Shown here: piece by piece, positions 1 to 64,000 of the stretch
Layout: every line of letters starts with the position of its first letter
How positions within the stretch are numbered: position 1 is the first letter of the stretch
The notes under the pieces: generated by a model
Told to the model about the DNA's origin: nothing
Databases searched by the model: none
Seen by the model: the letters and a program-made list of their open reading frames with translations, nothing else
Position numbers and translations under genes: made by a program
Assembly: GCA_900299185.1 (NCBI GenBank)
Contig: OMIV01000178.1
Location: 1-64,000 of the forward strand
Origin: Planctomycetaceae bacterium
GTDB lineage: Bacteria; Planctomycetota; Planctomycetia; Planctomycetales; Planctomycetaceae
Reading direction: 5' to 3'
Length of the DNA: 64,000 nt

Positions 1-319
1 AACGCTTGAGCGGACATTCTGGGACTCCGTTGAAGTTGCGACTTGAGAACTCACAACCCCAGCTGAACCAGTCTGTCCGCTCTTTACCAGTTACCCCCCA
101 CGGTTTTGCGATGAGCCCAATAACGACATATTTGAGTGTACGGAGCCCGCTTCTTCATTGCGTTTTTTCTGCCACAATTTATGCAGGGTTCGTATCTGCT
201 GATCACAGTGTGAATTTCAATTTAGAGGGATTTATTAAGATTTAAACGGGTGATGCACGACTCGGGCATACGCATATGTCAGCAGCTTTTTGGCTCTTCG
301 GAATTGAGATGTTCAGACT
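1..319. other. Left-end stretch without a recognised gene
   Basis: No convincing coding frame, RNA gene or repeat was found here. The region lies downstream of the giant minus-strand gene that ends at 320, so it may hold its 3' untranslated region. I saw no clear hairpin followed by a T run. Confidence 0.4.
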
Positions 320-3300
320 TTATTCATTCTCAAACTTCGCCATACCGACGAAGTGCCAGATGGCGTCGAATTGCTGGCGGGCGTTGCCTTCGAGGATTGT
401 CGTCACCTTCGTCTGCTTACCGTCGGCGGCGAGTTTCGGCATCTTAGTGTTGATGTCGAAACGCGGCGGGTCGAGTGTGAAGCGGCTGTAGTAATCATTA
501 CGCACTCGCTCTTTCACCAATGCGAAGTTGATGCCGGGAGCGATCTTCGTCTTGTCGTCGCCTTGAGCCGGTTGATTCCCGACCGCATGACACTGCCGAC
601 AATCGAGTGCCGTCTTTTGAACCAGCGCCGCACCGAGTTCGACTTTCTTCGGATCGGGGCTGAATGAGGCGTCCTCGCTCGGATCAATCCCGTGCTCGGC
701 AGCTAAGCCTTGAGCGAGCGTCGCGGCATATGGCTCGAACGACGGCATGCGGCCTTTCAGCCACGGACGCAGAGCACTCGTAGGATGGGCACTCTTGCCC
801 GTCTTCTGGCTCTCGATGAATCGAGCCACCCAATTCGTACGCAGCTTCTCGCCGGTCCAAGTGAGGTTCGGGAATGCATCGGGAGCGAGTCCGCTATCGC
901 TTTCATCGGCGATGATCGCGCGACGCGGACTGATGAGTCCGTCGCGATCGTGGCACGACTCGCAGCGCAAGCTCTTCACCAAGCGACGTGACTCTTCGAC
1001 AACGACAGGTCGATCGAGCGTTGAACGCTCGGCCCCAAGAAACGAGATCAACGCCGCTCGGTCCTGAGGCGAGAAGTCGAACCACGGAGTGCCGGATTGC
1101 TCGTGCCGTTGTTCCGCGATGCAGCCAGTTACCGAGCGGACATCGCCGATCGCATACATCGGAAGCGGTTGCGAGACCTCCGCCAGCGACGGCTGAGGCA
1201 ACTCATGGCAACGCACGCAATGCCGAGTGACCGGCAGTTGCTTCTGCTCCTTCGAGAGCGACTGCGGCAAGCTCTGGAGGAACCCGCTGAGCGACTTTGG
1301 TTCGTCGTCCAATGCCGGCGCCGCTTTCGACTTCAAGAACGAACTGAGGTCATGCGTCTCTTGCTGAGTCAGATGAAAGTTCGGCATCCGCGCGCCGACA
1401 TGATTCGGCGGCGCGGCGAGGAATCTCAGCAGCGAGTCGCCAACAAACTTTTGATTCACGCCAGCGAGCGAACGTCGCTCATACGCATCGGCTGCTTGCG
1501 GTGCCGTCAGTCGATGACACGCGATGCAACTGAGGTCTTCAAACAACTGCTGCCCGGCAGCGAGTCGACCTTCGGGCTTTGTGGGTGTTTCAGTCTTGGG
1601 CTTATCGGCCGCCGGGTTCAGTTCGAGAGCCGCGACGAGTGCTCGGATTTCTTGCTGCGTCTTTGCGCGATCACCGTGAAAGAGGAACGGCATGCGCGCG
1701 TGCTTCACGAAGCTCTGCGGATCCTCGAGCCACTTCAGCATCCAATTCAAATTCCGCGAACCACGCTCCAACTTCGGAGCCTTTGCGATTCCGTCACTCG
1801 CCGCCGGGCCATGACAGTTGCGACAGAGATGAGTCGCAAACAACTCGCGCCCGCGCCGCAGTTGCTCGGCCTTGATAAGCGCCGCGTCGTCGCTGTTATG
1901 AAAAAGTACACTCGCCGGAACAGGCTCCCGAGCGAACTCCGCCGACTCCCACATGAGCCGCATCTGAGCGGCACCTTGCGCGGGCGAGTCGTACTCAACG
2001 ACGAGCTTGTTGAAGCCGCCATTGAGCGAAGTGGGATAGGCATCCTGCCTGTAATTCTTCTTATCATCGACTGGCTTACCTACTTCAGGCTTCACACCGC
2101 TTGATGACGCCGAGGAATTGACAGGCTGGAAGCCTATCCCACTGAGTAGCTTATCGTTGACGAAGACCTTCGCTGAGCCCGTGCCTTCGACGCTAAAGCT
2201 CACCGCTTGCTGTAACGGGACCTTGATAAATCCTTCCCAGCGCGCGACGAACGGCGCGGGCGTGAGGAACTGACTTGCCGGTTGATTGGCTGCGACAAAC
2301 GTCGCCGCCATGCGATCAACGCGCGCGTCGATGTAGCTCCGCTCGGCAGAGCGCGGTCCGAAGCGCGCGATGAGACCCGGCTTCAGATTCGCATCCAGAG
2401 ACTCATCGGTCGTCGCGCGCCGCTTGAGCTTCGACTCATCGAACTTCTCCGCACGGACGCTGTTGAGTGTGAGATAAACCGTGCGACGGAATTGCGTAGG
2501 TTGGGATTCCATCCCGACCACTCTGGCAAGCTCCGCTTGCGAGTCCCCGCTTGAGGCCGCCTTCCCCTGCGACGCATTACCTGACGACGAGTCGCTGTTG
2601 CCCGTCGGGTCGGGACGGAGTCCCAACCTTCGGCTCAACACGCACGACACTGCCATGACGTTGACCGGCTTCACGTCTTTCAGTTCCAAGAACACCGTGC
2701 GGTCATCGAGCAGCGTTGCCGAGCGGACTCGGACTTCGTCGCGGCCTTCTTGTATTGGGTCCGATACGCGGTACTCCGGCGAGCCGTAGTTCTTCGAGTA
2801 AGAATAGTTCCATTGCTCCACGTGATAGCTGCCGGGGTTCTCGGTAGAGGTCGCATCGAGCGGTTCAGTGAAGCTCAGCGCGATGCCGTTTGAGTAAGCG
2901 GTCGCGGTCAGAGGCATCTCGACGGGCTTGCCGGTGTAGCGGACTCGCTGCAAGCAACCGTCGGTCACGGCAGAGGTCGTCCAACCTCGCAGGCCGGTGA
3001 CGTAGAGCTGCCCGTCATGCGGACTGAAGCGCCCGCGCATGGCGCCAGAGTCGAAGCGGAAGGGCATCTCGGTGAGGCCGATCGGTATGTAGTCGCTGCC
3101 CATAGTCGCCTTTCGCTCCGCGAAAGGACGCTCCTGTCCAACTGGCGTCGATTGGTTGCCGTTTTCGCCTGAGCGATCTTTCGCGGAGCGAAAGTCGACA
3201 ACCCCCAACAGCGCCGAGCACTGCCCGAACGAGAAATGCAACATGTGCCCCGATACCGGTCCCCACTTGTCGCTCGTGATCCAGCATTGGCCGCCGGATG

Positions 3301-6300
3301 AGTTATCGACTCGGCGGGGAATCCAAACCGCCGGCGGATCAAACCCGAGCGGTCGTTCGGGAGTGACTCGCGGTCCTCCGCCACCGAAGTGAGCACCGGG
3401 CTTCGCGATGAAGATCGCCGAAGCAGGAGTCCAATCGCCCTCTTGCGGAGCGGCAGAGACGACATCTCCGGGACCAAGTCCCATGCCATTTGGATTACGC
3501 AGTCCGGTCGAGATCACGTCGAACTTCGAACCATCTGCCGCGACGCGCACGACTCCGAGATTCGCATGCACGAACCAAAAGTTGCCGACCGAATCTCGTT
3601 CGAGGCACGTGATGTAGTCATGCCCGCCAGCGGAAGTCGGATAGACGTTGCTGAAGCACTCATAGTGATCGGCTTCGAGATCGCCGTTGAGATCATGCAA
3701 CCGCACGATCTGATCGCGACACAGAACGTAGAGAGCATCAGATGTCGCGAGCGAAGTATTCTTCTCGTTCCCAGACTCTGTCTGGGAACGCGTCTTCTGA
3801 GGCTCTGCCTCATGCTCGGTCTCAGTCTTCGTCGCACCGTCAGGCTTCGAAGTCGCAGAAGATGGAACACGAGGCAGAGCCTCACGAACGGCATTCCCGG
3901 GCAGAGCCCGGTAACGAGTGCGCTCGGTGTGCTCACTCGGTCGAGCAATCACCAATCCCAATGGCTGATGCAGCCCCGTCGCGTAGCGATGCCAACGCAG
4001 CTTCTTCTCACCCTCGCGACGCACGACCCATACATCGCCATGCACCGTGCAGACCGCGATGTCACCGTTGGAAAAGAAGTCATGGCCGCTCGTGAAAAGC
4101 AGGGCTTTGTACGGGTTGTCGAACGGTAGCTTGAACGTGTCGACAACATACGGAGCATCGCTCGAAGCCGTGACGAACTCGGTTTCGATCTTCTCCGTCC
4201 ACTTCGCGGGACCGGGCTTGAGCAGCGTTGCTAACTCAGGCTCACCGGTCGGCTTCGGAGCCGCAACGGCGGCGAGAGCTTGCTCCCATCCGGCTTTGTC
4301 TTTGAGCAGCCCGGTCCAATAGACAAGTCGTAGTCGCCGCACATCGCGGCCTGCGGGGATCTTGAAGCCGCCGCTGAGTCCGCCATCGCCTGAGGTCACG
4401 AACGGCTCAATGCGAGTGTCGCTGCGGAGCCCGACGAACGAACCGATTTCGCCGTCCTTCTTCAGCAGCCAAACGGGAGCGGCGTTGTTCATCTCGACGC
4501 TCGCGACTTTGTGATGTAGCAAGAGTTGCAGGTCCTGCGCGGCGGGTGCGACTTCGATCGTCCGAGTAACGACAAGCCGATCTCCAACTTGCTCGCACCA
4601 CGGAGACTCAGTAACCGAGATGCCGTCGACGTCATAGCTCAAGACGACTCGTTCTCCGTGCGTGTGTAATCCGCGATACTTCACTCTCGAGCCCGCCCAT
4701 GCCGCGAACTCGGGCGACTGAAACATGAACCCGCCATCGGGCATCGGAGCACCGATGATGCCGAACCGAGCCGGGTTGAACTTCAGAAACCCGCCGGTCC
4801 AGATGGCTCGAACTTGAGCGTGCTCGGCATCAAAGCAGACCGTCGCTTGCTGCTGATCGCCGACGCGAATCGACGTCATCTTGCGACCCGCTCCGCCCGG
4901 TAGCCCGCCGACAACCGACGAGAGCCAACGTCCGATTTGAGATTCCTTCCATCGGTTATCGACCCAATCGCCTTCCCACTGATCGAAGCCGATTTGCTCC
5001 TTGCCCCAGTGAGCCGGCGGCTTCGGTTTGCCGCCCGCTGCTTGAGTATTCGCCGCCGGCGCGGGAGCAGCGACCGGTGCTTGAGCGACCGCGAACGAGC
5101 CTGACTTCGACTCATCTTTGAGCTTCGTCTTCTCAATTATTTCATCGCAGTGCCAGAGGCCGACGGTGTTGTCATCAACGACCGGAGCCTTCTCCGGCAG
5201 GCCATCGATCGCATGCGCCCCGGTACGAATTCTTACCTCATCAATGAGCCCCGCGCAGCCGATGCCGCCTTCAGCGAGACGACCAATAGCCATCGCCCCA
5301 TTCTTCGACGCCTCGAACTCCTTCGGCAGTGCCTTTTCCACAACCTGCTTGCCATCGACGAACAGCCGAATGCGTTTGGCCTCGAGCGTCATCGCGACGT
5401 GATGCCATCTGTCGTCGGCGATGTTGACGTCCGAGCGATACTCGCCGCCGCAGCCGGGCAGATAGACGCTGAAGAACCCGCTGCCCGAGTACGAATACAT
5501 CTCCCAATGAGTCGCCGACGCTTTCGGTTCGCTCGCGATCAAGATGTTGAAGCTGTCTTTGTTGGCGAGCTTCGTCCAACACTCGACGGTGAGCGGCACT
5601 GACCGTTGAGCCGGCTTGGCGTCGATGTTGACTCCCGTCGCGCGAGCATCGAGTGCTTGCCCGAATCTTCCTTCTGCAAGCTTCAGTTCTTTGGGTGTCG
5701 CCGAAGTTACAGCCGCCGGAGCACCGGCTTTCGGAGCCGGAGCCGATGCGACGACCGGATCGTCTTCCGCTCGCAGCTTGAGCATTCGCCGATTCGCAGC
5801 CCATGCGGCCGCACGACGCAGCATCTCTCGCGGCTCGAAGGCGTCGTAAGTCTTCTCGCTATGCCCGAGCAGCGTTTGAAACACCCGGCCTTTGCCATAC
5901 GTGCCGACGAAGGCGAGCGGCTCGTCGCGGTCCGTCACTTTCGACTTCGCAGTGATGAGCGGATCGACCGCGCGGCCGTCCTGCTTGAAGTACAGCTCGT
6001 CGACGACATCAAAGCCTTTGAGCCCCGCCGTGATGGGATGTTCGAGCGACGTCACATCAACCTTGAACGGCCCGAACGCATCGTGACCGCTCTTCGCTTC
6101 GTCTTTGCCATGATGATTCCAAACTCGCAGCGCGATTTTGCGGAGTTCAGGCCAATCGGACTCAGCAGCCATCGGTAGCGAGAAGTGAAACGCACTCGAA
6201 TTGAAATGCACGAAGAGCACGCCGCCGCCGTTCTGCACGAAGTTCATGAACGCGGTCTTCGAGGCATCGCTGAGCGGCTTCGGGTCATGCCAATTGACGT

Positions 6301-7432
6301 AGTTCGGCAAGAGGATGTCATAGTTCTTACCGATGTCCTTCTTCGCGAGGTCTTCAATGTCGAGCGACACATCGACCTTGATGCGCGGATCTTTCTCCAA
6401 AGCCGCCTTCATCGCCGGAGTCGTCTTCTCCCAGTTGTGCCACTTATGCGCGTCATTGCCCGCGATGAGCAGCACGCGAATCGGCTTGTCGTCAATGACC
6501 GCTCGCTGAGTCCCCTCAACTCCAGCGAGTGCTTGCGTGATCTCCGCATGAGTGAAGTACCGAGCTTCAACGCCACCCGTCAGAACTTCAATCTTCGCCG
6601 TCCAAGCAATCGCATTGAGAATCAGCTTGCGAAACTCATCGCGCTCCCAGTTGGAATAAAAATGACCGCAAGTCGTCCCGAACCCGCGTCCGCCACTGGC
6701 TCGCTGCTTCGCCCAAGCGACGACATTGCCATCAGGCTCGCGACCATTCAGAGCGGGCACGATGAAGAGCGGCGATAGGCCCTCGATCTTCTTCGCCTTG
6801 CCACTCGCCTCTTGCCCGTCTCCCTCTGCAAAACGCAGATTGAAATAGAACTCTTCCTTCATCTTGAACGGCTTGATGCCGCGCACGACGGGATGCTCGG
6901 GCGACCCGATCTCAACATCGGCCTCTTTATGTGTGATCGCCGAGTACCACTTCTTCTTGCCGTCGGTCTCCCAATCGAAGTACGCGCCGGACCAATCGAG
7001 GATCTGCTTCGCGTACTGATCCGGGGCAAAGGTCGAGAAGTGAAAGGTCAGAAACCCGCAGCCGCGATCAATCTGCTTCTGCACGGCCTTGAGATTCTCC
7101 GCGGATCCAAAATGCGGAGCCTCTTGATAGAGATCGCCATCTCGTCCATCCGAGATGACCATGATCGAGTCCGCATCATCGAGCGTCTTCAGATCACGCG
7201 GCATCCCATCAAGGTGATACTCAACGCGGACCTGCTCGCGGACATTGGAATGATCGAGCATGACCTTCAGCAGCTTGACGGACCACGGATAGTCATGAAT
7301 CCCATTCCCCGTCGGCCCATGCGACTTCGGCCCCGCAATGAGCACGATCTTTTTGGTCGCTGGCTCAGCAGCGAAACCTTTCGCTAACAAACCGAACACA
7401 GCCAACAACACCAACAAACAACGCATCAACAT
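320..7432 (-). CDS. Giant exported ThuA-ThuA-LamG-propeller-multihaem cytochrome c fusion protein
   Basis: This exported protein of about 2370 residues combines domains usually found in separate planctomycete proteins. The start chosen is the ATG at 7432, with GGAG seven bases upstream, leading into the signal peptide MLMRCLLVLLAVFGLLAKGFAA. An ATG at 7474 is possible but lacks the signal context. In order I see two ThuA-like domains (about 28-290 and 316-560), a LamG/concanavalin-like domain (594-777), a DUF6797-like region (807-1077), a PVC-type beta-propeller region (about 1080-1480), a PA14-like segment (1700-1830) and a C-terminal multihaem region. Five CxxCH haem motifs are visible: CRNCH near 1870, CIACH near 1969, CVRCH near 2072, CESCH near 2157 and CRQCH near 2278. 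It is probably a periplasmic electron-transfer protein linked to carbohydrate breakdown; that role is inference. Four palindromic repeats are embedded in frame (see repeat features). No operon partner is obvious. Confidence 0.9.
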   Translation of the reverse strand: MLMRCLLVLLAVFGLLAKGFAAEPATKKIVLIAGPKSHGPTGNGIHDYPWSVKLLKVMLDHSNVREQVRVEYHLDGMPRDLKTLDDADSIMVISDGRDGDLYQEAPHFGSAENLKAVQKQIDRGCGFLTFHFSTFAPDQYAKQILDWSGAYFDWETDGKKKWYSAITHKEADVEIGSPEHPVVRGIKPFKMKEEFYFNLRFAEGDGQEASGKAKKIEGLSPLFIVPALNGREPDGNVVAWAKQRASGGRGFGTTCGHFYSNWERDEFRKLILNAIAWTAKIEVLTGGVEARYFTHAEITQALAGVEGTQRAVIDDKPIRVLLIAGNDAHKWHNWEKTTPAMKAALEKDPRIKVDVSLDIEDLAKKDIGKNYDILLPNYVNWHDPKPLSDASKTAFMNFVQNGGGVLFVHFNSSAFHFSLPMAAESDWPELRKIALRVWNHHGKDEAKSGHDAFGPFKVDVTSLEHPITAGLKGFDVVDELYFKQDGRAVDPLITAKSKVTDRDEPLAFVGTYGKGRVFQTLLGHSEKTYDAFEPREMLRRAAAWAANRRMLKLRAEDDPVVASAPAPKAGAPAAVTSATPKELKLAEGRFGQALDARATGVNIDAKPAQRSVPLTVECWTKLANKDSFNILIASEPKASATHWEMYSYSGSGFFSVYLPGCGGEYRSDVNIADDRWHHVAMTLEAKRIRLFVDGKQVVEKALPKEFEASKNGAMAIGRLAEGGIGCAGLIDEVRIRTGAHAIDGLPEKAPVVDDNTVGLWHCDEIIEKTKLKDESKSGSFAVAQAPVAAPAPAANTQAAGGKPKPPAHWGKEQIGFDQWEGDWVDNRWKESQIGRWLSSVVGGLPGGAGRKMTSIRVGDQQQATVCFDAEHAQVRAIWTGGFLKFNPARFGIIGAPMPDGGFMFQSPEFAAWAGSRVKYRGLHTHGERVVLSYDVDGISVTESPWCEQVGDRLVVTRTIEVAPAAQDLQLLLHHKVASVEMNNAAPVWLLKKDGEIGSFVGLRSDTRIEPFVTSGDGGLSGGFKIPAGRDVRRLRLVYWTGLLKDKAGWEQALAAVAAPKPTGEPELATLLKPGPAKWTEKIETEFVTASSDAPYVVDTFKLPFDNPYKALLFTSGHDFFSNGDIAVCTVHGDVWVVRREGEKKLRWHRYATGLHQPLGLVIARPSEHTERTRYRALPGNAVREALPRVPSSATSKPDGATKTETEHEAEPQKTRSQTESGNEKNTSLATSDALYVLCRDQIVRLHDLNGDLEADHYECFSNVYPTSAGGHDYITCLERDSVGNFWFVHANLGVVRVAADGSKFDVISTGLRNPNGMGLGPGDVVSAAPQEGDWTPASAIFIAKPGAHFGGGGPRVTPERPLGFDPPAVWIPRRVDNSSGGQCWITSDKWGPVSGHMLHFSFGQCSALLGVVDFRSAKDRSGENGNQSTPVGQERPFAERKATMGSDYIPIGLTEMPFRFDSGAMRGRFSPHDGQLYVTGLRGWTTSAVTDGCLQRVRYTGKPVEMPLTATAYSNGIALSFTEPLDATSTENPGSYHVEQWNYSYSKNYGSPEYRVSDPIQEGRDEVRVRSATLLDDRTVFLELKDVKPVNVMAVSCVLSRRLGLRPDPTGNSDSSSGNASQGKAASSGDSQAELARVVGMESQPTQFRRTVYLTLNSVRAEKFDESKLKRRATTDESLDANLKPGLIARFGPRSAERSYIDARVDRMAATFVAANQPASQFLTPAPFVARWEGFIKVPLQQAVSFSVEGTGSAKVFVNDKLLSGIGFQPVNSSASSSGVKPEVGKPVDDKKNYRQDAYPTSLNGGFNKLVVEYDSPAQGAAQMRLMWESAEFAREPVPASVLFHNSDDAALIKAEQLRRGRELFATHLCRNCHGPAASDGIAKAPKLERGSRNLNWMLKWLEDPQSFVKHARMPFLFHGDRAKTQQEIRALVAALELNPAADKPKTETPTKPEGRLAAGQQLFEDLSCIACHRLTAPQAADAYERRSLAGVNQKFVGDSLLRFLAAPPNHVGARMPNFHLTQQETHDLSSFLKSKAAPALDDEPKSLSGFLQSLPQSLSKEQKQLPVTRHCVRCHELPQPSLAEVSQPLPMYAIGDVRSVTGCIAEQRHEQSGTPWFDFSPQDRAALISFLGAERSTLDRPVVVEESRRLVKSLRCESCHDRDGLISPRRAIIADESDSGLAPDAFPNLTWTGEKLRTNWVARFIESQKTGKSAHPTSALRPWLKGRMPSFEPYAATLAQGLAAEHGIDPSEDASFSPDPKKVELGAALVQKTALDCRQCHAVGNQPAQGDDKTKIAPGINFALVKERVRNDYYSRFTLDPPRFDINTKMPKLAADGKQTKVTTILEGNARQQFDAIWHFVGMAKFENE
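2031..2142. repeat. In-frame palindromic repeat pair A inside the giant haem gene
   Basis: Two 22-nt arms at 2031-2052 and 2121-2142 are inverted copies with two mismatches, built on GTGGGATAGGC and GCCTGT. The same arms recur in intergenic DNA at 43416-43491. On the coding strand the segment translates through GIGFQPV and RQDAYPT, between PA14-like sequences around residues 1763-1801, without breaking the frame. Confidence 0.85.
2498..2629. repeat. In-frame palindromic repeat pair B inside the giant haem gene
   Basis: Arms at 2498-2519 and 2608-2629 are inverted copies with two mismatches in 22 bases (core GGTTGGGATTCCATCCCGAC). A nested hairpin, GCAAGC-TCC-GCTTGC, sits at 2526-2540. A related half copy occurs near 32770. 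The coding strand reads a Ser/Gly/Asn-rich peptide around residues 1601-1645. Confidence 0.85.
3105..3199. repeat. In-frame palindromic repeat pair C inside the giant haem gene
   Basis: Two 29-nt arms, 3105-3133 and 3171-3199, are inverted copies with three mismatches. Each contains CTTTCGCTCCGCGAAAG, itself nearly palindromic. The coding strand encodes a polar peptide around residues 1411-1443 within the propeller region. Confidence 0.85.
3764..3918. repeat. In-frame composite palindromic repeat D inside the giant haem gene
   Basis: The arms 3764-3813 and 3870-3918 are imperfect inverted copies. Both contain a hairpin of the CTCGTTCCCAGACTCTG type followed by GAGGCTCTGCCTC. The coding strand reads a highly charged, low-complexity peptide around residues 1171-1223, rich in Glu, Lys, Thr and Ser, between propeller blades. 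It looks like an insertion. Confidence 0.85.
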
Positions 7433-7499
7433 GCGGGATCTCCGAAACTCGATTGAAGCAAGGTGAATTGTCACGAGGCTCTCGGTGACTCGTCAGCGA

Positions 7500-7862
7500 T
7501 CAATCCAATTCAACGGTCTTCAAACGATAGTCGACGCGAAGAACTCTCTGATCGAGCAACGCCGTCCCCAACAACGGGAAGCGTCCGTCATTCGCAATGA
7601 CTTGCAGCGGAACTCGCTGACCAAACCACTCGATGAAGCACAAGAACGTTTCTAAGGCGACTCGCGAGCCATCAGCCAGAATGGCTTCCGTCTCGACTAG
7701 TGGCGCGAGATTGAGCTGCTCGATGATCTCACTTGCCAAGACGAGATGCCCATCGAAAGCCGTATCAACCCAAGCGGTGATCACGACAAGCGGACCGTCT
7801 CGCTTTGAACTCAGGTGAATGTCGAGCAGTGCTCGGCCATTGTCATCGACGCGACCATTCAT
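7500..7862 (-). CDS. Clan AA aspartic-protease-like small protein
   Basis: This 120-residue protein has the fold signature of single-domain retropepsin-like (clan AA) aspartic proteases. It carries VDTAFDGHLVL near residues 32-42 as the catalytic-loop equivalent and LLGTALL near the C-terminus as the hydrophobic-Gly motif. The usual DTG triplet reads DTA, so activity is uncertain. No signal peptide or membrane segment is visible, suggesting a cytoplasmic protein. Its ATG overlaps the stop codon of the upstream gene in an ATGA arrangement at 7859-7862, so the two are almost certainly translationally coupled. It is the last gene of a set that begins with a Phd-like antitoxin. Its substrate cannot be inferred. 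Confidence 0.75.
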   Translation of the reverse strand: MNGRVDDNGRALLDIHLSSKRDGPLVVITAWVDTAFDGHLVLASEIIEQLNLAPLVETEAILADGSRVALETFLCFIEWFGQRVPLQVIANDGRFPLLGTALLDQRVLRVDYRLKTVELD

Positions 7863-8089
7863 GATGTCGCACCAATATGAAAGGCGGCTTCATGACCAAT
7901 GCGCAGCACGAATGACTTGCGATCGGGAAAGGCGGTCTTTGCTGCCAACGCAGCATCCAAGAATGTCTCGCCTAAGAAATAGCTCTTGGAGGTCGGCTCG
8001 ATCGCCACGAACTCATCGAAGTGCTCGGTTTCGAGCGTTTGCTTCCATTCGATCTCGTAAACCTTTTTGGCAAATTCAGCGATGCTCAT
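7859..8089 (-). CDS. Small conserved protein paired with the aspartic-protease-like gene
   Basis: This 76-residue protein starts with MSIAEFAKKVYEIEWK and ends with GHEAAFHIGATS. It contains EFVAIEPTSKSYFLGET, which resembles a family of small uncharacterised bacterial proteins often seen beside clan AA aspartic proteases; that recollection of context was not searched. The start at 8089 was chosen because the frame upstream is shadow sequence of the antitoxin gene. It ends in a four-base overlap with the next gene. No function is known. A role as substrate, chaperone or adaptor of the protease-like partner is conceivable but is inference. Confidence 0.7.
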   Translation of the reverse strand: MSIAEFAKKVYEIEWKQTLETEHFDEFVAIEPTSKSYFLGETFLDAALAAKTAFPDRKSFVLRIGHEAAFHIGATS

Positions 8090-8132
8090 GGCATAAACCT
8101 TCGATAGCTCGGGACGATGTTTTAGTTGCGAC

Positions 8133-8390
8133 TCAAGCAACGGAGTCGTGCTCAAACGCCTGCATGTATTCCATGAAGTTCGCGAGATGCTCGTCGTCAT
8201 CTTCGACAATCTTGAGGATCCCATTGCCGAGCCTCGGCACGCGCGGAGCCTTCGCCGCAGTCGGTTCTGAGACGAGCTTTGCAACTTGTGGCTGATTCTG
8301 AGTGAAGACGACCTCATCTCCCGGACTGAATCGACTGAGCAAATCACGCAGCAAGATGTCCGCGCTATCAATCGGAAGTGTAAGTTGCAT
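8133..8390 (-). CDS. Phd/YefM-like antitoxin-type protein
   Basis: This 85-residue protein has the layout of short Phd/YefM-like antitoxins. An N-terminal segment includes LLSRFSPGDEVVFTQNQPQV followed by AKLV. A basic Pro-rich linker follows, then an acidic tail, IVEDDDEHLANFMEYM, of the kind that binds a toxin. The start at 8390 has GAGGA about ten bases upstream; a longer frame reaches 8486 but overlaps the end of the preceding gene. Typical antitoxins are followed by a PIN or RelE toxin. Here the next genes, 43 bases downstream, encode a small conserved protein and an aspartic-protease-like protein instead. Autoregulation of the set is plausible. Confidence 0.7.
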   Translation of the reverse strand: MQLTLPIDSADILLRDLLSRFSPGDEVVFTQNQPQVAKLVSEPTAAKAPRVPRLGNGILKIVEDDDEHLANFMEYMQAFEHDSVA

Positions 8391-8434
8391 GCGATGAATC
8401 CTCGAATGGACGAACGGTTCAACATGGTCGGCAT

Positions 8435-9430
8435 CTACTTTGATGCCTCGGTTCTTGAGTTGCCGCGTTGATTGCGAGCGTTCCATTGAGCCCGTCTTTT
8501 TCGAGCAGCTTCAAGTCCAACTAGTGCCTCTTCAAGAATTCGATCCTGTGACATCGCGCGGGTTAGAGTCGTCCCATCATGGAACGGCTGCTGCCGCTGA
8601 TTCGTGAGTTGGGACAATGCTTCGTCATTGAGCTGCGATCGTGAGATTTGCAAGACTTTAATGCGAAGTCTTCGGTTCCAGTTTCTCTCATGGCCCTCAA
8701 GCGACAGCATCTTGATCCCGTTCTCCGTGATGAGCGGCGCGTTTATCTCGACATAGTCGAGCGGGGCAAACCAAGCGAATGCTTGCACGAGCCTCATGTC
8801 GCTATCGGTCATCGAGTTGCCATCAAGAACGACGGCTTTGAGATTTGCTTCGAACAACACACCTCGTTCGATGTACTCGTCAAGGCGATGATATGCGTCG
8901 CTGTAGAGACAAACGTCGCGAAACATCGTTGTCGAAAGTAGCGCCCCCCTCTTCATGAGTTCGTCGATCGCATCTTGGGGGTTGAGAGCGTGTGTGGGCA
9001 GGCCCTCTCTGATGCCTGCGCGTCTGCCGCCCCAATACGCGAAACGCGGACAACATGGGTCATCTACGAGGCACCACCTCCCGCGTAGTTCCTGAGCTGC
9101 GAAGAAATACTCTTCACCGCGCGCGGTTGCTTCGATGGCTTGTTGGTAGCCAGTTCGATAGCCCCACCACGAAGAGATAAAGGCTCCACCCAGGCGTGCT
9201 GGGATCAGCAAAACGCATCCTAAGACGAGCTTGCCAAGCCAACCTCTTCTTCCGCTGCGGGTCATCGTCGTAACGAAAAAGATGGCGACGCTTGAGATGA
9301 CGAATCCCAGCAACGGACTTAGCAGCAAGACAACGCTAATCAGGCCGCTACACGCTGTGAGTCGACTCCACCATCGGGGCTCTAGTGGCCTGAGTATTTG
9401 TGGTGAAGTTGTGACCGAAGTTTCTGACAT
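8435..9430 (-). CDS. Membrane protein of unknown function
   Basis: This 331-residue protein has two to three hydrophobic segments in its first hundred residues (LISVVLLLSPLLGFVISSVAIFF, and LGKLVLGCVLLIPARLGGAFI split by a loop). A soluble C-terminal part follows, with a Cys pair in DDPCCPRF and a region resembling a short leucine-rich stretch (MTDSDMRLVQAF, LEINAP-like). The start at 9430 follows an AGGA site nine bases upstream. It precedes the antitoxin-like gene by 44 bases on the same strand and may share its transcript. I do not recognise the family. Confidence 0.7.
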   Translation of the reverse strand: MSETSVTTSPQILRPLEPRWWSRLTACSGLISVVLLLSPLLGFVISSVAIFFVTTMTRSGRRGWLGKLVLGCVLLIPARLGGAFISSWWGYRTGYQQAIEATARGEEYFFAAQELRGRWCLVDDPCCPRFAYWGGRRAGIREGLPTHALNPQDAIDELMKRGALLSTTMFRDVCLYSDAYHRLDEYIERGVLFEANLKAVVLDGNSMTDSDMRLVQAFAWFAPLDYVEINAPLITENGIKMLSLEGHERNWNRRLRIKVLQISRSQLNDEALSQLTNQRQQPFHDGTTLTRAMSQDRILEEALVGLEAARKRRAQWNARNQRGNSRTEASK

Positions 9431-9936
9431 GTCATCGTCCTAAATGGGCACCGCCAAGTCTCTCTTTTTGCTGAGTTGTTGGGACGCGCAGGGACCATCA
9501 GGCAAGCGAGAGATAATGTCTCGATCAACTTCAACATACTTGAGCACTTGGGGCCGATCCGGATGGTGAATGGTTGGGGATCGAGGGGCTTGGTGTCGGG
9601 GCCGAAGGACAACAGGGCATCGCCCGGACGGAATCTATCAGATGCTTTCAGTTCGGGAACGGGCTGCGGCTTGGTTGTGACGTACTGCGAGGTTGTCTCG
9701 CGAGATTGAGCTTTCGACCGAAACTTGATCAACGTTGTTGGGTTTCATGCGGCGGTCTGGCACGTTGCGGAGGTCGGGGGCGAGTTGGAATGCGACATGA
9801 AGTTGTGTTTTGAGAATTCTCGCAGGGCCGTAACTTATGGCCGTTCTTGAGGTACTTTGACGTGGCGAGTTAACGGCGTTGGCCGAGTGGCTCGCTGCAG
9901 GTTGTTCAGTCAAAGCCGATTTGAGAGGCAATCGTC
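9431..9936. other. Divergent intergenic region
   Basis: This stretch lies between the divergent membrane-protein gene and the DUF1549 gene and must carry both promoters. A TTG-initiated minus-strand frame at 9382-9732 is open, but it overlaps the neighbouring gene and has no recognisable domain, so I do not call it. No repeat or RNA gene was seen. Confidence 0.4.
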
Positions 9937-11757
9937 ATGAAGATTCGTCAGGCAGTTTGGAGTTGCTTGCTGGGGCTGTGCTTCATCAGTCATGCGCGAG
10001 CAGAAGATTCGGCTGCGCGAGTGGCCGGGCAAGTCGATCAAGCCATCCTCAAGGAACTGAAGGCAGCCAAGATCGAGCCGGCGAAGTTGGCGAACGATGA
10101 AGACTTTTTGCGGCGAGTTTCGATCGATCTGGCCGGTGCGGTGCCGACGGCTCGAGAAGTGACTTTGTTTGGTCTCAACACAGATCCGGCCAAGCGAACG
10201 AAGGTCATCGACCAGTTGCTGGCATCGGATGAATACGCTGCCAATTGGGCTCGATATTGGCGCGACGTCATTCTGCTGCGAGCAACCAACATGCGGGCTC
10301 GGTTGGTCAATGACCCGTTTCTGGATTGGATGACTGACGCTCTTAAACAGAACCGCCACTGGGACAAGATCGCGACGGACCTACTGACAGCAACGGGCGA
10401 TGTGCGCGAGAACGGCAAGACGGCATTGTTCTTCGCTCATGAAGGCGATGCCAATGAAGTCGCTGGCGAAGTCAGCCGCATCTTCATGGGGATTCAGATT
10501 CAATGTGCCAATTGCCACAACCATCCGTGGGACCGTTGGAAACGCGAGCAGTTTCATGAGATCGCGGCGTTCTTTCCCCGAGTGACCGTAAGGCGGACTG
10601 ATCCCAATAACCTCGGACAGTGGGAAGTGGTGTCGTTTGACGCTCGAACCGATCGCACCAACGTGCGAGCCAATATCATGGCCAACGCCGACGGCATCTT
10701 CCGATTCGCGGATCGCAATCGCGACGGCAAGCTGTCCAAGGACGAAGCCGAGAATACGCCGCTGAGTCGGCTGTTCGATCGCATCTTGGAGAATGGCGAC
10801 AAGAACAAAGACGGCATGATCTCGGTCGCTGAATTCAAAGAAATGCCGCCTCCGCCCGAGCAGCCCGGACGAGGGAATGCCGAGCACTTCATGCCGGACC
10901 TCAACAACCCCGCGTCTCAAGGCACGAAGATCAATCCCAAGTTCTTTCTGACTTCCACGCATACTGTCAGAGATCTCGATGACATGGATCGTCGCGAGTG
11001 GTTTGCTGAAGAACTTACATCGGCCAAGAACGAGTGGTTCTCGAAAGCCATCGTGAATCGCATTTGGGGCGAGCTGACGGGGCAGGGCTTCTACATGCCG
11101 ATCGATGACATTGGCCCGGATCGCAAGTGCTCCAATCCCGATGCACTGGAATCACTCGCGAAGGGATTCACGGAGCACGGTTACGACCTGAAGTGGCTCT
11201 TCCGCACTATCGCTCTGACCCAGACTTATCAGCGTCAGGTCCAGGCTCGAGTCTTGAGCGAAGATACTCCCGCCTTTGCATCGGCGACGCCGACTCGATT
11301 GCGAGGCGATCAACTTTATGGGTCGCTCATAAAAGTGCTCGGTATTACGGAGCCTGCCAATCAAGGTCCTCGATTCGGGCAAGCCGCAGGCGCGAATCGG
11401 TTTGGCCCGCGCAATCCACGAGAAGCCTTCAACGCGGTCTTTGGATTCGATCCATCGACGCCTCAAGACGACATCACCGGCAACGTGCCGCAGGCCTTGT
11501 TCTTGATGAACTCGCCTCAGGTTGCGTCGCAGGTTCGAGCTGAAGGCAACACTCGCTTGGCCGACTTGCTGAAGAAGTATTCCGACGACAACGACGCGTT
11601 CAACGAGCTGTACTTGATGGTGTTGGCTCGCGAGCCGTCGGCCAAGGAACTTGAAATCTGTCGGTCTTACGTGAAGCAAATCAACAACCGACGCGAAGCC
11701 TTTGAAGACTTGATGTGGAGCTTGCTCAATTCGAGCGAGTTCCTCTCGAAACGCTGA
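9937..11757 (+). CDS. DUF1549/DUF1553 cytochrome-like secreted protein with EF-hand insertion
   Basis: This 606-residue exported protein has signal peptide MKIRQAVWSCLLGLCFISHARA, then a DUF1549 domain, an insert, and a DUF1553 domain. A CANCH motif at 190-194 suggests one covalently bound haem c. Between the two domains lie two calcium-binding EF-hand loops, DRNRDGKLSKDE at 259-270 and DKNKDGMISVAE at 288-299. The start is supported by GAGAGG eight bases upstream. It is followed 106 bases downstream by the DUF1501 gene; such pairs are common and co-transcribed in planctomycetes, but their biochemical role is not established. The EF-hand pair inside this architecture suggests calcium-responsive or structural binding, which is inference. 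Confidence 0.92.
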   Translation: MKIRQAVWSCLLGLCFISHARAEDSAARVAGQVDQAILKELKAAKIEPAKLANDEDFLRRVSIDLAGAVPTAREVTLFGLNTDPAKRTKVIDQLLASDEYAANWARYWRDVILLRATNMRARLVNDPFLDWMTDALKQNRHWDKIATDLLTATGDVRENGKTALFFAHEGDANEVAGEVSRIFMGIQIQCANCHNHPWDRWKREQFHEIAAFFPRVTVRRTDPNNLGQWEVVSFDARTDRTNVRANIMANADGIFRFADRNRDGKLSKDEAENTPLSRLFDRILENGDKNKDGMISVAEFKEMPPPPEQPGRGNAEHFMPDLNNPASQGTKINPKFFLTSTHTVRDLDDMDRREWFAEELTSAKNEWFSKAIVNRIWGELTGQGFYMPIDDIGPDRKCSNPDALESLAKGFTEHGYDLKWLFRTIALTQTYQRQVQARVLSEDTPAFASATPTRLRGDQLYGSLIKVLGITEPANQGPRFGQAAGANRFGPRNPREAFNAVFGFDPSTPQDDITGNVPQALFLMNSPQVASQVRAEGNTRLADLLKKYSDDNDAFNELYLMVLAREPSAKELEICRSYVKQINNRREAFEDLMWSLLNSSEFLSKR

Positions 11758-11851
11758 GTCGCCATGCGCTGGTCGCTTCAAAGGTGTTGCGACCTGTGTG
11801 ATGAGTCTTCCACTTGGTTGTGATGCTTGGTCCGTTTCTTCTCCTCAATGC

Positions 11852-11855
11852 GAGG
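11852..11855 (+). promoter_or_regulatory. Ribosome-binding site deciding the DUF1501 start
   Basis: GAGG lies eight bases before the ATG at 11864 and supports that start over an upstream ATG at 11798, whose extra residues do not resemble a Tat leader. Confidence 0.6.
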
Positions 11856-11863
11856 TTTCTGTC

Positions 11864-13156
11864 ATGACGATTGCTCAACACGATCACGTTCAATTGCTTG
11901 GTTCATCGGTGAGTCGTCGCAGCTTTCTCTATCAGGTTGCAGCAACTGCTTGTGCCGCAGGAACATTGAGCCTGCGAGATCTGGTGACTCTCGAAGCAGC
12001 CGAGCTGAAGAAGCAGGGCAAGCATTTGGTGGTGCTGTGGATGGCCGGAGGACCATCGCAGTTTGAGTGCTTCGATCCAAAAACTGGGACTGACTCCGGT
12101 GGAGAGACCAAGTCGATCAAGACCTCGGTATCGGGCATTCAAATCGCCGAAGGTTGGGACGTTACGGCCAAGACGATGCAGGACATCGCTCTCATTCGTT
12201 CGATGACCAATAAGGAAGGCAGCCATCCACGAGCGACCTATCAACTTCATACTGGCTATGCCCCCACAGGCAGCGTGAAGCATCCGGCTTTTGGTTGTTC
12301 GCTCGCGAAAGAGTTGGCGAACCCCGACTTCGATCTTCCGGCGGTTGTGTCTGTAGGACCAACTCAAGGGTCAGCTTTCTTGGGTGTGAACTTCGAGCCG
12401 TTCGTGGTCGATCAGCCCGGTAGCCTGCCGCAGAACACTCGAGTGGTCACGGATACGGATCGCTATCGACGCCGCTTGGGAGTACTCAATCAACTCGAAG
12501 ACGAGTTCGCATCCCGCGGTGGTCAGCAGGTCGTTGAGAACCATCGTCAGCTCTATGCGAAGACCGCGAAGATGGTCACGAGTTCCAACTTGAAGGCGTT
12601 TCAAATTGATGATGAGCCGCAAGCACTCAAGGATCGCTATGGCAATTCGGACTTTGGTCGAGGATGCATGTTGGCGCGACGCCTCGTTGAAACCGGAGTC
12701 ACCTTTGTCGAAGTATCGATGCGCGGACGGATGGGGAACTGGGACACTCACCAAGACAACTTCGATCGAACGCGAGGGTTGGTGGCGGATGTTGATCCAG
12801 GCTTCGGGACGCTCGTCAGCGACCTGAAAGATCGAGGCTTGTTGGAGAAGACAGTGGTCCTGTGGATTGGCGAGTTTGGCCGGACACCCAAGATCAATCC
12901 GCGGGGCGGTCGAGATCATTATCCGCGAGTCTTCAATGCCGCGATTGCAGGCGGCGGCATCAAAGGCGGGCAAGTCATTGGTGCTTCATCAAAGGATGGC
13001 AGCGACATCGTCGATAACCCCGTGACACCGAACGATCTGTTTTGCACGGTCTGCCAAGCTCTCAGCGTCGACGCGGCCAAAGAAAACATGAGCCCACTGG
13101 GTCGCCCCATGAAAATCGTCGACGGCGGCACGCCCGTCAAAAAGCTGTTTGGGTAA
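11864..13156 (+). CDS. DUF1501 Tat-exported protein
   Basis: This 430-residue DUF1501 protein belongs to the sulfatase/alkaline-phosphatase-like fold group. The N-terminus has a twin-arginine leader, SRRSFLYQVAATACAAG, indicating export in folded form. Family features are LVVLWMAGGPSQFECFDPK near the start of the mature protein, GSHPRATYQLHTGY, WDTHQDNF, and GEFGRTPKINPRGGRDHYP in the C-terminal half, which includes likely metal ligands (Asp, His). It sits directly after the DUF1549/DUF1553 gene, the usual planctomycete arrangement, and the two probably work together in the periplasm. The substrate is unknown. Confidence 0.92.
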   Translation: MTIAQHDHVQLLGSSVSRRSFLYQVAATACAAGTLSLRDLVTLEAAELKKQGKHLVVLWMAGGPSQFECFDPKTGTDSGGETKSIKTSVSGIQIAEGWDVTAKTMQDIALIRSMTNKEGSHPRATYQLHTGYAPTGSVKHPAFGCSLAKELANPDFDLPAVVSVGPTQGSAFLGVNFEPFVVDQPGSLPQNTRVVTDTDRYRRRLGVLNQLEDEFASRGGQQVVENHRQLYAKTAKMVTSSNLKAFQIDDEPQALKDRYGNSDFGRGCMLARRLVETGVTFVEVSMRGRMGNWDTHQDNFDRTRGLVADVDPGFGTLVSDLKDRGLLEKTVVLWIGEFGRTPKINPRGGRDHYPRVFNAAIAGGGIKGGQVIGASSKDGSDIVDNPVTPNDLFCTVCQALSVDAAKENMSPLGRPMKIVDGGTPVKKLFG

Positions 13157-13248
13157 TACCGTCTTCCGAGTGAAGCGGGATTCCATCACTTCGTGTCTCG
13201 AATACGCTGCGGATCTGACTGACAAGTTCTGCACTGGGGACATGCGGC

Positions 13249-15276
13249 ATGGATATTAAAGGAGCGTTGCGGCGCGCTCATGAACTGACTCGACAACGGC
13301 AATGGGATGCGGCTCAAGCGATCTTCGAATCGCTATTGAAGTCACAGCCTAAGTCGCCGGAAGTGCTCAACGAATTTGGAAACTTCTGGCAGGCTCAACG
13401 TCGCTTTGAAGAGGCTGTTCCATACTACGTCGACGCGCTCGAACTGCGCCCTGAGATGGTTCCGGTTTTGAGCAATCTTGGTTCGGCACTCAAACAGTTG
13501 GGCCACTACGAGCAGTCGGCTGCGTGTTACGAACGCGCGATCGAGCTGACACCGAACGACGCTGAGTTGCACAACAACTTCAGCACCATATTCCAACGTC
13601 AGGGCTTGTATCAGCAGGCTGCGAACTGCTGCATTCGAGCGTTGGAATTGAATCTAAAGTTGGCTGGTGCGTTCTTTAACCTGGCAGGCGCGATGGATGG
13701 CCTCGGGCATTCCAACGAGGCCATTTCGCTCTATCAAAATGCTTTGAAACTGCAGCCCGATTTGGTTGATGCCCACTTCAATATGGGCAACGTCTTGCGA
13801 AGAGATGGCCGTCTGAGTTTGGCCGCTGAATGCTATGAGAAGACGTTGGCAGTTCAGCCGGATCGCGTCGATGCCATTCAGAATCTGGGGGTGACTCGCA
13901 AGGCGCAGGGCCAACTTCAAGCCGCAGCCACGTGCTTCTCGACGGTGGCTAAACTGCGTCCGAATAGCGCTGAGTTCGAGTCTAACTTGCTCTTCTTGAG
14001 TCAGTTCTTGGATGGGGCTTGTGGGCCGTTGGGGCCGTCTGTGGAAGAGCAGTTTCAACTACATCGCGGGTGGTACGAAAAGCACGGAGCAGTGGTGGGT
14101 AGTGCTCCGAGTTTTGCGAATGTCGACTTCGCTTCCGAGCGTCGCTTGAGACTTGGGTTTGTCTCTGCCGATCTCGTGAATCATCCCGTGGGGCTCTTCC
14201 TGATTCGAACTCTGGAAGCATTGGATGCTCAGCATTTCGAGATCGCGTGTTATTCGGATCGGGATCGCGGAGATGAAATCACTGAGCGATTCGAACAGCG
14301 ATCGGCATTGTGGCGACAAACTTATGGTTGGAGTGACAGCAAACTTTTGGAGCAGATATGCGCGGATCAAGTCGACATCTTGTTTGACTTGGCCGGACAC
14401 ACCGCCGGCAGTCGATTGCGTGTGTTTGCTCAGCGACCGGCTCCACTGCAATGCACTTACATCGGTTATCCCGGCATGACGGGGTTGCGAGCCATCGACT
14501 TTATCGTGACGGATCAATGGCACTTGCCGCAGGATTATGAAGACCGAATTGGTACGGATTACGAGCGACCGCTCCGATTGCCCGCTGCGCCATTCTGTTG
14601 GGAGCCGCCTCAGCTTGATGTGTCTATGGGAGACTTGCCGGCGCTGACTTCTGAATGCGTCACCTTCGGGAGTTTCAACAACCCTGCGAAGGTTAATGAG
14701 CATGTCATTGAGGTGTGGGCGGCCATTCTGAATCGTGTGCCCAACTCGAAGCTGTTGCTGAAGTATCGAGGGCTCGACGACCCCGGTACTCAGCAATTCT
14801 TGCGAGATTCATTCTCTCGTCATGGTGTCAGTTCGCACCAGCTTGAGTTTCAAGGGCGAACGCCGTTCGAGGACATGCTGGCTCAATATCAGCGAGTCGA
14901 TATCGCCTTAGATCCATTTCCGTTTACCGGCGGGCTGACATCGTTGCTGGCCTTGTGGATGGGACTGCCGGTGGTGACGTGTCCCGGCGAATCATTCGCG
15001 AGTCGACAAACGATGGCGTATCTCGAACTGATGCAATGGCGACATACCGTGGCGAAGACTCTGGCTGAGTATGTGGACCTCGCAGTGTCGGTCGCTTCTG
15101 ACCTGCAACGATTGGCGGTGTGGCGAGGCGAACTTCGAGACCGTCTCTTGAACTCACCAATGTGCGATGCGAATCGATTCGCTACTGAGTTTGCTGCAGC
15201 GTTGCGAACGATTTGGCGGCAACGCTGTGCAACTTCATCCAGTTCGAATTCGTTGCGCGAACTCGACTCTGAATGA
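13249..15276 (+). CDS. TPR-containing O-GlcNAc transferase-like glycosyltransferase (GT41)
   Basis: This 675-residue protein has about seven tetratricopeptide repeats in residues 1-240, then a GT41 (OGT/SPINDLY-like) catalytic region. Catalytic-domain signatures include LGFVSADLVNHPVG, LAGHTAGSRLRVFAQRPAP, YIGYPGMTGL, VTFGSFNNPAKV, LDPFPFTGGLTSLLALWMGL and PVVTCPGESFASR. The start follows GGGGA nine bases upstream. No signal peptide or membrane segment is present, so it is cytoplasmic and likely glycosylates proteins on Ser/Thr using a nucleotide sugar. It is 92 bases after the DUF1501 gene and could be co-transcribed. The sugar donor and target are unknown. Confidence 0.9.
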   Translation: MDIKGALRRAHELTRQRQWDAAQAIFESLLKSQPKSPEVLNEFGNFWQAQRRFEEAVPYYVDALELRPEMVPVLSNLGSALKQLGHYEQSAACYERAIELTPNDAELHNNFSTIFQRQGLYQQAANCCIRALELNLKLAGAFFNLAGAMDGLGHSNEAISLYQNALKLQPDLVDAHFNMGNVLRRDGRLSLAAECYEKTLAVQPDRVDAIQNLGVTRKAQGQLQAAATCFSTVAKLRPNSAEFESNLLFLSQFLDGACGPLGPSVEEQFQLHRGWYEKHGAVVGSAPSFANVDFASERRLRLGFVSADLVNHPVGLFLIRTLEALDAQHFEIACYSDRDRGDEITERFEQRSALWRQTYGWSDSKLLEQICADQVDILFDLAGHTAGSRLRVFAQRPAPLQCTYIGYPGMTGLRAIDFIVTDQWHLPQDYEDRIGTDYERPLRLPAAPFCWEPPQLDVSMGDLPALTSECVTFGSFNNPAKVNEHVIEVWAAILNRVPNSKLLLKYRGLDDPGTQQFLRDSFSRHGVSSHQLEFQGRTPFEDMLAQYQRVDIALDPFPFTGGLTSLLALWMGLPVVTCPGESFASRQTMAYLELMQWRHTVAKTLAEYVDLAVSVASDLQRLAVWRGELRDRLLNSPMCDANRFATEFAAALRTIWRQRCATSSSSNSLRELDSE

Positions 15277-15303
15277 GTCGAGGCTGCTAAGAGAACCCGG
15301 CCA

Positions 15304-16416
15304 TCAAGCTGTCTTGGTGAACTCGACGAACGGCAGGCTGAAGGTGTCTGCGACGGCTTTGTTGGTGAGTTGGCCGTGGTGCATGTTGACTGCGTGAGCG
15401 AAGCCGGGATTGGAAACGCATACCGCTTGAAGACCGTGGTTCGCGAGCTTCAGCACGTAGGGAAACGTGACGTTGCACAAGGCGTATGAACTAGTGCGAC
15501 CGACGGCTCCGGGCATGTTCGTGACGCAGTAATGCACGATGCCGTCGACGAGGTATGTGGGACGCGAATGCGTTGTCGGGCGAGTGGTCTCGATGCAGCC
15601 GCCTTGGTCCACAGCGACGTCGATGATCACCGCTCCGGGTTTCATCAGCTTGAGATCATCGCGGCTGACGAGCACTGGTGCGCGAGCTCCCTCAATCAGC
15701 ACGGCGCCGATGACGAGATCGGCCAGTTGCAGTTGCTCGCGGATGTTGTGGCGGTCGCTGAAGAGTGTGTTGACGTTGGGCGGCATGATGTCTTCGAGGT
15801 AGCGAAGCCGATCAACATTCACGTCCAGAATGACCACGTCGGCCTGGAATCCCGCCGCGATTTGTGCGGCGTTCTTGCCAACCACGCCGCCGCCCAGAAT
15901 GGTGATGTGAGCAGGTGGAACTCCCGGTACACCGGCCAGCAGAATGCCGCGACCTTCTTGGGGACGTTCGAGATACTTGGCTCCCTCTTGGATGCTCATG
16001 CGACCGGCGACTTCGCTCATCGGCGTGAGGCACGGCAGGTCGCCGCGTGGGCCTCGCAGAGTTTCATAAGCGATGGCTGTGACCCCGGTGGCCAGGACAT
16101 TCCGAGTCAGTTCTTCGCTGGCGGCGAAATGGAAGTACGTGAAGACAAGCTGGCCGGGTCGCATCAACGGCCACTCGGCAGCGAGTGGCTCTTTCACCTT
16201 CACGATCAGATCAGCTTGTCCGTAGATCGCGGCGGGACCGTCGACGATCTCAGCTCCGTTTTCGAGGTATTGCTCGTCCGTGATACCGCTGCCGAGTCCC
16301 GCGCCGCATTCAATCAAAACGCGATGCCCATGACGCACGAGTTCATCAACTCCCGAGGGCAACATGGCGATGCGGTATTCATCGGGCTTGATTTCACGCG
16401 GAACTCCGACCTGCAT
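15304..16416 (-). CDS. ald: Alanine dehydrogenase
   Basis: The product, 370 residues, is an NAD-dependent L-alanine dehydrogenase that interconverts alanine with pyruvate and ammonium. The family N-terminus MQVGVPREIKPDEYRIAMLP is intact. Catalytic Lys75 in KVKEP and His96 in TYFHFAA are present, and the NAD-binding motif ILGGGVVGKNAAQIAAG is clear. The length matches the family. It converges with the upstream glycosyltransferase gene, only 27 bases apart, and diverges from acetyl-CoA synthetase, so the pair may share a regulatory region linked to pyruvate and acetate metabolism. Confidence 0.96.
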   Translation of the reverse strand: MQVGVPREIKPDEYRIAMLPSGVDELVRHGHRVLIECGAGLGSGITDEQYLENGAEIVDGPAAIYGQADLIVKVKEPLAAEWPLMRPGQLVFTYFHFAASEELTRNVLATGVTAIAYETLRGPRGDLPCLTPMSEVAGRMSIQEGAKYLERPQEGRGILLAGVPGVPPAHITILGGGVVGKNAAQIAAGFQADVVILDVNVDRLRYLEDIMPPNVNTLFSDRHNIREQLQLADLVIGAVLIEGARAPVLVSRDDLKLMKPGAVIIDVAVDQGGCIETTRPTTHSRPTYLVDGIVHYCVTNMPGAVGRTSSYALCNVTFPYVLKLANHGLQAVCVSNPGFAHAVNMHHGQLTNKAVADTFSLPFVEFTKTA

Positions 16417-16876
16417 GATGAGTCTCCCTACAACATGAAGTGCTGACGTGGGTGCGATGGGTACGCGAACAACTCCCGACTTGTTTGGCCCGGCTTGGTT
16501 GTAGACCGCGAAGCCGAGTGCCGCGAGACGAGCTTGATGAACGAGGTCGTCGTGTGCGGCTTCGCGCGGTCAAGCTGTATCGATTGGGGGAGGCGCGAAG
16601 AGATCTCGGCACCGAAGGCGAGCGACTCTGCGAAGATGCCAGATGGCCTCGTTGGAATTGATTTTCCGAGCCACCTAAGATCGGGCCACGTTGATGATCG
16701 TCCGAAAAACATCGCTTCGTTGGGTGATCGCGATTGATCTGCGTCGCGAGCGACGACTCGCCGATCACCGTCGATGGATTGTGAATTCAAGTCGCTGTAA
16801 CGCTCCACGCGATGGCGTTTCGGGGAACTTCACTTCGACCACTTATGTTACTTCGAGCTACCTCAGGAGCCGCTTC
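16417..16876. other. Divergent ald/acs intergenic region
   Basis: About 460 bases separate the divergent alanine dehydrogenase and acetyl-CoA synthetase genes. The reading frame of acs extends upstream to 16691, but that part has no homology to the family and lies before the good ribosome site, so I treat it as untranslated. No clear repeat or RNA gene was seen. Confidence 0.5.
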
Positions 16877-18817
<1,941 letters not shown>

Positions 18818-18842
18818 CTCGCTGAGTTGAACTGAATGACAT

Positions 18843-18882
18843 AGCCCGCTCGGTCATCGCTGATGGCCGAGCGGGCTTTTTT
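18843..18882 (+). terminator. Rho-independent terminator after acs
   Basis: An almost perfect stem, AGCCCGCTCGG pairing with CCGAGCGGGCT around a CAT/ATG-extended loop, is followed by TTTTTT. It lies 25 bases after the acs stop codon. Confidence 0.9.
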
Positions 18883-19032
18883 GTTGAAGACTTCCGAACT
18901 CCAGATCTAAATCTGATGAGTCCGCAAGTTGTCTTTCCACTCCTTGTTGCAACTCTTGCTACACCGATTGGCATGGCGCTGACGAAGTCTTGTTGGAGCG
19001 AATTCGACGTACTCACTGAGCTGCGAGTGAAT

Positions 19033-20952
19033 CTAATAACCCGCCTTCTTAGCTGGGGCGCTCGGCGTCGTTGCTTCAATCACGTTGCCGACGACAGCCA
19101 TGAAGTCGAAGAGTTCGCCGAATCGCTGACCGTCAATCGTGACATCGAACGCAACCATACGGATGCCGTCAGCGAGTCCTTTGTCTGCAGTGAGCTTCAT
19201 GGCAAAGGGCAGCGTGATGTCGCCGGGCAGCGTTCCTTCGAGAACGGCTGGTTCAACTTTCAAGCCGGCCGGTGTGTGGAGTTCGATGTGGTGCTTCTGA
19301 GGTCGATCGCGGAAGTTCCGAATCAAGACATGGAGTTCGACGGTCTCGCCGGCTTTGAGAAACACTCGATAGGGATCTGCTCGGACCCAGAACGGGTCGA
19401 ACATGTAACGATAATCGTCATTGAGGCTGAGTGCTCGAAAGGCATCGCGCAGCGCCTCAGCACCTTGGCGATAGCGGTCAATGAACTCGGCGGGTTGGTC
19501 CATGACCCACGAATGGCCGCCGATCAGCAAGTCCGGGCCGATGCCGTGTAAGAAATGAGCGGCGTAGAGATAGCCCTCTTCCAGAATGCACGAGTTTCTG
19601 GCGACGACGGCTTCGTGTCCGTTCTGCTTGGGGTCAGTGGAACTCCCGAAGATGTTGTCACCCGTGAAGACGACGTTGCGTTGATCGATCTCACCGTGCA
19701 AGCAGCACGCGTATTTGGTTTGTCCCGGCATCCAATCAACAGAAAGTTGGAAGCCTTCCCATTCAAAGAACGAACCGTTGGCGAAGAGCTTGTCGAATTT
19801 CACGCTTTCGATGCCGCGTTGAATGCTGGAACCGTAGGACTGAATCGGGGCGACGTAGTCGTATCGTTGAGGCGTCTCGCAGTGCTCGTTGACACCGGAC
19901 ATCGTCCACAGTTGGGCGCCCCATTTGGTACGAACATGCTCCGCTTCGAGGAAGTGGTCTCCATGCGCATGCGTCACGAAGATCGCGTCAATTGATTTCA
20001 GTCCCAGTCGTTCTCGCATGCCGATGATGGCTTTATCGAGGAAGCCGGTATCGAACAGCCCGCAATCGACAATCAGCCCACGACCGCTGTCTGCAATGAT
20101 GATCGTGAAGTTCGGCCAAAAGTTGGGGCCCTTGAACTTGAAGAGATGCTTGGAGATCTGCCAGACATGCGGCACCTTCGTTGGCTTTGAGACGTTGTCC
20201 TGGTCGGCGACGGCGAAGGTGTTGACGTCGTAGCCTCTCAGAAAGAGCGGCACGAGCTTTCGCAGTTTGTCTTGGTACTCACGCAACTGTGGCCGAGGCT
20301 CGCGAATGATTGGTCCGTGACTGGGGCAGAGCAGCGTGGGTTCGTAACGCTCCAACAAAGCCGCGGCATTGAAGATCGCGTAGATCCCTGCTGCGAAGCC
20401 GTAGTCCCACTCGGAATCGAACCAGTTATGGAGCTTGGCCCCGTTGCACATGACGTCGCCGCTGAAGGCGATCCATTGGCCGTCGATCTGTAACAAGTAC
20501 GACATACTGCCCGGACTGTTGCCGCGTGTGTCGATGCAGACGAACTCACGACCTCGCCACGTGAAGTCGTCCATCGTCCTGAAGCCTTGATCGAGTTTGA
20601 TGGGCTCGATCGGCGGGCGCACGAAGCTCGCTCCATAAACCGTGAACGGATCATTGAGTGTGACTTTGACTTTGCGGTAATCGTTAGGCCGTTCAAGGAG
20701 CGGTCGCTCTAACTCGGGACCGGCAGTCTTGGCGTTCCATTTGGCGAGCTTGGCGGCACCCTGGCATTGCTCGCGATGGTGATGCGTGAAGAGCACCCAT
20801 TCGACGCGCTGCACTCCGATCTCATGCAAGTGATCCAGCACGCTGCCGTCACCGAGATCAATCAGCAATGCCGTATCGCCGTCTTTGAAAACGTAAACGT
20901 TGCACGTGTCGGTCCAGACGAAGACATCTTGAGCAATCGAACGCAGCGGCAT
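19033..20952 (-). CDS. Tandem metallo-beta-lactamase-fold hydrolase
   Basis: This 639-residue protein contains two metallo-beta-lactamase-type domains and a C-terminal beta-sandwich-like region. The start at 20952 follows GAGGA eight bases upstream; the longer frame to 21273 enters the divergent promoter region. The first domain (about 10-290) carries THHHREQC where a canonical HxHxDH would be expected, so two metal ligands are replaced (Asp by Glu, His by Gln). Later ligands seem present in SGDVMCNG and PSHGP. The second domain (about 300-510) has the complete THAHGDHFLEAEH motif and FTGDN. No signal peptide is visible. The gene diverges from a Tat-exported protein. The substrate is unknown. 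Confidence 0.85.
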   Translation of the reverse strand: MPLRSIAQDVFVWTDTCNVYVFKDGDTALLIDLGDGSVLDHLHEIGVQRVEWVLFTHHHREQCQGAAKLAKWNAKTAGPELERPLLERPNDYRKVKVTLNDPFTVYGASFVRPPIEPIKLDQGFRTMDDFTWRGREFVCIDTRGNSPGSMSYLLQIDGQWIAFSGDVMCNGAKLHNWFDSEWDYGFAAGIYAIFNAAALLERYEPTLLCPSHGPIIREPRPQLREYQDKLRKLVPLFLRGYDVNTFAVADQDNVSKPTKVPHVWQISKHLFKFKGPNFWPNFTIIIADSGRGLIVDCGLFDTGFLDKAIIGMRERLGLKSIDAIFVTHAHGDHFLEAEHVRTKWGAQLWTMSGVNEHCETPQRYDYVAPIQSYGSSIQRGIESVKFDKLFANGSFFEWEGFQLSVDWMPGQTKYACCLHGEIDQRNVVFTGDNIFGSSTDPKQNGHEAVVARNSCILEEGYLYAAHFLHGIGPDLLIGGHSWVMDQPAEFIDRYRQGAEALRDAFRALSLNDDYRYMFDPFWVRADPYRVFLKAGETVELHVLIRNFRDRPQKHHIELHTPAGLKVEPAVLEGTLPGDITLPFAMKLTADKGLADGIRMVAFDVTIDGQRFGELFDFMAVVGNVIEATTPSAPAKKAGY

Positions 20953-21185
20953 GATGCGAGTCCTCAGAGAGTGGAGTGATTCAGCTTCGCCTTTGTATTC
21001 GGCAACGCAGTCTTTTTCTTCCGAGGCGGCGATGTCCGGCAATTGAAGACCACGTCCATCGAGTCCTTGGGGCATGCCTTTCACTGAGAGCGAATATTTC
21101 TCGGCGATCCCTTTGGCGATGTGATTTGATCGGTCACATTCAGACCGCGCAGCAACTTCTCGACTCCAGCAACGAAGGAACTTTG

Positions 21186-22466
21186 ATGGCGACTTCTCTC
21201 TCTCGTCGGGCGTTTTGCCAACAGTCAACAGCCGGATTGGTGGCAGCAGGGATGGCGTCGTCGCCGTTGGCAACCTGGGCTGCCGAGCAGGCGTTCTTCG
21301 GTAAGAAACTGCCGCGCGTGGCCGCGATCAATTCGATCTATCGACTAAGGTCTCACGCTTACCACATCGCGGGGCGATTCATTCACGGTTACACGATTGG
21401 CGGCAACCATTATCAGCCATCGTTTAAACTCGCGAGGATGTTCAATGACCAGTCGCCATCGGACGATTTGGGGCCTCTGGTCTGTAAGAAGCACGACATC
21501 GAACTCGCCAAATCGGCTGAGGCGGCTTTAGGTGGAGAGAGTTCGCTGGATGTTGACGCGGTGCTCCTGATTATCGAGCACGGTGATTATCCGGTGAATT
21601 CGTTTGGGCAAGTCGAGTACCCGCGCTACGAGTACTTCGAACGAGTGATGAATGTCTTCCAGAAGAGTGGTCGCTCGGTGCCCGTGTTTGTCGACAAGCA
21701 TCTGTCATATGACCATCGCAAGGCCGCGAAGATGGTTGAATGGTCCAAGAAGTTGGGCTTTGGCCTGATGGCTGGTTCGTCATTGCCCGTGACGTGGCGG
21801 CAGCCCGAGATTGAGCCGGAGCTCGGTACAGCTTTCGACGAAGCGGTCGTCGTCTTTGGATTCGATCGAGCGACAACCGAGATCTATTGGTTTCATGCGC
21901 TCGAAGTTTTGCAGTGCATGTTGGAACGCAGACGCGGTGGTGAAACCGGCGTGAAGTCCGTGAGGTTGCTGCAAGGTGATGCGGTGTGGAAAGCCGGCGA
22001 CGACAAGCTGTGGAGTTGGGACTTGATGGAACGCGCACTCGCTCGATGTGGGAGTCGCAACTACGGACGAGTGCGCGATCAAGTTCTGAAGCCAGAGCTG
22101 ATCCTGGTGGAGTACTTGGATGGCACGCGCGGCGCGGCACTCAACCTGATCGAGGCCACTTCCGAGTTCGCGTTCGCGGGACGCATCAAAGGTGTCAGGG
22201 AACCGATTTCATCGTGCTTCTATTTGCCCGCTCCGCCCGGTGCTCGGTTCTTCGATCCGCTCACTTACAACATCGAGAAGCTCTTCAAGAGCGGGAAGTC
22301 GCCATATCCCGTCGAACGCACGTTGTTGACCAGCACAATTCTGGATCATGCCATGCACTCGCAGAAGAACGGCGGCACTGAGGTCAGCGATCCGACGATG
22401 AAGATCGCTTATCAAGCGCCAGTCAGCAGCGGCTTCTTCCGAGGTTCGCACATCGACAATCCGTGA
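21186..22466 (+). CDS. Tat-exported planctomycete protein of unknown function
   Basis: This 426-residue protein begins MATSLSRRAFCQQSTAGLVAAG, a twin-arginine leader, and starts at the ATG with AGGA seven bases upstream. The mature part starts with RVAAINSIYRLRSHAYHIAGRF and contains DAVLLIIEHGDYPVN, PVFVDKHLSYDH and MAGSSLPVTWRQP. This resembles secreted planctomycete proteins with a Rossmann/oxidoreductase-like layout, but I cannot name the family. It has the 233-base divergent region with the metallo-beta-lactamase gene, suggesting joint regulation. It probably acts in the periplasm on an exported substrate. Confidence 0.75.
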   Translation: MATSLSRRAFCQQSTAGLVAAGMASSPLATWAAEQAFFGKKLPRVAAINSIYRLRSHAYHIAGRFIHGYTIGGNHYQPSFKLARMFNDQSPSDDLGPLVCKKHDIELAKSAEAALGGESSLDVDAVLLIIEHGDYPVNSFGQVEYPRYEYFERVMNVFQKSGRSVPVFVDKHLSYDHRKAAKMVEWSKKLGFGLMAGSSLPVTWRQPEIEPELGTAFDEAVVVFGFDRATTEIYWFHALEVLQCMLERRRGGETGVKSVRLLQGDAVWKAGDDKLWSWDLMERALARCGSRNYGRVRDQVLKPELILVEYLDGTRGAALNLIEATSEFAFAGRIKGVREPISSCFYLPAPPGARFFDPLTYNIEKLFKSGKSPYPVERTLLTSTILDHAMHSQKNGGTEVSDPTMKIAYQAPVSSGFFRGSHIDNP

Positions 22467-22611
22467 TCGCGAATCGACGCCAGGAGATGAGTCGAACAGA
22501 AGGCAACAGAGGGAACGAAGAGGATGAACTGCGAATGCCGGACGCAATGCGGTTCCCTCGGGGCGACAGGACTATTCTCGTTCCATTCCGTTCTCGCGGC
22601 TCAAGATGAAT

Positions 22612-22640
22612 GGTCCGCGCGAATGGAATCGAGCGCGAAT
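22612..22640. repeat. CGCGAATG short repeat, copy 1
   Basis: This 29-base repeat has the form GGNCC-RCGCGAATGRA followed by six variable bases and CGCGAAT. It lies inside the first long inverted repeat. Related copies are at 22824-22852 and 34211-34239. Confidence 0.7.
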
Positions 22641-22823
22641 AGAAGAAGCCGTCATCTCTCTGTTTCTCACTCTCCGTTCCCTCTGTTTTCTCCTGTTCAA
22701 CGTCTTTGATGAAACGCCTCGAACAGAAGGCAACTGAGGGAACGGAGAAGAAGACGAAGAGAGAAAAGGCCGAGCCAACGAGGTTCATTCGAGGTGTGGC
22801 CATTCGCGCGGCTCAAATCGGTT

Positions 22824-22852
22824 GGCCCACGCGAATGAAGCGGAACGCGAAT
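22824..22852. repeat. CGCGAATG short repeat, copy 2
   Basis: Second copy, inside the second long inverted repeat. It aligns with copy 1 over 29 bases without gaps. Confidence 0.7.
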
Positions 22853-23021
22853 CGAAGAGGCAGTTGGTTCTCTGTTTGTTGATCTCTGTTCGCTCTGCGT
22901 GCTCCTGTTCAAGGTCTTTGGAAGACGACTCGAACAGAAGGTAACAGAGGGAACGAAGAGGACGACGAACCGAGAAGTGCCGAAGACTGCCTCGCGCATG
23001 CGACGTCGTTAGCTCGCTGTT

Positions 23022-23990
23022 CTACTTGCGTTTGCGAGGCTTCGTTGGTGGCGGCGGCTTCGGGCTTTCAAGTGGGCGCCATGTCAGCTCCATCAGGTGA
23101 TTGATGCTGATTTCCCAAGGACCATCGAAGCTCTTGCCGCGGGCTAAGAACTCACGCAGGCGGCCGACCTTTTGCTCGTCGGTGACTTCCAACGGATGAC
23201 CGTGGCCGGGAGCTCGACCCCAGATGATGCGTGACCGACCTTTGGTCGTGATCACGAACTGTAATTCGTCGTACTTTTGATCGGCGGTTTCGCGACGTGG
23301 TACTTCGATCGAACCGAGTTTGAATTCCTTCCAACAGGGGCCAAGCACTGCCGCGAGTCGCGCCGCTCCGGTGACTCGCTCGTCGCCCCACGATTGCCCG
23401 ACGGAGCCATTCGGTGGAGCACCCACACCGACGATGCGCGGGAAGCGGCCAACTTCCGACGGCGGAAAATCCTCTGGCGGCAGCAATAGGCCGTCGCTGT
23501 CGATCGGATAGAAGCCGTCGTTAATCGCCACCATCGCAACGGGTTGGCGGTACTCGAACGAGACATCAATTCGTGCGGGAATGGTGACGCGGACGGCGAC
23601 CGGACCACGGACCCACGGATGATGCTGGAAGGCTTCTCCCAATCGTCGAGCGAGTTCGCGGTCGAGGATCGAGACCTCTTCGGTGATTTCGGCTCGCTTT
23701 AAAACTTGAGCCAAGAAGCCAGTCGGCACCCAACGTGGTGTTTCGGGGATGTGGATGTCGCTGCGTTTGAGATGGTACTCAGGACGCTCTGCCAGGTTGG
23801 GCAACAGCTTCAAGCTCGACGGCCCAAGCACGACTCCCACGCCGATGATGGCGGCGATCAACAGCAAGTTGGGGCGGAAGATTTTGGCGAGGTAACGATC
23901 CTCAAACGAGGGCTCCTCCGGGACCGGCTGTTCTTTTGGCTCCGGTTCTGGTTCGGCTTTCGGATTGGGTTTCGTCTTGGTAGCGGGCAT
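23022..23990 (-). CDS. FtsQ-like single-pass membrane protein
   Basis: This 322-residue protein has a Pro/Glu/Lys-rich cytoplasmic N-terminus (about 1-35), one membrane segment (LLLIAAIIGVGVVLG), then a periplasmic region with HPWVRGPVAVRVTIPARIDV and VEYRQPVAMVAINDGFYPIDSDGLLLP. The latter resembles the POTRA and beta regions of FtsQ/DivIB. The C-terminus is Pro/Lys-rich. I assign it to FtsQ-like proteins from architecture, not a search. Its role in a lineage often lacking FtsZ is open. It is divergent from psd with a 458-base intergenic region. Confidence 0.6.
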   Translation of the reverse strand: MPATKTKPNPKAEPEPEPKEQPVPEEPSFEDRYLAKIFRPNLLLIAAIIGVGVVLGPSSLKLLPNLAERPEYHLKRSDIHIPETPRWVPTGFLAQVLKRAEITEEVSILDRELARRLGEAFQHHPWVRGPVAVRVTIPARIDVSFEYRQPVAMVAINDGFYPIDSDGLLLPPEDFPPSEVGRFPRIVGVGAPPNGSVGQSWGDERVTGAARLAAVLGPCWKEFKLGSIEVPRRETADQKYDELQFVITTKGRSRIIWGRAPGHGHPLEVTDEQKVGRLREFLARGKSFDGPWEISINHLMELTWRPLESPKPPPPTKPRKRK

Positions 23991-24448
23991 GGAATTGGTG
24001 CCGCAGTCGAATTGAAGAACGGTGCAAAGTGAGCGTTGTCGTGTGCGTTTGCCCCGAAGAAAGTGATGGTGAGTCGGGGCTCATTCATGGATGGTTGAAA
24101 CGTGGTTTGGGGACGAATGCGTGAGGTCATCCGACCGACCAGGATGCGACAGTTCTCATTCGTCTGGTATCGCCAACCTGCTGAGTCCATTCGATGACCC
24201 GAGGCGAGTGAGCGGAAAGTGGCATGGACGGCTTGCGTCCTAGCAATCGCAGCGGGCGATTCGATTGCGCGTCGCGCACCGAGCGGTCCAACCGCGGTGA
24301 GTTTGCTTCTGAAACTTTGCCGTTTGTGCCGGTTGTCGGTTGAGGGCGAAGGGCTAAGAATCCCGCCCCCAATTCGGGATCTCTCAACCTGATTGCAGAC
24401 GGCTTCGTCGTCGTAATTGGCTTAATTCTCCGGCCTAGAAACTCACTG
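23991..24448. other. Divergent ftsQ-like/psd intergenic region
   Basis: No gene or strong repeat was recognised. Open frames here run opposite to or overlap neighbouring genes and have no domain. It must hold the promoters of the two divergent genes. Confidence 0.4.
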
Positions 24449-25432
24449 ATGGCAGACGCTTCGCAACAACGCCGACCGCTCGAACCCATGGACCCGCGCC
24501 TGACGACGATTCAGCCGGGTGGCGGCATCATCATTCGACTTGAAATGGCCTGGGGCTATTGGCGCCGCTGGTGGTTGAAGACCTTTCGGAAGGGATACGT
24601 GGAGCGGATGCGGGCTTGTCGCAAGGGCGATGTGAATGGCTGCCCGCATGAGGTGCTCGATCCGCGCGACCTCAAGTACTACTCGAACCAACCGAACTAC
24701 TGGTGGGACCCCGAGGACGATCCGTTTCGTTATCGAGACAACTTGCCGTTCGCTCGCGTAGGTCTCGCGGAACTCATCGCGTTCTCGGTGATGTTCTTCG
24801 GCCCGGCAATTGGCCTGTCGACATATCTGCTGACGAGCGGGCTAGCGGGGCCGGTGAATTACGTGCTTTGGACGGTCGTCTTGGCGCTGGCTCTCTTGGG
24901 TTTGGAAATCGTGTGGTTCTTCCGCAACCCACAACGCCCGATTCCGAGCGAGCCCGGTTTGGTGATCTCTCCAGCGGACGGAAAAGTGGTGTTGATTGAA
25001 GAGATCGAGCACGACCCAGACATCGGTGGCCCGGCAGTGCTGATCGGGATCTTCTTGTCGATCTTCAATGTGCACATCAATCGGACTCCGGTGGCGGCGC
25101 GAGTCATTGGCCTGCGCTATCAGCCAGGCAAGTATCTCAACGCACTGCGACCAGAGTCTGCACGCGAGAACGAGCAGGTCGCGATTCACATCGAAGAGAG
25201 CTACGCGCCGCACCGTCGCATGATCATTCGCCAAATCACCGGAGCGATCGCGCGACGCATTGTGTGTTGGCTTAAGCCGGGCGACGAACTCGAACGCGGC
25301 GAGCAGATTGGCATGATCAAGCTGGGCTCACGCACGGAACTAGTTCTGCCTCGCGAAGCAGCTTTGGAAATCATCACGAAGGTCGGCGATCACGTGAAAG
25401 CTGGCTCGACGATCATGGCGCGGTATCGGTAG
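24449..25432 (+). CDS. psd: Phosphatidylserine decarboxylase
   Basis: This 327-residue protein catalyses phosphatidylserine to phosphatidylethanolamine, at the membrane. It has a longer N-terminus than short Psd enzymes, with two membrane segments (about 105-155). The catalytic region includes VISPADGKVVLIEEI, FLSIFNVHINRTPVA and the self-processing site IKLGSRTELVLP, where the Ser of GSR becomes the pyruvoyl group after cleavage. Family features match the short (Psd-type II) form. It stands alone, followed by a 274-base gap. Confidence 0.93.
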   Translation: MADASQQRRPLEPMDPRLTTIQPGGGIIIRLEMAWGYWRRWWLKTFRKGYVERMRACRKGDVNGCPHEVLDPRDLKYYSNQPNYWWDPEDDPFRYRDNLPFARVGLAELIAFSVMFFGPAIGLSTYLLTSGLAGPVNYVLWTVVLALALLGLEIVWFFRNPQRPIPSEPGLVISPADGKVVLIEEIEHDPDIGGPAVLIGIFLSIFNVHINRTPVAARVIGLRYQPGKYLNALRPESARENEQVAIHIEESYAPHRRMIIRQITGAIARRIVCWLKPGDELERGEQIGMIKLGSRTELVLPREAALEIITKVGDHVKAGSTIMARYR

Positions 25433-25706
25433 TCGCCGCGCTGTGAATCGTTGGGCGATACAACTTCGGGAGTGCTCTGGCTCGACGGAGTGCTCCGACT
25501 TAGCGGCATGCAGCTTCATCAGATTTGAATGCGGCAAGGGCAGGAAGATTGTGGACAGTAAGATCTCGAAGATGAATGACTGCTGACGACGAATTGCTTA
25601 CCTCTTGATCGGCGTGATTAGTCGAGCCAGGGAACGCTATTCCTGATTGTCTTTTTCGTTACACACCGGATCGCAACTGCGAGCCGCACTTTTGAAAGGA
25701 ATCCTC

Positions 25707-26702
25707 ATGCACGGCTTCGAGAAGGAACTCACGATTGGTTTGCAGTCCGTTCAATTGGCTGCCCGCGTTTGTCAGACAGTTCAAAAGCAGATCACTCGCG
25801 AGAAGCTCGACAAGAAAGACAAGAGCCCGGTGACGATCGCGGACTTCGCGAGCCAGGCTGCTATCTGCCGAGCGCTGTCGCAGGCATTTCCGAGCGATGT
25901 GATCGTCGGCGAAGAAGATTCCAGCGAGCTGAAGAGTCCCGAGAACGCCGGGTTCCTCGATCAAATTGTCGCGGAGTTGGCGAAGGTCGGCGTGCATGGT
26001 TCGCCGGACGAGGTTTGTGGGTGGATCGATCGCGGCGCGGGGAATGGCGATCATCGCTTTTGGACGCTCGATCCCATTGATGGCACGAAGGGCTTTCTTC
26101 GTGGCGAGCAATATGCGGTGTCGCTGGCTTTGATCATTGAGGGACGCATTGAGGTCGCGGTGCTGGGCTGTCCGAATTTGCCCATCGTGGCGGGCGACGC
26201 GACTTCGCCTGGGTCGCTCTTCTTCGCAGTACGCGGAGCAGGCGCTTACGTCTTGCCAATTGATGCGGCCTCCTTGGATGTAGCCGCCGCGAAGCGAGTG
26301 ACGGTCAGCGGTGCCTCGGTGTGGTCCGATGCTCGCGTCTGCGAATCGGTCGAGTCTGGGCATAGTTCTCACAGCCGGTCTGAAATGATCGCTCAGTCCC
26401 TGGGCATCGTGTTGCCGCCGGTGCGACTCGACAGCCAAGCCAAGTATGCCGTGGTCGCTCGTGGCGAAGCGGATCTCTATCTGCGACTCCCAACCAAGCA
26501 AGACTATCGTGAGAAGATCTGGGATCACGCTGGTGGCGTGTTGGTTGTGGAAGAAGCTGGCGGCAAAGTTACCGATGTGGCTGGTAAGCCGCTCGACTTC
26601 ACTCATGGTCGCGAGTTGGCCGTTAATCGCGGCGTTGTCGTGAGCAACGGTCGCATGCACGACGCACTCGTCGCGGCGGTGATCGCGGCCGGAGTGAGCT
26701 GA
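25707..26702 (+). CDS. CysQ/HAL2-like inositol monophosphatase-family phosphatase
   Basis: This 331-residue protein belongs to the inositol monophosphatase superfamily and most resembles 3'(2'),5'-bisphosphate nucleotidases, which remove a phosphate from PAP or PAPS. The metal-binding motifs GEEDSSEL, LDPIDGTKGFLRGEQYAVSLALI and WDHAGGVLVVEEAGG are present. The start at 25707 follows AAGGA eight bases upstream; a longer frame from 25647 begins in untranslated DNA. Its length fits HAL2 better than plain inositol phosphatases. The substrate is inferred from family resemblance. It converges on the GYF-domain gene. Confidence 0.85.
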   Translation: MHGFEKELTIGLQSVQLAARVCQTVQKQITREKLDKKDKSPVTIADFASQAAICRALSQAFPSDVIVGEEDSSELKSPENAGFLDQIVAELAKVGVHGSPDEVCGWIDRGAGNGDHRFWTLDPIDGTKGFLRGEQYAVSLALIIEGRIEVAVLGCPNLPIVAGDATSPGSLFFAVRGAGAYVLPIDAASLDVAAAKRVTVSGASVWSDARVCESVESGHSSHSRSEMIAQSLGIVLPPVRLDSQAKYAVVARGEADLYLRLPTKQDYREKIWDHAGGVLVVEEAGGKVTDVAGKPLDFTHGRELAVNRGVVVSNGRMHDALVAAVIAAGVS

Positions 26703-26709
26703 ATTAAGG

Positions 26710-26746
26710 GCGACGAACGGAGGCTGCAGAGCTTCTCGTTCGTCGC
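26710..26746. terminator. Hairpin between convergent genes
   Basis: A perfect 10-base stem (GCGACGAACG with CGTTCGTCGC) and a 17-base loop lie between the ends of the convergent CysQ-like and GYF genes. It lacks a long T run on either side, so termination is likely but not proven. Confidence 0.5.
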
Positions 26747-26757
26747 TGCTTCTGACG

Positions 26758-27912
26758 CTACTTGTGGAGTTGAATCGCCAAGGATTGACCGTCGTATTCG
26801 ATGTCGAGATTCGACGTGGCCAGTGCTTGATAAGGTCGCGGCAATTCCGGGAGATCCGCTGACTCATATTCCGACGGGCGCGCGACGGTTACTCGATAAG
26901 TTCCGGGGCTCAGCTTGCCGGACAGCGTCTTCACGCTGAACGCGCCGCTGGAGTTCGTGAAGCCAATTGCGGTTTCGCCCGTCAGCATGTTGGTCAGTGT
27001 GACGAGAACGGCAGGCAGCGGTTGCTCGCCGATGCGAATGGTTCCAGTCACGGCTGTCGTGGACCAGTTCCAATAGAGCGAATGAATCCAGGCTCCCATC
27101 ACCAACGCCGTGGCGAGGCAGGTAATGGCTTGAGTGCGTCTGACGTTCCCGATGCTGGCTGCCACGGCCGAGAGGTAATGGAAGGGAGCGAAAATCGCCC
27201 ACATCAGTCCGCCGAGAATGCTGCTGTAGCCGTTGTTACTATTGGCCTTGTCGGTCGGTGTGGTGTTGGGGCTCGGTGTCTGAGTGCATTGCACCTGCGG
27301 GGCGGCTTGGTGTTCGGACTGCTTGGGGATGGGAACCGCACGCGGTTTCGGAGCCGCTGGATCTCTGGTGATGACCGGAAAGCGAACTCCGAGTTCCTTG
27401 GCGGTCATCCACACGCTGCTGGCTTCGGCTCGGATATGAGTCGTTCGGTCGATCTCTTGTTCGTCGGCCAATTCTTGCAAGGTGTCAAACAGCACCGGCC
27501 CCACTTCTCGATCGTTGATGATGAAGAAGAACTGCGGCAACGCCTCGGACGACGAAGTCTGCGACACATCTAACTCGTCGAGCTGCACGGCAGCGAAAGC
27601 TTCTTCGCTCGAATCATCCAGCGTCGCGCTGTGACGACTTGGCGGCAGGTAGTCGTCGCCCAGAGACGAGTCCGCGTTGTGGCCTGGTTGGTTGGTCCAC
27701 AGTGTTCGCAGGGGCTCCCAAATCGTGAGCCCCACTGGTTGAATGCGATCGTCCGCTCGGAGATTGCCGGACTCGTACATTTCCAGCAGGCCCGCTCGAT
27801 CCAACGGACCGAGTCGTACGCCCGCCAAGTCGACGAACCACTGCTCGGGAGTGGCATCTTCGCTCCACTCCGAGAATTCAAAGTCTGCGGTTGAGGTCAC
27901 TGAGTTTGCCAT
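26758..27912 (-). CDS. GYF-domain membrane protein with carboxypeptidase-regulatory-like domain
   Basis: This protein of 384 residues (start MANSVTSTADFEF) has two GYF_2-like segments, EQWFVDLAGVRLGPLDRAGL near 24 and FFFIINDREVGPVLFDTL near 125. A Pro/Thr-rich linker, a membrane segment (QAITCLATALVMGAWIHSLYW near 265) and an external beta-sandwich domain (GTIRIGEQPLPAVLVTLTN to YRVTVARP) follow, resembling carboxypeptidase regulatory-like domains. The arrangement is typical of planctomycete membrane proteins of unknown role. A 46-base double-hairpin repeat lies 25 bases upstream of its start. Confidence 0.85.
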   Translation of the reverse strand: MANSVTSTADFEFSEWSEDATPEQWFVDLAGVRLGPLDRAGLLEMYESGNLRADDRIQPVGLTIWEPLRTLWTNQPGHNADSSLGDDYLPPSRHSATLDDSSEEAFAAVQLDELDVSQTSSSEALPQFFFIINDREVGPVLFDTLQELADEQEIDRTTHIRAEASSVWMTAKELGVRFPVITRDPAAPKPRAVPIPKQSEHQAAPQVQCTQTPSPNTTPTDKANSNNGYSSILGGLMWAIFAPFHYLSAVAASIGNVRRTQAITCLATALVMGAWIHSLYWNWSTTAVTGTIRIGEQPLPAVLVTLTNMLTGETAIGFTNSSGAFSVKTLSGKLSPGTYRVTVARPSEYESADLPELPRPYQALATSNLDIEYDGQSLAIQLHK

Positions 27913-27937
27913 TTCGCGTCCAATCCTCATGGCCCCT

Positions 27938-27983
27938 CAGTCGCCGAGCGACTGAACTACGTAGGTGAGTCGCTCCGCGACTC
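27938..27983. repeat. Double-hairpin repeat (DHR) copy 1
   Basis: This 46-base element is CAGTCGC-CGA-GCGACTG (17 bases), a 12-base spacer containing TACGTAG, and GAGTCGC-TCC-GCGACTC (17 bases). Each 17-base unit is a 7-bp stem with a 3-base loop. It lies between a gene start (27912) and the 3' end of the next gene (28028). Confidence 0.9.
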
Positions 27984-28027
27984 ACTGAATTTCGGGTACC
28001 GCCCACACGCTTTGGTTTGAAGTTGCC

Positions 28028-29107
28028 TCAGTACTCACCAATGGTGCCGCCGTCGTTTCGATCGGCCAGTGACAGCAGCAACGGGAAGCTGACTGTTTGA
28101 TTGATGGCTCGCACTGAGCCGTCTCCCAACAACACGAAGGCGATGCCAATATGAGCAGAGCTAATCGGAGTGTGTCCCCCACCAGAGATCACGCTGGCAT
28201 TCACGTCGGCAGGGGCTGCGGCGGACATGTTGATGCCGAAGCGGACCGTCGAAATGTTGTAGACATAGTGGATGCCATTGGTGACTTGGCCAGGAAGCAA
28301 CTGGCGCGGCAATGTCGTACCGGCCCAAGCTCCGCTGTAATAAGAACTGCAAATGTTTTCTCGGTCTTCGGTGCCGATCGTCGCTGACCCGTTGACGACT
28401 TTGACCACCGGGACTTCGATCGACGACTGCTCGGCCAGCAACAGCGTGTTGCTCGTACCGTCTTCGCAGTCAGCTAACGAGACCGACTCATTCTCAATCA
28501 ACATGCCACCGCGCGAGAGCATCGAACCGGTATTGGGACCATTCGTCAGGCTGATCGTTTCTGCGTCGGGGCTGGGTGCTCCGTTACGGTATGCGGCTCC
28601 TGAGATCCCGACATAGGAAGCCGTCGCCAACCGAAACTGCGACGCTTGCAGTTGTGGCACCGCGACTTTGCTACCGATCGCTGAAGGGCATCGCAGCAAC
28701 GGTGGGTAGACGTTGTGCAAGACGGGGCCGTTGGGATTCAGCGGAGTGTAGACCGCCGAGACTCCGCCGTTCGCTTCGGGGTTGAGTGCTTCGAAGAGCG
28801 ACGTTTGATCGATCCACGGCAGGATCGAATAGAAGAACGACGAGCCGCGAATCTCAGGATCGTTGATCTTGTTAGATAGCTCGGGGGAGTAAGCCGCTCC
28901 GACCGGGAGCGTGCCTACCGCTGACTGATAGGCATGCAAGGCGAGCCCAAACTGCTTGAGGTTGTTGCGACATTGAGTTTGCCGAGCGGACTCGCGCGAT
29001 CGTTGCACCGCAGGCAGCAACATCGAGGCGAGCAGCGCGATGATCCCCATCACGACGAGTAGTTCCACGAGCGTGAATCCGCTGCGACGCTGAATACTCA
29101 AACTCAT
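28028..29107 (-). CDS. DUF1559 prepilin-like protein
   Basis: This 359-residue protein has the type IV prepilin N-terminus RRSGFTLVELLVVMGIIALL, with the prepilin peptidase cleavage site before Phe-Thr. It carries the DUF1559 body with CRNNLKQFGLALHAY and a C-terminal segment, IGIAFVLLGDGSVRAINQTV, typical of the family. The start follows AGGAGGG six bases upstream, and the prepilin motif lies ten residues from it. DUF1559 proteins are abundant in planctomycetes and thought to be pseudopilins or surface proteins; an individual role is not known. Confidence 0.95.
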   Translation of the reverse strand: MSLSIQRRSGFTLVELLVVMGIIALLASMLLPAVQRSRESARQTQCRNNLKQFGLALHAYQSAVGTLPVGAAYSPELSNKINDPEIRGSSFFYSILPWIDQTSLFEALNPEANGGVSAVYTPLNPNGPVLHNVYPPLLRCPSAIGSKVAVPQLQASQFRLATASYVGISGAAYRNGAPSPDAETISLTNGPNTGSMLSRGGMLIENESVSLADCEDGTSNTLLLAEQSSIEVPVVKVVNGSATIGTEDRENICSSYYSGAWAGTTLPRQLLPGQVTNGIHYVYNISTVRFGINMSAAAPADVNASVISGGGHTPISSAHIGIAFVLLGDGSVRAINQTVSFPLLLSLADRNDGGTIGEY

Positions 29108-29685
29108 TTCGGCCCTCCTGATTCGTCTCGCCATTAACTCCAGACCGATAAGGAATCGGCCCAGATTGACGCCTCGGGACAAGCCCGAAGTAGCAGCGAG
29201 TGCGATTCGAGATCACCACATTGAACCGCAATCGCTCGCGCTTTGAGTTCGTCGTTCGAACTCAGCCAAAAGGCCGGAAACGATTTCAAAGGCGCGCAGT
29301 CAACACGTCGGGTCGCGAGTTTTCTTGGCAAGCGCGAAAGTCTGAACGGGCTGAAGTAAGAGTTTGAAACGCAGAGGACGCTGAGGTCGCAGAGAGAAAA
29401 ATGGTGCGATCAACGCCCGTCTCTCTTCTCTGCGTTCTTTGCGATCTCAGCGTTTCAAAGATCTTGTGATGAACTCGTCGATGGCCGCGAAGAACACAAA
29501 GAGGCACGAAACGAGGAAGAATGTTTTTGCTCTCTTTGCCGTCTCGTGTTTCTCCTGGCCAATCATTGGGGCACTGAGTTCTGTCGTCGGCGCTTCCTCG
29601 CGTCAGTTCGCGTTCCTTGATAAGTAGACGCTATGTGCAGCGAGTTGGTTGGGATGCTCAATCCTCTTTCGGCGGGAGAAGTCTG
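29108..29685. repeat. Inverted repeats in DUF1559/SDR intergenic region
   Basis: Two inverted pairs are visible. One has arms near 29363-29397 and 29421-29462 built on GAAACGC and GCAGAG. The other lies at 29491-29525 and 29527-29554, built on GAGAAACACGAGACGGCAAA. Both look like divergent AACGCAGAGG-type repeats common in these genomes. No gene is evident here. Confidence 0.6.
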
Positions 29686-30471
29686 ATGGCGAGCGTGCTG
29701 GATCGGTTTCGATTGGATGGTCGGCAACTCTTTATCACTGGCGGCAGTCGCGGACTTGGACGCGAGATGGCATTAGCAATCGCCAGCGCGGGGGCGAACG
29801 TAGTGCTCGTGGGGCGAGATCTCGAAAGCCTCAACAAGACCGCTGAGGACATACGAGCGTTGGGGCGTGAGGCTCACATCATCGAAGGCGATATCGGCGT
29901 GCCGACTGAGTGCGAGCAGATCTGCCAAGACGCACTGGCTCGGTTCGGGACGTTCGACATTCTCATCAACAACGTCGGTGGTCGGCGGGTCAACATCCCG
30001 ACTCAAGACATGCCGCTGGAAACGTGGCAACAGATTCTCGACCTGAATCTGACCAGCACGTTTCTCTGCACCAAACACATGGGCGGTGCGATGGTCGCGC
30101 GAGGGCAGGGCGGTCGGATCATCAACATCGCGTCGATCTCCGGCATGGTCGCCAATCGAGGCATCGGTGGTCGGAGTTACGAGACTTCGAAAGCTGCCGT
30201 CATGCAGTTCACGCGAGCGGTCGCAGTCGATTGGGCTCCTCACAAAGTGACCGTCAACGCGATCTGTCCCGGCGGCTTCATGACCGAGCCCAATGTGCGT
30301 TGGTCTCAACAGAACCCGGCGATCATCGAGTCCTTCAAAACTCAAATCCCGATGGGCGACTTTGGTCAGCCCGAAGATCTCGGTCCACTGGCCGTGTACC
30401 TCGCCAGCGATGCCGCGCGGTACGTGACAGGCGCGGCTTTTGTGATCGATGGCGGCTACACGTTGCTGTGA
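29686..30471 (+). CDS. Short-chain dehydrogenase/reductase
   Basis: The product of 261 residues is a classical SDR. TGGSRGLGREMA is the cofactor glycine motif, NNVGG and NIASISG support the fold, and YETSK with the Ser upstream gives the catalytic set. The C-terminal DGGYTLL is typical. The start follows GGGAGA about eight bases upstream. The sequence resembles gluconate 5-dehydrogenase-like SDRs, but the substrate cannot be deduced. No metabolic partner lies in the neighbourhood. Confidence 0.92.
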   Translation: MASVLDRFRLDGRQLFITGGSRGLGREMALAIASAGANVVLVGRDLESLNKTAEDIRALGREAHIIEGDIGVPTECEQICQDALARFGTFDILINNVGGRRVNIPTQDMPLETWQQILDLNLTSTFLCTKHMGGAMVARGQGGRIINIASISGMVANRGIGGRSYETSKAAVMQFTRAVAVDWAPHKVTVNAICPGGFMTEPNVRWSQQNPAIIESFKTQIPMGDFGQPEDLGPLAVYLASDAARYVTGAAFVIDGGYTLL

Positions 30472-30530
30472 CGACGAGGCCGCGTCCGATGGCTGACGGA
30501 CGGGGCTGCGATTCCGTCACGAGTAAGTTT

Positions 30531-30612
30531 GGGTGGCACGCTCTGACCAACGGGAACGGCGTGGTCGCAGAAGGGCAGCACACGCCCTTCGAGTACTCAG
30601 GGCGTGCCACCC
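30531..30612. repeat. GGGTGGCACGC palindromic repeat between genes
   Basis: Arms at 30531-30546 and 30597-30612 (GGGTGGCACGCTCTGA) are inverted with one mismatch. The first 34 bases resemble a segment inside the recD-like gene (32018-32052) with about three differences. Confidence 0.8.
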
Positions 30613-30649
30613 GCTTTGGGCCGTTATTTCCGCCTCGCTCTTTAGTGGT

Positions 30650-32692
30650 TCACTCCCAATCGAACGCGCGTTGCGACATGGCTTTCTTCGCCGCGCGTTT
30701 CTTCTTGGGGATCGGTGCATCGAGTGGCGGGGCCGTGCGAGCGTTGATGGCATCGCGCAAGCCGCTGGTGCGTCGGATGGCTCGTTGGATAGCTTCGCGA
30801 AGGACATCTTCACGAGCGGCCAAACAGAGGAAGCCGGGGCGACGCTCTGTCGTTTGCGGATCGACTTCGTCTTTGACGCGCGTCACGGCGGTGTAGAGCA
30901 GCTCGCGCGACAGCACTGGCGAAGCGAACTCGGGCAGCACGACGAAGACTGCTCCGAACTCGGAGCCTTGGCTCTTATGGATCGTCATCGCCCAGCTCTC
31001 TCGATGCGCGGGCGCCAGTGCCGAGGCCACCAACCGCACTCCTGAGGGAGTCTGCGCGGGATCTTCAAAAGCGATGGCCAAGCCAGGCCCTTGCGGAGCG
31101 GCGACCACCACACCCACATCACCATTGAAGAGGTTTTGGCGGTAATCGTTCTCGGTGATGATGACCGCTTGGCCGATGTATGAGCCCGGTCGAGGCCGCA
31201 GCAAATTGTGATGAGCGAAGTGCTGAGCGAGCCGCTGATTCATCGCTCGTTCGCCCGAGTTCCCATCGCGATGAGCACACAACACACGCACGTTGGCCAA
31301 CGCTTGCAGCAGCTTGGTTAGCTGTGCTGGATCAGCTCCCGAACTCAGTGCGGACAGTTGATCGAGATAGTCGCGATAACGATGGGCCGCTTGCTCGACG
31401 ACTTGTCGCAGCACAGTGTCGGAGTTCTCTTGGCGGATCCACACGATGCGGTCGGACGTGGAAGCCTTCAATCGCGAGATCACAGTGTCGGCATCACCTT
31501 CTCGAATGGCGGCGGCGATTTGGCCCAATTCACTGTCGCTCGAAAACCGATGACTGTGCCGCAGCCACGACACGGCAGCCGGAAGTTTGGACGAACCGTG
31601 ATCGATATCGTCCAAGTCATCGCCACACAGGTCGCTGAGCACACCACCGGCTTCGACCGACGCGAGTTGGTCGCGGTCTCCCATCAGGATGACTTGGGTC
31701 TCGGGCCTCAATGCTGCGAACAGATGCCACATCAGTTCGATGTCGACCATCGAGGCTTCGTCGATCAGGACGATGTTGGCATCGAGCGGTTGGGCCGGGC
31801 CTTTGCGAAACGGGCCGCCGCGTTCGGGCGGCGCTGGAGTCCAACTCAACAGCCGATGGATGGTGCCAGCTGTCACCGCCTGGAGTTGCTCTTTGATCGC
31901 CGCGCTGACTTTCAAACTGCCAGCCGCGCGCGACAGGGACTCATTCAAGCGTTGAGCGGCCTTACCGGTCGGAGCCATCAGCACGATCCGCAGACTGTCG
32001 CTGCACTCTGTCTGCTGGGGTGGCACGCCCTGACCACCGGGAAGGGCGTGGGAGGCCGACGCTGTCTGCTGCATCAATCGCGCGGCCAAGAGCTTGGCGA
32101 CCGTTGTGGTTTTGCCAGTGCCCGGTCCGCCGGTGACGATCGCAAAGCGGCGATCAACAGCATTGAGCACGGCGGTTCGTTGGTCTTGGTCGGACTTCTT
32201 GTGCTGCTCGGGGAAGAGCTTCGCGATGTCGACGGTGAGTCGTTGGCGATCGATGGGCAGAGGCTCGCTCTTGAGCCGTTCGGCAATCCAACCGGCAAGT
32301 TGTTGTTGTAAGAACCAATACCGTGCCAAGTACACGCGACGATGTTCGGCATCGAAGACCAAGGGACGTTCGGCATGCTGGCCGTCGTGTTGCGTATCGA
32401 CGGAACTGACGAGCGAACTGCGGGCGACTTCTTTGGCCCACGTGGTCAGTGCTGGCCAATCCGAGTACGTCCTCACGTTCTCTCCGGCATCGTCGCTGGC
32501 AAAGGTGAGTTGCGGCGCGGTTTCCAAATCAAAGCAGACATGCCCGCGAGCCAACTGCTCGCTGGCAATCACACCGGCCACGAGCACATGTGGATGCACG
32601 TTGGCATCCAATCGTTGGAGCAATTCTCCAAAGGCTCGATGGATCGGTGCCAACACCCCGTCGTCGCACAATCGCTGAAAAGTCACAGTCAC
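30650..32692 (-). CDS. recD: RecD-like exodeoxyribonuclease V alpha subunit / helicase
   Basis: This 680-residue protein has a RecD N-terminal domain and a superfamily 1B DNA helicase core. Motifs include Walker A GGPGTGKTTTVAKLL, VLIDEASMVD (motif II), GDRDQLASVEAGGVLSDL (motif III) and VVLPEFASPVLSRELLYTAVTR (motif VI region). It would act in double-strand-break processing with RecB and RecC, but no recB or recC is in the window. A short repeat-derived peptide (about residues 213-225) separates motif I and Ia. It is slightly longer than E. coli RecD. The start has only a weak ribosome site, so a different start is possible. Confidence 0.92.
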   Translation of the reverse strand: MTVTFQRLCDDGVLAPIHRAFGELLQRLDANVHPHVLVAGVIASEQLARGHVCFDLETAPQLTFASDDAGENVRTYSDWPALTTWAKEVARSSLVSSVDTQHDGQHAERPLVFDAEHRRVYLARYWFLQQQLAGWIAERLKSEPLPIDRQRLTVDIAKLFPEQHKKSDQDQRTAVLNAVDRRFAIVTGGPGTGKTTTVAKLLAARLMQQTASASHALPGGQGVPPQQTECSDSLRIVLMAPTGKAAQRLNESLSRAAGSLKVSAAIKEQLQAVTAGTIHRLLSWTPAPPERGGPFRKGPAQPLDANIVLIDEASMVDIELMWHLFAALRPETQVILMGDRDQLASVEAGGVLSDLCGDDLDDIDHGSSKLPAAVSWLRHSHRFSSDSELGQIAAAIREGDADTVISRLKASTSDRIVWIRQENSDTVLRQVVEQAAHRYRDYLDQLSALSSGADPAQLTKLLQALANVRVLCAHRDGNSGERAMNQRLAQHFAHHNLLRPRPGSYIGQAVIITENDYRQNLFNGDVGVVVAAPQGPGLAIAFEDPAQTPSGVRLVASALAPAHRESWAMTIHKSQGSEFGAVFVVLPEFASPVLSRELLYTAVTRVKDEVDPQTTERRPGFLCLAAREDVLREAIQRAIRRTSGLRDAINARTAPPLDAPIPKKKRAAKKAMSQRAFDWE
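32018..32052. repeat. Repeat-derived segment inside recD-like gene
   Basis: GGGTGGCACGCCCTGACC followed by ACCGGGAAGGGCGTGGG matches the intergenic repeat at 30531-30564 with few differences. The reading frame stays open and the added peptide is ALPGGQGVPPQ, between helicase motifs I and Ia. Confidence 0.75.
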
Positions 32693-32980
32693 AGCTGGCT
32701 CGCTTTGAAATCAACCACACGGCAAAGAGCCGAGCGTTGTAGCGATGTTGCCCAGCGAGGTCAGGAAAGTAGCTTGGGATTCCATCCCGAGCGTCAGCGG
32801 GAAAAGCATCTCTCTAACCCGAAGACGCGCCGTCAGAAAAGGACTGGCAGCAGTTCCCACGGCGTGCGGAAGTCGAGTTCATCCGCCGGTGTCGCGGCGC
32901 GTAGCTCGCTGCGAAGACGCACAAGACCTCTCGCAAAGACACATCGAGCAGGAGCGTGCGAGACTCTGAAATAACTCTTG

Positions 32981-33943
32981 CTAATGCGCGTGCTGGTGCG
33001 ACTGATGATGAGGCAGATCGTGAGCGTGCTTGGGTTCAAAGAGACCCAGAGCGAAGGCCGTGGCGACTCCCAGCAGAAGAGTCGCAGACAGACGCAGCCG
33101 ATCGTGCGAGTGGAACTGAGTCTCGGGCAGAACATCGACCAGCGCGATGCAAAGGAAGACTCCGGCAGAGAGCCCCAGCGTCCAGCCAATGACGACACCT
33201 TGGCCAGCGTCGAAGATGGTCATGCCGAAGTACGCCAGTACCGCTCCGATGGGGCAGATGGCCGCGTAAAGCAGGTTGACGCTCAGAGCCTTGCTGCGAG
33301 ACCAACCGCGCGAAGTCATCATCAAAGTGATCGACATCGAATCCAACGGCTTATGCAAAGCCACAACCAAGAACGTCCCTAACCCAGCCCAAGCGGCGAC
33401 GGAAGGCTCGTGCTCTTCGGCAGCCACGCTGGCGGCAATAGCCACGCCGTCCATCAACGTGTGGACTGCCAGCCCGACAAACAAACCGAGCCAGCTATAG
33501 CGGCTGCTCGTAGGTTCGGCGGAGATCACCGGCAACTCAAAGCCGTGCGAGTGATCATGGCCATGATCGTGGTCGTGCCCGTGATCATGATCGTGCGCAT
33601 GGTCATGGCTGTGGTCGTGAGGATGGCAATGGTCATGCTCGCATTCCGCATCCGGACTGGGCGAGAAGTCGTGTTGATGGAAGTGAAAGCAACGGATGAG
33701 AAAGAGCGTGGCGATCAGGCCGATCGTGGCTGCCAAAACAGCGGGATCGACGGCTCCCAAATGCGAGATCGAATGAGGCAGCAGATGCAGGAACGCGACT
33801 CCCATCATGAGCCCACCGAGGTAGCTCATGAGGTACTGCATCGTGTTGTGCGTCAGCCGAAATCGAGTCGGCAGCCAACCGCCAAACAACGAGGTGGCCG
33901 TCACAAGCGAGCAATAAAAGATGACGACGAGCAACGGCTGCAT
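32981..33943 (-). CDS. ZIP-family metal transporter
   Basis: The 320-residue protein has about eight membrane segments and a His/Asp-rich cytoplasmic loop (HDHCHPHDHSHDHAHDHDHG near residues 100-135), a zinc-sensing or binding feature of ZIP transporters. Family motifs HTLMDGVAIAA and ALHKPLDS, with His and Asp/Glu ligands, are present. A short His-rich C-terminus (HAHDLPHHQSHQHAH) follows. Zinc is the most likely substrate. It sits alone; the gap to the preceding genes has no evident zinc regulator. Confidence 0.92.
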   Translation of the reverse strand: MQPLLVVIFYCSLVTATSLFGGWLPTRFRLTHNTMQYLMSYLGGLMMGVAFLHLLPHSISHLGAVDPAVLAATIGLIATLFLIRCFHFHQHDFSPSPDAECEHDHCHPHDHSHDHAHDHDHGHDHDHGHDHSHGFELPVISAEPTSSRYSWLGLFVGLAVHTLMDGVAIAASVAAEEHEPSVAAWAGLGTFLVVALHKPLDSMSITLMMTSRGWSRSKALSVNLLYAAICPIGAVLAYFGMTIFDAGQGVVIGWTLGLSAGVFLCIALVDVLPETQFHSHDRLRLSATLLLGVATAFALGLFEPKHAHDLPHHQSHQHAH

Positions 33944-34652
33944 GGGGCTTCACAGGCGAGGAAGGCTGGTGCCAACGTCGACTGGGGAAACGGCTCGACG
34001 TCGACTCGCGGACTCAAAAGGGGCGGCATGGTAGGACGTGAGGTGTTGGAAGCAAGCAGGGGTATTGCCGGGCTGATGTCATGGCAGCGGGCGAAGTGCT
34101 CGTCGCTGAGTTGTCCTCGACGCCGGGCACCCACGCCGTGGTCACAACCGTTTGATTCGCTCGGCTTTCGTCTGGCTCAGGGTCGCTGACCAGCTTGATC
34201 TGATTGAGATGGACCGCGCGAATGAAACGTAGCGCGAATCAGCAGACAGCAATAAGGGGCGAGTTTGTCAGAGGTTCGCTTGGCAGGTCCCACCAAATTG
34301 CGAGCGAACCAACCGAAGTCTCAGGCGCGGCGAACTGGCGGCAATTACAACCCAAATTGCCCATGTTATTGACCTCGACTTAGGCAGCGTTACCTTACCA
34401 TCCGCAAAGTGGCTGGATTCTCGACGGCTGGAAGTCGAGGTCGGCCTTTGAGTTAGGCCGCAGTGACGGGCGTTTGTTGTTGCAGACGCGCGAGATGGTC
34501 GTCGAGCTGATGCTGGTTATCTGGCAAAGGGTGGAAAATCGACGGCGACTCGGTCTCGAACTGTGGCTTGTGGATATCAGCGCGGCGGTTAACGGGCAGT
34601 GAGTCCGATGTGAGGCTGGCCGCGTTCAACAACCTCTTTGAGGAGAGTTTTC
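33944..34652. other. Long intergenic region before the Cys-rich gene
   Basis: About 700 bases lie here without a convincing coding frame. A copy of the CGCGAATG short repeat is at 34211-34239. The last part should hold the promoter and the strong ribosome site of the gene at 34653. No RNA gene was recognised. Confidence 0.4.
34211..34239. repeat. CGCGAATG short repeat, copy 3
   Basis: This copy aligns over 29 bases, without gaps, with the two copies near 22.6-22.85 kb. Confidence 0.7.
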
Positions 34653-35015
34653 ATGCGTCGAGTCTGTGGTTTGATGTTGGTGGCTGCGGTCGTCGCGGCA
34701 GTTTCGGGACAGGCTCAAGCCGGCGATTGCTGCCAGCCTCAGCCAACTTGCTGTGCTCCAGCCAAGAAGAGCTGCTTGAGCATGCCGAAGTTGTCCTTGC
34801 CAAAGTTGTCGCTGCCGAAGCTCGATCTGTGCGGGCTGTTCAAGAAGAACGACTGCTGCCAGCCAGCTCCTTGCTGTAACTCGGGCGCTGCAGCTCCAGC
34901 CGGTTCGCCTTCAATGGTTCCAGCTCCAGCAGCACCAGCCAAGGAGAAGGCTCCTGCCGCTCCTCCATACGAAGAGAAGGCTCCAGCTCCGAAGGCCGCT
35001 GCTAAGTCGGCTTAG
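34653..35015 (+). CDS. Small exported Cys-rich, Pro/Ala-tailed protein
   Basis: This 120-residue protein has signal peptide MRRVCGLMLVAAVVAAVSGQAQA and a mature part with DCCQPQPTCC, CAPAKKSC, a tandem KLSLPKLSLPKL segment, CGLFKKNDCC and PAPCCN, then a long Pro/Ala/Lys tail. Cys pairs suggest disulfides or metal binding in the periplasm or at the surface. The start follows AGGAGAG seven bases upstream. It ends before a 46-base repeat and a strong terminator. I do not recognise a family; the composition is characteristic of small secreted planctomycete proteins. Confidence 0.75.
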   Translation: MRRVCGLMLVAAVVAAVSGQAQAGDCCQPQPTCCAPAKKSCLSMPKLSLPKLSLPKLDLCGLFKKNDCCQPAPCCNSGAAAPAGSPSMVPAPAAPAKEKAPAAPPYEEKAPAPKAAAKSA

Positions 35016-35035
35016 TTCTATTCAAGATGAAGACC

Positions 35036-35081
35036 GAGTCGCGGAGCGACGCGGCTACGTAGCTCAGTCGCTCTGCGACTG
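35036..35081. repeat. Double-hairpin repeat (DHR) copy 2
   Basis: This 46-base copy lies 20 bases after the Cys-rich gene. Its first hairpin is partly degenerate, while the TACGTAG spacer and the second hairpin CAGTCGC-TCT-GCGACTG are intact. Confidence 0.85.
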
Positions 35082-35137
35082 AGAAGACGCAGCAACGAGA
35101 CTCCGCAAGTCGCGGTTACTTCAGTGAGAGAATGCGA

Positions 35138-35171
35138 AACGCCCAGTCGATCGACTGGGCGTTTTTGTTTG
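35138..35171 (+). terminator. Strong hairpin terminator, possibly bidirectional
   Basis: AAACGCCCAGTCGATCG pairs with itself through CGATCGACTGGGCGTTT and is followed by TTGTTT. The arms carry A residues on the left, so it may also serve the convergent minus-strand gene ending at 35257. Confidence 0.85.
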
Positions 35172-35256
35172 TGGGCCGCTCGGTGAGTGTGGTTCGTCGT
35201 CGTTCAATCACGGTCCAATGACCAATGACTACGGACCACTGACTAACTCACCTCAA

Positions 35257-36384
35257 TCACGACCCGGTCAGGTTGTACTTCTGCAACCAAGCCTTGAATT
35301 CGCCGAGCTTCAGGAACTGAGTGTTGGTGTCGAACATCTCGGCCTTCAGCGGTGAGCCTTCATCCGGCACGACCAGCTTCAAACCGGTGTCGTAGATCTC
35401 GCCGCCTGGCTCGCCGTGCTTGGGAAACATTTCCTTGACGGTCGCGTCGTCTTTCTCGACGAGCGCCTTCAAAACTCGGACGCCTTGGTAACCCATCTGA
35501 TAGGGGTTCTGAACGATCATTGCGTCGACCATGCCTGCTTGCATGCCGTCGATGGCTGGAGGGTCCGCGTCAAAGCCAACGATCTTGGTTTTCTCACGCA
35601 GCTTCAATTGCGTGACGATGTCGATGATGGCTGGCGTGTTGTAAGACCGAATACCTACCAGCAGATTGAGATCCTTATTGCGATCGAGTGCATCGCGAAC
35701 ATTCGAACGAGCCTTATCCGGCCCTTCAGGAGCGTCGCCGAGATAGTCTAGTTGCTTGAAGGTGTCGCCAGCTGCTTGCTGGAAGCCACCGACTCGTTCT
35801 TGAGCGTTCGCAGCGCCCTTTAGTCCCACGAAGGCTGCGTAGTTCGCGCTCTCCATGATTCCTTTGGCAGCCTTGCCCAGTTGTTGGCCGGCTTTGGAGT
35901 TGTCGGTGCCGAGGTATGCAAAGCGCGCGTCCGAGTTCTTCGAACGATCAACGTCGGAGTCAATTGTCACCACCTTGATGCCGGCGGCTTGTAGCTTCTT
36001 CATCTCGTCAACGATGGCTTCGTTATTCGAGTCCGTGACCGAGATACCGACGCCGACAACGTCTGTCGCGTTGCCATATTGGCGCAGCTTGTTGATCTGG
36101 GTTTCGGCGGCAAAGTCGCCTCGATCAACGGTCACGCTGAGGTTCCCAGCTTCGCACTTCAGTTCCTTCTCGGCGTCCTTAGCTCCCGCGACAGCCGCGT
36201 CCCAGAACGGAGCGTTGCCGTTGGTCAGGATGATGATCCGCTTGGCTGAGTCAGACGACCCCGGAGCGGCTGCCGATCCCAAGTTGGCATCGGGAGTCTT
36301 GGTGGTCGGGGCATCGCTGCAACCGATCAAAGCCAGGCCGAATGAGGCGAGCAAGAATTGAGTGAGAAATGAGCGACGCTGCAT
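35257..36384 (-). CDS. Sugar ABC transporter substrate-binding lipoprotein
   Basis: The 375-residue protein is a periplasmic-binding protein of the RbsB-like type (Peripla_BP_4). A lipobox, LALIGC, places the lipidated Cys at about residue 22 after a basic signal start, MQRRSFLTQFLLASFG. It shows IIILTNGNAPFWDAAVAGAK, VVTIDSDVDRS and VGFDADPPAIDGM. The start is at the ATG at 36384, though the ribosome site is weak. No permease or ATPase gene is nearby, so it is an orphan binding protein. The ligand is probably a sugar, by family. Confidence 0.9.
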   Translation of the reverse strand: MQRRSFLTQFLLASFGLALIGCSDAPTTKTPDANLGSAAAPGSSDSAKRIIILTNGNAPFWDAAVAGAKDAEKELKCEAGNLSVTVDRGDFAAETQINKLRQYGNATDVVGVGISVTDSNNEAIVDEMKKLQAAGIKVVTIDSDVDRSKNSDARFAYLGTDNSKAGQQLGKAAKGIMESANYAAFVGLKGAANAQERVGGFQQAAGDTFKQLDYLGDAPEGPDKARSNVRDALDRNKDLNLLVGIRSYNTPAIIDIVTQLKLREKTKIVGFDADPPAIDGMQAGMVDAMIVQNPYQMGYQGVRVLKALVEKDDATVKEMFPKHGEPGGEIYDTGLKLVVPDEGSPLKAEMFDTNTQFLKLGEFKAWLQKYNLTGS

Positions 36385-36579
36385 GGACTGGGTTCCGTAG
36401 TACGAGTGAGAGAGGTTCGAGCTTGGCCGGACCGACGGTGTCTTCGGCGGCTTCAATGGGGGCCGGATTCTGCCGATCGACCGGACCGCGTGCGAGTCAG
36501 TGAGGTGGCCTCTAACATCCGCCGCGAACTCGGTCGCTGGGCACATCCTGCTTGGCGATCGGACTTCTAAGACTCACTC

Positions 36580-36585
36580 AAGGAG
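36580..36585 (+). promoter_or_regulatory. Ribosome-binding site deciding a GTG start
   Basis: AAGGAG lies eight bases before GTG at 36594 and sets the start of the RNase PH gene, whose frame has no suitable ATG nearby. Confidence 0.7.
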
Positions 36586-36593
36586 CATGCCTG

Positions 36594-37316
36594 GTGCGAC
36601 ACGATCAGCGTCGGTTTGATGAACTGCGACCCATTGAAATTACTCGCCGCTATACGGGCTCGGCTCCCGGTAGCGTGTTGATCAAAGCCGGTCGCACGAC
36701 GGTGCTGTGTACGGCGTCGATCGATGAGTCAGTGCCGCCATGGAAGATGAAGGCCGAGAATCCGACCGGCTGGCTGACCGCCGAGTACAGCATGCTCCCC
36801 GGCAGTACCGCGCCGCGAAAGCAACGCGAACGATCGAAAGTCGATGGTCGCACAAACGAGATCCAACGATTGGTTGGACGTAGCTTGCGATCGATCGTTG
36901 ATTTCGAAGCACTCGGACCGCGCACAATCACCGTCGACTGCGACGTGTTGGAAGCTGACGGCGGCACTCGGACGTTGAGCATCACTGGCGGATACATCGC
37001 GCTGGTCGATGCGTTGCGAACTCTGAAGGATGTGCTGCCGAGCGATCGTCCCGTTCTTACGGCCAGCGTCGCGGCCATCAGTGTCGGAGTCGTCAACGGC
37101 GAAGTGCTACTCGATCTCTGCTACGTCGAAGACAGTCGGGCTGACGTCGACATGAACGTCGTCATGACTAGCAAGAACGAGTTCGTGGAAGTGCAGGGCA
37201 CCGGCGAAAATCGCACCTTCAGTCGCGACCTCTTAAACCGCCAACTCGACATTGCCGAGTCCGGCATTCGGCAATTGATGAAGCTTCAAGAAGAAGCTCT
37301 TGCGCGAGTGATTTAG
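36594..37316 (+). CDS. rph: Ribonuclease PH
   Basis: The 240-residue enzyme is the phosphorolytic 3' exoribonuclease that trims tRNA ends. Motifs are [84 protein letters not shown] and [18 protein letters not shown]. The start is GTG at 36594 with AAGGAG eight bases upstream, giving the expected family length. It is followed by a 46-base repeat and folE on the same strand. Confidence 0.97.
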
Positions 37317-37353
37317 GAGATTGTGTTTGCGAGGCTTGAACTTCGAGTTCAGC

Positions 37354-37399
37354 AAGTCGCGGAGTGACTCGCCTACGTAGCTCAGTCGCTCTGCGACTG
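37354..37399. repeat. Double-hairpin repeat (DHR) copy 3
   Basis: This 46-base copy between rph and folE has the TACGTAG spacer and a second hairpin identical to copy 2. The first hairpin has one changed base (GGAGTGACT). Confidence 0.85.
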
Positions 37400-37555
37400 A
37401 GATGGGCTCCCCGAGTTCATAGCAATGATGACGCACTTAGCCTCGCAGCCAGGTTCATTGAAAGAAGCGATGTCGGAGGGCTCGCGAGGCGGGATCTCGT
37501 CGTCGAGTCGGAACCTCAGATTTACTCAACCCATTCTCATTTCTTTGATGACTCT

Positions 37556-38170
37556 ATGAATCACGAACCATCCGCAGACGATGCCAAGACTCCAGCCAGT
37601 GTGGACTTGCCGCGCATTGAACGAGCTGTCCGAGAAATCTTGTCAGCCGTGGGAGAAGACCCGGAACGCGACGGGCTCAAGGACACTCCGGGGCGAGTCG
37701 CTCGCATGTATGCCGAACTCTTCAGCGGGCTGCATCTAGAACCTGGCCGCCATCTGCAACGTGTCTTCGAAGAGAAGTACGACGAGATGGTTTTGGTTCG
37801 CGACATCAGCTTCAACAGCATGTGCGAGCATCACCTGCTGCCGTTCATGGGGGTCGCTCACATTGGTTATGTGCCCAATGGAAAAGTGACCGGGCTCAGC
37901 AAGATGGCTCGCGTGGTCGACGAGGTTTCGCGTCGGCCTCAAGTTCAAGAACGCATGACGCATCAGATTGCAGACCTGATGGCGTCGGAACTGAATGCGA
38001 AGGGCGTCATTGTGGTGCTCGAAGCGACTCACACTTGTATGACAATTCGCGGCATTCGTAAGCCGGGCAGCTTGACCGTGACGAGTGCCGTGCGTGGTTT
38101 GTTCCGAACCAGCGAATCAAGTCGGGCCGAAGCGATGTCGCTGATTCAAGGCAAGTCGCATCGCATGTAA
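37556..38170 (+). CDS. folE: GTP cyclohydrolase I
   Basis: The product, 204 residues, converts GTP to 7,8-dihydroneopterin triphosphate for folate or pterin synthesis. Zinc ligands are Cys90 and His93 in [10 protein letters not shown] and Cys161 in [29 protein letters not shown] and [10 protein letters not shown] are present. The start at 37556 was chosen because the open frame upstream runs through a 46-base repeat and has no homology; the ribosome site is weak. The gene lies 239 bases downstream of rph. Confidence 0.96.
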
Positions 38171-38460
38171 CTCGTGATTGAAACACGTCGTTGGTGAGTC
38201 TGCATTTTCTTCGTTGGTTTTCTTCTTCGTTTCCTCTGTTCCCTTCTGTTCCTGTCTTCTTCATTCAGACTTTGAACAGAAGAAAACGGAGAGAACAAAG
38301 GGAAGACAAACAGAGAGATTCTGAGTCTCTTTAGTCTGTCTCAAGCTACTTCAAACGCGCCGTGCGCATCTCTTGTATGACGGACTTCCAGTCCGTCGGT
38401 CATTCGTCTCGACGGGCTAGATGTCCGTCGTACTGGCTTTGCTGCGATAGGACTTTCAGC
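38171..38460. repeat. Inverted repeats between folE and SDR gene
   Basis: One inverted pair spans about 38197-38323, related to the CGAACAGAAGG repeats at 22.5 kb. A second palindromic pair at about 38374-38436 has arms built on GACGGACTTCCAGTCCGTC. No gene is visible here. Confidence 0.7.
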
Positions 38461-39270
38461 ATGGATCTTGGTCTCAACGGACAAGTGGCAGTCATCACCG
38501 GTGGAGCTAGTGGCATTGGTCGCGCGATTGCGACTGCGTTCGCTCAAGAAGGCGCTCGCGTGGTGTTGTGGGATGTCGCTGCGAATGTCGATGCGGTGGC
38601 TCAAGAGATCGCTGTGGCTAACAGCATCGAGGCACTGGGATGCTCGGTCGACATCACTCGGGCTGAGTCCGTCGCGGCTGGCCTGAAATCGACGTTGGCT
38701 CGTTTCCATGTTGTCGATCATGTGGTGCATGCGGCTGCGATCGGATCGGGAAAGTTCGGCTTTCCGTTCACGAACCTCAGCCCAGCCGATTGGCCGCGAG
38801 TGCTCGACGTCAACATCATGGGCATGGTGCATGTGGCGCACGCGATCGCGCCGCACATGGTCGAACGTAAGAGCGGCACGATGTCCTTTATCTCTTCCGT
38901 GGCCGGTCAGATTGGTTCGCCCACCGATCCGCCGTACAGCGCGTCCAAAGCTGCCAACATCAACTTCGCTCAGTGCATGGCCAAGGACTTGGCTGGGCAT
39001 GGCATTCGAGTAAACACAATCTGTCCCGGCATGGTGCAGACGCCGTTGAATCGAGCCGTCTGGAAAGCGTGGCACGATCAACAGCCGGAAGATCAACGGC
39101 TCGATTACGAAGGGTGGGCGGGCGACAAAGTGAAGCGAGTCGTGCCCTTGGGGCGTTGGCAAGAGCCATCAGACATCGCCGACATGGCTGTGTTCTTGGC
39201 GTCGCGTCGAGCTCGGCAAGTCACCGGCCAGACCATCAATGTCGATGGCGGCTTCGTGATGCACTGGTAA
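38461..39270 (+). CDS. Short-chain dehydrogenase/reductase
   Basis: A 269-residue classical SDR with TGGASGIGRAIA for cofactor binding and YSASKAA with an upstream Ser for catalysis. It ends DGGFVMHW. The start follows AGGA nine bases upstream. The sequence resembles 3-oxoacyl-reductase or sugar dehydrogenases, but the substrate is not shown by context. It is followed by a double-hairpin repeat. Confidence 0.9.
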   Translation: MDLGLNGQVAVITGGASGIGRAIATAFAQEGARVVLWDVAANVDAVAQEIAVANSIEALGCSVDITRAESVAAGLKSTLARFHVVDHVVHAAAIGSGKFGFPFTNLSPADWPRVLDVNIMGMVHVAHAIAPHMVERKSGTMSFISSVAGQIGSPTDPPYSASKAANINFAQCMAKDLAGHGIRVNTICPGMVQTPLNRAVWKAWHDQQPEDQRLDYEGWAGDKVKRVVPLGRWQEPSDIADMAVFLASRRARQVTGQTINVDGGFVMHW

Positions 39271-39324
39271 GGACCAACCAACGAGCAACATCGTGATTTG
39301 AGAAGCACCGCAGTTGGGGCGTCT

Positions 39325-39370
39325 CAGTCGCGGAGCGACTGAGCAACGTCGCCGAGTCGCCCCTCGACTC
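39325..39370. repeat. Double-hairpin repeat (DHR) copy 4
   Basis: This 46-base copy between convergent genes keeps the first hairpin CAGTCGC-GGA-GCGACTG, but its spacer is diverged to AACGTCG and its second hairpin has two changes. Confidence 0.8.
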
Positions 39371-39412
39371 GGTTTTGTTCTTGGACCGATGCGAAGGCGT
39401 CGCGATGGCCGA

Positions 39413-40231
39413 TCACTGATCGCTTTCTATGTGAATTGCTGCGGCGTCAGATGATGAGTCCGCGTTTGCATTCCTGGTGGCGTGTGGCGTCGAGAGTTCG
39501 GTTGCGGATGGGACATCTCTCGAAGGATCAACGTCACCTTTGTTGGGGCCTGTCAGTACCGAGAACGTCAGTCCGAACATCCACATGTCGCTGGCGCGCC
39601 CTTCAGTCGTGAAGAGGTACTGACCGCTGACTGTGAGACGCGACGAACTCGTTAGCCAATAGTGAGCACCAATTTCCGGACTGATGCCGCCGAGGAAATG
39701 ACTGTCGCTTCTCACTTCGTCGTCTTCATCAACGCTGCCATTTCCATCGTTGTCGATGTTGTCATTCTCGGCAGGAATGTCCTTGGAGTTGCCGCCGAGG
39801 AATCCCGCGACACCGATGAATGGAGCAAAGCGAGTGGGCGTTTGCAGCCGGATGCCAGGAGTCAGCCCCACGTACCAATCCTGCTGGCGAGTTCCTGCGA
39901 GTCCCATCACGCCGACTCGTGTTTCAACCATCGCATCGGGGTAGGCGAAGATGCCAAGTTCACCACCAGCAGTGAGCGGATCGCCCGAACCATATCCCGA
40001 GGCGTACCAACCGCTCTTACCTTCGACATGCCGCGCATCAACGGCCTGCTTCAGCATCCTCTGGTGCTTATCGTCACCATAGGGCTTACTGTATTTGGCC
40101 GCGTAGTCGGGATCGTCCATCGCCCACTTCGAACTGACGAGCTTGCCTCGGCAGCCACATGTCAGGGCCATGACCAGCATGATGATGCCAGTGCGAAACG
40201 CGGCGAAAGACGACGAGTAATTCCGACCCAC
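39413..40231 (-). CDS. Envelope protein with calcium-loop-like segment
   Basis: This 272-residue protein has a hydrophobic leader ending in ALTCGC, which may be a lipobox, then a mostly beta-rich body. I chose a GTG start at 40231 with AAGGG upstream; an ATG at 40315 is possible. Aromatic-rich segments such as DWYVGLTPGIRLQTP and SEIGAHYWLT suggest an outer-membrane or beta-barrel fold. A calcium-binding-like loop, DNDGNGSVDEDD, lies near residue 152. The tail is Ser/Asp-rich. The family is not recognised. Confidence 0.65.
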   Translation of the reverse strand: MGRNYSSSFAAFRTGIIMLVMALTCGCRGKLVSSKWAMDDPDYAAKYSKPYGDDKHQRMLKQAVDARHVEGKSGWYASGYGSGDPLTAGGELGIFAYPDAMVETRVGVMGLAGTRQQDWYVGLTPGIRLQTPTRFAPFIGVAGFLGGNSKDIPAENDNIDNDGNGSVDEDDEVRSDSHFLGGISPEIGAHYWLTSSSRLTVSGQYLFTTEGRASDMWMFGLTFSVLTGPNKGDVDPSRDVPSATELSTPHATRNANADSSSDAAAIHIESDQ

Positions 40232-40685
40232 TGCCAAGCCCTTGTCGTTGGAGTAGATGAACGACGTGGGGAGTCTTCGGGAGTGGCAAAATGGCGTCAA
40301 TGTCAGTTTGAGCACGCATTTCGGCGGTCGGCCTGCCGATCGACAACGCCTTGCCGGATGCCAGTCGGATCCGTGTGGGAATCATCTGTGTGAGAAACGG
40401 TGAATGAAGACGGCGTCATGCGCGACGAAGTCTGGGCGACCATCCCTCGTCACACGGATGTTTCACACACGGATTGGGATGCCTGCGGATGCTGTGACCA
40501 GAGCAGTTAGGGCAGAGTTTCGTGTGAGCATTAACTCTTACATGGGAACTCGCGGTAGCGGCGACGCAGCTACTCAACGAGGCGACGTTCATGTTGCAGG
40601 ATTCTATTTCCGAGTATGAGCCTTAAGCTGCCGCGCGTTGTGCTTGTGATGTGATCTGCTTCCTCACACTCAAAGAATTCGACTC
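40232..40685. other. Intergenic region before Gfo/Idh/MocA genes
   Basis: No gene or strong repeat was recognised. A small plus-strand frame at 40404-40619 has no support. Confidence 0.4.
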
Positions 40686-41684
40686 ATGAAACAGTTCGTA
40701 ATGGCGTTGCTCACTCTGTTTGGAGTGCTGACGACTCTGACGTCATCAGCTCAAGAAGTTCCCAAGATTCGAGTGGGCATGATCGGCTTGGATACTTCGC
40801 ATGTCCCTGCGTTCGCGAAGTTCTTCAATGGTCCCAAGCTCGAAGGCGACCTGGCGAGCATCAAGGTTGTGGCGGCTTATCCGGGCGGCACAGACTTTCC
40901 GCCCAGCAAGAATCGCGTGGCGATGTTTACCGAGCAGATTCGCGGCATGGATATCGAGATTGTCGATACCATCCCGAAGCTGTTGGAGAAGGTGGATGTC
41001 GTGCTGCTTGAAAGCGTTGATGGCCGCATTCACCTGCAAGAGGCGACGCCTGTCATCAAGGCTGGCAAGCCACTCTTCATCGACAAGCCCGCCGCTGGAT
41101 CGCTCGCCGATGCAATCGCGATCTTTGAACTCGCGAAGGAGCACAAGTTGCCGTGCTTCTCGAGTTCTTCGGTTCGCTTCGGAGCAGGGCTGCAGGAGCT
41201 GAAGAAGAACGAATCCTTGGGCGAGATCGCTGGCGCGGAAACGTGGGGACCGTGTTCCTATCAAGACGGTACGCCCGACATGTTCTTCTATGGCATTCAC
41301 GGCATTGAAGCGCTCTACACACTGATGGGCACAGGCTGCGAGTCCGTGGCTCGAGTTCAGACTGCCGACGCTGACCTACTGACCGGCGTTTGGAAGAACG
41401 GTCGTGCTGGTACGTATCGAGGTCTGCGTCGCAACAAGGCGGACTTTGGGGCGGTGGCGTTTGGCACCAAGGCCATTGTCCCGATGACTAAGGGCGACGG
41501 TTACGAGCCTCTGTGCCGTGAGATTGCCAAGTTCTTCAAGACGGGAGTTGCTCCTGTCAGTCCTGAAGAGACCATCGAGATTTTCACGTTCATGGAGGCT
41601 GCCGACGAAAGCAAACGGCAAGGCGGCGCTCCGGTCGCGTTGCAGGATGTGTTGGCTAAGGCTCGCGCAGCAGGTCAGAAGTAG
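40686..41684 (+). CDS. Exported Gfo/Idh/MocA-like oxidoreductase
   Basis: This 332-residue protein has signal peptide MKQFVMALLTLFGVLTTLTSSAQ and a Rossmann domain with IRVGMIGLDTSHVPAF. A DKP motif (LFIDKPAAG near 128) sits where Gfo/Idh/MocA enzymes usually carry EKP. A C-terminal alpha/beta domain follows. The glycine motif is unusual (GLDTSH in place of GxGxxG), so NAD(P) binding may be altered. It is followed 78 bases downstream by a second, Tat-exported member of the family, suggesting joint action on an exported sugar derivative. Confidence 0.88.
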   Translation: MKQFVMALLTLFGVLTTLTSSAQEVPKIRVGMIGLDTSHVPAFAKFFNGPKLEGDLASIKVVAAYPGGTDFPPSKNRVAMFTEQIRGMDIEIVDTIPKLLEKVDVVLLESVDGRIHLQEATPVIKAGKPLFIDKPAAGSLADAIAIFELAKEHKLPCFSSSSVRFGAGLQELKKNESLGEIAGAETWGPCSYQDGTPDMFFYGIHGIEALYTLMGTGCESVARVQTADADLLTGVWKNGRAGTYRGLRRNKADFGAVAFGTKAIVPMTKGDGYEPLCREIAKFFKTGVAPVSPEETIEIFTFMEAADESKRQGGAPVALQDVLAKARAAGQK

Positions 41685-41762
41685 GCCGCTGGGTTTGTTG
41701 ATTCGTCTCTTCTCCTGATTCGATCACTTGGACTTACTCCATTTGCCTGAAGAGGTTTCTTG

Positions 41763-43208
41763 ATGCGTTCACTCTCTCGTCGTCAGATGTTGGAAGACTC
41801 GATGTTGGCTGCCGCAGCGATGGCTGCTGCTGCGATGCCTCAGCCGTTGTTTGCTCAGGAAAAGTCAACGGGCACACCAAGCAACAAGGTGCGAGTCGCG
41901 GTGCTCGGCTGTCGTATCCGAGGTAAGCAGCATGTGGCCGAGTTGGCCAAAGTCGCAGATTGCGAGATCGCTTACGTCTGCGATCCCGACAAAGACTTGG
42001 CAGCGGAATTGGCGACCATCGTCGAGAAGCAGCAAGGCAAAGCGCCGGTGGCTGTGCAGGACATGCGGCGGGGGTTTGATGACAAGTCGGTTGATGCCGT
42101 CTTCATCGCGACGCCCAATCATTGGCATGCGCTGGCCGCGATCTGGGCGATGCAGTCCGGCAAAGATGCCTACGTTGAGAAGCCCGTCAGTCACAACATC
42201 AGCGAAGGACGGCGCATCGCTCAAGTGGCTCGAAAGCTGAACCGCATCTGTCAGGGTGGAACTCAGAATCGCTCGAACATGGCGCTGGCTGAAGCCGTGG
42301 AATACATGCAGGCCGGCAAGCTCGGTGAAGTGAAGTTGGCTCGCAGCATCATCTATGGCGGTCGAGGATCGATTGGGCCGAAGGGAACTTACGAGGCTCC
42401 CAAGAATGTCGACTACGACCTGTGGACTGGTCCTGCACCATTGGGGCCACTGAATCGAAAGAGTCTGCATTACGACTGGCACTGGGATTGGCAGACGGGC
42501 AACGGCGAACTCGGCAACAACAACATCCACTCGATCGACATCTGCCGCTGGGGTTTGGGACTGACGGGACTGTGTCGCAGCGCGATCAGCTATGGCGGAC
42601 GCTTCGGCTATGTGGATGCCGGGCAAACGCCGAACACTCAAGTCTGCGTGTTTGACTACGGCGATAAGACGATCGTGTCGGAAACGCGAGGTCTGAAGAC
42701 TGCCCCCTTCCGCGAAGGTTTCACGGGAGGCTGGCTGTTCTTCGGCACCGAAGGTTCGATCGCAGGCAATTCATTGTTCGATCATGACGGTAAGCTCGTC
42801 AGCACATTCACGGCGAAGCGCAAGAGCGAAAATCACTTCGCCAACTTCATCAGCGCTGTTCGCAGCCGGAAACGCGAAGACCTCAATGCCGAGATCACCG
42901 AGGGCCATCTATCAACGTCGCTGTGTCACATCGGCAACATCTCGTGGCGACTTGGTCGCGAAGCCACGGTAGCTGAAGTCCGCGAGCAACTCGGCAAGCT
43001 CAAGGTGCATGACAAAGTGGAAGAAACATTGGAACGCACTACGAGGCATCTCGCCGAGAACAAAGTGGATCTCGATCAGACCAAGCTTGTGTTGGGAGCG
43101 GTCCTCTTTCCCGATTCCGACAAAGAGAGCTTCATCGATAACGCCGCTGCGAACGCCTTCCTCACGCGCGAGTACCGCAAGCCGTTCGTGGTCCCGAGCG
43201 AGGCGTAA
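41763..43208 (+). CDS. Tat-exported Gfo/Idh/MocA-family oxidoreductase
   Basis: The 481-residue protein has a Tat leader, SRRQMLEDSMLAAAAMAAAAM, ending near QPLFAQ. The NAD(P) domain has VRVAVLGCRIRGKQHVAELA, the catalytic EKP motif is AYVEKPVSHN, and the C-terminal domain includes HYDWHWDWQTGNGELGNNNIH. Such exported oxidoreductases are abundant in planctomycetes and act on carbohydrates with a tightly bound cofactor. The start was chosen as ATG at 41763 rather than the adjacent TTG at 41760, with AGAGG eight bases upstream. Confidence 0.93.
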   Translation: MRSLSRRQMLEDSMLAAAAMAAAAMPQPLFAQEKSTGTPSNKVRVAVLGCRIRGKQHVAELAKVADCEIAYVCDPDKDLAAELATIVEKQQGKAPVAVQDMRRGFDDKSVDAVFIATPNHWHALAAIWAMQSGKDAYVEKPVSHNISEGRRIAQVARKLNRICQGGTQNRSNMALAEAVEYMQAGKLGEVKLARSIIYGGRGSIGPKGTYEAPKNVDYDLWTGPAPLGPLNRKSLHYDWHWDWQTGNGELGNNNIHSIDICRWGLGLTGLCRSAISYGGRFGYVDAGQTPNTQVCVFDYGDKTIVSETRGLKTAPFREGFTGGWLFFGTEGSIAGNSLFDHDGKLVSTFTAKRKSENHFANFISAVRSRKREDLNAEITEGHLSTSLCHIGNISWRLGREATVAEVREQLGKLKVHDKVEETLERTTRHLAENKVDLDQTKLVLGAVLFPDSDKESFIDNAAANAFLTREYRKPFVVPSEA

Positions 43209-43540
43209 AGCGCGAAGCCACGAGACTCGATGAGCATCTCACACAGAGGCGCAGGGGACGCCGAGAAGACCAAGTTGCTCAACTCTTCATTCCTGCTATC
43301 TCCGCGCCTCAACGAGAGACCTCGTTCTCTGGTTCTGACGGCAATGTGATCTTGATTGCGCCGCTCAGTGACGCTGGTCGCCATGTTCGTTGCAGGGAGT
43401 CTGTTCGCCGAGATCGTGGGATTGGCTTCCAGCCTGTCAGAATTGTTGCAACTCGGAGTGCCGAGGCTGACAGGCAAGATGCCTATCCCACTTTTCGGGC
43501 AGTGCTCTTGAGCGAGCTCTTTTGAAACTAAGGACAACTC
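43209..43540. repeat. Repeat-bearing gap before M81 gene
   Basis: It contains an imperfect AGAGGCGC-type inverted segment around 43245-43320 and a clear palindromic pair, 43416-43439 with 43468-43491. That pair's arms (GTGGGATTGGCTTCCAGCC type) match pair A inside the giant haem gene. The ribosome site AAGGA lies just before the gene at 43541. Confidence 0.75.
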
Positions 43541-45046
43541 ATGCCGCGAATTGTCGTTGCCGAGTGCAAGCAAGAAGTCTCAACGTTCAACCCGACGACC
43601 AGTTGCTTCGAAGATTTTCGTGTCGTTACCGGCGACGCATTGCTGGTGCATCATCGCCGAGTTCGCGAGGAAGTCGGCGGGGCGTTGAGCGTTCTTGATG
43701 CCGATTCGCGGGTCACTCTGGCTCCCGCGTTTGGCGCGAGTGCCAATACATCCGGCGGGATCTTGAAGGCGGCGAGCTTTCAGAGATTGTGCGCCGAGTG
43801 GCGCGCCTCTCTGGTCGATGCTGCGAAGCTTGGACCTGTCGATGGAGCGTGTTTTTCCTTACACGGAGCGATGCAGGCCGAGACCGAAGACGATCCCGAG
43901 GGCGCATTGCTGGAGATCGCGCGGCAAGTATTGGGCGACAAGGTCCCGTTCGTTGTGTCGCTCGATCTACACGGCGTTCTCACCGACAAGATGTTGCGGC
44001 TGAGTGATGCCGTCGTGCCGTATCACACCTACCCGCATGTGGATTTTTTCGAGACCGGAGTTCGCTCGGCCAAGTTGTTACTCAAGATTCTGCTGGACGG
44101 TGCCAAGCCTGTGACGGCGCGAGTCAAAATTCCGGCGTTGGTGCGCGGCGACGAACTCATCACCGAGACCGGTTCCATTGGGGAGTGCATCCGGTTGGCT
44201 CAGCGGATTGAAGCGACTCAAGTCGGGCTGGCCGCTGGTGTGATGTGGGGCAACCCGTTTACCGATGTGCCCGAACTGCGGACCAATAGCATCGTCACGC
44301 TGGATGGTGATGAAGCTGCTGTGAAGCGTTATGCCGTCGAACTGGCCGACATCTTCTGGAAGCATCACGAGAAGATGCGCGTGCCGCTGACTGGCCTCAC
44401 TGAGAGCGTGCGACTGGCGGGGCAAGTCACTGAGGGAACAGTGGTCATGATGGATGCCGCTGATGCCACCAGTTCGGGAGCGTCGGGCGATAGCAACGCC
44501 ATCGTTCGAGAAGTGTTGAAGCAGAATTACTCTGGAAGAGTTCTGGCACCCATCGTGGATGCTCCGGCGGTGAAGCAAGCCTTCGCCGCTGGCATTGGCG
44601 GGACGATCCGCACGCGAGTCGGAGGTTCGATTGACTCTGCTCGATTCGCACCGTTGGAGATCGAGGCTCGAGTGCGGTTGCTGTCCGACGGCAAGTTCCG
44701 CAGTGAGTCCTTTGGTTGGCCGTGGGACTCGGGCGACACTGCCGTCCTTGAAGCTGGCAACATCACGTTGGTGGTAGGGTCACGACCGGTGAGTCTGTTC
44801 GATCGATCTTGGTTCTACGCCAACGGCCAAGATCCTCGGCACTTCAACATGGTCATCGTGAAGTCGCCGCATTGCGAACATCACATGTTCGCCGCGTGGT
44901 GCGCGAAGCTCATCAATGTCGATGCGCCTGGTTCAACCAGTGCCAACGTGAAAACCTTGGGACATCGCAAGTGTGCTCGGCCCATGTTTCCTTTGGACGA
45001 CGTACAGAACTTCCAGTCGGTTGCCGACGTGTTCCGACGCTGGTGA
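43541..45046 (+). CDS. M81-family metallopeptidase (MlrC-like)
   Basis: This 501-residue protein is of the M81/MlrC type, named after microcystinase-pathway MlrC. Metal-ligand motifs are VSLDLHGVLTDKM (Asp and His) and YHTYPHVDFFETG (His). The C-terminal MlrC domain includes MDAADATSSGASGDSNAIV and VIVKSPHCEHHMFA. The start is the ATG at 43541 with AAGGA seven bases upstream. No signal peptide is visible, so it probably acts in the cytoplasm. Members act on many substrates and its native one is unknown. Confidence 0.9.
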   Translation: MPRIVVAECKQEVSTFNPTTSCFEDFRVVTGDALLVHHRRVREEVGGALSVLDADSRVTLAPAFGASANTSGGILKAASFQRLCAEWRASLVDAAKLGPVDGACFSLHGAMQAETEDDPEGALLEIARQVLGDKVPFVVSLDLHGVLTDKMLRLSDAVVPYHTYPHVDFFETGVRSAKLLLKILLDGAKPVTARVKIPALVRGDELITETGSIGECIRLAQRIEATQVGLAAGVMWGNPFTDVPELRTNSIVTLDGDEAAVKRYAVELADIFWKHHEKMRVPLTGLTESVRLAGQVTEGTVVMMDAADATSSGASGDSNAIVREVLKQNYSGRVLAPIVDAPAVKQAFAAGIGGTIRTRVGGSIDSARFAPLEIEARVRLLSDGKFRSESFGWPWDSGDTAVLEAGNITLVVGSRPVSLFDRSWFYANGQDPRHFNMVIVKSPHCEHHMFAAWCAKLINVDAPGSTSANVKTLGHRKCARPMFPLDDVQNFQSVADVFRRW

Positions 45047-45067
45047 GGTCGTTGATCGTGATCGCTG

Positions 45068-46618
45068 TTAGTGGGCTTGCAGACTGAGTTCCGCTTCGCG
45101 TTGAACGCTGGCGTGTTGTTGGCGGGGCAGGGTGACGATGAAGGTGCTGCCGAGTCCGAGCCCGTCGCTATGCACTTCGATGCCTCCGCCGTGGTCGGTC
45201 ACAATGCGATGACTGATGGAAAGACCGAGGCCCGTGCCTTCTCCGGTCGGCTTGGTTGTGAAGAACGGCTGAAAGAGATTCTCGATCGTTTCCAATGTCA
45301 TGCCGCAACCGTTGTCTGAGATGCGGAGCTCGACATCGTCGACGTTCTCAACAAGCTGCACTTGAACGGTGCCGCAGCCATCGGTGGCATCCAGCGCATT
45401 CGCGACAAGGTTCAGCATCACCTGCTTGATCTCGTGCCCGTTGATCTCGATGCGACACTCGCCGCTGACCTCAAAGATGAGTTTGGCGGACTGGTACTTC
45501 TTCATGTGACCAATCAAAGCCACGACCTCTCGCACGATCGCCGCGACATCGCATTGCGACTTCTGAGTGTCTTGGCTGCGGGAGAAGTCGAGCAGCTTGC
45601 GCGTGATCTCCTGACATCGCTCGGACTCGGATTGAATCATCCGCAGATATCTCATGACGACCGAGGCATCATCGTCGTTGACATCGGCCAGAAGTTCGGC
45701 CAGTCGTTGCTCTAAGGACTCGCTGGTCCAGCGAATGGCGGTCAGAGGATTATTGATTTCATGAGCGACCCCGGCGGCCAGAAAGCCGACGCTAGCGAGT
45801 CGTTCGGAACGCACCAATTGCTGGCTGCGGGCCTTAACCTGACCATCGAGATCAGACGCGATCTCTTGGAATCGTTCGGTCATCAGATTGAAGGCTTCGG
45901 CCAATTCACCCACCTCGTCGGGTGAGTTGATGGGGACTCGATAATCGAAGTCACCTTGAGCCACTCGTCGTGCTCCTTGATGCAGAGCTTGAATGGGCTG
46001 CAACACATGGCGATAGCCGAAGGTCACCATCCAAATCAGCAAGGTCGCTGCCAGCAGACTCCCGGCGACGACCAGCTCATAACCCGACTGATAGGTGTCG
46101 CGAGCGGACTTCAATCGTAACTTCATGGGGTCGGGCAGTACGGGAAGTTGTGATGCCAATCGTTCTAAGTAGGCCACTCGATTCACGAGCGCCGCGACGT
46201 CTTTGCTGGCCGGTCGCGACAACTGGCTGCGCAGTCCTTTGAGATGCGGCTCCAATTCATTGAGCAGCTCCCAAGCGATGACGTTCTGGTAACGCACTGC
46301 CTGTGGAAAATCTTCCAGTCTGAGGCGATAGCGACCACACGCCGCAACCGCTTCGTCAATGCGTTTGGCATCCAGATCAAGATCGTAATGCTCGGACGCA
46401 GCGGTCTCGGGCGGAACGAATTCGAGTCGCAGGCGAGTCATTGCTGCGAGCACCTCAGCAGCCGAACCGGCTTCGCGTTCGTCAATAGAAGGGCTCGTCA
46501 CGAGGCTGCGATATGCCATCAGTCCCCAGACGGAACCACCGGCCAACAAGCCAAGCATCACCAGGACACCGGCCAGCATTCCGACAAGTTTGTGGCGAAT
46601 GGAGCGAGTTAGAAACAC
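45068..46618 (-). CDS. Membrane sensor histidine kinase with HAMP domain
   Basis: The 516-residue kinase has a membrane segment (LVGMLAGVLVMLGLLAGG near 12-30), a periplasmic helical sensor region, a second membrane segment (LVVAGSLLAATLLIWMVTFG), a HAMP domain, and a HisKA domain with phospho-acceptor His286 in AGVAHEINNPLTAI. The ATPase domain shows NALDATDG, DNGCGM and GTGLGLSISHRIVTDHGG. I chose GTG at 46618, which follows AAGGA closely. A longer frame begins upstream (ATG at 46828) but lacks a ribosome site. No response regulator is nearby. The signal is unknown. Confidence 0.9.
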   Translation of the reverse strand: MFLTRSIRHKLVGMLAGVLVMLGLLAGGSVWGLMAYRSLVTSPSIDEREAGSAAEVLAAMTRLRLEFVPPETAASEHYDLDLDAKRIDEAVAACGRYRLRLEDFPQAVRYQNVIAWELLNELEPHLKGLRSQLSRPASKDVAALVNRVAYLERLASQLPVLPDPMKLRLKSARDTYQSGYELVVAGSLLAATLLIWMVTFGYRHVLQPIQALHQGARRVAQGDFDYRVPINSPDEVGELAEAFNLMTERFQEIASDLDGQVKARSQQLVRSERLASVGFLAAGVAHEINNPLTAIRWTSESLEQRLAELLADVNDDDASVVMRYLRMIQSESERCQEITRKLLDFSRSQDTQKSQCDVAAIVREVVALIGHMKKYQSAKLIFEVSGECRIEINGHEIKQVMLNLVANALDATDGCGTVQVQLVENVDDVELRISDNGCGMTLETIENLFQPFFTTKPTGEGTGLGLSISHRIVTDHGGGIEVHSDGLGLGSTFIVTLPRQQHASVQREAELSLQAH

Positions 46619-46624
46619 GCGACG

Positions 46625-46629
46625 TCCTT
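46625..46629 (-). promoter_or_regulatory. Ribosome-binding site for the histidine kinase GTG start
   Basis: AAGGA on the minus strand lies six bases before the GTG at 46618. It supports the shorter kinase start. Confidence 0.5.
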
Positions 46630-47132
46630 CGTGACGCGGGCGATGATTTTGAAGACTGCTGAGTCGAGCTGGATGGCATAAGGCCGCGCATCGAACGCTC
46701 GCCGACAGCAGGCAGAGTTGTAAGTGGTCCGCGAGAACTTGTAAGGCGATTGGCAGATGAAAACTTCCCCGTGCGACGGGGTTCAGCAGCCAATCAGGGG
46801 GCGGCACCCAAATGCCGTAATGAGTCATGAGAAATGGAGATTGAAAACTGCAAAATGAAGAGCCCGGATCGCAATCTGGCACTTTGCATACTTCAGTTTC
46901 CAATACCCATTAATCATCTTTCTTCTGCTGCTTCAACCCGGCATGCCAGCAAATCGCCGGGAAGGTTTGCCTGCCGTTCGCCTAAGTCGACAAGAGCATT
47001 GAGCCAACGCGAGGCCGCTGCATCAATCGGGAAAAGTTTCGGATGACGAAGTTGACGTCTCCGACAGGATCTCCGAATTCACGTGCTCCACGAGGTCGGT
47101 CGGAAGCGTCTAAGCTCCGGCATTGCCGACCT

Positions 47133-47178
47133 CAGTCGCAGAGCGACTGAGCTACGTAGGCGAGTCGCTCCGCGACTC
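47133..47178. repeat. Double-hairpin repeat (DHR) copy 5
   Basis: This 46-base copy has both 17-base hairpins perfect (CAGTCGC-AGA-GCGACTG and GAGTCGC-TCC-GCGACTC) and spacer TACGTAG. It ends 36 bases before the ECF sigma factor start, within its likely leader. Confidence 0.9.
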
Positions 47179-47214
47179 GCTTCTTTTCATCCCTTTGCCG
47201 GAGTCTTCTTCGTC

Positions 47215-47832
47215 ATGAGCACCGACCTCTCGACCAGCAGCACGTTGCTCATGCGGATTCGTGACATTCAAGATGACGACGCGTGGTCGCAGTTCTTGGA
47301 ACGCTACACACCTCGGATTTACGCTTGGTGCCGCCGGTATCAGCTTCAAGAGTCGGATGCTTCGGACGTGACTCAAGAGGTTCTGACGAAGTTGCTCAAG
47401 GCCATGCGTTCGTTCCAGTACGACGCGAGCCGTGGCAGTTTTCGAGGCTGGTTGAAGACCGTCACTAACAACGCGATTCGAGATTTCCTCGGCAGTCCGA
47501 CGGCTCATGATCGAGGTTCGGGCGACACGATCGTGCAGGATCATCTTGCGGCGATTCAAGCACCTGATGCGCTCGCGGACTTAGCTCGAACGATCGCTGC
47601 CGAAGCCGAGCAAGAGTTGCTGCAAACGGCGGAAGCCATCGTTCGCGCGCGAGTGCAGCCGCAGACTTGGCGTGCTTACGAACTCACTTCCAAGCAACAG
47701 ATGAAAGCCGCCGAAGCCGCTGCAGAGATCGGGATGTCCATCTCCGAGGTCTACGTGGCTCGGTCGCGAGTCATCAAACAACTGCGTGAGGAAGTCCGCA
47801 AGCTCGGCGGTGAAGACGAATCGGTTGGCTAG
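47215..47832 (+). CDS. ECF-type RNA polymerase sigma factor
   Basis: This 205-residue protein has sigma-70 region 2 (AWSQFLERYTPRIYAWCRRY, SDASDVTQEVLTKLLKAM, RGSFRGWLKTVTNNAIRDFL) and region 4 (AAEAAAEIGMSISEVYVARSRVIKQLREE) separated by a linker. It belongs to planctomycete-type ECF sigma factors. The start at 47215 has GGAG about eleven bases upstream. No anti-sigma gene is adjacent. It is divergent from a sensor histidine kinase. The regulon is unknown. Confidence 0.9.
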   Translation: MSTDLSTSSTLLMRIRDIQDDDAWSQFLERYTPRIYAWCRRYQLQESDASDVTQEVLTKLLKAMRSFQYDASRGSFRGWLKTVTNNAIRDFLGSPTAHDRGSGDTIVQDHLAAIQAPDALADLARTIAAEAEQELLQTAEAIVRARVQPQTWRAYELTSKQQMKAAEAAAEIGMSISEVYVARSRVIKQLREEVRKLGGEDESVG

Positions 47833-47855
47833 CTGTTTTGTGAAGTCCGAGAAAC

Positions 47856-48803
47856 TCACACTCCAAACGACTGACGCAGCACCGCGTGATTGACGCTTCC
47901 GAAGCGGAACGCGCTGCCGGTTTCGATGTTGTGGAAGACGATCTCAGCCGGGCTAAAGAGCATCGGATCGATCTTGTAGAAGTCGTGGTTCGCGGCTTTG
48001 AAGATGTCGAGGAACGGCTGGCCGTAACAGGTCGCAGCCGAAGCTGGAACCTTGGGACCGAGAGTTCTCAATGAGTCGTCGTCTCCTGTGACCCACAATG
48101 TGACGCGGCCTCCGTAGAGGATCGCATCGTTGGTCCGTCCGATTCCCACTAGGTCGTCCTTGGCCACCGGCGGCAGGGGCGCAGATCCATAGCCATGCTT
48201 GACGCGCGAGACATCGAAGCCGAGTTCAAACAGCTTGTGCATCGCGGTTTCGACCGATCGAGCAACGACCTGGATCGTGCCTGCGACGCTGGCTGTGGGG
48301 GCGACGAACAACGTCACCGATGCTGGGTTCATGCCGCAGCGATCGGCCAGATAATCCGCCACCGCTTCGTGAGGCAGCTTGCCAGCTTCTAGCACGCCCA
48401 GGATCGAGTAGGCTCGTTCTTTGTAATTCAGCTTGTGGAATAACTCTTCCCTAGCAGCCACGGCTCGCATGGGACCGCTGCCCATACCGAAGTACTTGCC
48501 GACACTGACTCGCCACCCGGCGTATTGGCTGAGTAAGCAAGCTGCGAGCGGTTCATCGGTTGCTACTTCCACCTGCGGCCAGCCAATGCCGTCAACCAAT
48601 CCTTGAGTGATCTTCACATCCGCTCGACCCGACATGCAGACCTTGGCCAACAACAGTCCCGCCGCGAGCGACCCCGGAGCGTTCACTCCCGCGTCGATCA
48701 CCGTTGCTCCATTCGCCAATTGAGTTCGCGAGATGCCGGGACAATTCGAGTTCTCGGCAATCACTGCGAGTGCGGTTTGTGTGAGCGAATTCTGATCGGC
48801 CAT
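47856..48803 (-). CDS. mch: Methenyltetrahydromethanopterin cyclohydrolase
   Basis: The 315-residue protein is Mch, which interconverts methenyl- and formyl-tetrahydromethanopterin in the H4MPT-linked C1 pathway. It shows VNAPGSLAAGLLLAKVC, YFGMGSGPMRAVAA and GGRVTLWVTGDD along with ATCYGQPFLDIFKAANHDFY, typical of bacterial Mch. The start follows GAGGGAAACGC. Other C1 genes are not in the window. It suggests formaldehyde oxidation or detoxification capacity. Confidence 0.94.
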   Translation of the reverse strand: MADQNSLTQTALAVIAENSNCPGISRTQLANGATVIDAGVNAPGSLAAGLLLAKVCMSGRADVKITQGLVDGIGWPQVEVATDEPLAACLLSQYAGWRVSVGKYFGMGSGPMRAVAAREELFHKLNYKERAYSILGVLEAGKLPHEAVADYLADRCGMNPASVTLFVAPTASVAGTIQVVARSVETAMHKLFELGFDVSRVKHGYGSAPLPPVAKDDLVGIGRTNDAILYGGRVTLWVTGDDDSLRTLGPKVPASAATCYGQPFLDIFKAANHDFYKIDPMLFSPAEIVFHNIETGSAFRFGSVNHAVLRQSFGV

Positions 48804-48959
48804 GCGTTTCCCTCAGAAGCAAGAACTGCGATGCGGTCTGTGATCGAGCAGCCCAACACGGGCCGGCCGCCCGAACTGATGTGTTCGAAGCATGAAGGCT
48901 CAGCGTGTCTCGCGGAAGTTTCGCAAGTCGAGCCAAATGTCCGCTTCGTAAGTCATTCG

Positions 48960-49018
48960 GAAAACAAAAGACGGCTGAAAGAGCAGGGCTTGGTGGAGTC
49001 CCGATCTTTCAGCCGTCT
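48960..49018 (-). terminator. Rho-independent terminator for the RTX gene
   Basis: AGACGGCTGAAAGA pairs with TCTTTCAGCCGTCT around a loop, and read on the minus strand it is followed by TTTTGTTTTCC. It lies 26 bases past the stop of the RTX-repeat gene. Confidence 0.85.
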
Positions 49019-49044
49019 GGGCGATCACAGGGATCGTTTTCGAG

Positions 49045-51945
49045 TTAGTTCAGCGATGCCAACAGGTCGAGGATGGCCGTGGGCAAGACGTAGTTGGGAT
49101 CTTCTTCGAGCAGCGAGACTACATCGAGATCGTCGCCCTCGTCAGCGGCTCCGCGGTTGATGATGTCGGTGGCTCCGTCACCTCGCAGTGTATCAGTTCC
49201 GTCACCACCCAAGATGATGTCGTTGCCGGCTCCACCTTGGATTTCGTCGTTGCCATCTCCGCCGACCATCGTGTCGTTGCCGTTGTTGCCATAGATCTTG
49301 TCGTTGCCGTCGCCGCCATCGATCAAGTCGTTGCCCGTACCGCCACGAAGTTCGTCGTTGCCGTTGCCGCCGATGAGCGTGTCGTTGTCCTCATCGCCTT
49401 GGATCTTGTCGTCACCGTCGCCGCCACGAAGAACGTCGTTGCCGGTCGCTCCATTGATGGTGTCGGCACCAGTCCCGCCATCGACCGAGTCATTGCCGGC
49501 TCCGGCGTAGACCATGTCATTGCCCACGTCTCCCTGAATGGAGTCGTTGCCTGCGTGTCCCGTCAGAAGGTCGTCACCGAAGCCACCATTCATGGTGTCG
49601 TTGCCATCGTTGCCATTGAGCGTGTCAGTTCCGAGCCCACCTTCGATGGAGTCATTGCCAGTGCTGCCGTCGACGGAGTCATCGCCATCGTCAGCGAGCA
49701 CTCGATCGTTGCCCGCTCCGGCTGCGATCAAGTCGTTACCCGCTCCCGCGATGATGAAGTCGTTGCCGTTATTGCCCACCAATGAATCGTTGCCATCGCC
49801 ACCGATGATGGTGTCGCTGCTGTTCGAGCCCGTGATGGTGTCGTTGTCCGCTCCACCATCCATCACGACGCTGTACCCGTTGATGGTCGCTCCGCTGGCA
49901 TTGATGACGTCGTTGCCTTCGCCAGTATTGATCGTGAAGACCACGCCGCCTGAGCCGCTCAACGAGCCGACATTGACCACGTCATTGCCCAGCCCCGTGT
50001 TGAGAACCACTTGGGGCACGCTGCGATTTACGATGAGGGAATCAAGCCCTTGAGTCACTCGAATGTCGCTGCCGCTGGCCGTGATGTTGAACGTGTCGGC
50101 TGCGTCAGTTCCACCGATCGTTAGAACGTCGGCACCGGCTGCGGAAGTCACGGTGTCGTTGCCTTCGGAGTTGCCTTTCCACACGATCGAATCATCGCCG
50201 AGACCACCTTCGATCGAGTCTGCGCCGCCGTCGCCTTCCAAGACGTCATCGTCATCGCCGCCGAGCAACGTGTCGGTACCAGCGCCACCGGACAGTGTGT
50301 CATCGCCCAGCGAACCGACGAGCGAGTCATTGCCATCGCCGCCAAACAGTGAGTCGTCGCTGCCATTTGCCAACAACGTGTCGTTGCCATCGTCGCCGTA
50401 CAACTGGTCGTCTTCCGAACTGCGATTAGGAGTTGGATCCGGTAGCGGTGCGACTGCTGGCGCCGGTGTCGGGGCGCCGATTGGAGTGGGATCGTCGTCG
50501 ACAATTCGGCCCTCCGCATTGCCATCGAAGATCGTGCCGTTCGCTGCTTGTGACAGGTCGATGAAGAATACTTCTTCGTCGGATTCGTCCGCAGTGTCAC
50601 CGATGATCGGGATGTAGATCGTTCGCGAGCTGTCGCTGGAGTTAAGCGTCACGGTGCCGCTGGTTGTTGCGAAGTCGACATCGGCTGTCGCTGTGCCCGT
50701 ACGAGTGGTGTAGTTGACGCTGACGGGATCAATTACTGGGCCAACGACCGAAATAACGAAGGCCAGAGTTTTGGTGCCCGAGTTGCCTTCGATGATCGAA
50801 GCATTGGAGATCGACAGTAATGTCTGCCGCGTATCGACTCGATCGTTTCCGCCGCCACCACGAACAATGTCATTTCCAGAACCACCGATGACGAGGTCAT
50901 CGTCGAGTTCACCATTCACGAAGTCGTTACCGGCATCACCGCCGACCGTGTCGTTCTCGGTGCCACCCGTTAGTGAATCGAGACCATCGCCACCGCGGAT
51001 GATATCTGCTCCGGCGCCACCAGTGCCTGAGTCGTTGCCAGAACCACCATTGATCGTGTCATTGTCAGCGCCACCATCGAAGGTATCAGCGCCGCTGCCA
51101 CCAAGAATGTTGTCTAGTCCAGCTTCACCATAAAGTGAGTCATCTCCATCAGACCCATCGATGGTGTCATTACCGACGCCACCCAAGAGGGAGTCTGCGC
51201 CAGCACCACCCGTGATGGAGTCGTTGCCGGTGTCTCCGGTGACGGTGTCGTTGCCATCTCCTGTCGAGATGGAGTCGTTGCTTCCGCCGCCATTTACTGA
51301 GTCGTTGCCACCACCGGAGTCGATGAGGTCCGTGCCGTTGTTGCCGTCGATCCGGTCATTTCCTAGACCACCAGCGAGTGTATCTTTTCCGTCACCACCG
51401 ATAATGGTGTCGTTGCCAGCTCCAGCATCAACCGAATCGTCTCCGTTGCCGGCGTCGATTGAGTCGATGGCGCTCGAACCGAGGACGTTGTCGTTGCCAT
51501 CTCCTGCAGAGATCGTCGATCCAATGTCGGTTGGCGCCTTAATGATGTCGGCTCCGTCACCAGCAGTAATCGTGATCCCATTGACTCCACCAAATCCGGC
51601 TCGAGTCATCAATGACAGGTCGATCGTGTTGGGACCGTCGCTGCCTGTGATCTCGACCTTCCGGATGCTCGATGCGGCGTAGTTACCGAAGCTCGTCACT
51701 GCGGTGTAAGTACTGCCGTTGGCCGACTCTTCGACGCGTACGTTCAATCCCGCGAGTCTCACACGGACTGAATCGTTGCCCGTCGACTGGATCTTCAAGA
51801 CGTTCTCGCCATTCACCACAGGGACCGTGACGGTGACTGCAGGGACGACTCGTTCTTCGAGTAATTGAGCAGGGTTGGGACGATTGACCGAACGACGACG
51901 AGCGGTTCGCTTCTTCCAACCGAGTAGCCACGGGGAGATGCGCAT
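49045..51945 (-). CDS. RTX-repeat and Calx-beta surface protein
   Basis: This 966-residue protein is dominated by dozens of RTX calcium-binding nonapeptides (GGxGxDxxx, for example GGDGNDTIIGG). In the middle lies a Calx-beta domain (ISNASIIEGNSGTKTLAFVI to GRIVDDDP), then a Pro/Asp linker and another RTX block. The N-terminal region is basic, then LLEERVVPAVTVTV, a stretch common at the start of planctomycete extracellular proteins. RTX repeats bind calcium outside the cell. The start at 51945 (MRISPWLLGW) is my choice over 52083. A cleaved signal is not obvious. It is followed by a strong terminator. Confidence 0.9.
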   Translation of the reverse strand: MRISPWLLGWKKRTARRRSVNRPNPAQLLEERVVPAVTVTVPVVNGENVLKIQSTGNDSVRVRLAGLNVRVEESANGSTYTAVTSFGNYAASSIRKVEITGSDGPNTIDLSLMTRAGFGGVNGITITAGDGADIIKAPTDIGSTISAGDGNDNVLGSSAIDSIDAGNGDDSVDAGAGNDTIIGGDGKDTLAGGLGNDRIDGNNGTDLIDSGGGNDSVNGGGSNDSISTGDGNDTVTGDTGNDSITGGAGADSLLGGVGNDTIDGSDGDDSLYGEAGLDNILGGSGADTFDGGADNDTINGGSGNDSGTGGAGADIIRGGDGLDSLTGGTENDTVGGDAGNDFVNGELDDDLVIGGSGNDIVRGGGGNDRVDTRQTLLSISNASIIEGNSGTKTLAFVISVVGPVIDPVSVNYTTRTGTATADVDFATTSGTVTLNSSDSSRTIYIPIIGDTADESDEEVFFIDLSQAANGTIFDGNAEGRIVDDDPTPIGAPTPAPAVAPLPDPTPNRSSEDDQLYGDDGNDTLLANGSDDSLFGGDGNDSLVGSLGDDTLSGGAGTDTLLGGDDDDVLEGDGGADSIEGGLGDDSIVWKGNSEGNDTVTSAAGADVLTIGGTDAADTFNITASGSDIRVTQGLDSLIVNRSVPQVVLNTGLGNDVVNVGSLSGSGGVVFTINTGEGNDVINASGATINGYSVVMDGGADNDTITGSNSSDTIIGGDGNDSLVGNNGNDFIIAGAGNDLIAAGAGNDRVLADDGDDSVDGSTGNDSIEGGLGTDTLNGNDGNDTMNGGFGDDLLTGHAGNDSIQGDVGNDMVYAGAGNDSVDGGTGADTINGATGNDVLRGGDGDDKIQGDEDNDTLIGGNGNDELRGGTGNDLIDGGDGNDKIYGNNGNDTMVGGDGNDEIQGGAGNDIILGGDGTDTLRGDGATDIINRGAADEGDDLDVVSLLEEDPNYVLPTAILDLLASLN

Positions 51946-52458
51946 GAGAGATATACCTGCGGGTACGGGGGCCAATAAGCACTCGCGCACGCTCCATTGG
52001 TGCGCGAACCAATTTGACCGATTCCGAGTTGGCCAGCCCGCCAACTTGATTGGACTCGATCCTCGATTCTCGATGAGCCGCATCAGGGCGTCCGTTTACC
52101 CCCAAGCATTCGGACGCCACCTTGCTTCCTTGCCGCTCAAGTCATGAGCGACGCGACTTCGCACGGAAAATCAACGTCTTCCGCACGACCCGTTCTTGGG
52201 TCGCAGGGTCATCCTAGTGAGGGGAAATTTCCGTTTGCAAACTTGATTGTTAGGTTTCAGTCTGCAGTGCCGACTTGTCGCCAAGGATCGCTCAGCAACT
52301 GCCAATCCCATGCGAGCCAAGTTGAACTCGCGGTCGGCACATCGCATCCGATTGGCCGCATTCGTGACTTCGATCAAATCGGTGCTGCGTGACTCGCATG
52401 ATCGTCGTGCTGTCTTTGCGACTTTTGCTTGTCCGCGCACGCCGAGATTTAGTCATAG
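51946..52458. other. Intergenic region upstream of RTX gene
   Basis: This gap holds the RTX promoter and the 3' part of the gene ending at 52459. An earlier in-frame ATG at 52083 exists but I judged it upstream of the real start. No repeat or RNA gene was recognised. Confidence 0.4.
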
Positions 52459-52956
52459 CTAACGTCGACTTCGGGCTGGAGCGATCGCCGGAGCAAGTTC
52501 GTGCGCATGCTCGACGGCATTGGCAATTAGAGGCTCGAAGTTCGGTAAGTCATGATCGCAGACGCTTCTCAGGACGGTGGCTTGGCCGCCTTGAAGCTTC
52601 TGGATGAGAGATCTCAATCGATCTTGCATGGTGCTTAAGAACGCATCGAGTTCCCTACCGACAATGTCTTGTCGCACAAGCACGGTTTCGGTTTCAGAAC
52701 GCTCGCGATGCAGCTCGGCCAAGCGATCTCCATCACTGCGATACAGGAACCCGTCGACATAAGCGCGACGCAGTCGGCCCTCGACATCGAACTGATAGAC
52801 CGGGTCTTGATCGAAGTAGAGGGACAGTGCTCCGTTTCGCTTGAGCCCGGCGAAGACAACTCCGGGTTCGCCAACGATGCCCCACTCGATGCGTGGGCTG
52901 AGGGCGGCTGCTTCGCGGATCAAGTCTTCTCGATCGCTTTCCTGACGAGCCATCAT
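52459..52956 (-). CDS. Conserved hypothetical planctomycete protein
   Basis: The 165-residue protein begins MMARQESDREDLIREAAAL and contains GLKRNGALSLYFDQDPVYQF and EGRLRRAYVDGFLYRSDGDRL, segments typical of a small planctomycete family of unknown role. Two ATG codons are adjacent (52956 and 52953) behind AAGGA; either may be used. It has no membrane segment. It is divergent from the sthA gene, whose start lies 157 bases away. Confidence 0.65.
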   Translation of the reverse strand: MMARQESDREDLIREAAALSPRIEWGIVGEPGVVFAGLKRNGALSLYFDQDPVYQFDVEGRLRRAYVDGFLYRSDGDRLAELHRERSETETVLVRQDIVGRELDAFLSTMQDRLRSLIQKLQGGQATVLRSVCDHDLPNFEPLIANAVEHAHELAPAIAPARSRR

Positions 52957-53112
52957 TCTGGTCCTTTGATGCCAATTAGATTGGGTTGGCAGAGGCATCG
53001 TTAATCGAGCGGCAATGTGTTGCCACTCTTCCGATCAGGCAGACGTGCCGTGGGTATTCGCTACACTCTCGGTGCCGCTCAATCGGTCTTTCTCTGGTTC
53101 TCGGAGTGCAAC

Positions 53113-54507
53113 ATGGATGATCTCAATTTCGATGTCGTAGTGGTTGGTTCTGGCCCTGGTGGAGAAGGGGCCGCGATGCAGGCCTCCAAGCACGGGCTCA
53201 GTGTGGCTGTGGTCGAGCAGCAGAAAGAGATTGGCGGAGCTTGCACGCATAGCGCGACGATCCCCAGCAAGGCCCTGCGCTTCGCGATCTTTCAGATGAC
53301 CGAAGTGAATAACAACCGGCTCTATCGCGATCATGGGATCTCGGTGCAGTTGTCGTTTCCCGAGCTGCGTAAGACGGCTCGTTCCGTGATTGAGCAGCAG
53401 GTCGAGATGCGGACGGCGTTCTACGATCGCAACCACGTTCCGATCTTTAATGGCCGAGCTTCTCTGCACGATCCTCATACGGTGGATGTGGAACTCAACA
53501 ACGACGCACGGACTCGACTCCGAGCTAAGTGGATTGTGCTCGCGACCGGTGCTCGTCCCTATCGACCAGCGGATGTGGATTTCTCGCATCCTCGGATCTT
53601 CGACAGTGACTCCATTCTCAGCATGAATCACACGCCGCAGTCGATCACTGTGTATGGCGCGGGCATCATTGGTTGCGAGTACGCATCGATGTTTCGCAAC
53701 CTTGGCTGCAAAGTGAATCTCGTGAATACACGAGGCCGACTGTTGGAGTTTCTCGACGACGAAATTGCCGACGCGCTGGCCTATCACATGCGAGACCGAG
53801 GTGTGATCTTGCGACATCAAGAAATCTATGACCGGGTGGAAGCCCGTGATGACGGAGTCATTCTGCATCTTCAGTCGGGCAAGCAATTGAAGACCGATGT
53901 CTTGCTGTGGGCGAATGGTCGTACCGGCAACTCCGATCGACTCAATTTGGAAGCCATCGGCGTGCAGCCCGATACTCGCGGCAACCTGTCAATCAACGAG
54001 CACTTTCAGACGACCGTTCCGCATATCTATGCCGTCGGTGACTTGAATGGTTTTCCTGCGTTGGCCAGTGCGGCTTATCAGCAGGGGCGAGCTTCCGCTC
54101 AGCACATTCTGACTGGGCAGTCTGATCAATTGGCGCGAGACATCCCGATCGGCATCTACACCAGTCCCGAGATCAGTTCGTTGGGTAAGACCGAACGGCA
54201 ACTCACCGAAGAAAGAGTGCCGTATGAAGTCGGCCATGCTCAGTTCAAGAGCTTGGCTCGTGCTCAAATCACGGGGCAACGCACTGGCATGTTGAAGCTG
54301 TTGTTTCATCGCGAGACCTTGCAGATTCTCGGCATTCACTGCTTTGGAGCGAATGCGTCCGAGATCATCCACATTGGGCAGGCCATCATGCAGCAGAAGG
54401 GTGAGGCGAACTCGTTGAAGTATTTCATCGAGACGACATTCAACTACCCGACTATGGCAGAGGCTTATCGAGTCGCGGCTCTTAACGGGCACAACCGACT
54501 GTTCTGA
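53113..54507 (+). CDS. sthA: Soluble pyridine nucleotide transhydrogenase
   Basis: The 464-residue flavoprotein interconverts NADH and NADPH. It has [16 protein letters not shown] for FAD, the segment [16 protein letters not shown] where lipoamide-type enzymes carry a redox Cys pair but here only Cys44 remains, as expected for SthA, and a second Rossmann motif, [13 protein letters not shown]. The C-terminal dimerisation domain contains [20 protein letters not shown]. Length matches E. coli SthA closely. The start follows GGAG eight bases upstream. Confidence 0.96.
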
Positions 54508-54805
54508 TCGAGCAAAGTTTTCCGTGAGAGTTGCTGGCCGAGACGTAACTCAGGTGAACCATGCCGCGTGACTTTGCTGATTTATGTAGTCGTCTGCTGC
54601 GAGCAATTCTTTGCCCGGATCAGTCTGCCTCGTCAGGAAATGCAGAATTGTCTCTCCAGTCGGATGAGTGTTTTGGGCGCACGCGACAATGGCTGTTTGC
54701 GAGCGTCTCTGCGGCCACGGTAAACTCGCTGACGCTTCATGGTCCTCGATAGGGAACGGCTCTTTTCGAGGATGAAGTTGAACTCGGCGGCTTTGGATAC
54801 GCGCG

Positions 54806-55822
54806 ATGAATCAAGACCGAAACGTCTTCCAACTGGCGGTTCCCTGCGGCATTTGGTTCGGCGTCCAAGTGCGAATCAGCATTTGGTTCGTCCTAGTCTT
54901 TGCCGCACTTTGTTCGCGATTAGGCGATGTTACGCTTGGTCTGACCGTTGGCGCGATCATGTTTCTCAGTGTCTTGCTACACGAGTTCGGGCATGTGCTC
55001 GGAGCTCGACGGACGGGAGGCAGCGCTGATGAAGTTCACATCACGCCGTTCGGTGGCTTAGCGCTGTGTATTCCCGCTTCCACCTTTGCGTCTCGCTTCA
55101 TCACGACCTTGATGGGGCCGATGACGAACTTGGCGATCTGCGTTTTGACGTTTTATCCGCTGCTGAAGTCTCAGTACTCGGCGGGCTGGTACAACCCGTT
55201 CGAGATTCCGGCCGTCGTGCTGAAGGGCAAAGCTCTGGCCAATGTGATGCCGGAGTTGTTGGTCCTGGCCTTCAAAGTGAATTGGGTTTTGCTGCTCATC
55301 AATCTGTTGCCCGTTCATCCATTGGACGGAGGCCGATTGTTGTTGATGGGCCTCACGGCCGCGGGTGATGCTCAGGTCGCTCGCAATCGCTACCTCGTCA
55401 TTGGCAGCTACTCCGGCATCGCCTTCATGTGTCTTGGTCTGATCTACGGCAGCGTTTGGGTGATGCTTATCGGGGCTGTCGTGATGGCGTTCAACATGCA
55501 GGAGCAATTCCGCATGCAGGTGTCTCAACAGGACGAGAGCGACGCATCGTTCATGGGGTACGACTTCTCTGAAGGCTACACCAGTTTGGAACGCTCGCAT
55601 GAAGCTGAAGAGCCATCGCCGGGCATGCTGGAACGCTGGAAGCAACAGCGCGAAGAAGAACTGCGACGTCGTAAGGAAGAAGAAGATCGTCAGTTATCTC
55701 GAACGTTGGACGGCTTGTTGGAAAAGCTACATGCACAGGGCGAAGACGCTCTGACAACCGCAGAGAAGCGGCAGCTTCAACAGATCAGTGCCAAGTTCCG
55801 CGAGCGAAATCGCGGTCAATAA
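54806..55822 (+). CDS. Site-2 protease-like M50 metalloprotease with coiled-coil tail
   Basis: This 338-residue membrane protein is of the M50 type. The zinc motif HEFGH is at 59-63 and the second site NLLPVHPLDGGR near 170-181, as in intramembrane proteases that cut regulatory proteins. Several membrane segments precede residue 230. The C-terminal 100 residues are charged, with ERWKQQREEELRRRKEEEDRQL, a coiled coil, and a short helical end (LTTAEKRQLQQISAKFRER) seen also in rhomboid-like planctomycete proteins. The substrate is unknown. The ribosome site is weak. Confidence 0.9.
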   Translation: MNQDRNVFQLAVPCGIWFGVQVRISIWFVLVFAALCSRLGDVTLGLTVGAIMFLSVLLHEFGHVLGARRTGGSADEVHITPFGGLALCIPASTFASRFITTLMGPMTNLAICVLTFYPLLKSQYSAGWYNPFEIPAVVLKGKALANVMPELLVLAFKVNWVLLLINLLPVHPLDGGRLLLMGLTAAGDAQVARNRYLVIGSYSGIAFMCLGLIYGSVWVMLIGAVVMAFNMQEQFRMQVSQQDESDASFMGYDFSEGYTSLERSHEAEEPSPGMLERWKQQREEELRRRKEEEDRQLSRTLDGLLEKLHAQGEDALTTAEKRQLQQISAKFRERNRGQ

Positions 55823-55837
55823 GCTCACTGCGGTCGC

Positions 55838-56140
55838 TCAACTTCGCTTCCCACCGCTTCCGGTGCGATTGAGTCGGTAGATGAAGCTCAGAATCTTCGC
55901 GACTGCAGTGTAGATCGCAGGCGGAATCTGCTGATCGAGGTCGAGCGTCGAGAGCACTTGCACGAGCGGACGATTCTTCTCGACGGGTATGCCGTGCTCT
56001 TGGGCTGTTTGCAGGATTCGATCGGCAAACGCTCCCGTTCCTTTGGCGGTAACGACGGGTGCTTCATCCCCGTCGTCAGGAGCATATCGCAAAGCAACTG
56101 CGAGCTTTTGGTCGAGACGAGGTTGTCGCACTCGGGCCAT
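55838..56140 (-). CDS. Stand-alone FlhB/YscU C-terminal domain protein
   Basis: This 100-residue protein matches the cytoplasmic C-terminal domain of FlhB/YscU export-gate proteins, with AVALRYAPDDGDEAPVVTAKG near 14-34 and EHGIPVEKNRPLVQVL. The membrane half and the self-cleaving NPTH motif are absent. It resembles small FlhB-like accessory proteins. The start follows AGGAG eight bases upstream. No flagellar or secretion genes are nearby. Confidence 0.85.
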   Translation of the reverse strand: MARVRQPRLDQKLAVALRYAPDDGDEAPVVTAKGTGAFADRILQTAQEHGIPVEKNRPLVQVLSTLDLDQQIPPAIYTAVAKILSFIYRLNRTGSGGKRS

Positions 56141-56206
56141 CAGGCTGCTCCTGGCTTTTGGAGAGTGTGTTGATCGAGCTGACTTGGTCGGTCGATCTGA
56201 GGGAGA

Positions 56207-57328
56207 TCAAACCAGGCCGACGTTAAGTGGTTCGAGCTCTGTTGGAATAAAGGATCCATCTTTCCGGATCAGCTGACCGTCGAACCAAACTTCACCGCCG
56301 CCATAAGCCTTCGTCTGGATGAGCACGATGTCCCAATGGACTTTGCTGCGGTTGCCGTTGTCGGCAGTCTCGTAGGCATTGCCCGGCGTCAGATGCATCG
56401 AGCCTCCGATCTTCTCATCGAAGAGAGTGTCGAGCATCGGTTTGCGAACTTCATTGTTCAGCCCGAACGACCATTCGCCGATGTATCGCGCGCCTTCGTC
56501 CGAATCGAGAATCTCGTTAAGCCGCTTGTCTTGGCCATTAGCGCATCGGGCATGGACAATCTTGCCGTCTTTGAACTCGAAGCGAATGCGGTCGAAAACA
56601 ATGCCTTGGTACTGCGTCTTCGTGTTGTAGGTCATCACACCGTTGACGCTGTTTTTGACCGGCGCTGTGAAGCACTCGCCGTCTGGAATGTTGCGACGAC
56701 CATGGCATGGTATGACGGGGATGTCCTTGATCGAGAAGCTGAGGTCCGTATCGGGAGCGACAATCCTGACCTTGTCGGTGCGTCGCATGAGGGCGACCAA
56801 TGGCTCTTGGTTCTTGGCCATCGCCGCATAGTCCGCCGTGCAGACTCGGAAATAGAAATCCTCAAAGTCCTCGGTGCTCCGCTGAGCTGATTGAGCCATC
56901 GATGGAGTCGGGTAGCGCAACACGACCCATTTCGTTTTGGGGACTCGCAGTGCCAAATGCACCGGGTGCCACCAATGCTCTTGGTAAAGCTGCATTTGAG
57001 CGGACGGGACATCGGCGAGCTCGTTGCTATTCGCGGCTCCTCGAATGCCGATGTAAGCCGCCATCTGACTCATGGCATGAGCTTCAATGTCGCCAATCAG
57101 TTTGAAGGTCTCGGCATCGCCGTGCTTCATCAGGCTGCGAACGACCGTGTTGTTCTTCCAGTTGACGACGGGAAGCGCGCCCTTCGCTCGGGCGAGTTCG
57201 ACGAGACAGCAGACGAGGCTCGGGTCTGGCAGATCGAAGGCTTCGATTAAGACTTTCTCGCCGGCTTGTAACCGAGTGCTGTGGTCAACAAGGAGTTCTG
57301 CCAAGCGGCGAATGCGTGGGTCGAGCAT
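56207..57328 (-). CDS. M29-family aminopeptidase
   Basis: The 373-residue protein resembles thermophilic M29 aminopeptidases. It begins DPRIRRLAELLVDHSTRLQAGEKVLIEA and has ECFTAPVKNSVNGVMTYN, GEWSFGLNNEV and GSMHLTPGNAYETADNGN with SKVHWDIVL, which carry metal-ligand Glu, His and Asp residues. It is cytoplasmic with no signal. The start follows GAAGGACCG. It lies 66 bases before the FlhB-like gene on the same strand. Confidence 0.9.
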   Translation of the reverse strand: MLDPRIRRLAELLVDHSTRLQAGEKVLIEAFDLPDPSLVCCLVELARAKGALPVVNWKNNTVVRSLMKHGDAETFKLIGDIEAHAMSQMAAYIGIRGAANSNELADVPSAQMQLYQEHWWHPVHLALRVPKTKWVVLRYPTPSMAQSAQRSTEDFEDFYFRVCTADYAAMAKNQEPLVALMRRTDKVRIVAPDTDLSFSIKDIPVIPCHGRRNIPDGECFTAPVKNSVNGVMTYNTKTQYQGIVFDRIRFEFKDGKIVHARCANGQDKRLNEILDSDEGARYIGEWSFGLNNEVRKPMLDTLFDEKIGGSMHLTPGNAYETADNGNRSKVHWDIVLIQTKAYGGGEVWFDGQLIRKDGSFIPTELEPLNVGLV

Positions 57329-57464
57329 GTTTCGGTCCTTCGAAGCGTGCAGGGCAAGATGTCTGTGGTTGCTCAGTTGGCTTGGGCCAGTCTCTCTAGC
57401 GAAACCAACTGAGAGTCCGATCGGCTTCGTGGATCTCTCAGTCGTCTGGTATGGCTACTCGCCA

Positions 57465-58817
57465 TTAAAAGCGATGGATCACTGAGACTTGAATCTCTGC
57501 GTCAAAGAAGCGGTTGATCTCATTAGTGAGAGGAACAACAACGGCCGTGCGAATTAGGGTATTTCGCGACCATTCGGAGTGGATGCCGGTCGTCATATTC
57601 ACGACGTCGAAGCGATTGATTCCGTTGCCGACATTCAAGAATCCGGCGCCGCCGAGATTGGTGATTTGAGCGTCATTCAGCGTGGACGTGTAATGGAACT
57701 CGAGGACTGAAGCTAAGCCGGTTAAGCCCTCATCCTCGTCCGAGCGGTAGAGCCAATAGCCCAACGAGAGATCGAGATACATCACAGTCTGCTCAATGAC
57801 ATCTCCACTGATCGGGGCGACCAACGAGTTGGATGTAAGAGTCACTCCATTGGGATTCGTCGCAACATCAACTTGAGCGAAGGCATTCACAAACCATTCG
57901 TCAGTTGGAGTCATTAAGAGGCCGACGTATGGCAAGAGATGCACGGCTTGGTTGTCGATGGTGATCCGTGCGAGACCCTTTGAAATGTTGAACTCGGTGT
58001 CGTTGCCTGTCGGACTTGTGACAGCCAGACCTGCTGCAAGTGCCATATCCTCAGATCGATAGAGCAACCTCTTGAGAGTCAGCGTCAAGTTGCCGATCGT
58101 CCCGTTGTTGACGGCGATTCCATCGAGCGAGAGGTCTGAGTTTGCGGCAAACGGCATGCGTGCTTCGATTGACCAGTCGCCGTCTCCGAAGGTCTTTTCG
58201 AAGCCGAATGTGAATTGGTCGACGTTGCCAATATCCGAACGTGGTCCAGCGCCGCTGACGTGGTTGAGTTCGATGGCGTTGTGAAAATGGTTGTAGATGA
58301 AGATGACGCGGTCGGTCGGTAACGCCCTGGTTTGCTCGTTCTTAAAGCGGCGTGTGCCTGCACCTAGCGGCACATTAGCTTGGTAATTGCCGTTAAGCCC
58401 CGTGATTGAAGTCACTCCAAGGTTGTCGAAATTCTGGCCCGTGATTCCGACCGTTAGCGGCGTGAAGCTATCTCCAAACAAGTCTGGTGCGCGGTTCAGC
58501 CGAGCGAGTGATGGCCTGCGGTTTTGCATGTTCGCCAGGGGATTCGCCGGCGGTTGCGGATTCGGTCTTAGTGCCGGTTGTGGCTGCTGTCCGGGCTGAG
58601 CAGCTGGCTGATTGGGTGCCGCTTGGTTTTGGAAATACGAGATCGGTAAATACGACGAGTATCCCGGCAAGAGGTCTGACTCGGTTTGTTGGTCAGTCGA
58701 AGTGTCTGAGTTGTTGAAGTCGTAGAACGGCGTGGGCACATAGTCTTGAGCCCGCACGATTCCCAATTCCGCCGCAATCAAGGACAGAGTCGTCGCGATC
58801 GTCAGTCTCCACTGCAT
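57465..58817 (-). CDS. Outer-membrane-like exported beta-rich protein
   Basis: This 450-residue protein has a signal peptide (MQWRLTIATTLSLIAAELGIVRA), a Pro/Gln/Asn-rich linker (residues 60-105), then a beta-rich region with alternating aromatic residues, ending VSVIHRF, a typical outer-membrane terminal motif with Phe last. Segments such as FTFGFEKTFGDGDWSIEARMPF resemble planctomycete porin-like proteins. The start is ATG at 58817 with AAGGA upstream. Its substrate is unknown. Confidence 0.75.
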   Translation of the reverse strand: MQWRLTIATTLSLIAAELGIVRAQDYVPTPFYDFNNSDTSTDQQTESDLLPGYSSYLPISYFQNQAAPNQPAAQPGQQPQPALRPNPQPPANPLANMQNRRPSLARLNRAPDLFGDSFTPLTVGITGQNFDNLGVTSITGLNGNYQANVPLGAGTRRFKNEQTRALPTDRVIFIYNHFHNAIELNHVSGAGPRSDIGNVDQFTFGFEKTFGDGDWSIEARMPFAANSDLSLDGIAVNNGTIGNLTLTLKRLLYRSEDMALAAGLAVTSPTGNDTEFNISKGLARITIDNQAVHLLPYVGLLMTPTDEWFVNAFAQVDVATNPNGVTLTSNSLVAPISGDVIEQTVMYLDLSLGYWLYRSDEDEGLTGLASVLEFHYTSTLNDAQITNLGGAGFLNVGNGINRFDVVNMTTGIHSEWSRNTLIRTAVVVPLTNEINRFFDAEIQVSVIHRF

Positions 58818-59071
58818 CACAATGTCCTTGTTCGCTATCGAGGCTCGCCAAGCGGCGGCGCATAGGTCGTCCTAGTCCAATTCGTCGCGCTCTGTATCGG
58901 CTGGCGTCTTGGAGCGACTCCGCGCCAGTTCGTAGGCGTCGTTCATTGAGATAGCGACGGCTCCAGTTGACGAGTTTGGGTAGACCTTGCCGGCGTGGAC
59001 ATGATGCGACGTGGGCGACGGCGAGATCGATCTAACCGCGATGAAGCGGAGTTGGTCTAAGCGATGAGTGA

Positions 59072-61597
59072 TTACTTCATTCGCAATTCCGTCAGCCGTT
59101 TGGCGAGTTCTTCGTACTCGCGGCGGCCCGGTTGATCTTTGAGCAATCCAGCGAGAATTTCGGTCGCGCGGTCGAGCAACTTGATCGCCGCATCGCGTCG
59201 CATTTGATCGACTTCCAACTCAGCGAGATTCCCGAGTAACAGTGCCAGTTCATATTGGTAGCGAGGCACATTAGGATTTCGAGCGACCAATCGATCGAGG
59301 GCCGTTCGGGCACGCTGATAACGATCGACGGCGAGATCCCTATGGCCGGAATCGGTTGCTGCGAGCGCGGCATCCAGGTCTGCGAGTAACTGATAACTCA
59401 GAGCTAGAAGGTGCCGGTCTTCGAGGTCATCTGGCGTTTCCTTGAGTAACTCTTCGAGCCGCTCAATAGCTCTCTTGGCATGTTTCTCGACGGTGATGGC
59501 CGATGTCGGGTCATCGCGATCGATCGCTAAGTTCGCGAGGTTGTAATCACCCTTGGCTAGGTCTCTTCGCAGCTTCCGGTTTTGCGGTTCTTGTTTGAGT
59601 GACGTCAGCCGGTCTTCTTGCGCGTGCTGCATAAACTTGAGAGCCTCGGCGAGATTGCCGCGTTGCTTCTCGATCAGTGAGAGATTCATTTCGGTGTTGG
59701 CGAGCAGTCGTTCCAGCTCGGTTCGCTCGGCCACGTTTTCAGCAGCTCCGACCAATGCAGCGCGGATCTGCCGAGACTCTTTGAAGAGTTCTTCGGCCTT
59801 ATCGAGTTCCCCCAGTCGCGTATGCGCACGGCCCATCGCATTGAGTGTGTTGCTGAGGAACTTTTGACGGGTCGCCGAGTTCGGATTCTTTTTCAGTTGG
59901 ATCGTGAGCATGGAGCGCGCGGTGTCATAGGACTTCAGGCTGGCACGCGGCGAATCGAGCTCTTCGGTAATGAGTCCCAGTCGGTAGTGGGTTGCTGCGA
60001 GTTCTTCTTGCACCGCCGGATCGCCGTCGCGCCGATCAAGCAATCTCAAGTAATAAGTCTTGGCGAGAGTCAGCAGTTCCTTACGCAGACCTTGAGCACC
60101 CGGCTCGTTCAGCAAACGCTCTTCGCTGACTCGTGTGAAGAACTCGTTCACGGCATTCAGAGCATCTTGGAAGCTGGCTTCCGACAGCGTTTGCGCAACC
60201 TTGGTTTCGTCGAGGCTCTTCTCGACTGCTTGCCGCGCTTTCTCTGTCTTGACTGCCGTGAAGGCCAACGCACCGACGGCCAATAGCAGCGACGCTGCGA
60301 CCGCGCCGATCATCGCCGCGATGATTGGATTGCGGCGACACCAGCGGATGATGCGCTGCACGCGACTCAACGGACGCGAGAGAATGGGCTCGCCGTTGAT
60401 GTAGCGAAGCAGTTCGTCGGCCAGTTCCTCGGCGGTGTTGAAGCGACGCTCGGACTCTTTTTCGAGACATCGCATGCAGAGCGTTTCGAGTTCGATATCC
60501 ACTGCGGTATTGAGTTGCCGCAGACCAACCGGGTCTTGTTCCAACACTTGTCGCATCGTCGCGATGGATGTCGCTGCTTGAAACGGCGGCCGACCACTCA
60601 GCGAGTGATAGAGCGTCGCTCCAAGCGAATAGATGTCTGCCTTAGCCGTGCAGTGAACTGCGTCTCCAAACTGTTCCGGTGGCATGTAAGGCGGAGTACC
60701 CATCATCTCGCCGGATTGAGTGAGTTCGACTTCATCGTCGGCCAGTTTCGCGAGACCAAAGTCCGCGATGCGCGGTCGCAGAGTTGTGTTCTCGATCAAG
60801 ATGTTTTGCGGCTTAATGTCTCGATGCAGCACGCCAACTTGATGAGCGGCATGAACCGCGCGGCAAATGGGCTCGATGAACTGCGCCGCTTGTTTGTTGT
60901 CGAGCGGGCCGGTTCGCAGTTTGTCCGCGAGGCTACATCCCTCGACATACTGCATGGAGAAATAATGACAGCCGTCGATCTCTCCGACCTCGTACATCGT
61001 GACGAGGTTGTCGTGAGTTAGCCTCGCGGCTGCCTGAGCTTCCTTTCGGAAACGCTCGATGATGCCGGCTTGGCTCGACGGACTCAGACTGCCGAGCCGA
61101 TCCGGGCGAATGATCTTAAGTGCGACGATGCGATTGGCTTTTCGTTGTCGAGCCCGATAGACGATGCCCATGCCGCCCTTGCCAAGTTCATCGAGCAGTT
61201 CGTAATCGCCCAGCACCTTGGGAATGACGCGGACTCCGCCGGCAGTCTGCGTGATGCGAGTACGACTTGGAGTCGCCGTCGAGCGTTCGGCAACAGTCTG
61301 CATTGGGTTGGCCGGAGTCTCTGCAACGGTCTCGGCAAAGTCCGGTTGAGTAGCGGCTGCGGGCGAACTTGGCGTCGCACCGTTGGCCTTGGTTGATGCG
61401 GACGAACTCGCCGATGAAGTGGATGCTGCCGGCTCGGCCAGAGTCTCGCACCCTTCGGCGGGTGGCAGATCGGTTTGACGAACGGTGCTCAATCCGGCTG
61501 CGACTTGGGTGGGGACTTGTGTCCCAGTCTCGGCGGATACATCTGGCACCATTGTCTCTTGATTGTCGGTAGCGAGCTGTTTCATCTGACGTTCCAT
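59072..61597 (-). CDS. Membrane Ser/Thr protein kinase with TPR-like domain
   Basis: This protein of about 841 residues is a Hanks-type kinase. It has a Pro/Ser/Thr-rich N-terminus, kinase motifs GKGGMGIVYRA near 139, HRDIKPQNIL near 258 and DFGLAKL, then a membrane segment (IIAAMIGAVAASLLLAVGAL near 430), and a C-terminal helical TPR-like region (about 500-840). The start may be MERQMKQLA at 61597 or the Met four residues later; an upstream ATG at 61771 is less likely. The signal and substrate are unknown. No phosphatase is next to it. Confidence 0.88.
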   Translation of the reverse strand: MERQMKQLATDNQETMVPDVSAETGTQVPTQVAAGLSTVRQTDLPPAEGCETLAEPAASTSSASSSASTKANGATPSSPAAATQPDFAETVAETPANPMQTVAERSTATPSRTRITQTAGGVRVIPKVLGDYELLDELGKGGMGIVYRARQRKANRIVALKIIRPDRLGSLSPSSQAGIIERFRKEAQAAARLTHDNLVTMYEVGEIDGCHYFSMQYVEGCSLADKLRTGPLDNKQAAQFIEPICRAVHAAHQVGVLHRDIKPQNILIENTTLRPRIADFGLAKLADDEVELTQSGEMMGTPPYMPPEQFGDAVHCTAKADIYSLGATLYHSLSGRPPFQAATSIATMRQVLEQDPVGLRQLNTAVDIELETLCMRCLEKESERRFNTAEELADELLRYINGEPILSRPLSRVQRIIRWCRRNPIIAAMIGAVAASLLLAVGALAFTAVKTEKARQAVEKSLDETKVAQTLSEASFQDALNAVNEFFTRVSEERLLNEPGAQGLRKELLTLAKTYYLRLLDRRDGDPAVQEELAATHYRLGLITEELDSPRASLKSYDTARSMLTIQLKKNPNSATRQKFLSNTLNAMGRAHTRLGELDKAEELFKESRQIRAALVGAAENVAERTELERLLANTEMNLSLIEKQRGNLAEALKFMQHAQEDRLTSLKQEPQNRKLRRDLAKGDYNLANLAIDRDDPTSAITVEKHAKRAIERLEELLKETPDDLEDRHLLALSYQLLADLDAALAATDSGHRDLAVDRYQRARTALDRLVARNPNVPRYQYELALLLGNLAELEVDQMRRDAAIKLLDRATEILAGLLKDQPGRREYEELAKRLTELRMK

Positions 61598-61871
61598 GAA
61601 CAAAGACCCGATGCCGAGACTCGACAGAGAGCATGTCGGCGGCCCGTGTTCTGTGACTCCTGGCGAATCCAATGAGTGATGACTGAATGCTGAACGATGA
61701 GTGTCTTCTCGAATCATCTGTGAGACACGCTCGCCGATTTCAGACTCACTCGATGTTGCTGCTGAGAGCAACTAGGCCGGCGTGCTCGAAAGCAAGTTGG
61801 CCGGTGGAAGAGTAGTGGCTATCTCGGTTCAGAGTCGTGGCAACTTTTGTTTCGATCTTTCGAGCGTCTCG

Positions 61872-63221
61872 TTACTTGGTTGGTATCGCTCGGCCGTGAG
61901 GGTCTGCGTCGGTGCGGTCGAGTTCGGCTTCGAGTTGTTGCAGCATGTCTTCGCTGAGGAAGTGCTCGACTCGAGCGGCGGTTTGGTGCAAATGGTCGTC
62001 GGGCAAGGGGAAGTGCTGAGACATGTAAAGCTCCCACAAGCGATGCGACCGGACGACTCGTTCTGCGGATTGGCGACCGGTGGGAGTGAGCGCGTAGCCC
62101 GATGCGGTGAGGACAATTTCTCCGCGTCTCGTCAGCAGCCAAATGGCGAGCCATCGCATCAGCGGCGAGATCAAACGCGGATGGTCGTGAAGTTGAAGGT
62201 CGGTGGCGGTGACGTCCCGCTCAACTTCGTGCGAGCGATACAGCAAGCCCAGCAAGTCCTCACAGGCAATGCGAAAGCTCAACGTCCAATTACGAAGGGC
62301 TTGAAACACGATGCCTCGTTGGGGACTCAGCAGCAGCGCCGCGACGAATGCCATGCCGCACGTTAAGGCAGCCATGCCCGCGGTGCTGGTATCGTCGACC
62401 GTCTTGAACCCGAGCCATTGGAAGAGTGTTCGAGGCAGAGTCGTCGCTAAGACGTGACCACCAACCGAGCAGGCTCCAGCCAAACCAACACTCAACAACA
62501 CCACGTGACGAAGACGCTGACTGAACAGCAACGCGGTGGAAGCCGGAGTCACCAGCATGGTGACAACCAAGATGCTGCCGACACTTTCAAAGGCTGCGAC
62601 CAACGTCATTGAAGTCATCGACATCAAGGCGTAATTGACCAGTCGCGGTCGAATGCCGAGTGATTCGGCCAGGCTTGGATCGAATGTCGCCAGCTTCAGT
62701 TCTTTGAAGCACACCAACACCAGCAAGAAATTCGCGGCAAGCATGACTGCGTTGAGCACTGCTGCTCGGGGAATGTCGGTGTTGCCCCAAGTGTCGAAGA
62801 CGACGGTCTCGACCGCTCCAAAGAGGACGCAGTCAGCATCGAGATGGACGCTCGATGCAAACATCCGAATCAATAGCTACCCGAAAGCGAAGAGCGATGA
62901 GTAAACGACTCCCAATGCGGCAGACTCTTCGACGCCACCGACTTTTCGCACGAGCTCTGTGAGGAAGGCTGTAACAAGGCCGGCGAGGACGGCGCCCACG
63001 AGCAACAACGCATGCAAGGAATTGCCATTGGGACTGGCGAGTTGGAACCAGTGAGCGACTAAGAACGCCGTGACAATGCCCGGCAAAACTGTGTGGCTTA
63101 ACGCGTCGCCGAGCATGCTTTGCTTACGCAGTACCAAGAACGTTCCGGGCACCGCGCATGACATGCCCGCTAACGCCGCTGTGAGCGCAATCCAGACATC
63201 ATGCGAGGACCAATCAAACAT
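61872..63221 (-). pseudogene. ABC-3 metal permease fused to DtxR-like regulator, interrupted by in-frame TAG
   Basis: This single frame encodes an ABC-3 family metal permease (manganese/zinc/iron type) in its first two thirds and a DtxR/MntR-like regulator (helix-turn-helix and dimerisation segment HRLWELYMSQHF) at the end. The frame is continuous from 63221 to 61872 except for one TAG at 62877-62879, after GVVYSSLFAFG and before LLIRMFASSVHLDADC, which continues the family sequence. A codon rather than a frameshift is affected. It may be a real stop, readthrough, or a sequencing error. Translation could restart at TTG 62873. No ABC ATPase gene is visible in the window; it might lie elsewhere. 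Confidence 0.75.
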
Positions 63222-63287
63222 GGAAGACTTCCGACAAGGAACAGTTGCTGGTCACGGTGCGGGCAAGATTGAAAATCACTCCGCAGC

Positions 63288-64000
63288 TTAGAGCCCAACC
63301 GCTTGGCGAAGTACGCCCATCGTTTCTTTCTGGCGTTGTTCCACAAAGGCACGAGCCTTAGCCGCCTTCTCACGAGCAGCCGCAGGATCTTTCGCCATGG
63401 AGAGCACTGCAGGGACGATCTTTTGAACGTCGGCTTCATGATCGAGGTCAAAGAGCCAATCGCCGAGTCCAATGTCGCGCCACATGAAACCCTTGTTGGT
63501 CTGCTCGGCCCAGCGACAGACGATCGCCGGGATTCCATTGCCGACACACATGATGGGGCTGTGCATCTCGTTGCCGAAAAGACCGGCACTGCGGACATAG
63601 GTGCTGACAGCTTCGCCCGTTAGCCAATAGTCCGGATGCCAGACGGTTCGGGCTCGAACATCATCCGGCAACTTGTCGTAAAGCAGTTCCTTACCGACAG
63701 CCATTTGAGTCTGGTCTTCAGGGCAGATCAAAACCTTGAGATTGGTCTGCTTCACGACTTCAACAATTGCTTGGCGCAGCTGAGCGTGATCGTGCTCTTT
63801 CAGCGCTTCGTTGCGGGCATGCTTCTTCTCGTCGAACACCGCCTTTTTGCTGGGGACGGTCCAATAGGGTGTATAGCGCAATCGTGGAATGCAACACAGG
63901 AACTGGCCGTCTTCGAGTCCGTGTTGCTTCAAGAACGCGACTGCTTTGGCGTCATCTCGTAGGTCCGTGGCGAAGGCACCATCGGGAGCGAACTCCATGA
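63288..64000 (-). CDS. Polysaccharide pyruvyl transferase family protein (partial)
   Basis: This partial gene, cut by the window end, encodes at least 236 residues of a polysaccharide pyruvyl transferase-like protein. Features are [14 protein letters not shown]-like start region, [44 protein letters not shown] and [17 protein letters not shown]. Such enzymes add pyruvate to surface sugars. The N-terminus lies beyond the window. Its stop is 66 bases before the permease gene start on the same strand. Confidence 0.75.

Follow-up and report, generated by a model that had tools for sequence, protein, structure and literature searches.

How do four palindromic repeats come to lie, in frame, within a single bacterial gene? 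The window analysed here, the whole stretch of 64,000 nucleotides at the start of contig OMIV01000178.1 from a Planctomycetaceae bacterium, contains a reverse-strand host gene (320-7474) whose single open frame of 2384 codons runs across all four repeats. The original prediction had described four inverted-arm structures inside an open frame, with the arms of the first also present in intergenic DNA. Both observations were borne out: the structures were found at 2030-2143, 2495-2632, 3105-3199 and 3764-3918, inside one open frame, and a pair of element-1 arms lies between predicted genes at 43416-43491 of the window. Judging from its sequence, the host protein is probably a large one of secreted type, with predicted parts that comprise two ThuA stretches, LamG (Laminin_G_3), DUF6797, a haem-dehydrogenase-like region, and PA14-like and cytochrome c domains. 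Peptides predicted from the translated frame include NSSASSSGVKPEVGKPVDDKK and TETEHEAEPQK, and an open frame of approximately 2000 to 2300 amino acids is present in the orthologues G001, G027, G002, G028, G044, G032, G034 and L252. The source genome is a 7.9-Mb, MAG-like planctomycete draft in 383 contigs with 3.4% contamination, and genes were called with our own codon model rather than with a standard caller.

Each of the four elements is a REP dimer, in which two inverted hairpin arms surround a spacer, and every arm itself folds into a small hairpin whose loop is TCC or TCT. Element 1 (2031-2142) has arms at 2031-2052 (GTGGGATAGGCATCCTGCCTGT) and, inverted, at 2121-2142 (GTGGGATAGGCTTCCAGCCTGT), separated by a 68-nt spacer, and encodes the peptide GIGFQPV-NSSASSSGVKPEVGKPVDDKKNY-RQDAYPT. 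Element 2 (2496-2631) carries an intact GTAG tag at 2496-2499; its arms lie at 2496-2519 (GTAGGTTGGGATTCCATCCCGACC) and, inverted, at 2608-2631 (GAAGGTTGGGACTCCGTCCCGACC), its peptide is LGLRPD-PTGNSDSSSGNASQGKAASSGDSQAELARV-VGMESQP, and a third small hairpin (GCAAGCTCCGCTTGC) is nested in its spacer at 2526-2540. In element 3 (3105-3199), encoding VDFRSAKD-RSGENGNQSTPVGQER-PFAERKAT, the arm at 3105-3126 (GTCGCCTTTCGCTCCGCGAAAG) is paired with an inverted arm at 3178-3199, and arm complementarity reaches 3133. Element 4 (3764-3918) is a composite of two nested pairs, with outer arms at 3764-3790 (CTCGTTCCCAGACTCTGTCTGGGAACG) and, inverted, at 3893-3918, and an inner REP pair of the GAGGCTCTGCCTC type at 3798-3884 (arms 3798-3812 and 3870-3884) that encodes EALP-RVPSSATSKPDGATKTETEH-EAEP. 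This layout matches both a 150-bp copy outside called genes (L333) and an in-gene copy (C50). Fold z scores of the four elements against shuffled sequence were -5.6, -3.7, -6.9 and -5.5, and none of 200 shuffles folded as well.

The elements represent four different multicopy families of the source genome (A, G, B and F for elements 1 to 4, respectively). Genome-wide searches returned 47 matches to the element-1 arm at up to 2 mismatches and, at up to 1 mismatch, 25, 87 and 24 matches to the arms of elements 2, 3 and 4; the reversed-pattern control returned 0 in the source genome for each. The intergenic pair at 43416-43491 is a family A dimer in its standard 76-nt form, with a 32-nt spacer. 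The tag is GTAG in element 2, GTGG in family A of the source genome (often GTAG in G030) and GTCG in family B, and no GTAG-type tag was seen in family F arms. Across a 1.24-Mb genome sample we detected 75 paired hairpin elements, compared with 1 in a first-order Markov control, and these sort into several families, named A to G in this analysis. Twenty-seven of the 75 pairs lie inside 17 predicted genes, a frequency that does not extend to the genome at large because the sample was picked partly for A and B arms; a 0.21-Mb source-genome sample taken regardless of arms held no in-gene pairs.

Families A, B, D, F and G occur inside genes too; the pairs named by the family E rule and the family C pairs examined all lay outside predicted genes. 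Arms of families B and F are open in all six reading frames, A and G arms in five of six; D and E arms are open in only four and C arms in only three. Pairs within genes have standard arms, but a spacer that is unique to each site. Family F shows one layout of approximately 150 to 155 bp both inside and outside genes, and family B spacers measure 51-69 nt in genes versus 61-66 nt in intergenic copies. Among the in-gene family B spacers there was no homology above chance except for one borderline pair, and three intergenic family B spacers were clearly related to one another.

Other repeats were seen alongside these. Family E pairs (GTAG.T.AGTCGCTC.GCGACT) occur in the window at 27939-27982, 35037-35080, 37355-37398 and 47134-47177, with a single arm at 39326-39347. 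They stand back-to-back with their tags adjacent (head-to-head), a geometry unlike that of the in-gene pairs, and the two window pairs compared with gene calls both lie outside genes. A purine-rich repeat (GAACAGAAGGCAACAGAGGGAACG) is present in three alternating copies at 22494-22748 and is not a REP hairpin. A second heavily hit gene (L068, G000:C273, 2564-10453), encoding 2630 amino acids, contains four repeat pairs, which belong to three families: two of B, one of A and one of D.

All four segments are absent from the same-genus orthologue in G001 (segments 64-75% identical), where short polar linkers alone occupy the sites, and from orthologues more distant still; beyond the two nearer MAGs described next, eleven orthologues lack them. 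In the alignments the segments stand out cleanly as additional sequence of the window gene. No REP pairs were found inside the distant orthologues. A Lake Pavin MAG (L252), whose orthologue is 74% identical over aligned residues, has element 2 (2496-2631) in common with the window gene; its site 1 is empty, its site 3 holds a GTAG-tagged pair of another kind, and its site 4 holds another pair. In the orthologue of a Lake Erken MAG (L253; 66% identical), a different GTAG-tagged pair occupies site 2, a pair of the L252 type plus two further hairpins occupy site 4, and a degenerate pair is present at site 1, the pairs at sites 4 and 1 having been read by eye. Because L252 and L253 hold other pairs at these places, the same loops have been struck repeatedly by different families. 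At site 3 of L253 (1973-2110) there is an inverted repeat of purine/pyrimidine character (GGTGAGGAG type) that is unlike the other REP arms. A fifth loop, near residue 1706 of the host protein, has nothing in the window gene, and each of the three relatives has an insertion there (SAAQARLVEA, SHARQSVGDATAD and NVGQAARLSAQA); in L253 (2801-2836) it contains an inverted REP pair with a 6-nt spacer.

A second host, the hydantoinase gene C343, has an inserted stretch of approximately 38 amino acids, where approximately 6-13 are present in the 12 relatives with coverage of this site. A second in-gene pair in C343 (L237, 5383-5501) is yet another GTAG REP; its 37-nt arms (CCGTAGGGTGGGACCAGCGCCGCGCCGGCCCACCAAT) complement each other perfectly, and its spacer (SDNLESSAENKTDE) is polar. 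No in-gene pairs turned up when 408 kb of G001, 200 kb of G030 and 175 kb of G027 were sampled, although G001 did yield one in-gene family G pair at L319 in a later comparison. The families are patchily distributed, family A being present in 6 of 59 related genomes and family B in 26 of 119; the scatter of family B among relatives is as expected of a mobile family. The highest count in the 119 genomes was 250 family B arms, in G071.

Comparison with L252 gave an indication of age. Third codon positions of the two genes agree at only 67% of identical residues, and element 2, present in both, is older than the split from L252. In L252 the spacer of element 2 has diverged, with arms at or near the family consensus, and paired T-A to C-G changes distinguish the stems of both arms between the two genes. 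L252 has the nested hairpin of 2526-2540 in identical form, with 30 of 30 nt matching over this part. More broadly, the loop-closing base pair is kept in 34 of 40 family A arms (19.6 expected if the two bases were independent) and in 15 of 16 family G arms (7.9 expected). Hairpin-templated correction or conversion is the likely cause of arm uniformity; selection on structure is a possible alternative.

We then turn to what the segments encode. Strongly hydrophobic residues make up 10% of the spacers in the host frame versus 30% in the other five frames (n = 24, Wilcoxon 1e-7), the 24 spacers not being fully independent because the nested C50 pair is counted beside its outer pair; the host proteins themselves are 30% strongly hydrophobic. 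For 17 of the 24 spacers, no other frame of the six is as polar as the real one. A second locus set, which overlaps the first in part, gave fractions of 0.108 versus 0.298 (n = 10, p = 0.006). In the best open frame of intergenic spacers the hydrophobic fraction is already 0.15, and given this value much of the polarity may come from a filter that lets only certain frames survive. An AlphaFold2 model of residues 1100-1860 has long stretches with pLDDT below 50 at local positions 82-142, 331-359, 521-557 and 686-711. In this model the four stretches correspond to the four inserts, which are predicted to be disordered loops with folded strands on either side.

RAYT transposases with intact HUH motifs were identified between G-like arms related to element 2 in G001 (L216), between arms of family F, the family of element 4, in G009 (L233), and between family C arms in the source genome itself (L073). 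All three match the NCBI model for REP-associated tyrosine transposases (NF047646 REP_Tyr_transpos), L233 above the cut-off and L216 and L073 below it. The GTAG-tagged arms flanking L216 differ from those of element 2 by compensated stem changes. The families of elements 2 and 4 both have a RAYT with the same or related flanking arms. No RAYT for families A and B was found in the source genome and nine relatives. Among the loci examined, from incomplete arm lists and draft genomes, no Y1_Tnp adjoined A or B arms; by position, none stood beside the B arms on the incomplete lists for G101 or G071, and in G101 the interval 3966468-3967158, a candidate site that separates two B pairs, was without a Y1_Tnp match.

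Taken together, the sequences make it very probable that the four segments are non-autonomous, REPIN-like REP dimers that inserted in frame in surface loops and are translated. RAYT transposases, which are HUH enzymes of the IS200/IS605-like type, would move the dimers through single-stranded hairpins. An insertion would survive only in a permissive loop, without a stop codon and in a frame that yields a hydrophilic linker, after which the spacer would drift under weak selection for polarity and hairpin-templated correction or conversion would keep the arms close to the family consensus. The simplest reading, and our default, is that the insertions are merely tolerated, as parasites, and do not provide a new protein function.

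The lack of relationship between spacers would also fit a history in which single REP arms landed independently on each side of a native polar linker, leaving the spacer outside the mobile unit, and short polar linkers do already exist at the four sites in G001. We consider this improbable, given that family F keeps its layout constant in and out of genes, that family B spacers are of similar length in both settings, that in the four elements the two arms face opposite ways and carry the tag on the outer side, and that most relatives of hydantoinase C343 have no linker to bracket. It is very unlikely that the hairpins serve the gene as RNA structures, in mRNA stability or in translational pausing or bypass, and are not mobile. 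The folds are very stable and the insertion common with L252 shows compensatory arm changes, both of which favour such a role, but most orthologues do without the segments, relatives have other families at the same sites, the same families recur in many unrelated genes and between genes, and the frames stay open across spacers that resemble protein-coding DNA. On the patchiness of the segments, the presence of the families in unrelated genes and the protein-coding look of the spacers, we rejected a purely RNA role.

An origin in the assembly or binning has next to no likelihood. The draft is fragmented and somewhat contaminated, as given above, but element 2 is present in the independent Lake Pavin MAG with diverged flanks, the frame is kept across all four elements, and the segments align cleanly as insertions. 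The REP-dimer reading also had to be set against coding palindromes in the strict sense of Rickettsia palindromic elements (RPEs), whole 100-150 bp elements copied between genes together with their interior, as RPE copies share theirs. The present elements are likewise in frame, polar, palindromic and 95-155 bp long, and in-frame palindromic insertions retained as peptides in many unrelated genes (the 27 pairs in 17 predicted genes) are a likeness to RPEs. However, family B interiors within genes show no similarity, only three intergenic copies having one in common, and four separate REP families, two of them linked to RAYTs, operate in parallel with only their arms common between copies. On these grounds we rejected the RPE model, which we regard as very unlikely. 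The original prediction, that mobile palindromes had entered the gene and been kept as polar peptides as in RPEs, is well supported in its first part: the segments are absent from most orthologues rather than common to all, further copies of their repeats are dispersed through the genome, and translation in the real frame gives polar spacers. Its analogy to RPEs as a family gave way to four REP-dimer families, two of them related to RAYT-flanking arms in relatives, whose copies have conserved arms and nothing else conserved.

Most known REPINs lie in intergenic DNA. The elements described here have the multicopy hairpin arms and the inverted pairing of REPs and REPINs. They resemble the REPtrons formed by REPINs and RAYTs (TnpAREP) in that inverted REP pairs are dispersed in the genome and related arms flank a RAYT in relatives (PMC3116915, PMC8266576), and they differ in that for elements 1 and 3 we found no RAYT and the arms bear altered tags (GTGG and GTCG). 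REP dimers inside genes have been reported before: Di Nocera et al. (2013, PMC3733652) described GTAG-tagged REPs, short hairpins paired in inverted polarity into dimers with spacers of 20-100 bp that may vary; some lie inside ORFs, where they encode 20-30 amino acids, and such dimers were richest in the verrucomicrobium Opitutus terrae. The same authors noted drift of the tag from GTAG to GTGG and suggested a location in flexible linkers or loops. Our elements are like theirs in their short inverted hairpin pairs, variable spacers and in-ORF copies. Unlike that set, and new here, are the four families held by a single gene, spacers that are polar in the real frame only, the same loops hit again by other families in related species, and an insertion that can be followed from one species to another and shows compensatory changes in its arms.

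A possible reading, which we put forward tentatively and rate as doubtful, is that some REP families of this planctomycete lineage are gene-tolerant: with arms open in five or six of six frames and the TAG stop lost from their tags (GTGG, GTCG), they would repeatedly seed new disordered loops at the same permissive sites of the same proteins and, through hairpin-templated correction, keep their arms near consensus even in genes. If so, REP dimers would be a continuing source of new protein linkers. The locus offers a multi-species case in which REP dimers are seen entering, persisting and changing in coding DNA, with a measurable filter at the protein level. Element 2, common to two species yet diverged, opens a route to asking how REP arms stay uniform amid changing surroundings. 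The case is relevant to two questions: whether REPs are passengers of extragenic DNA only, and how disordered loops arise in bacterial proteins.
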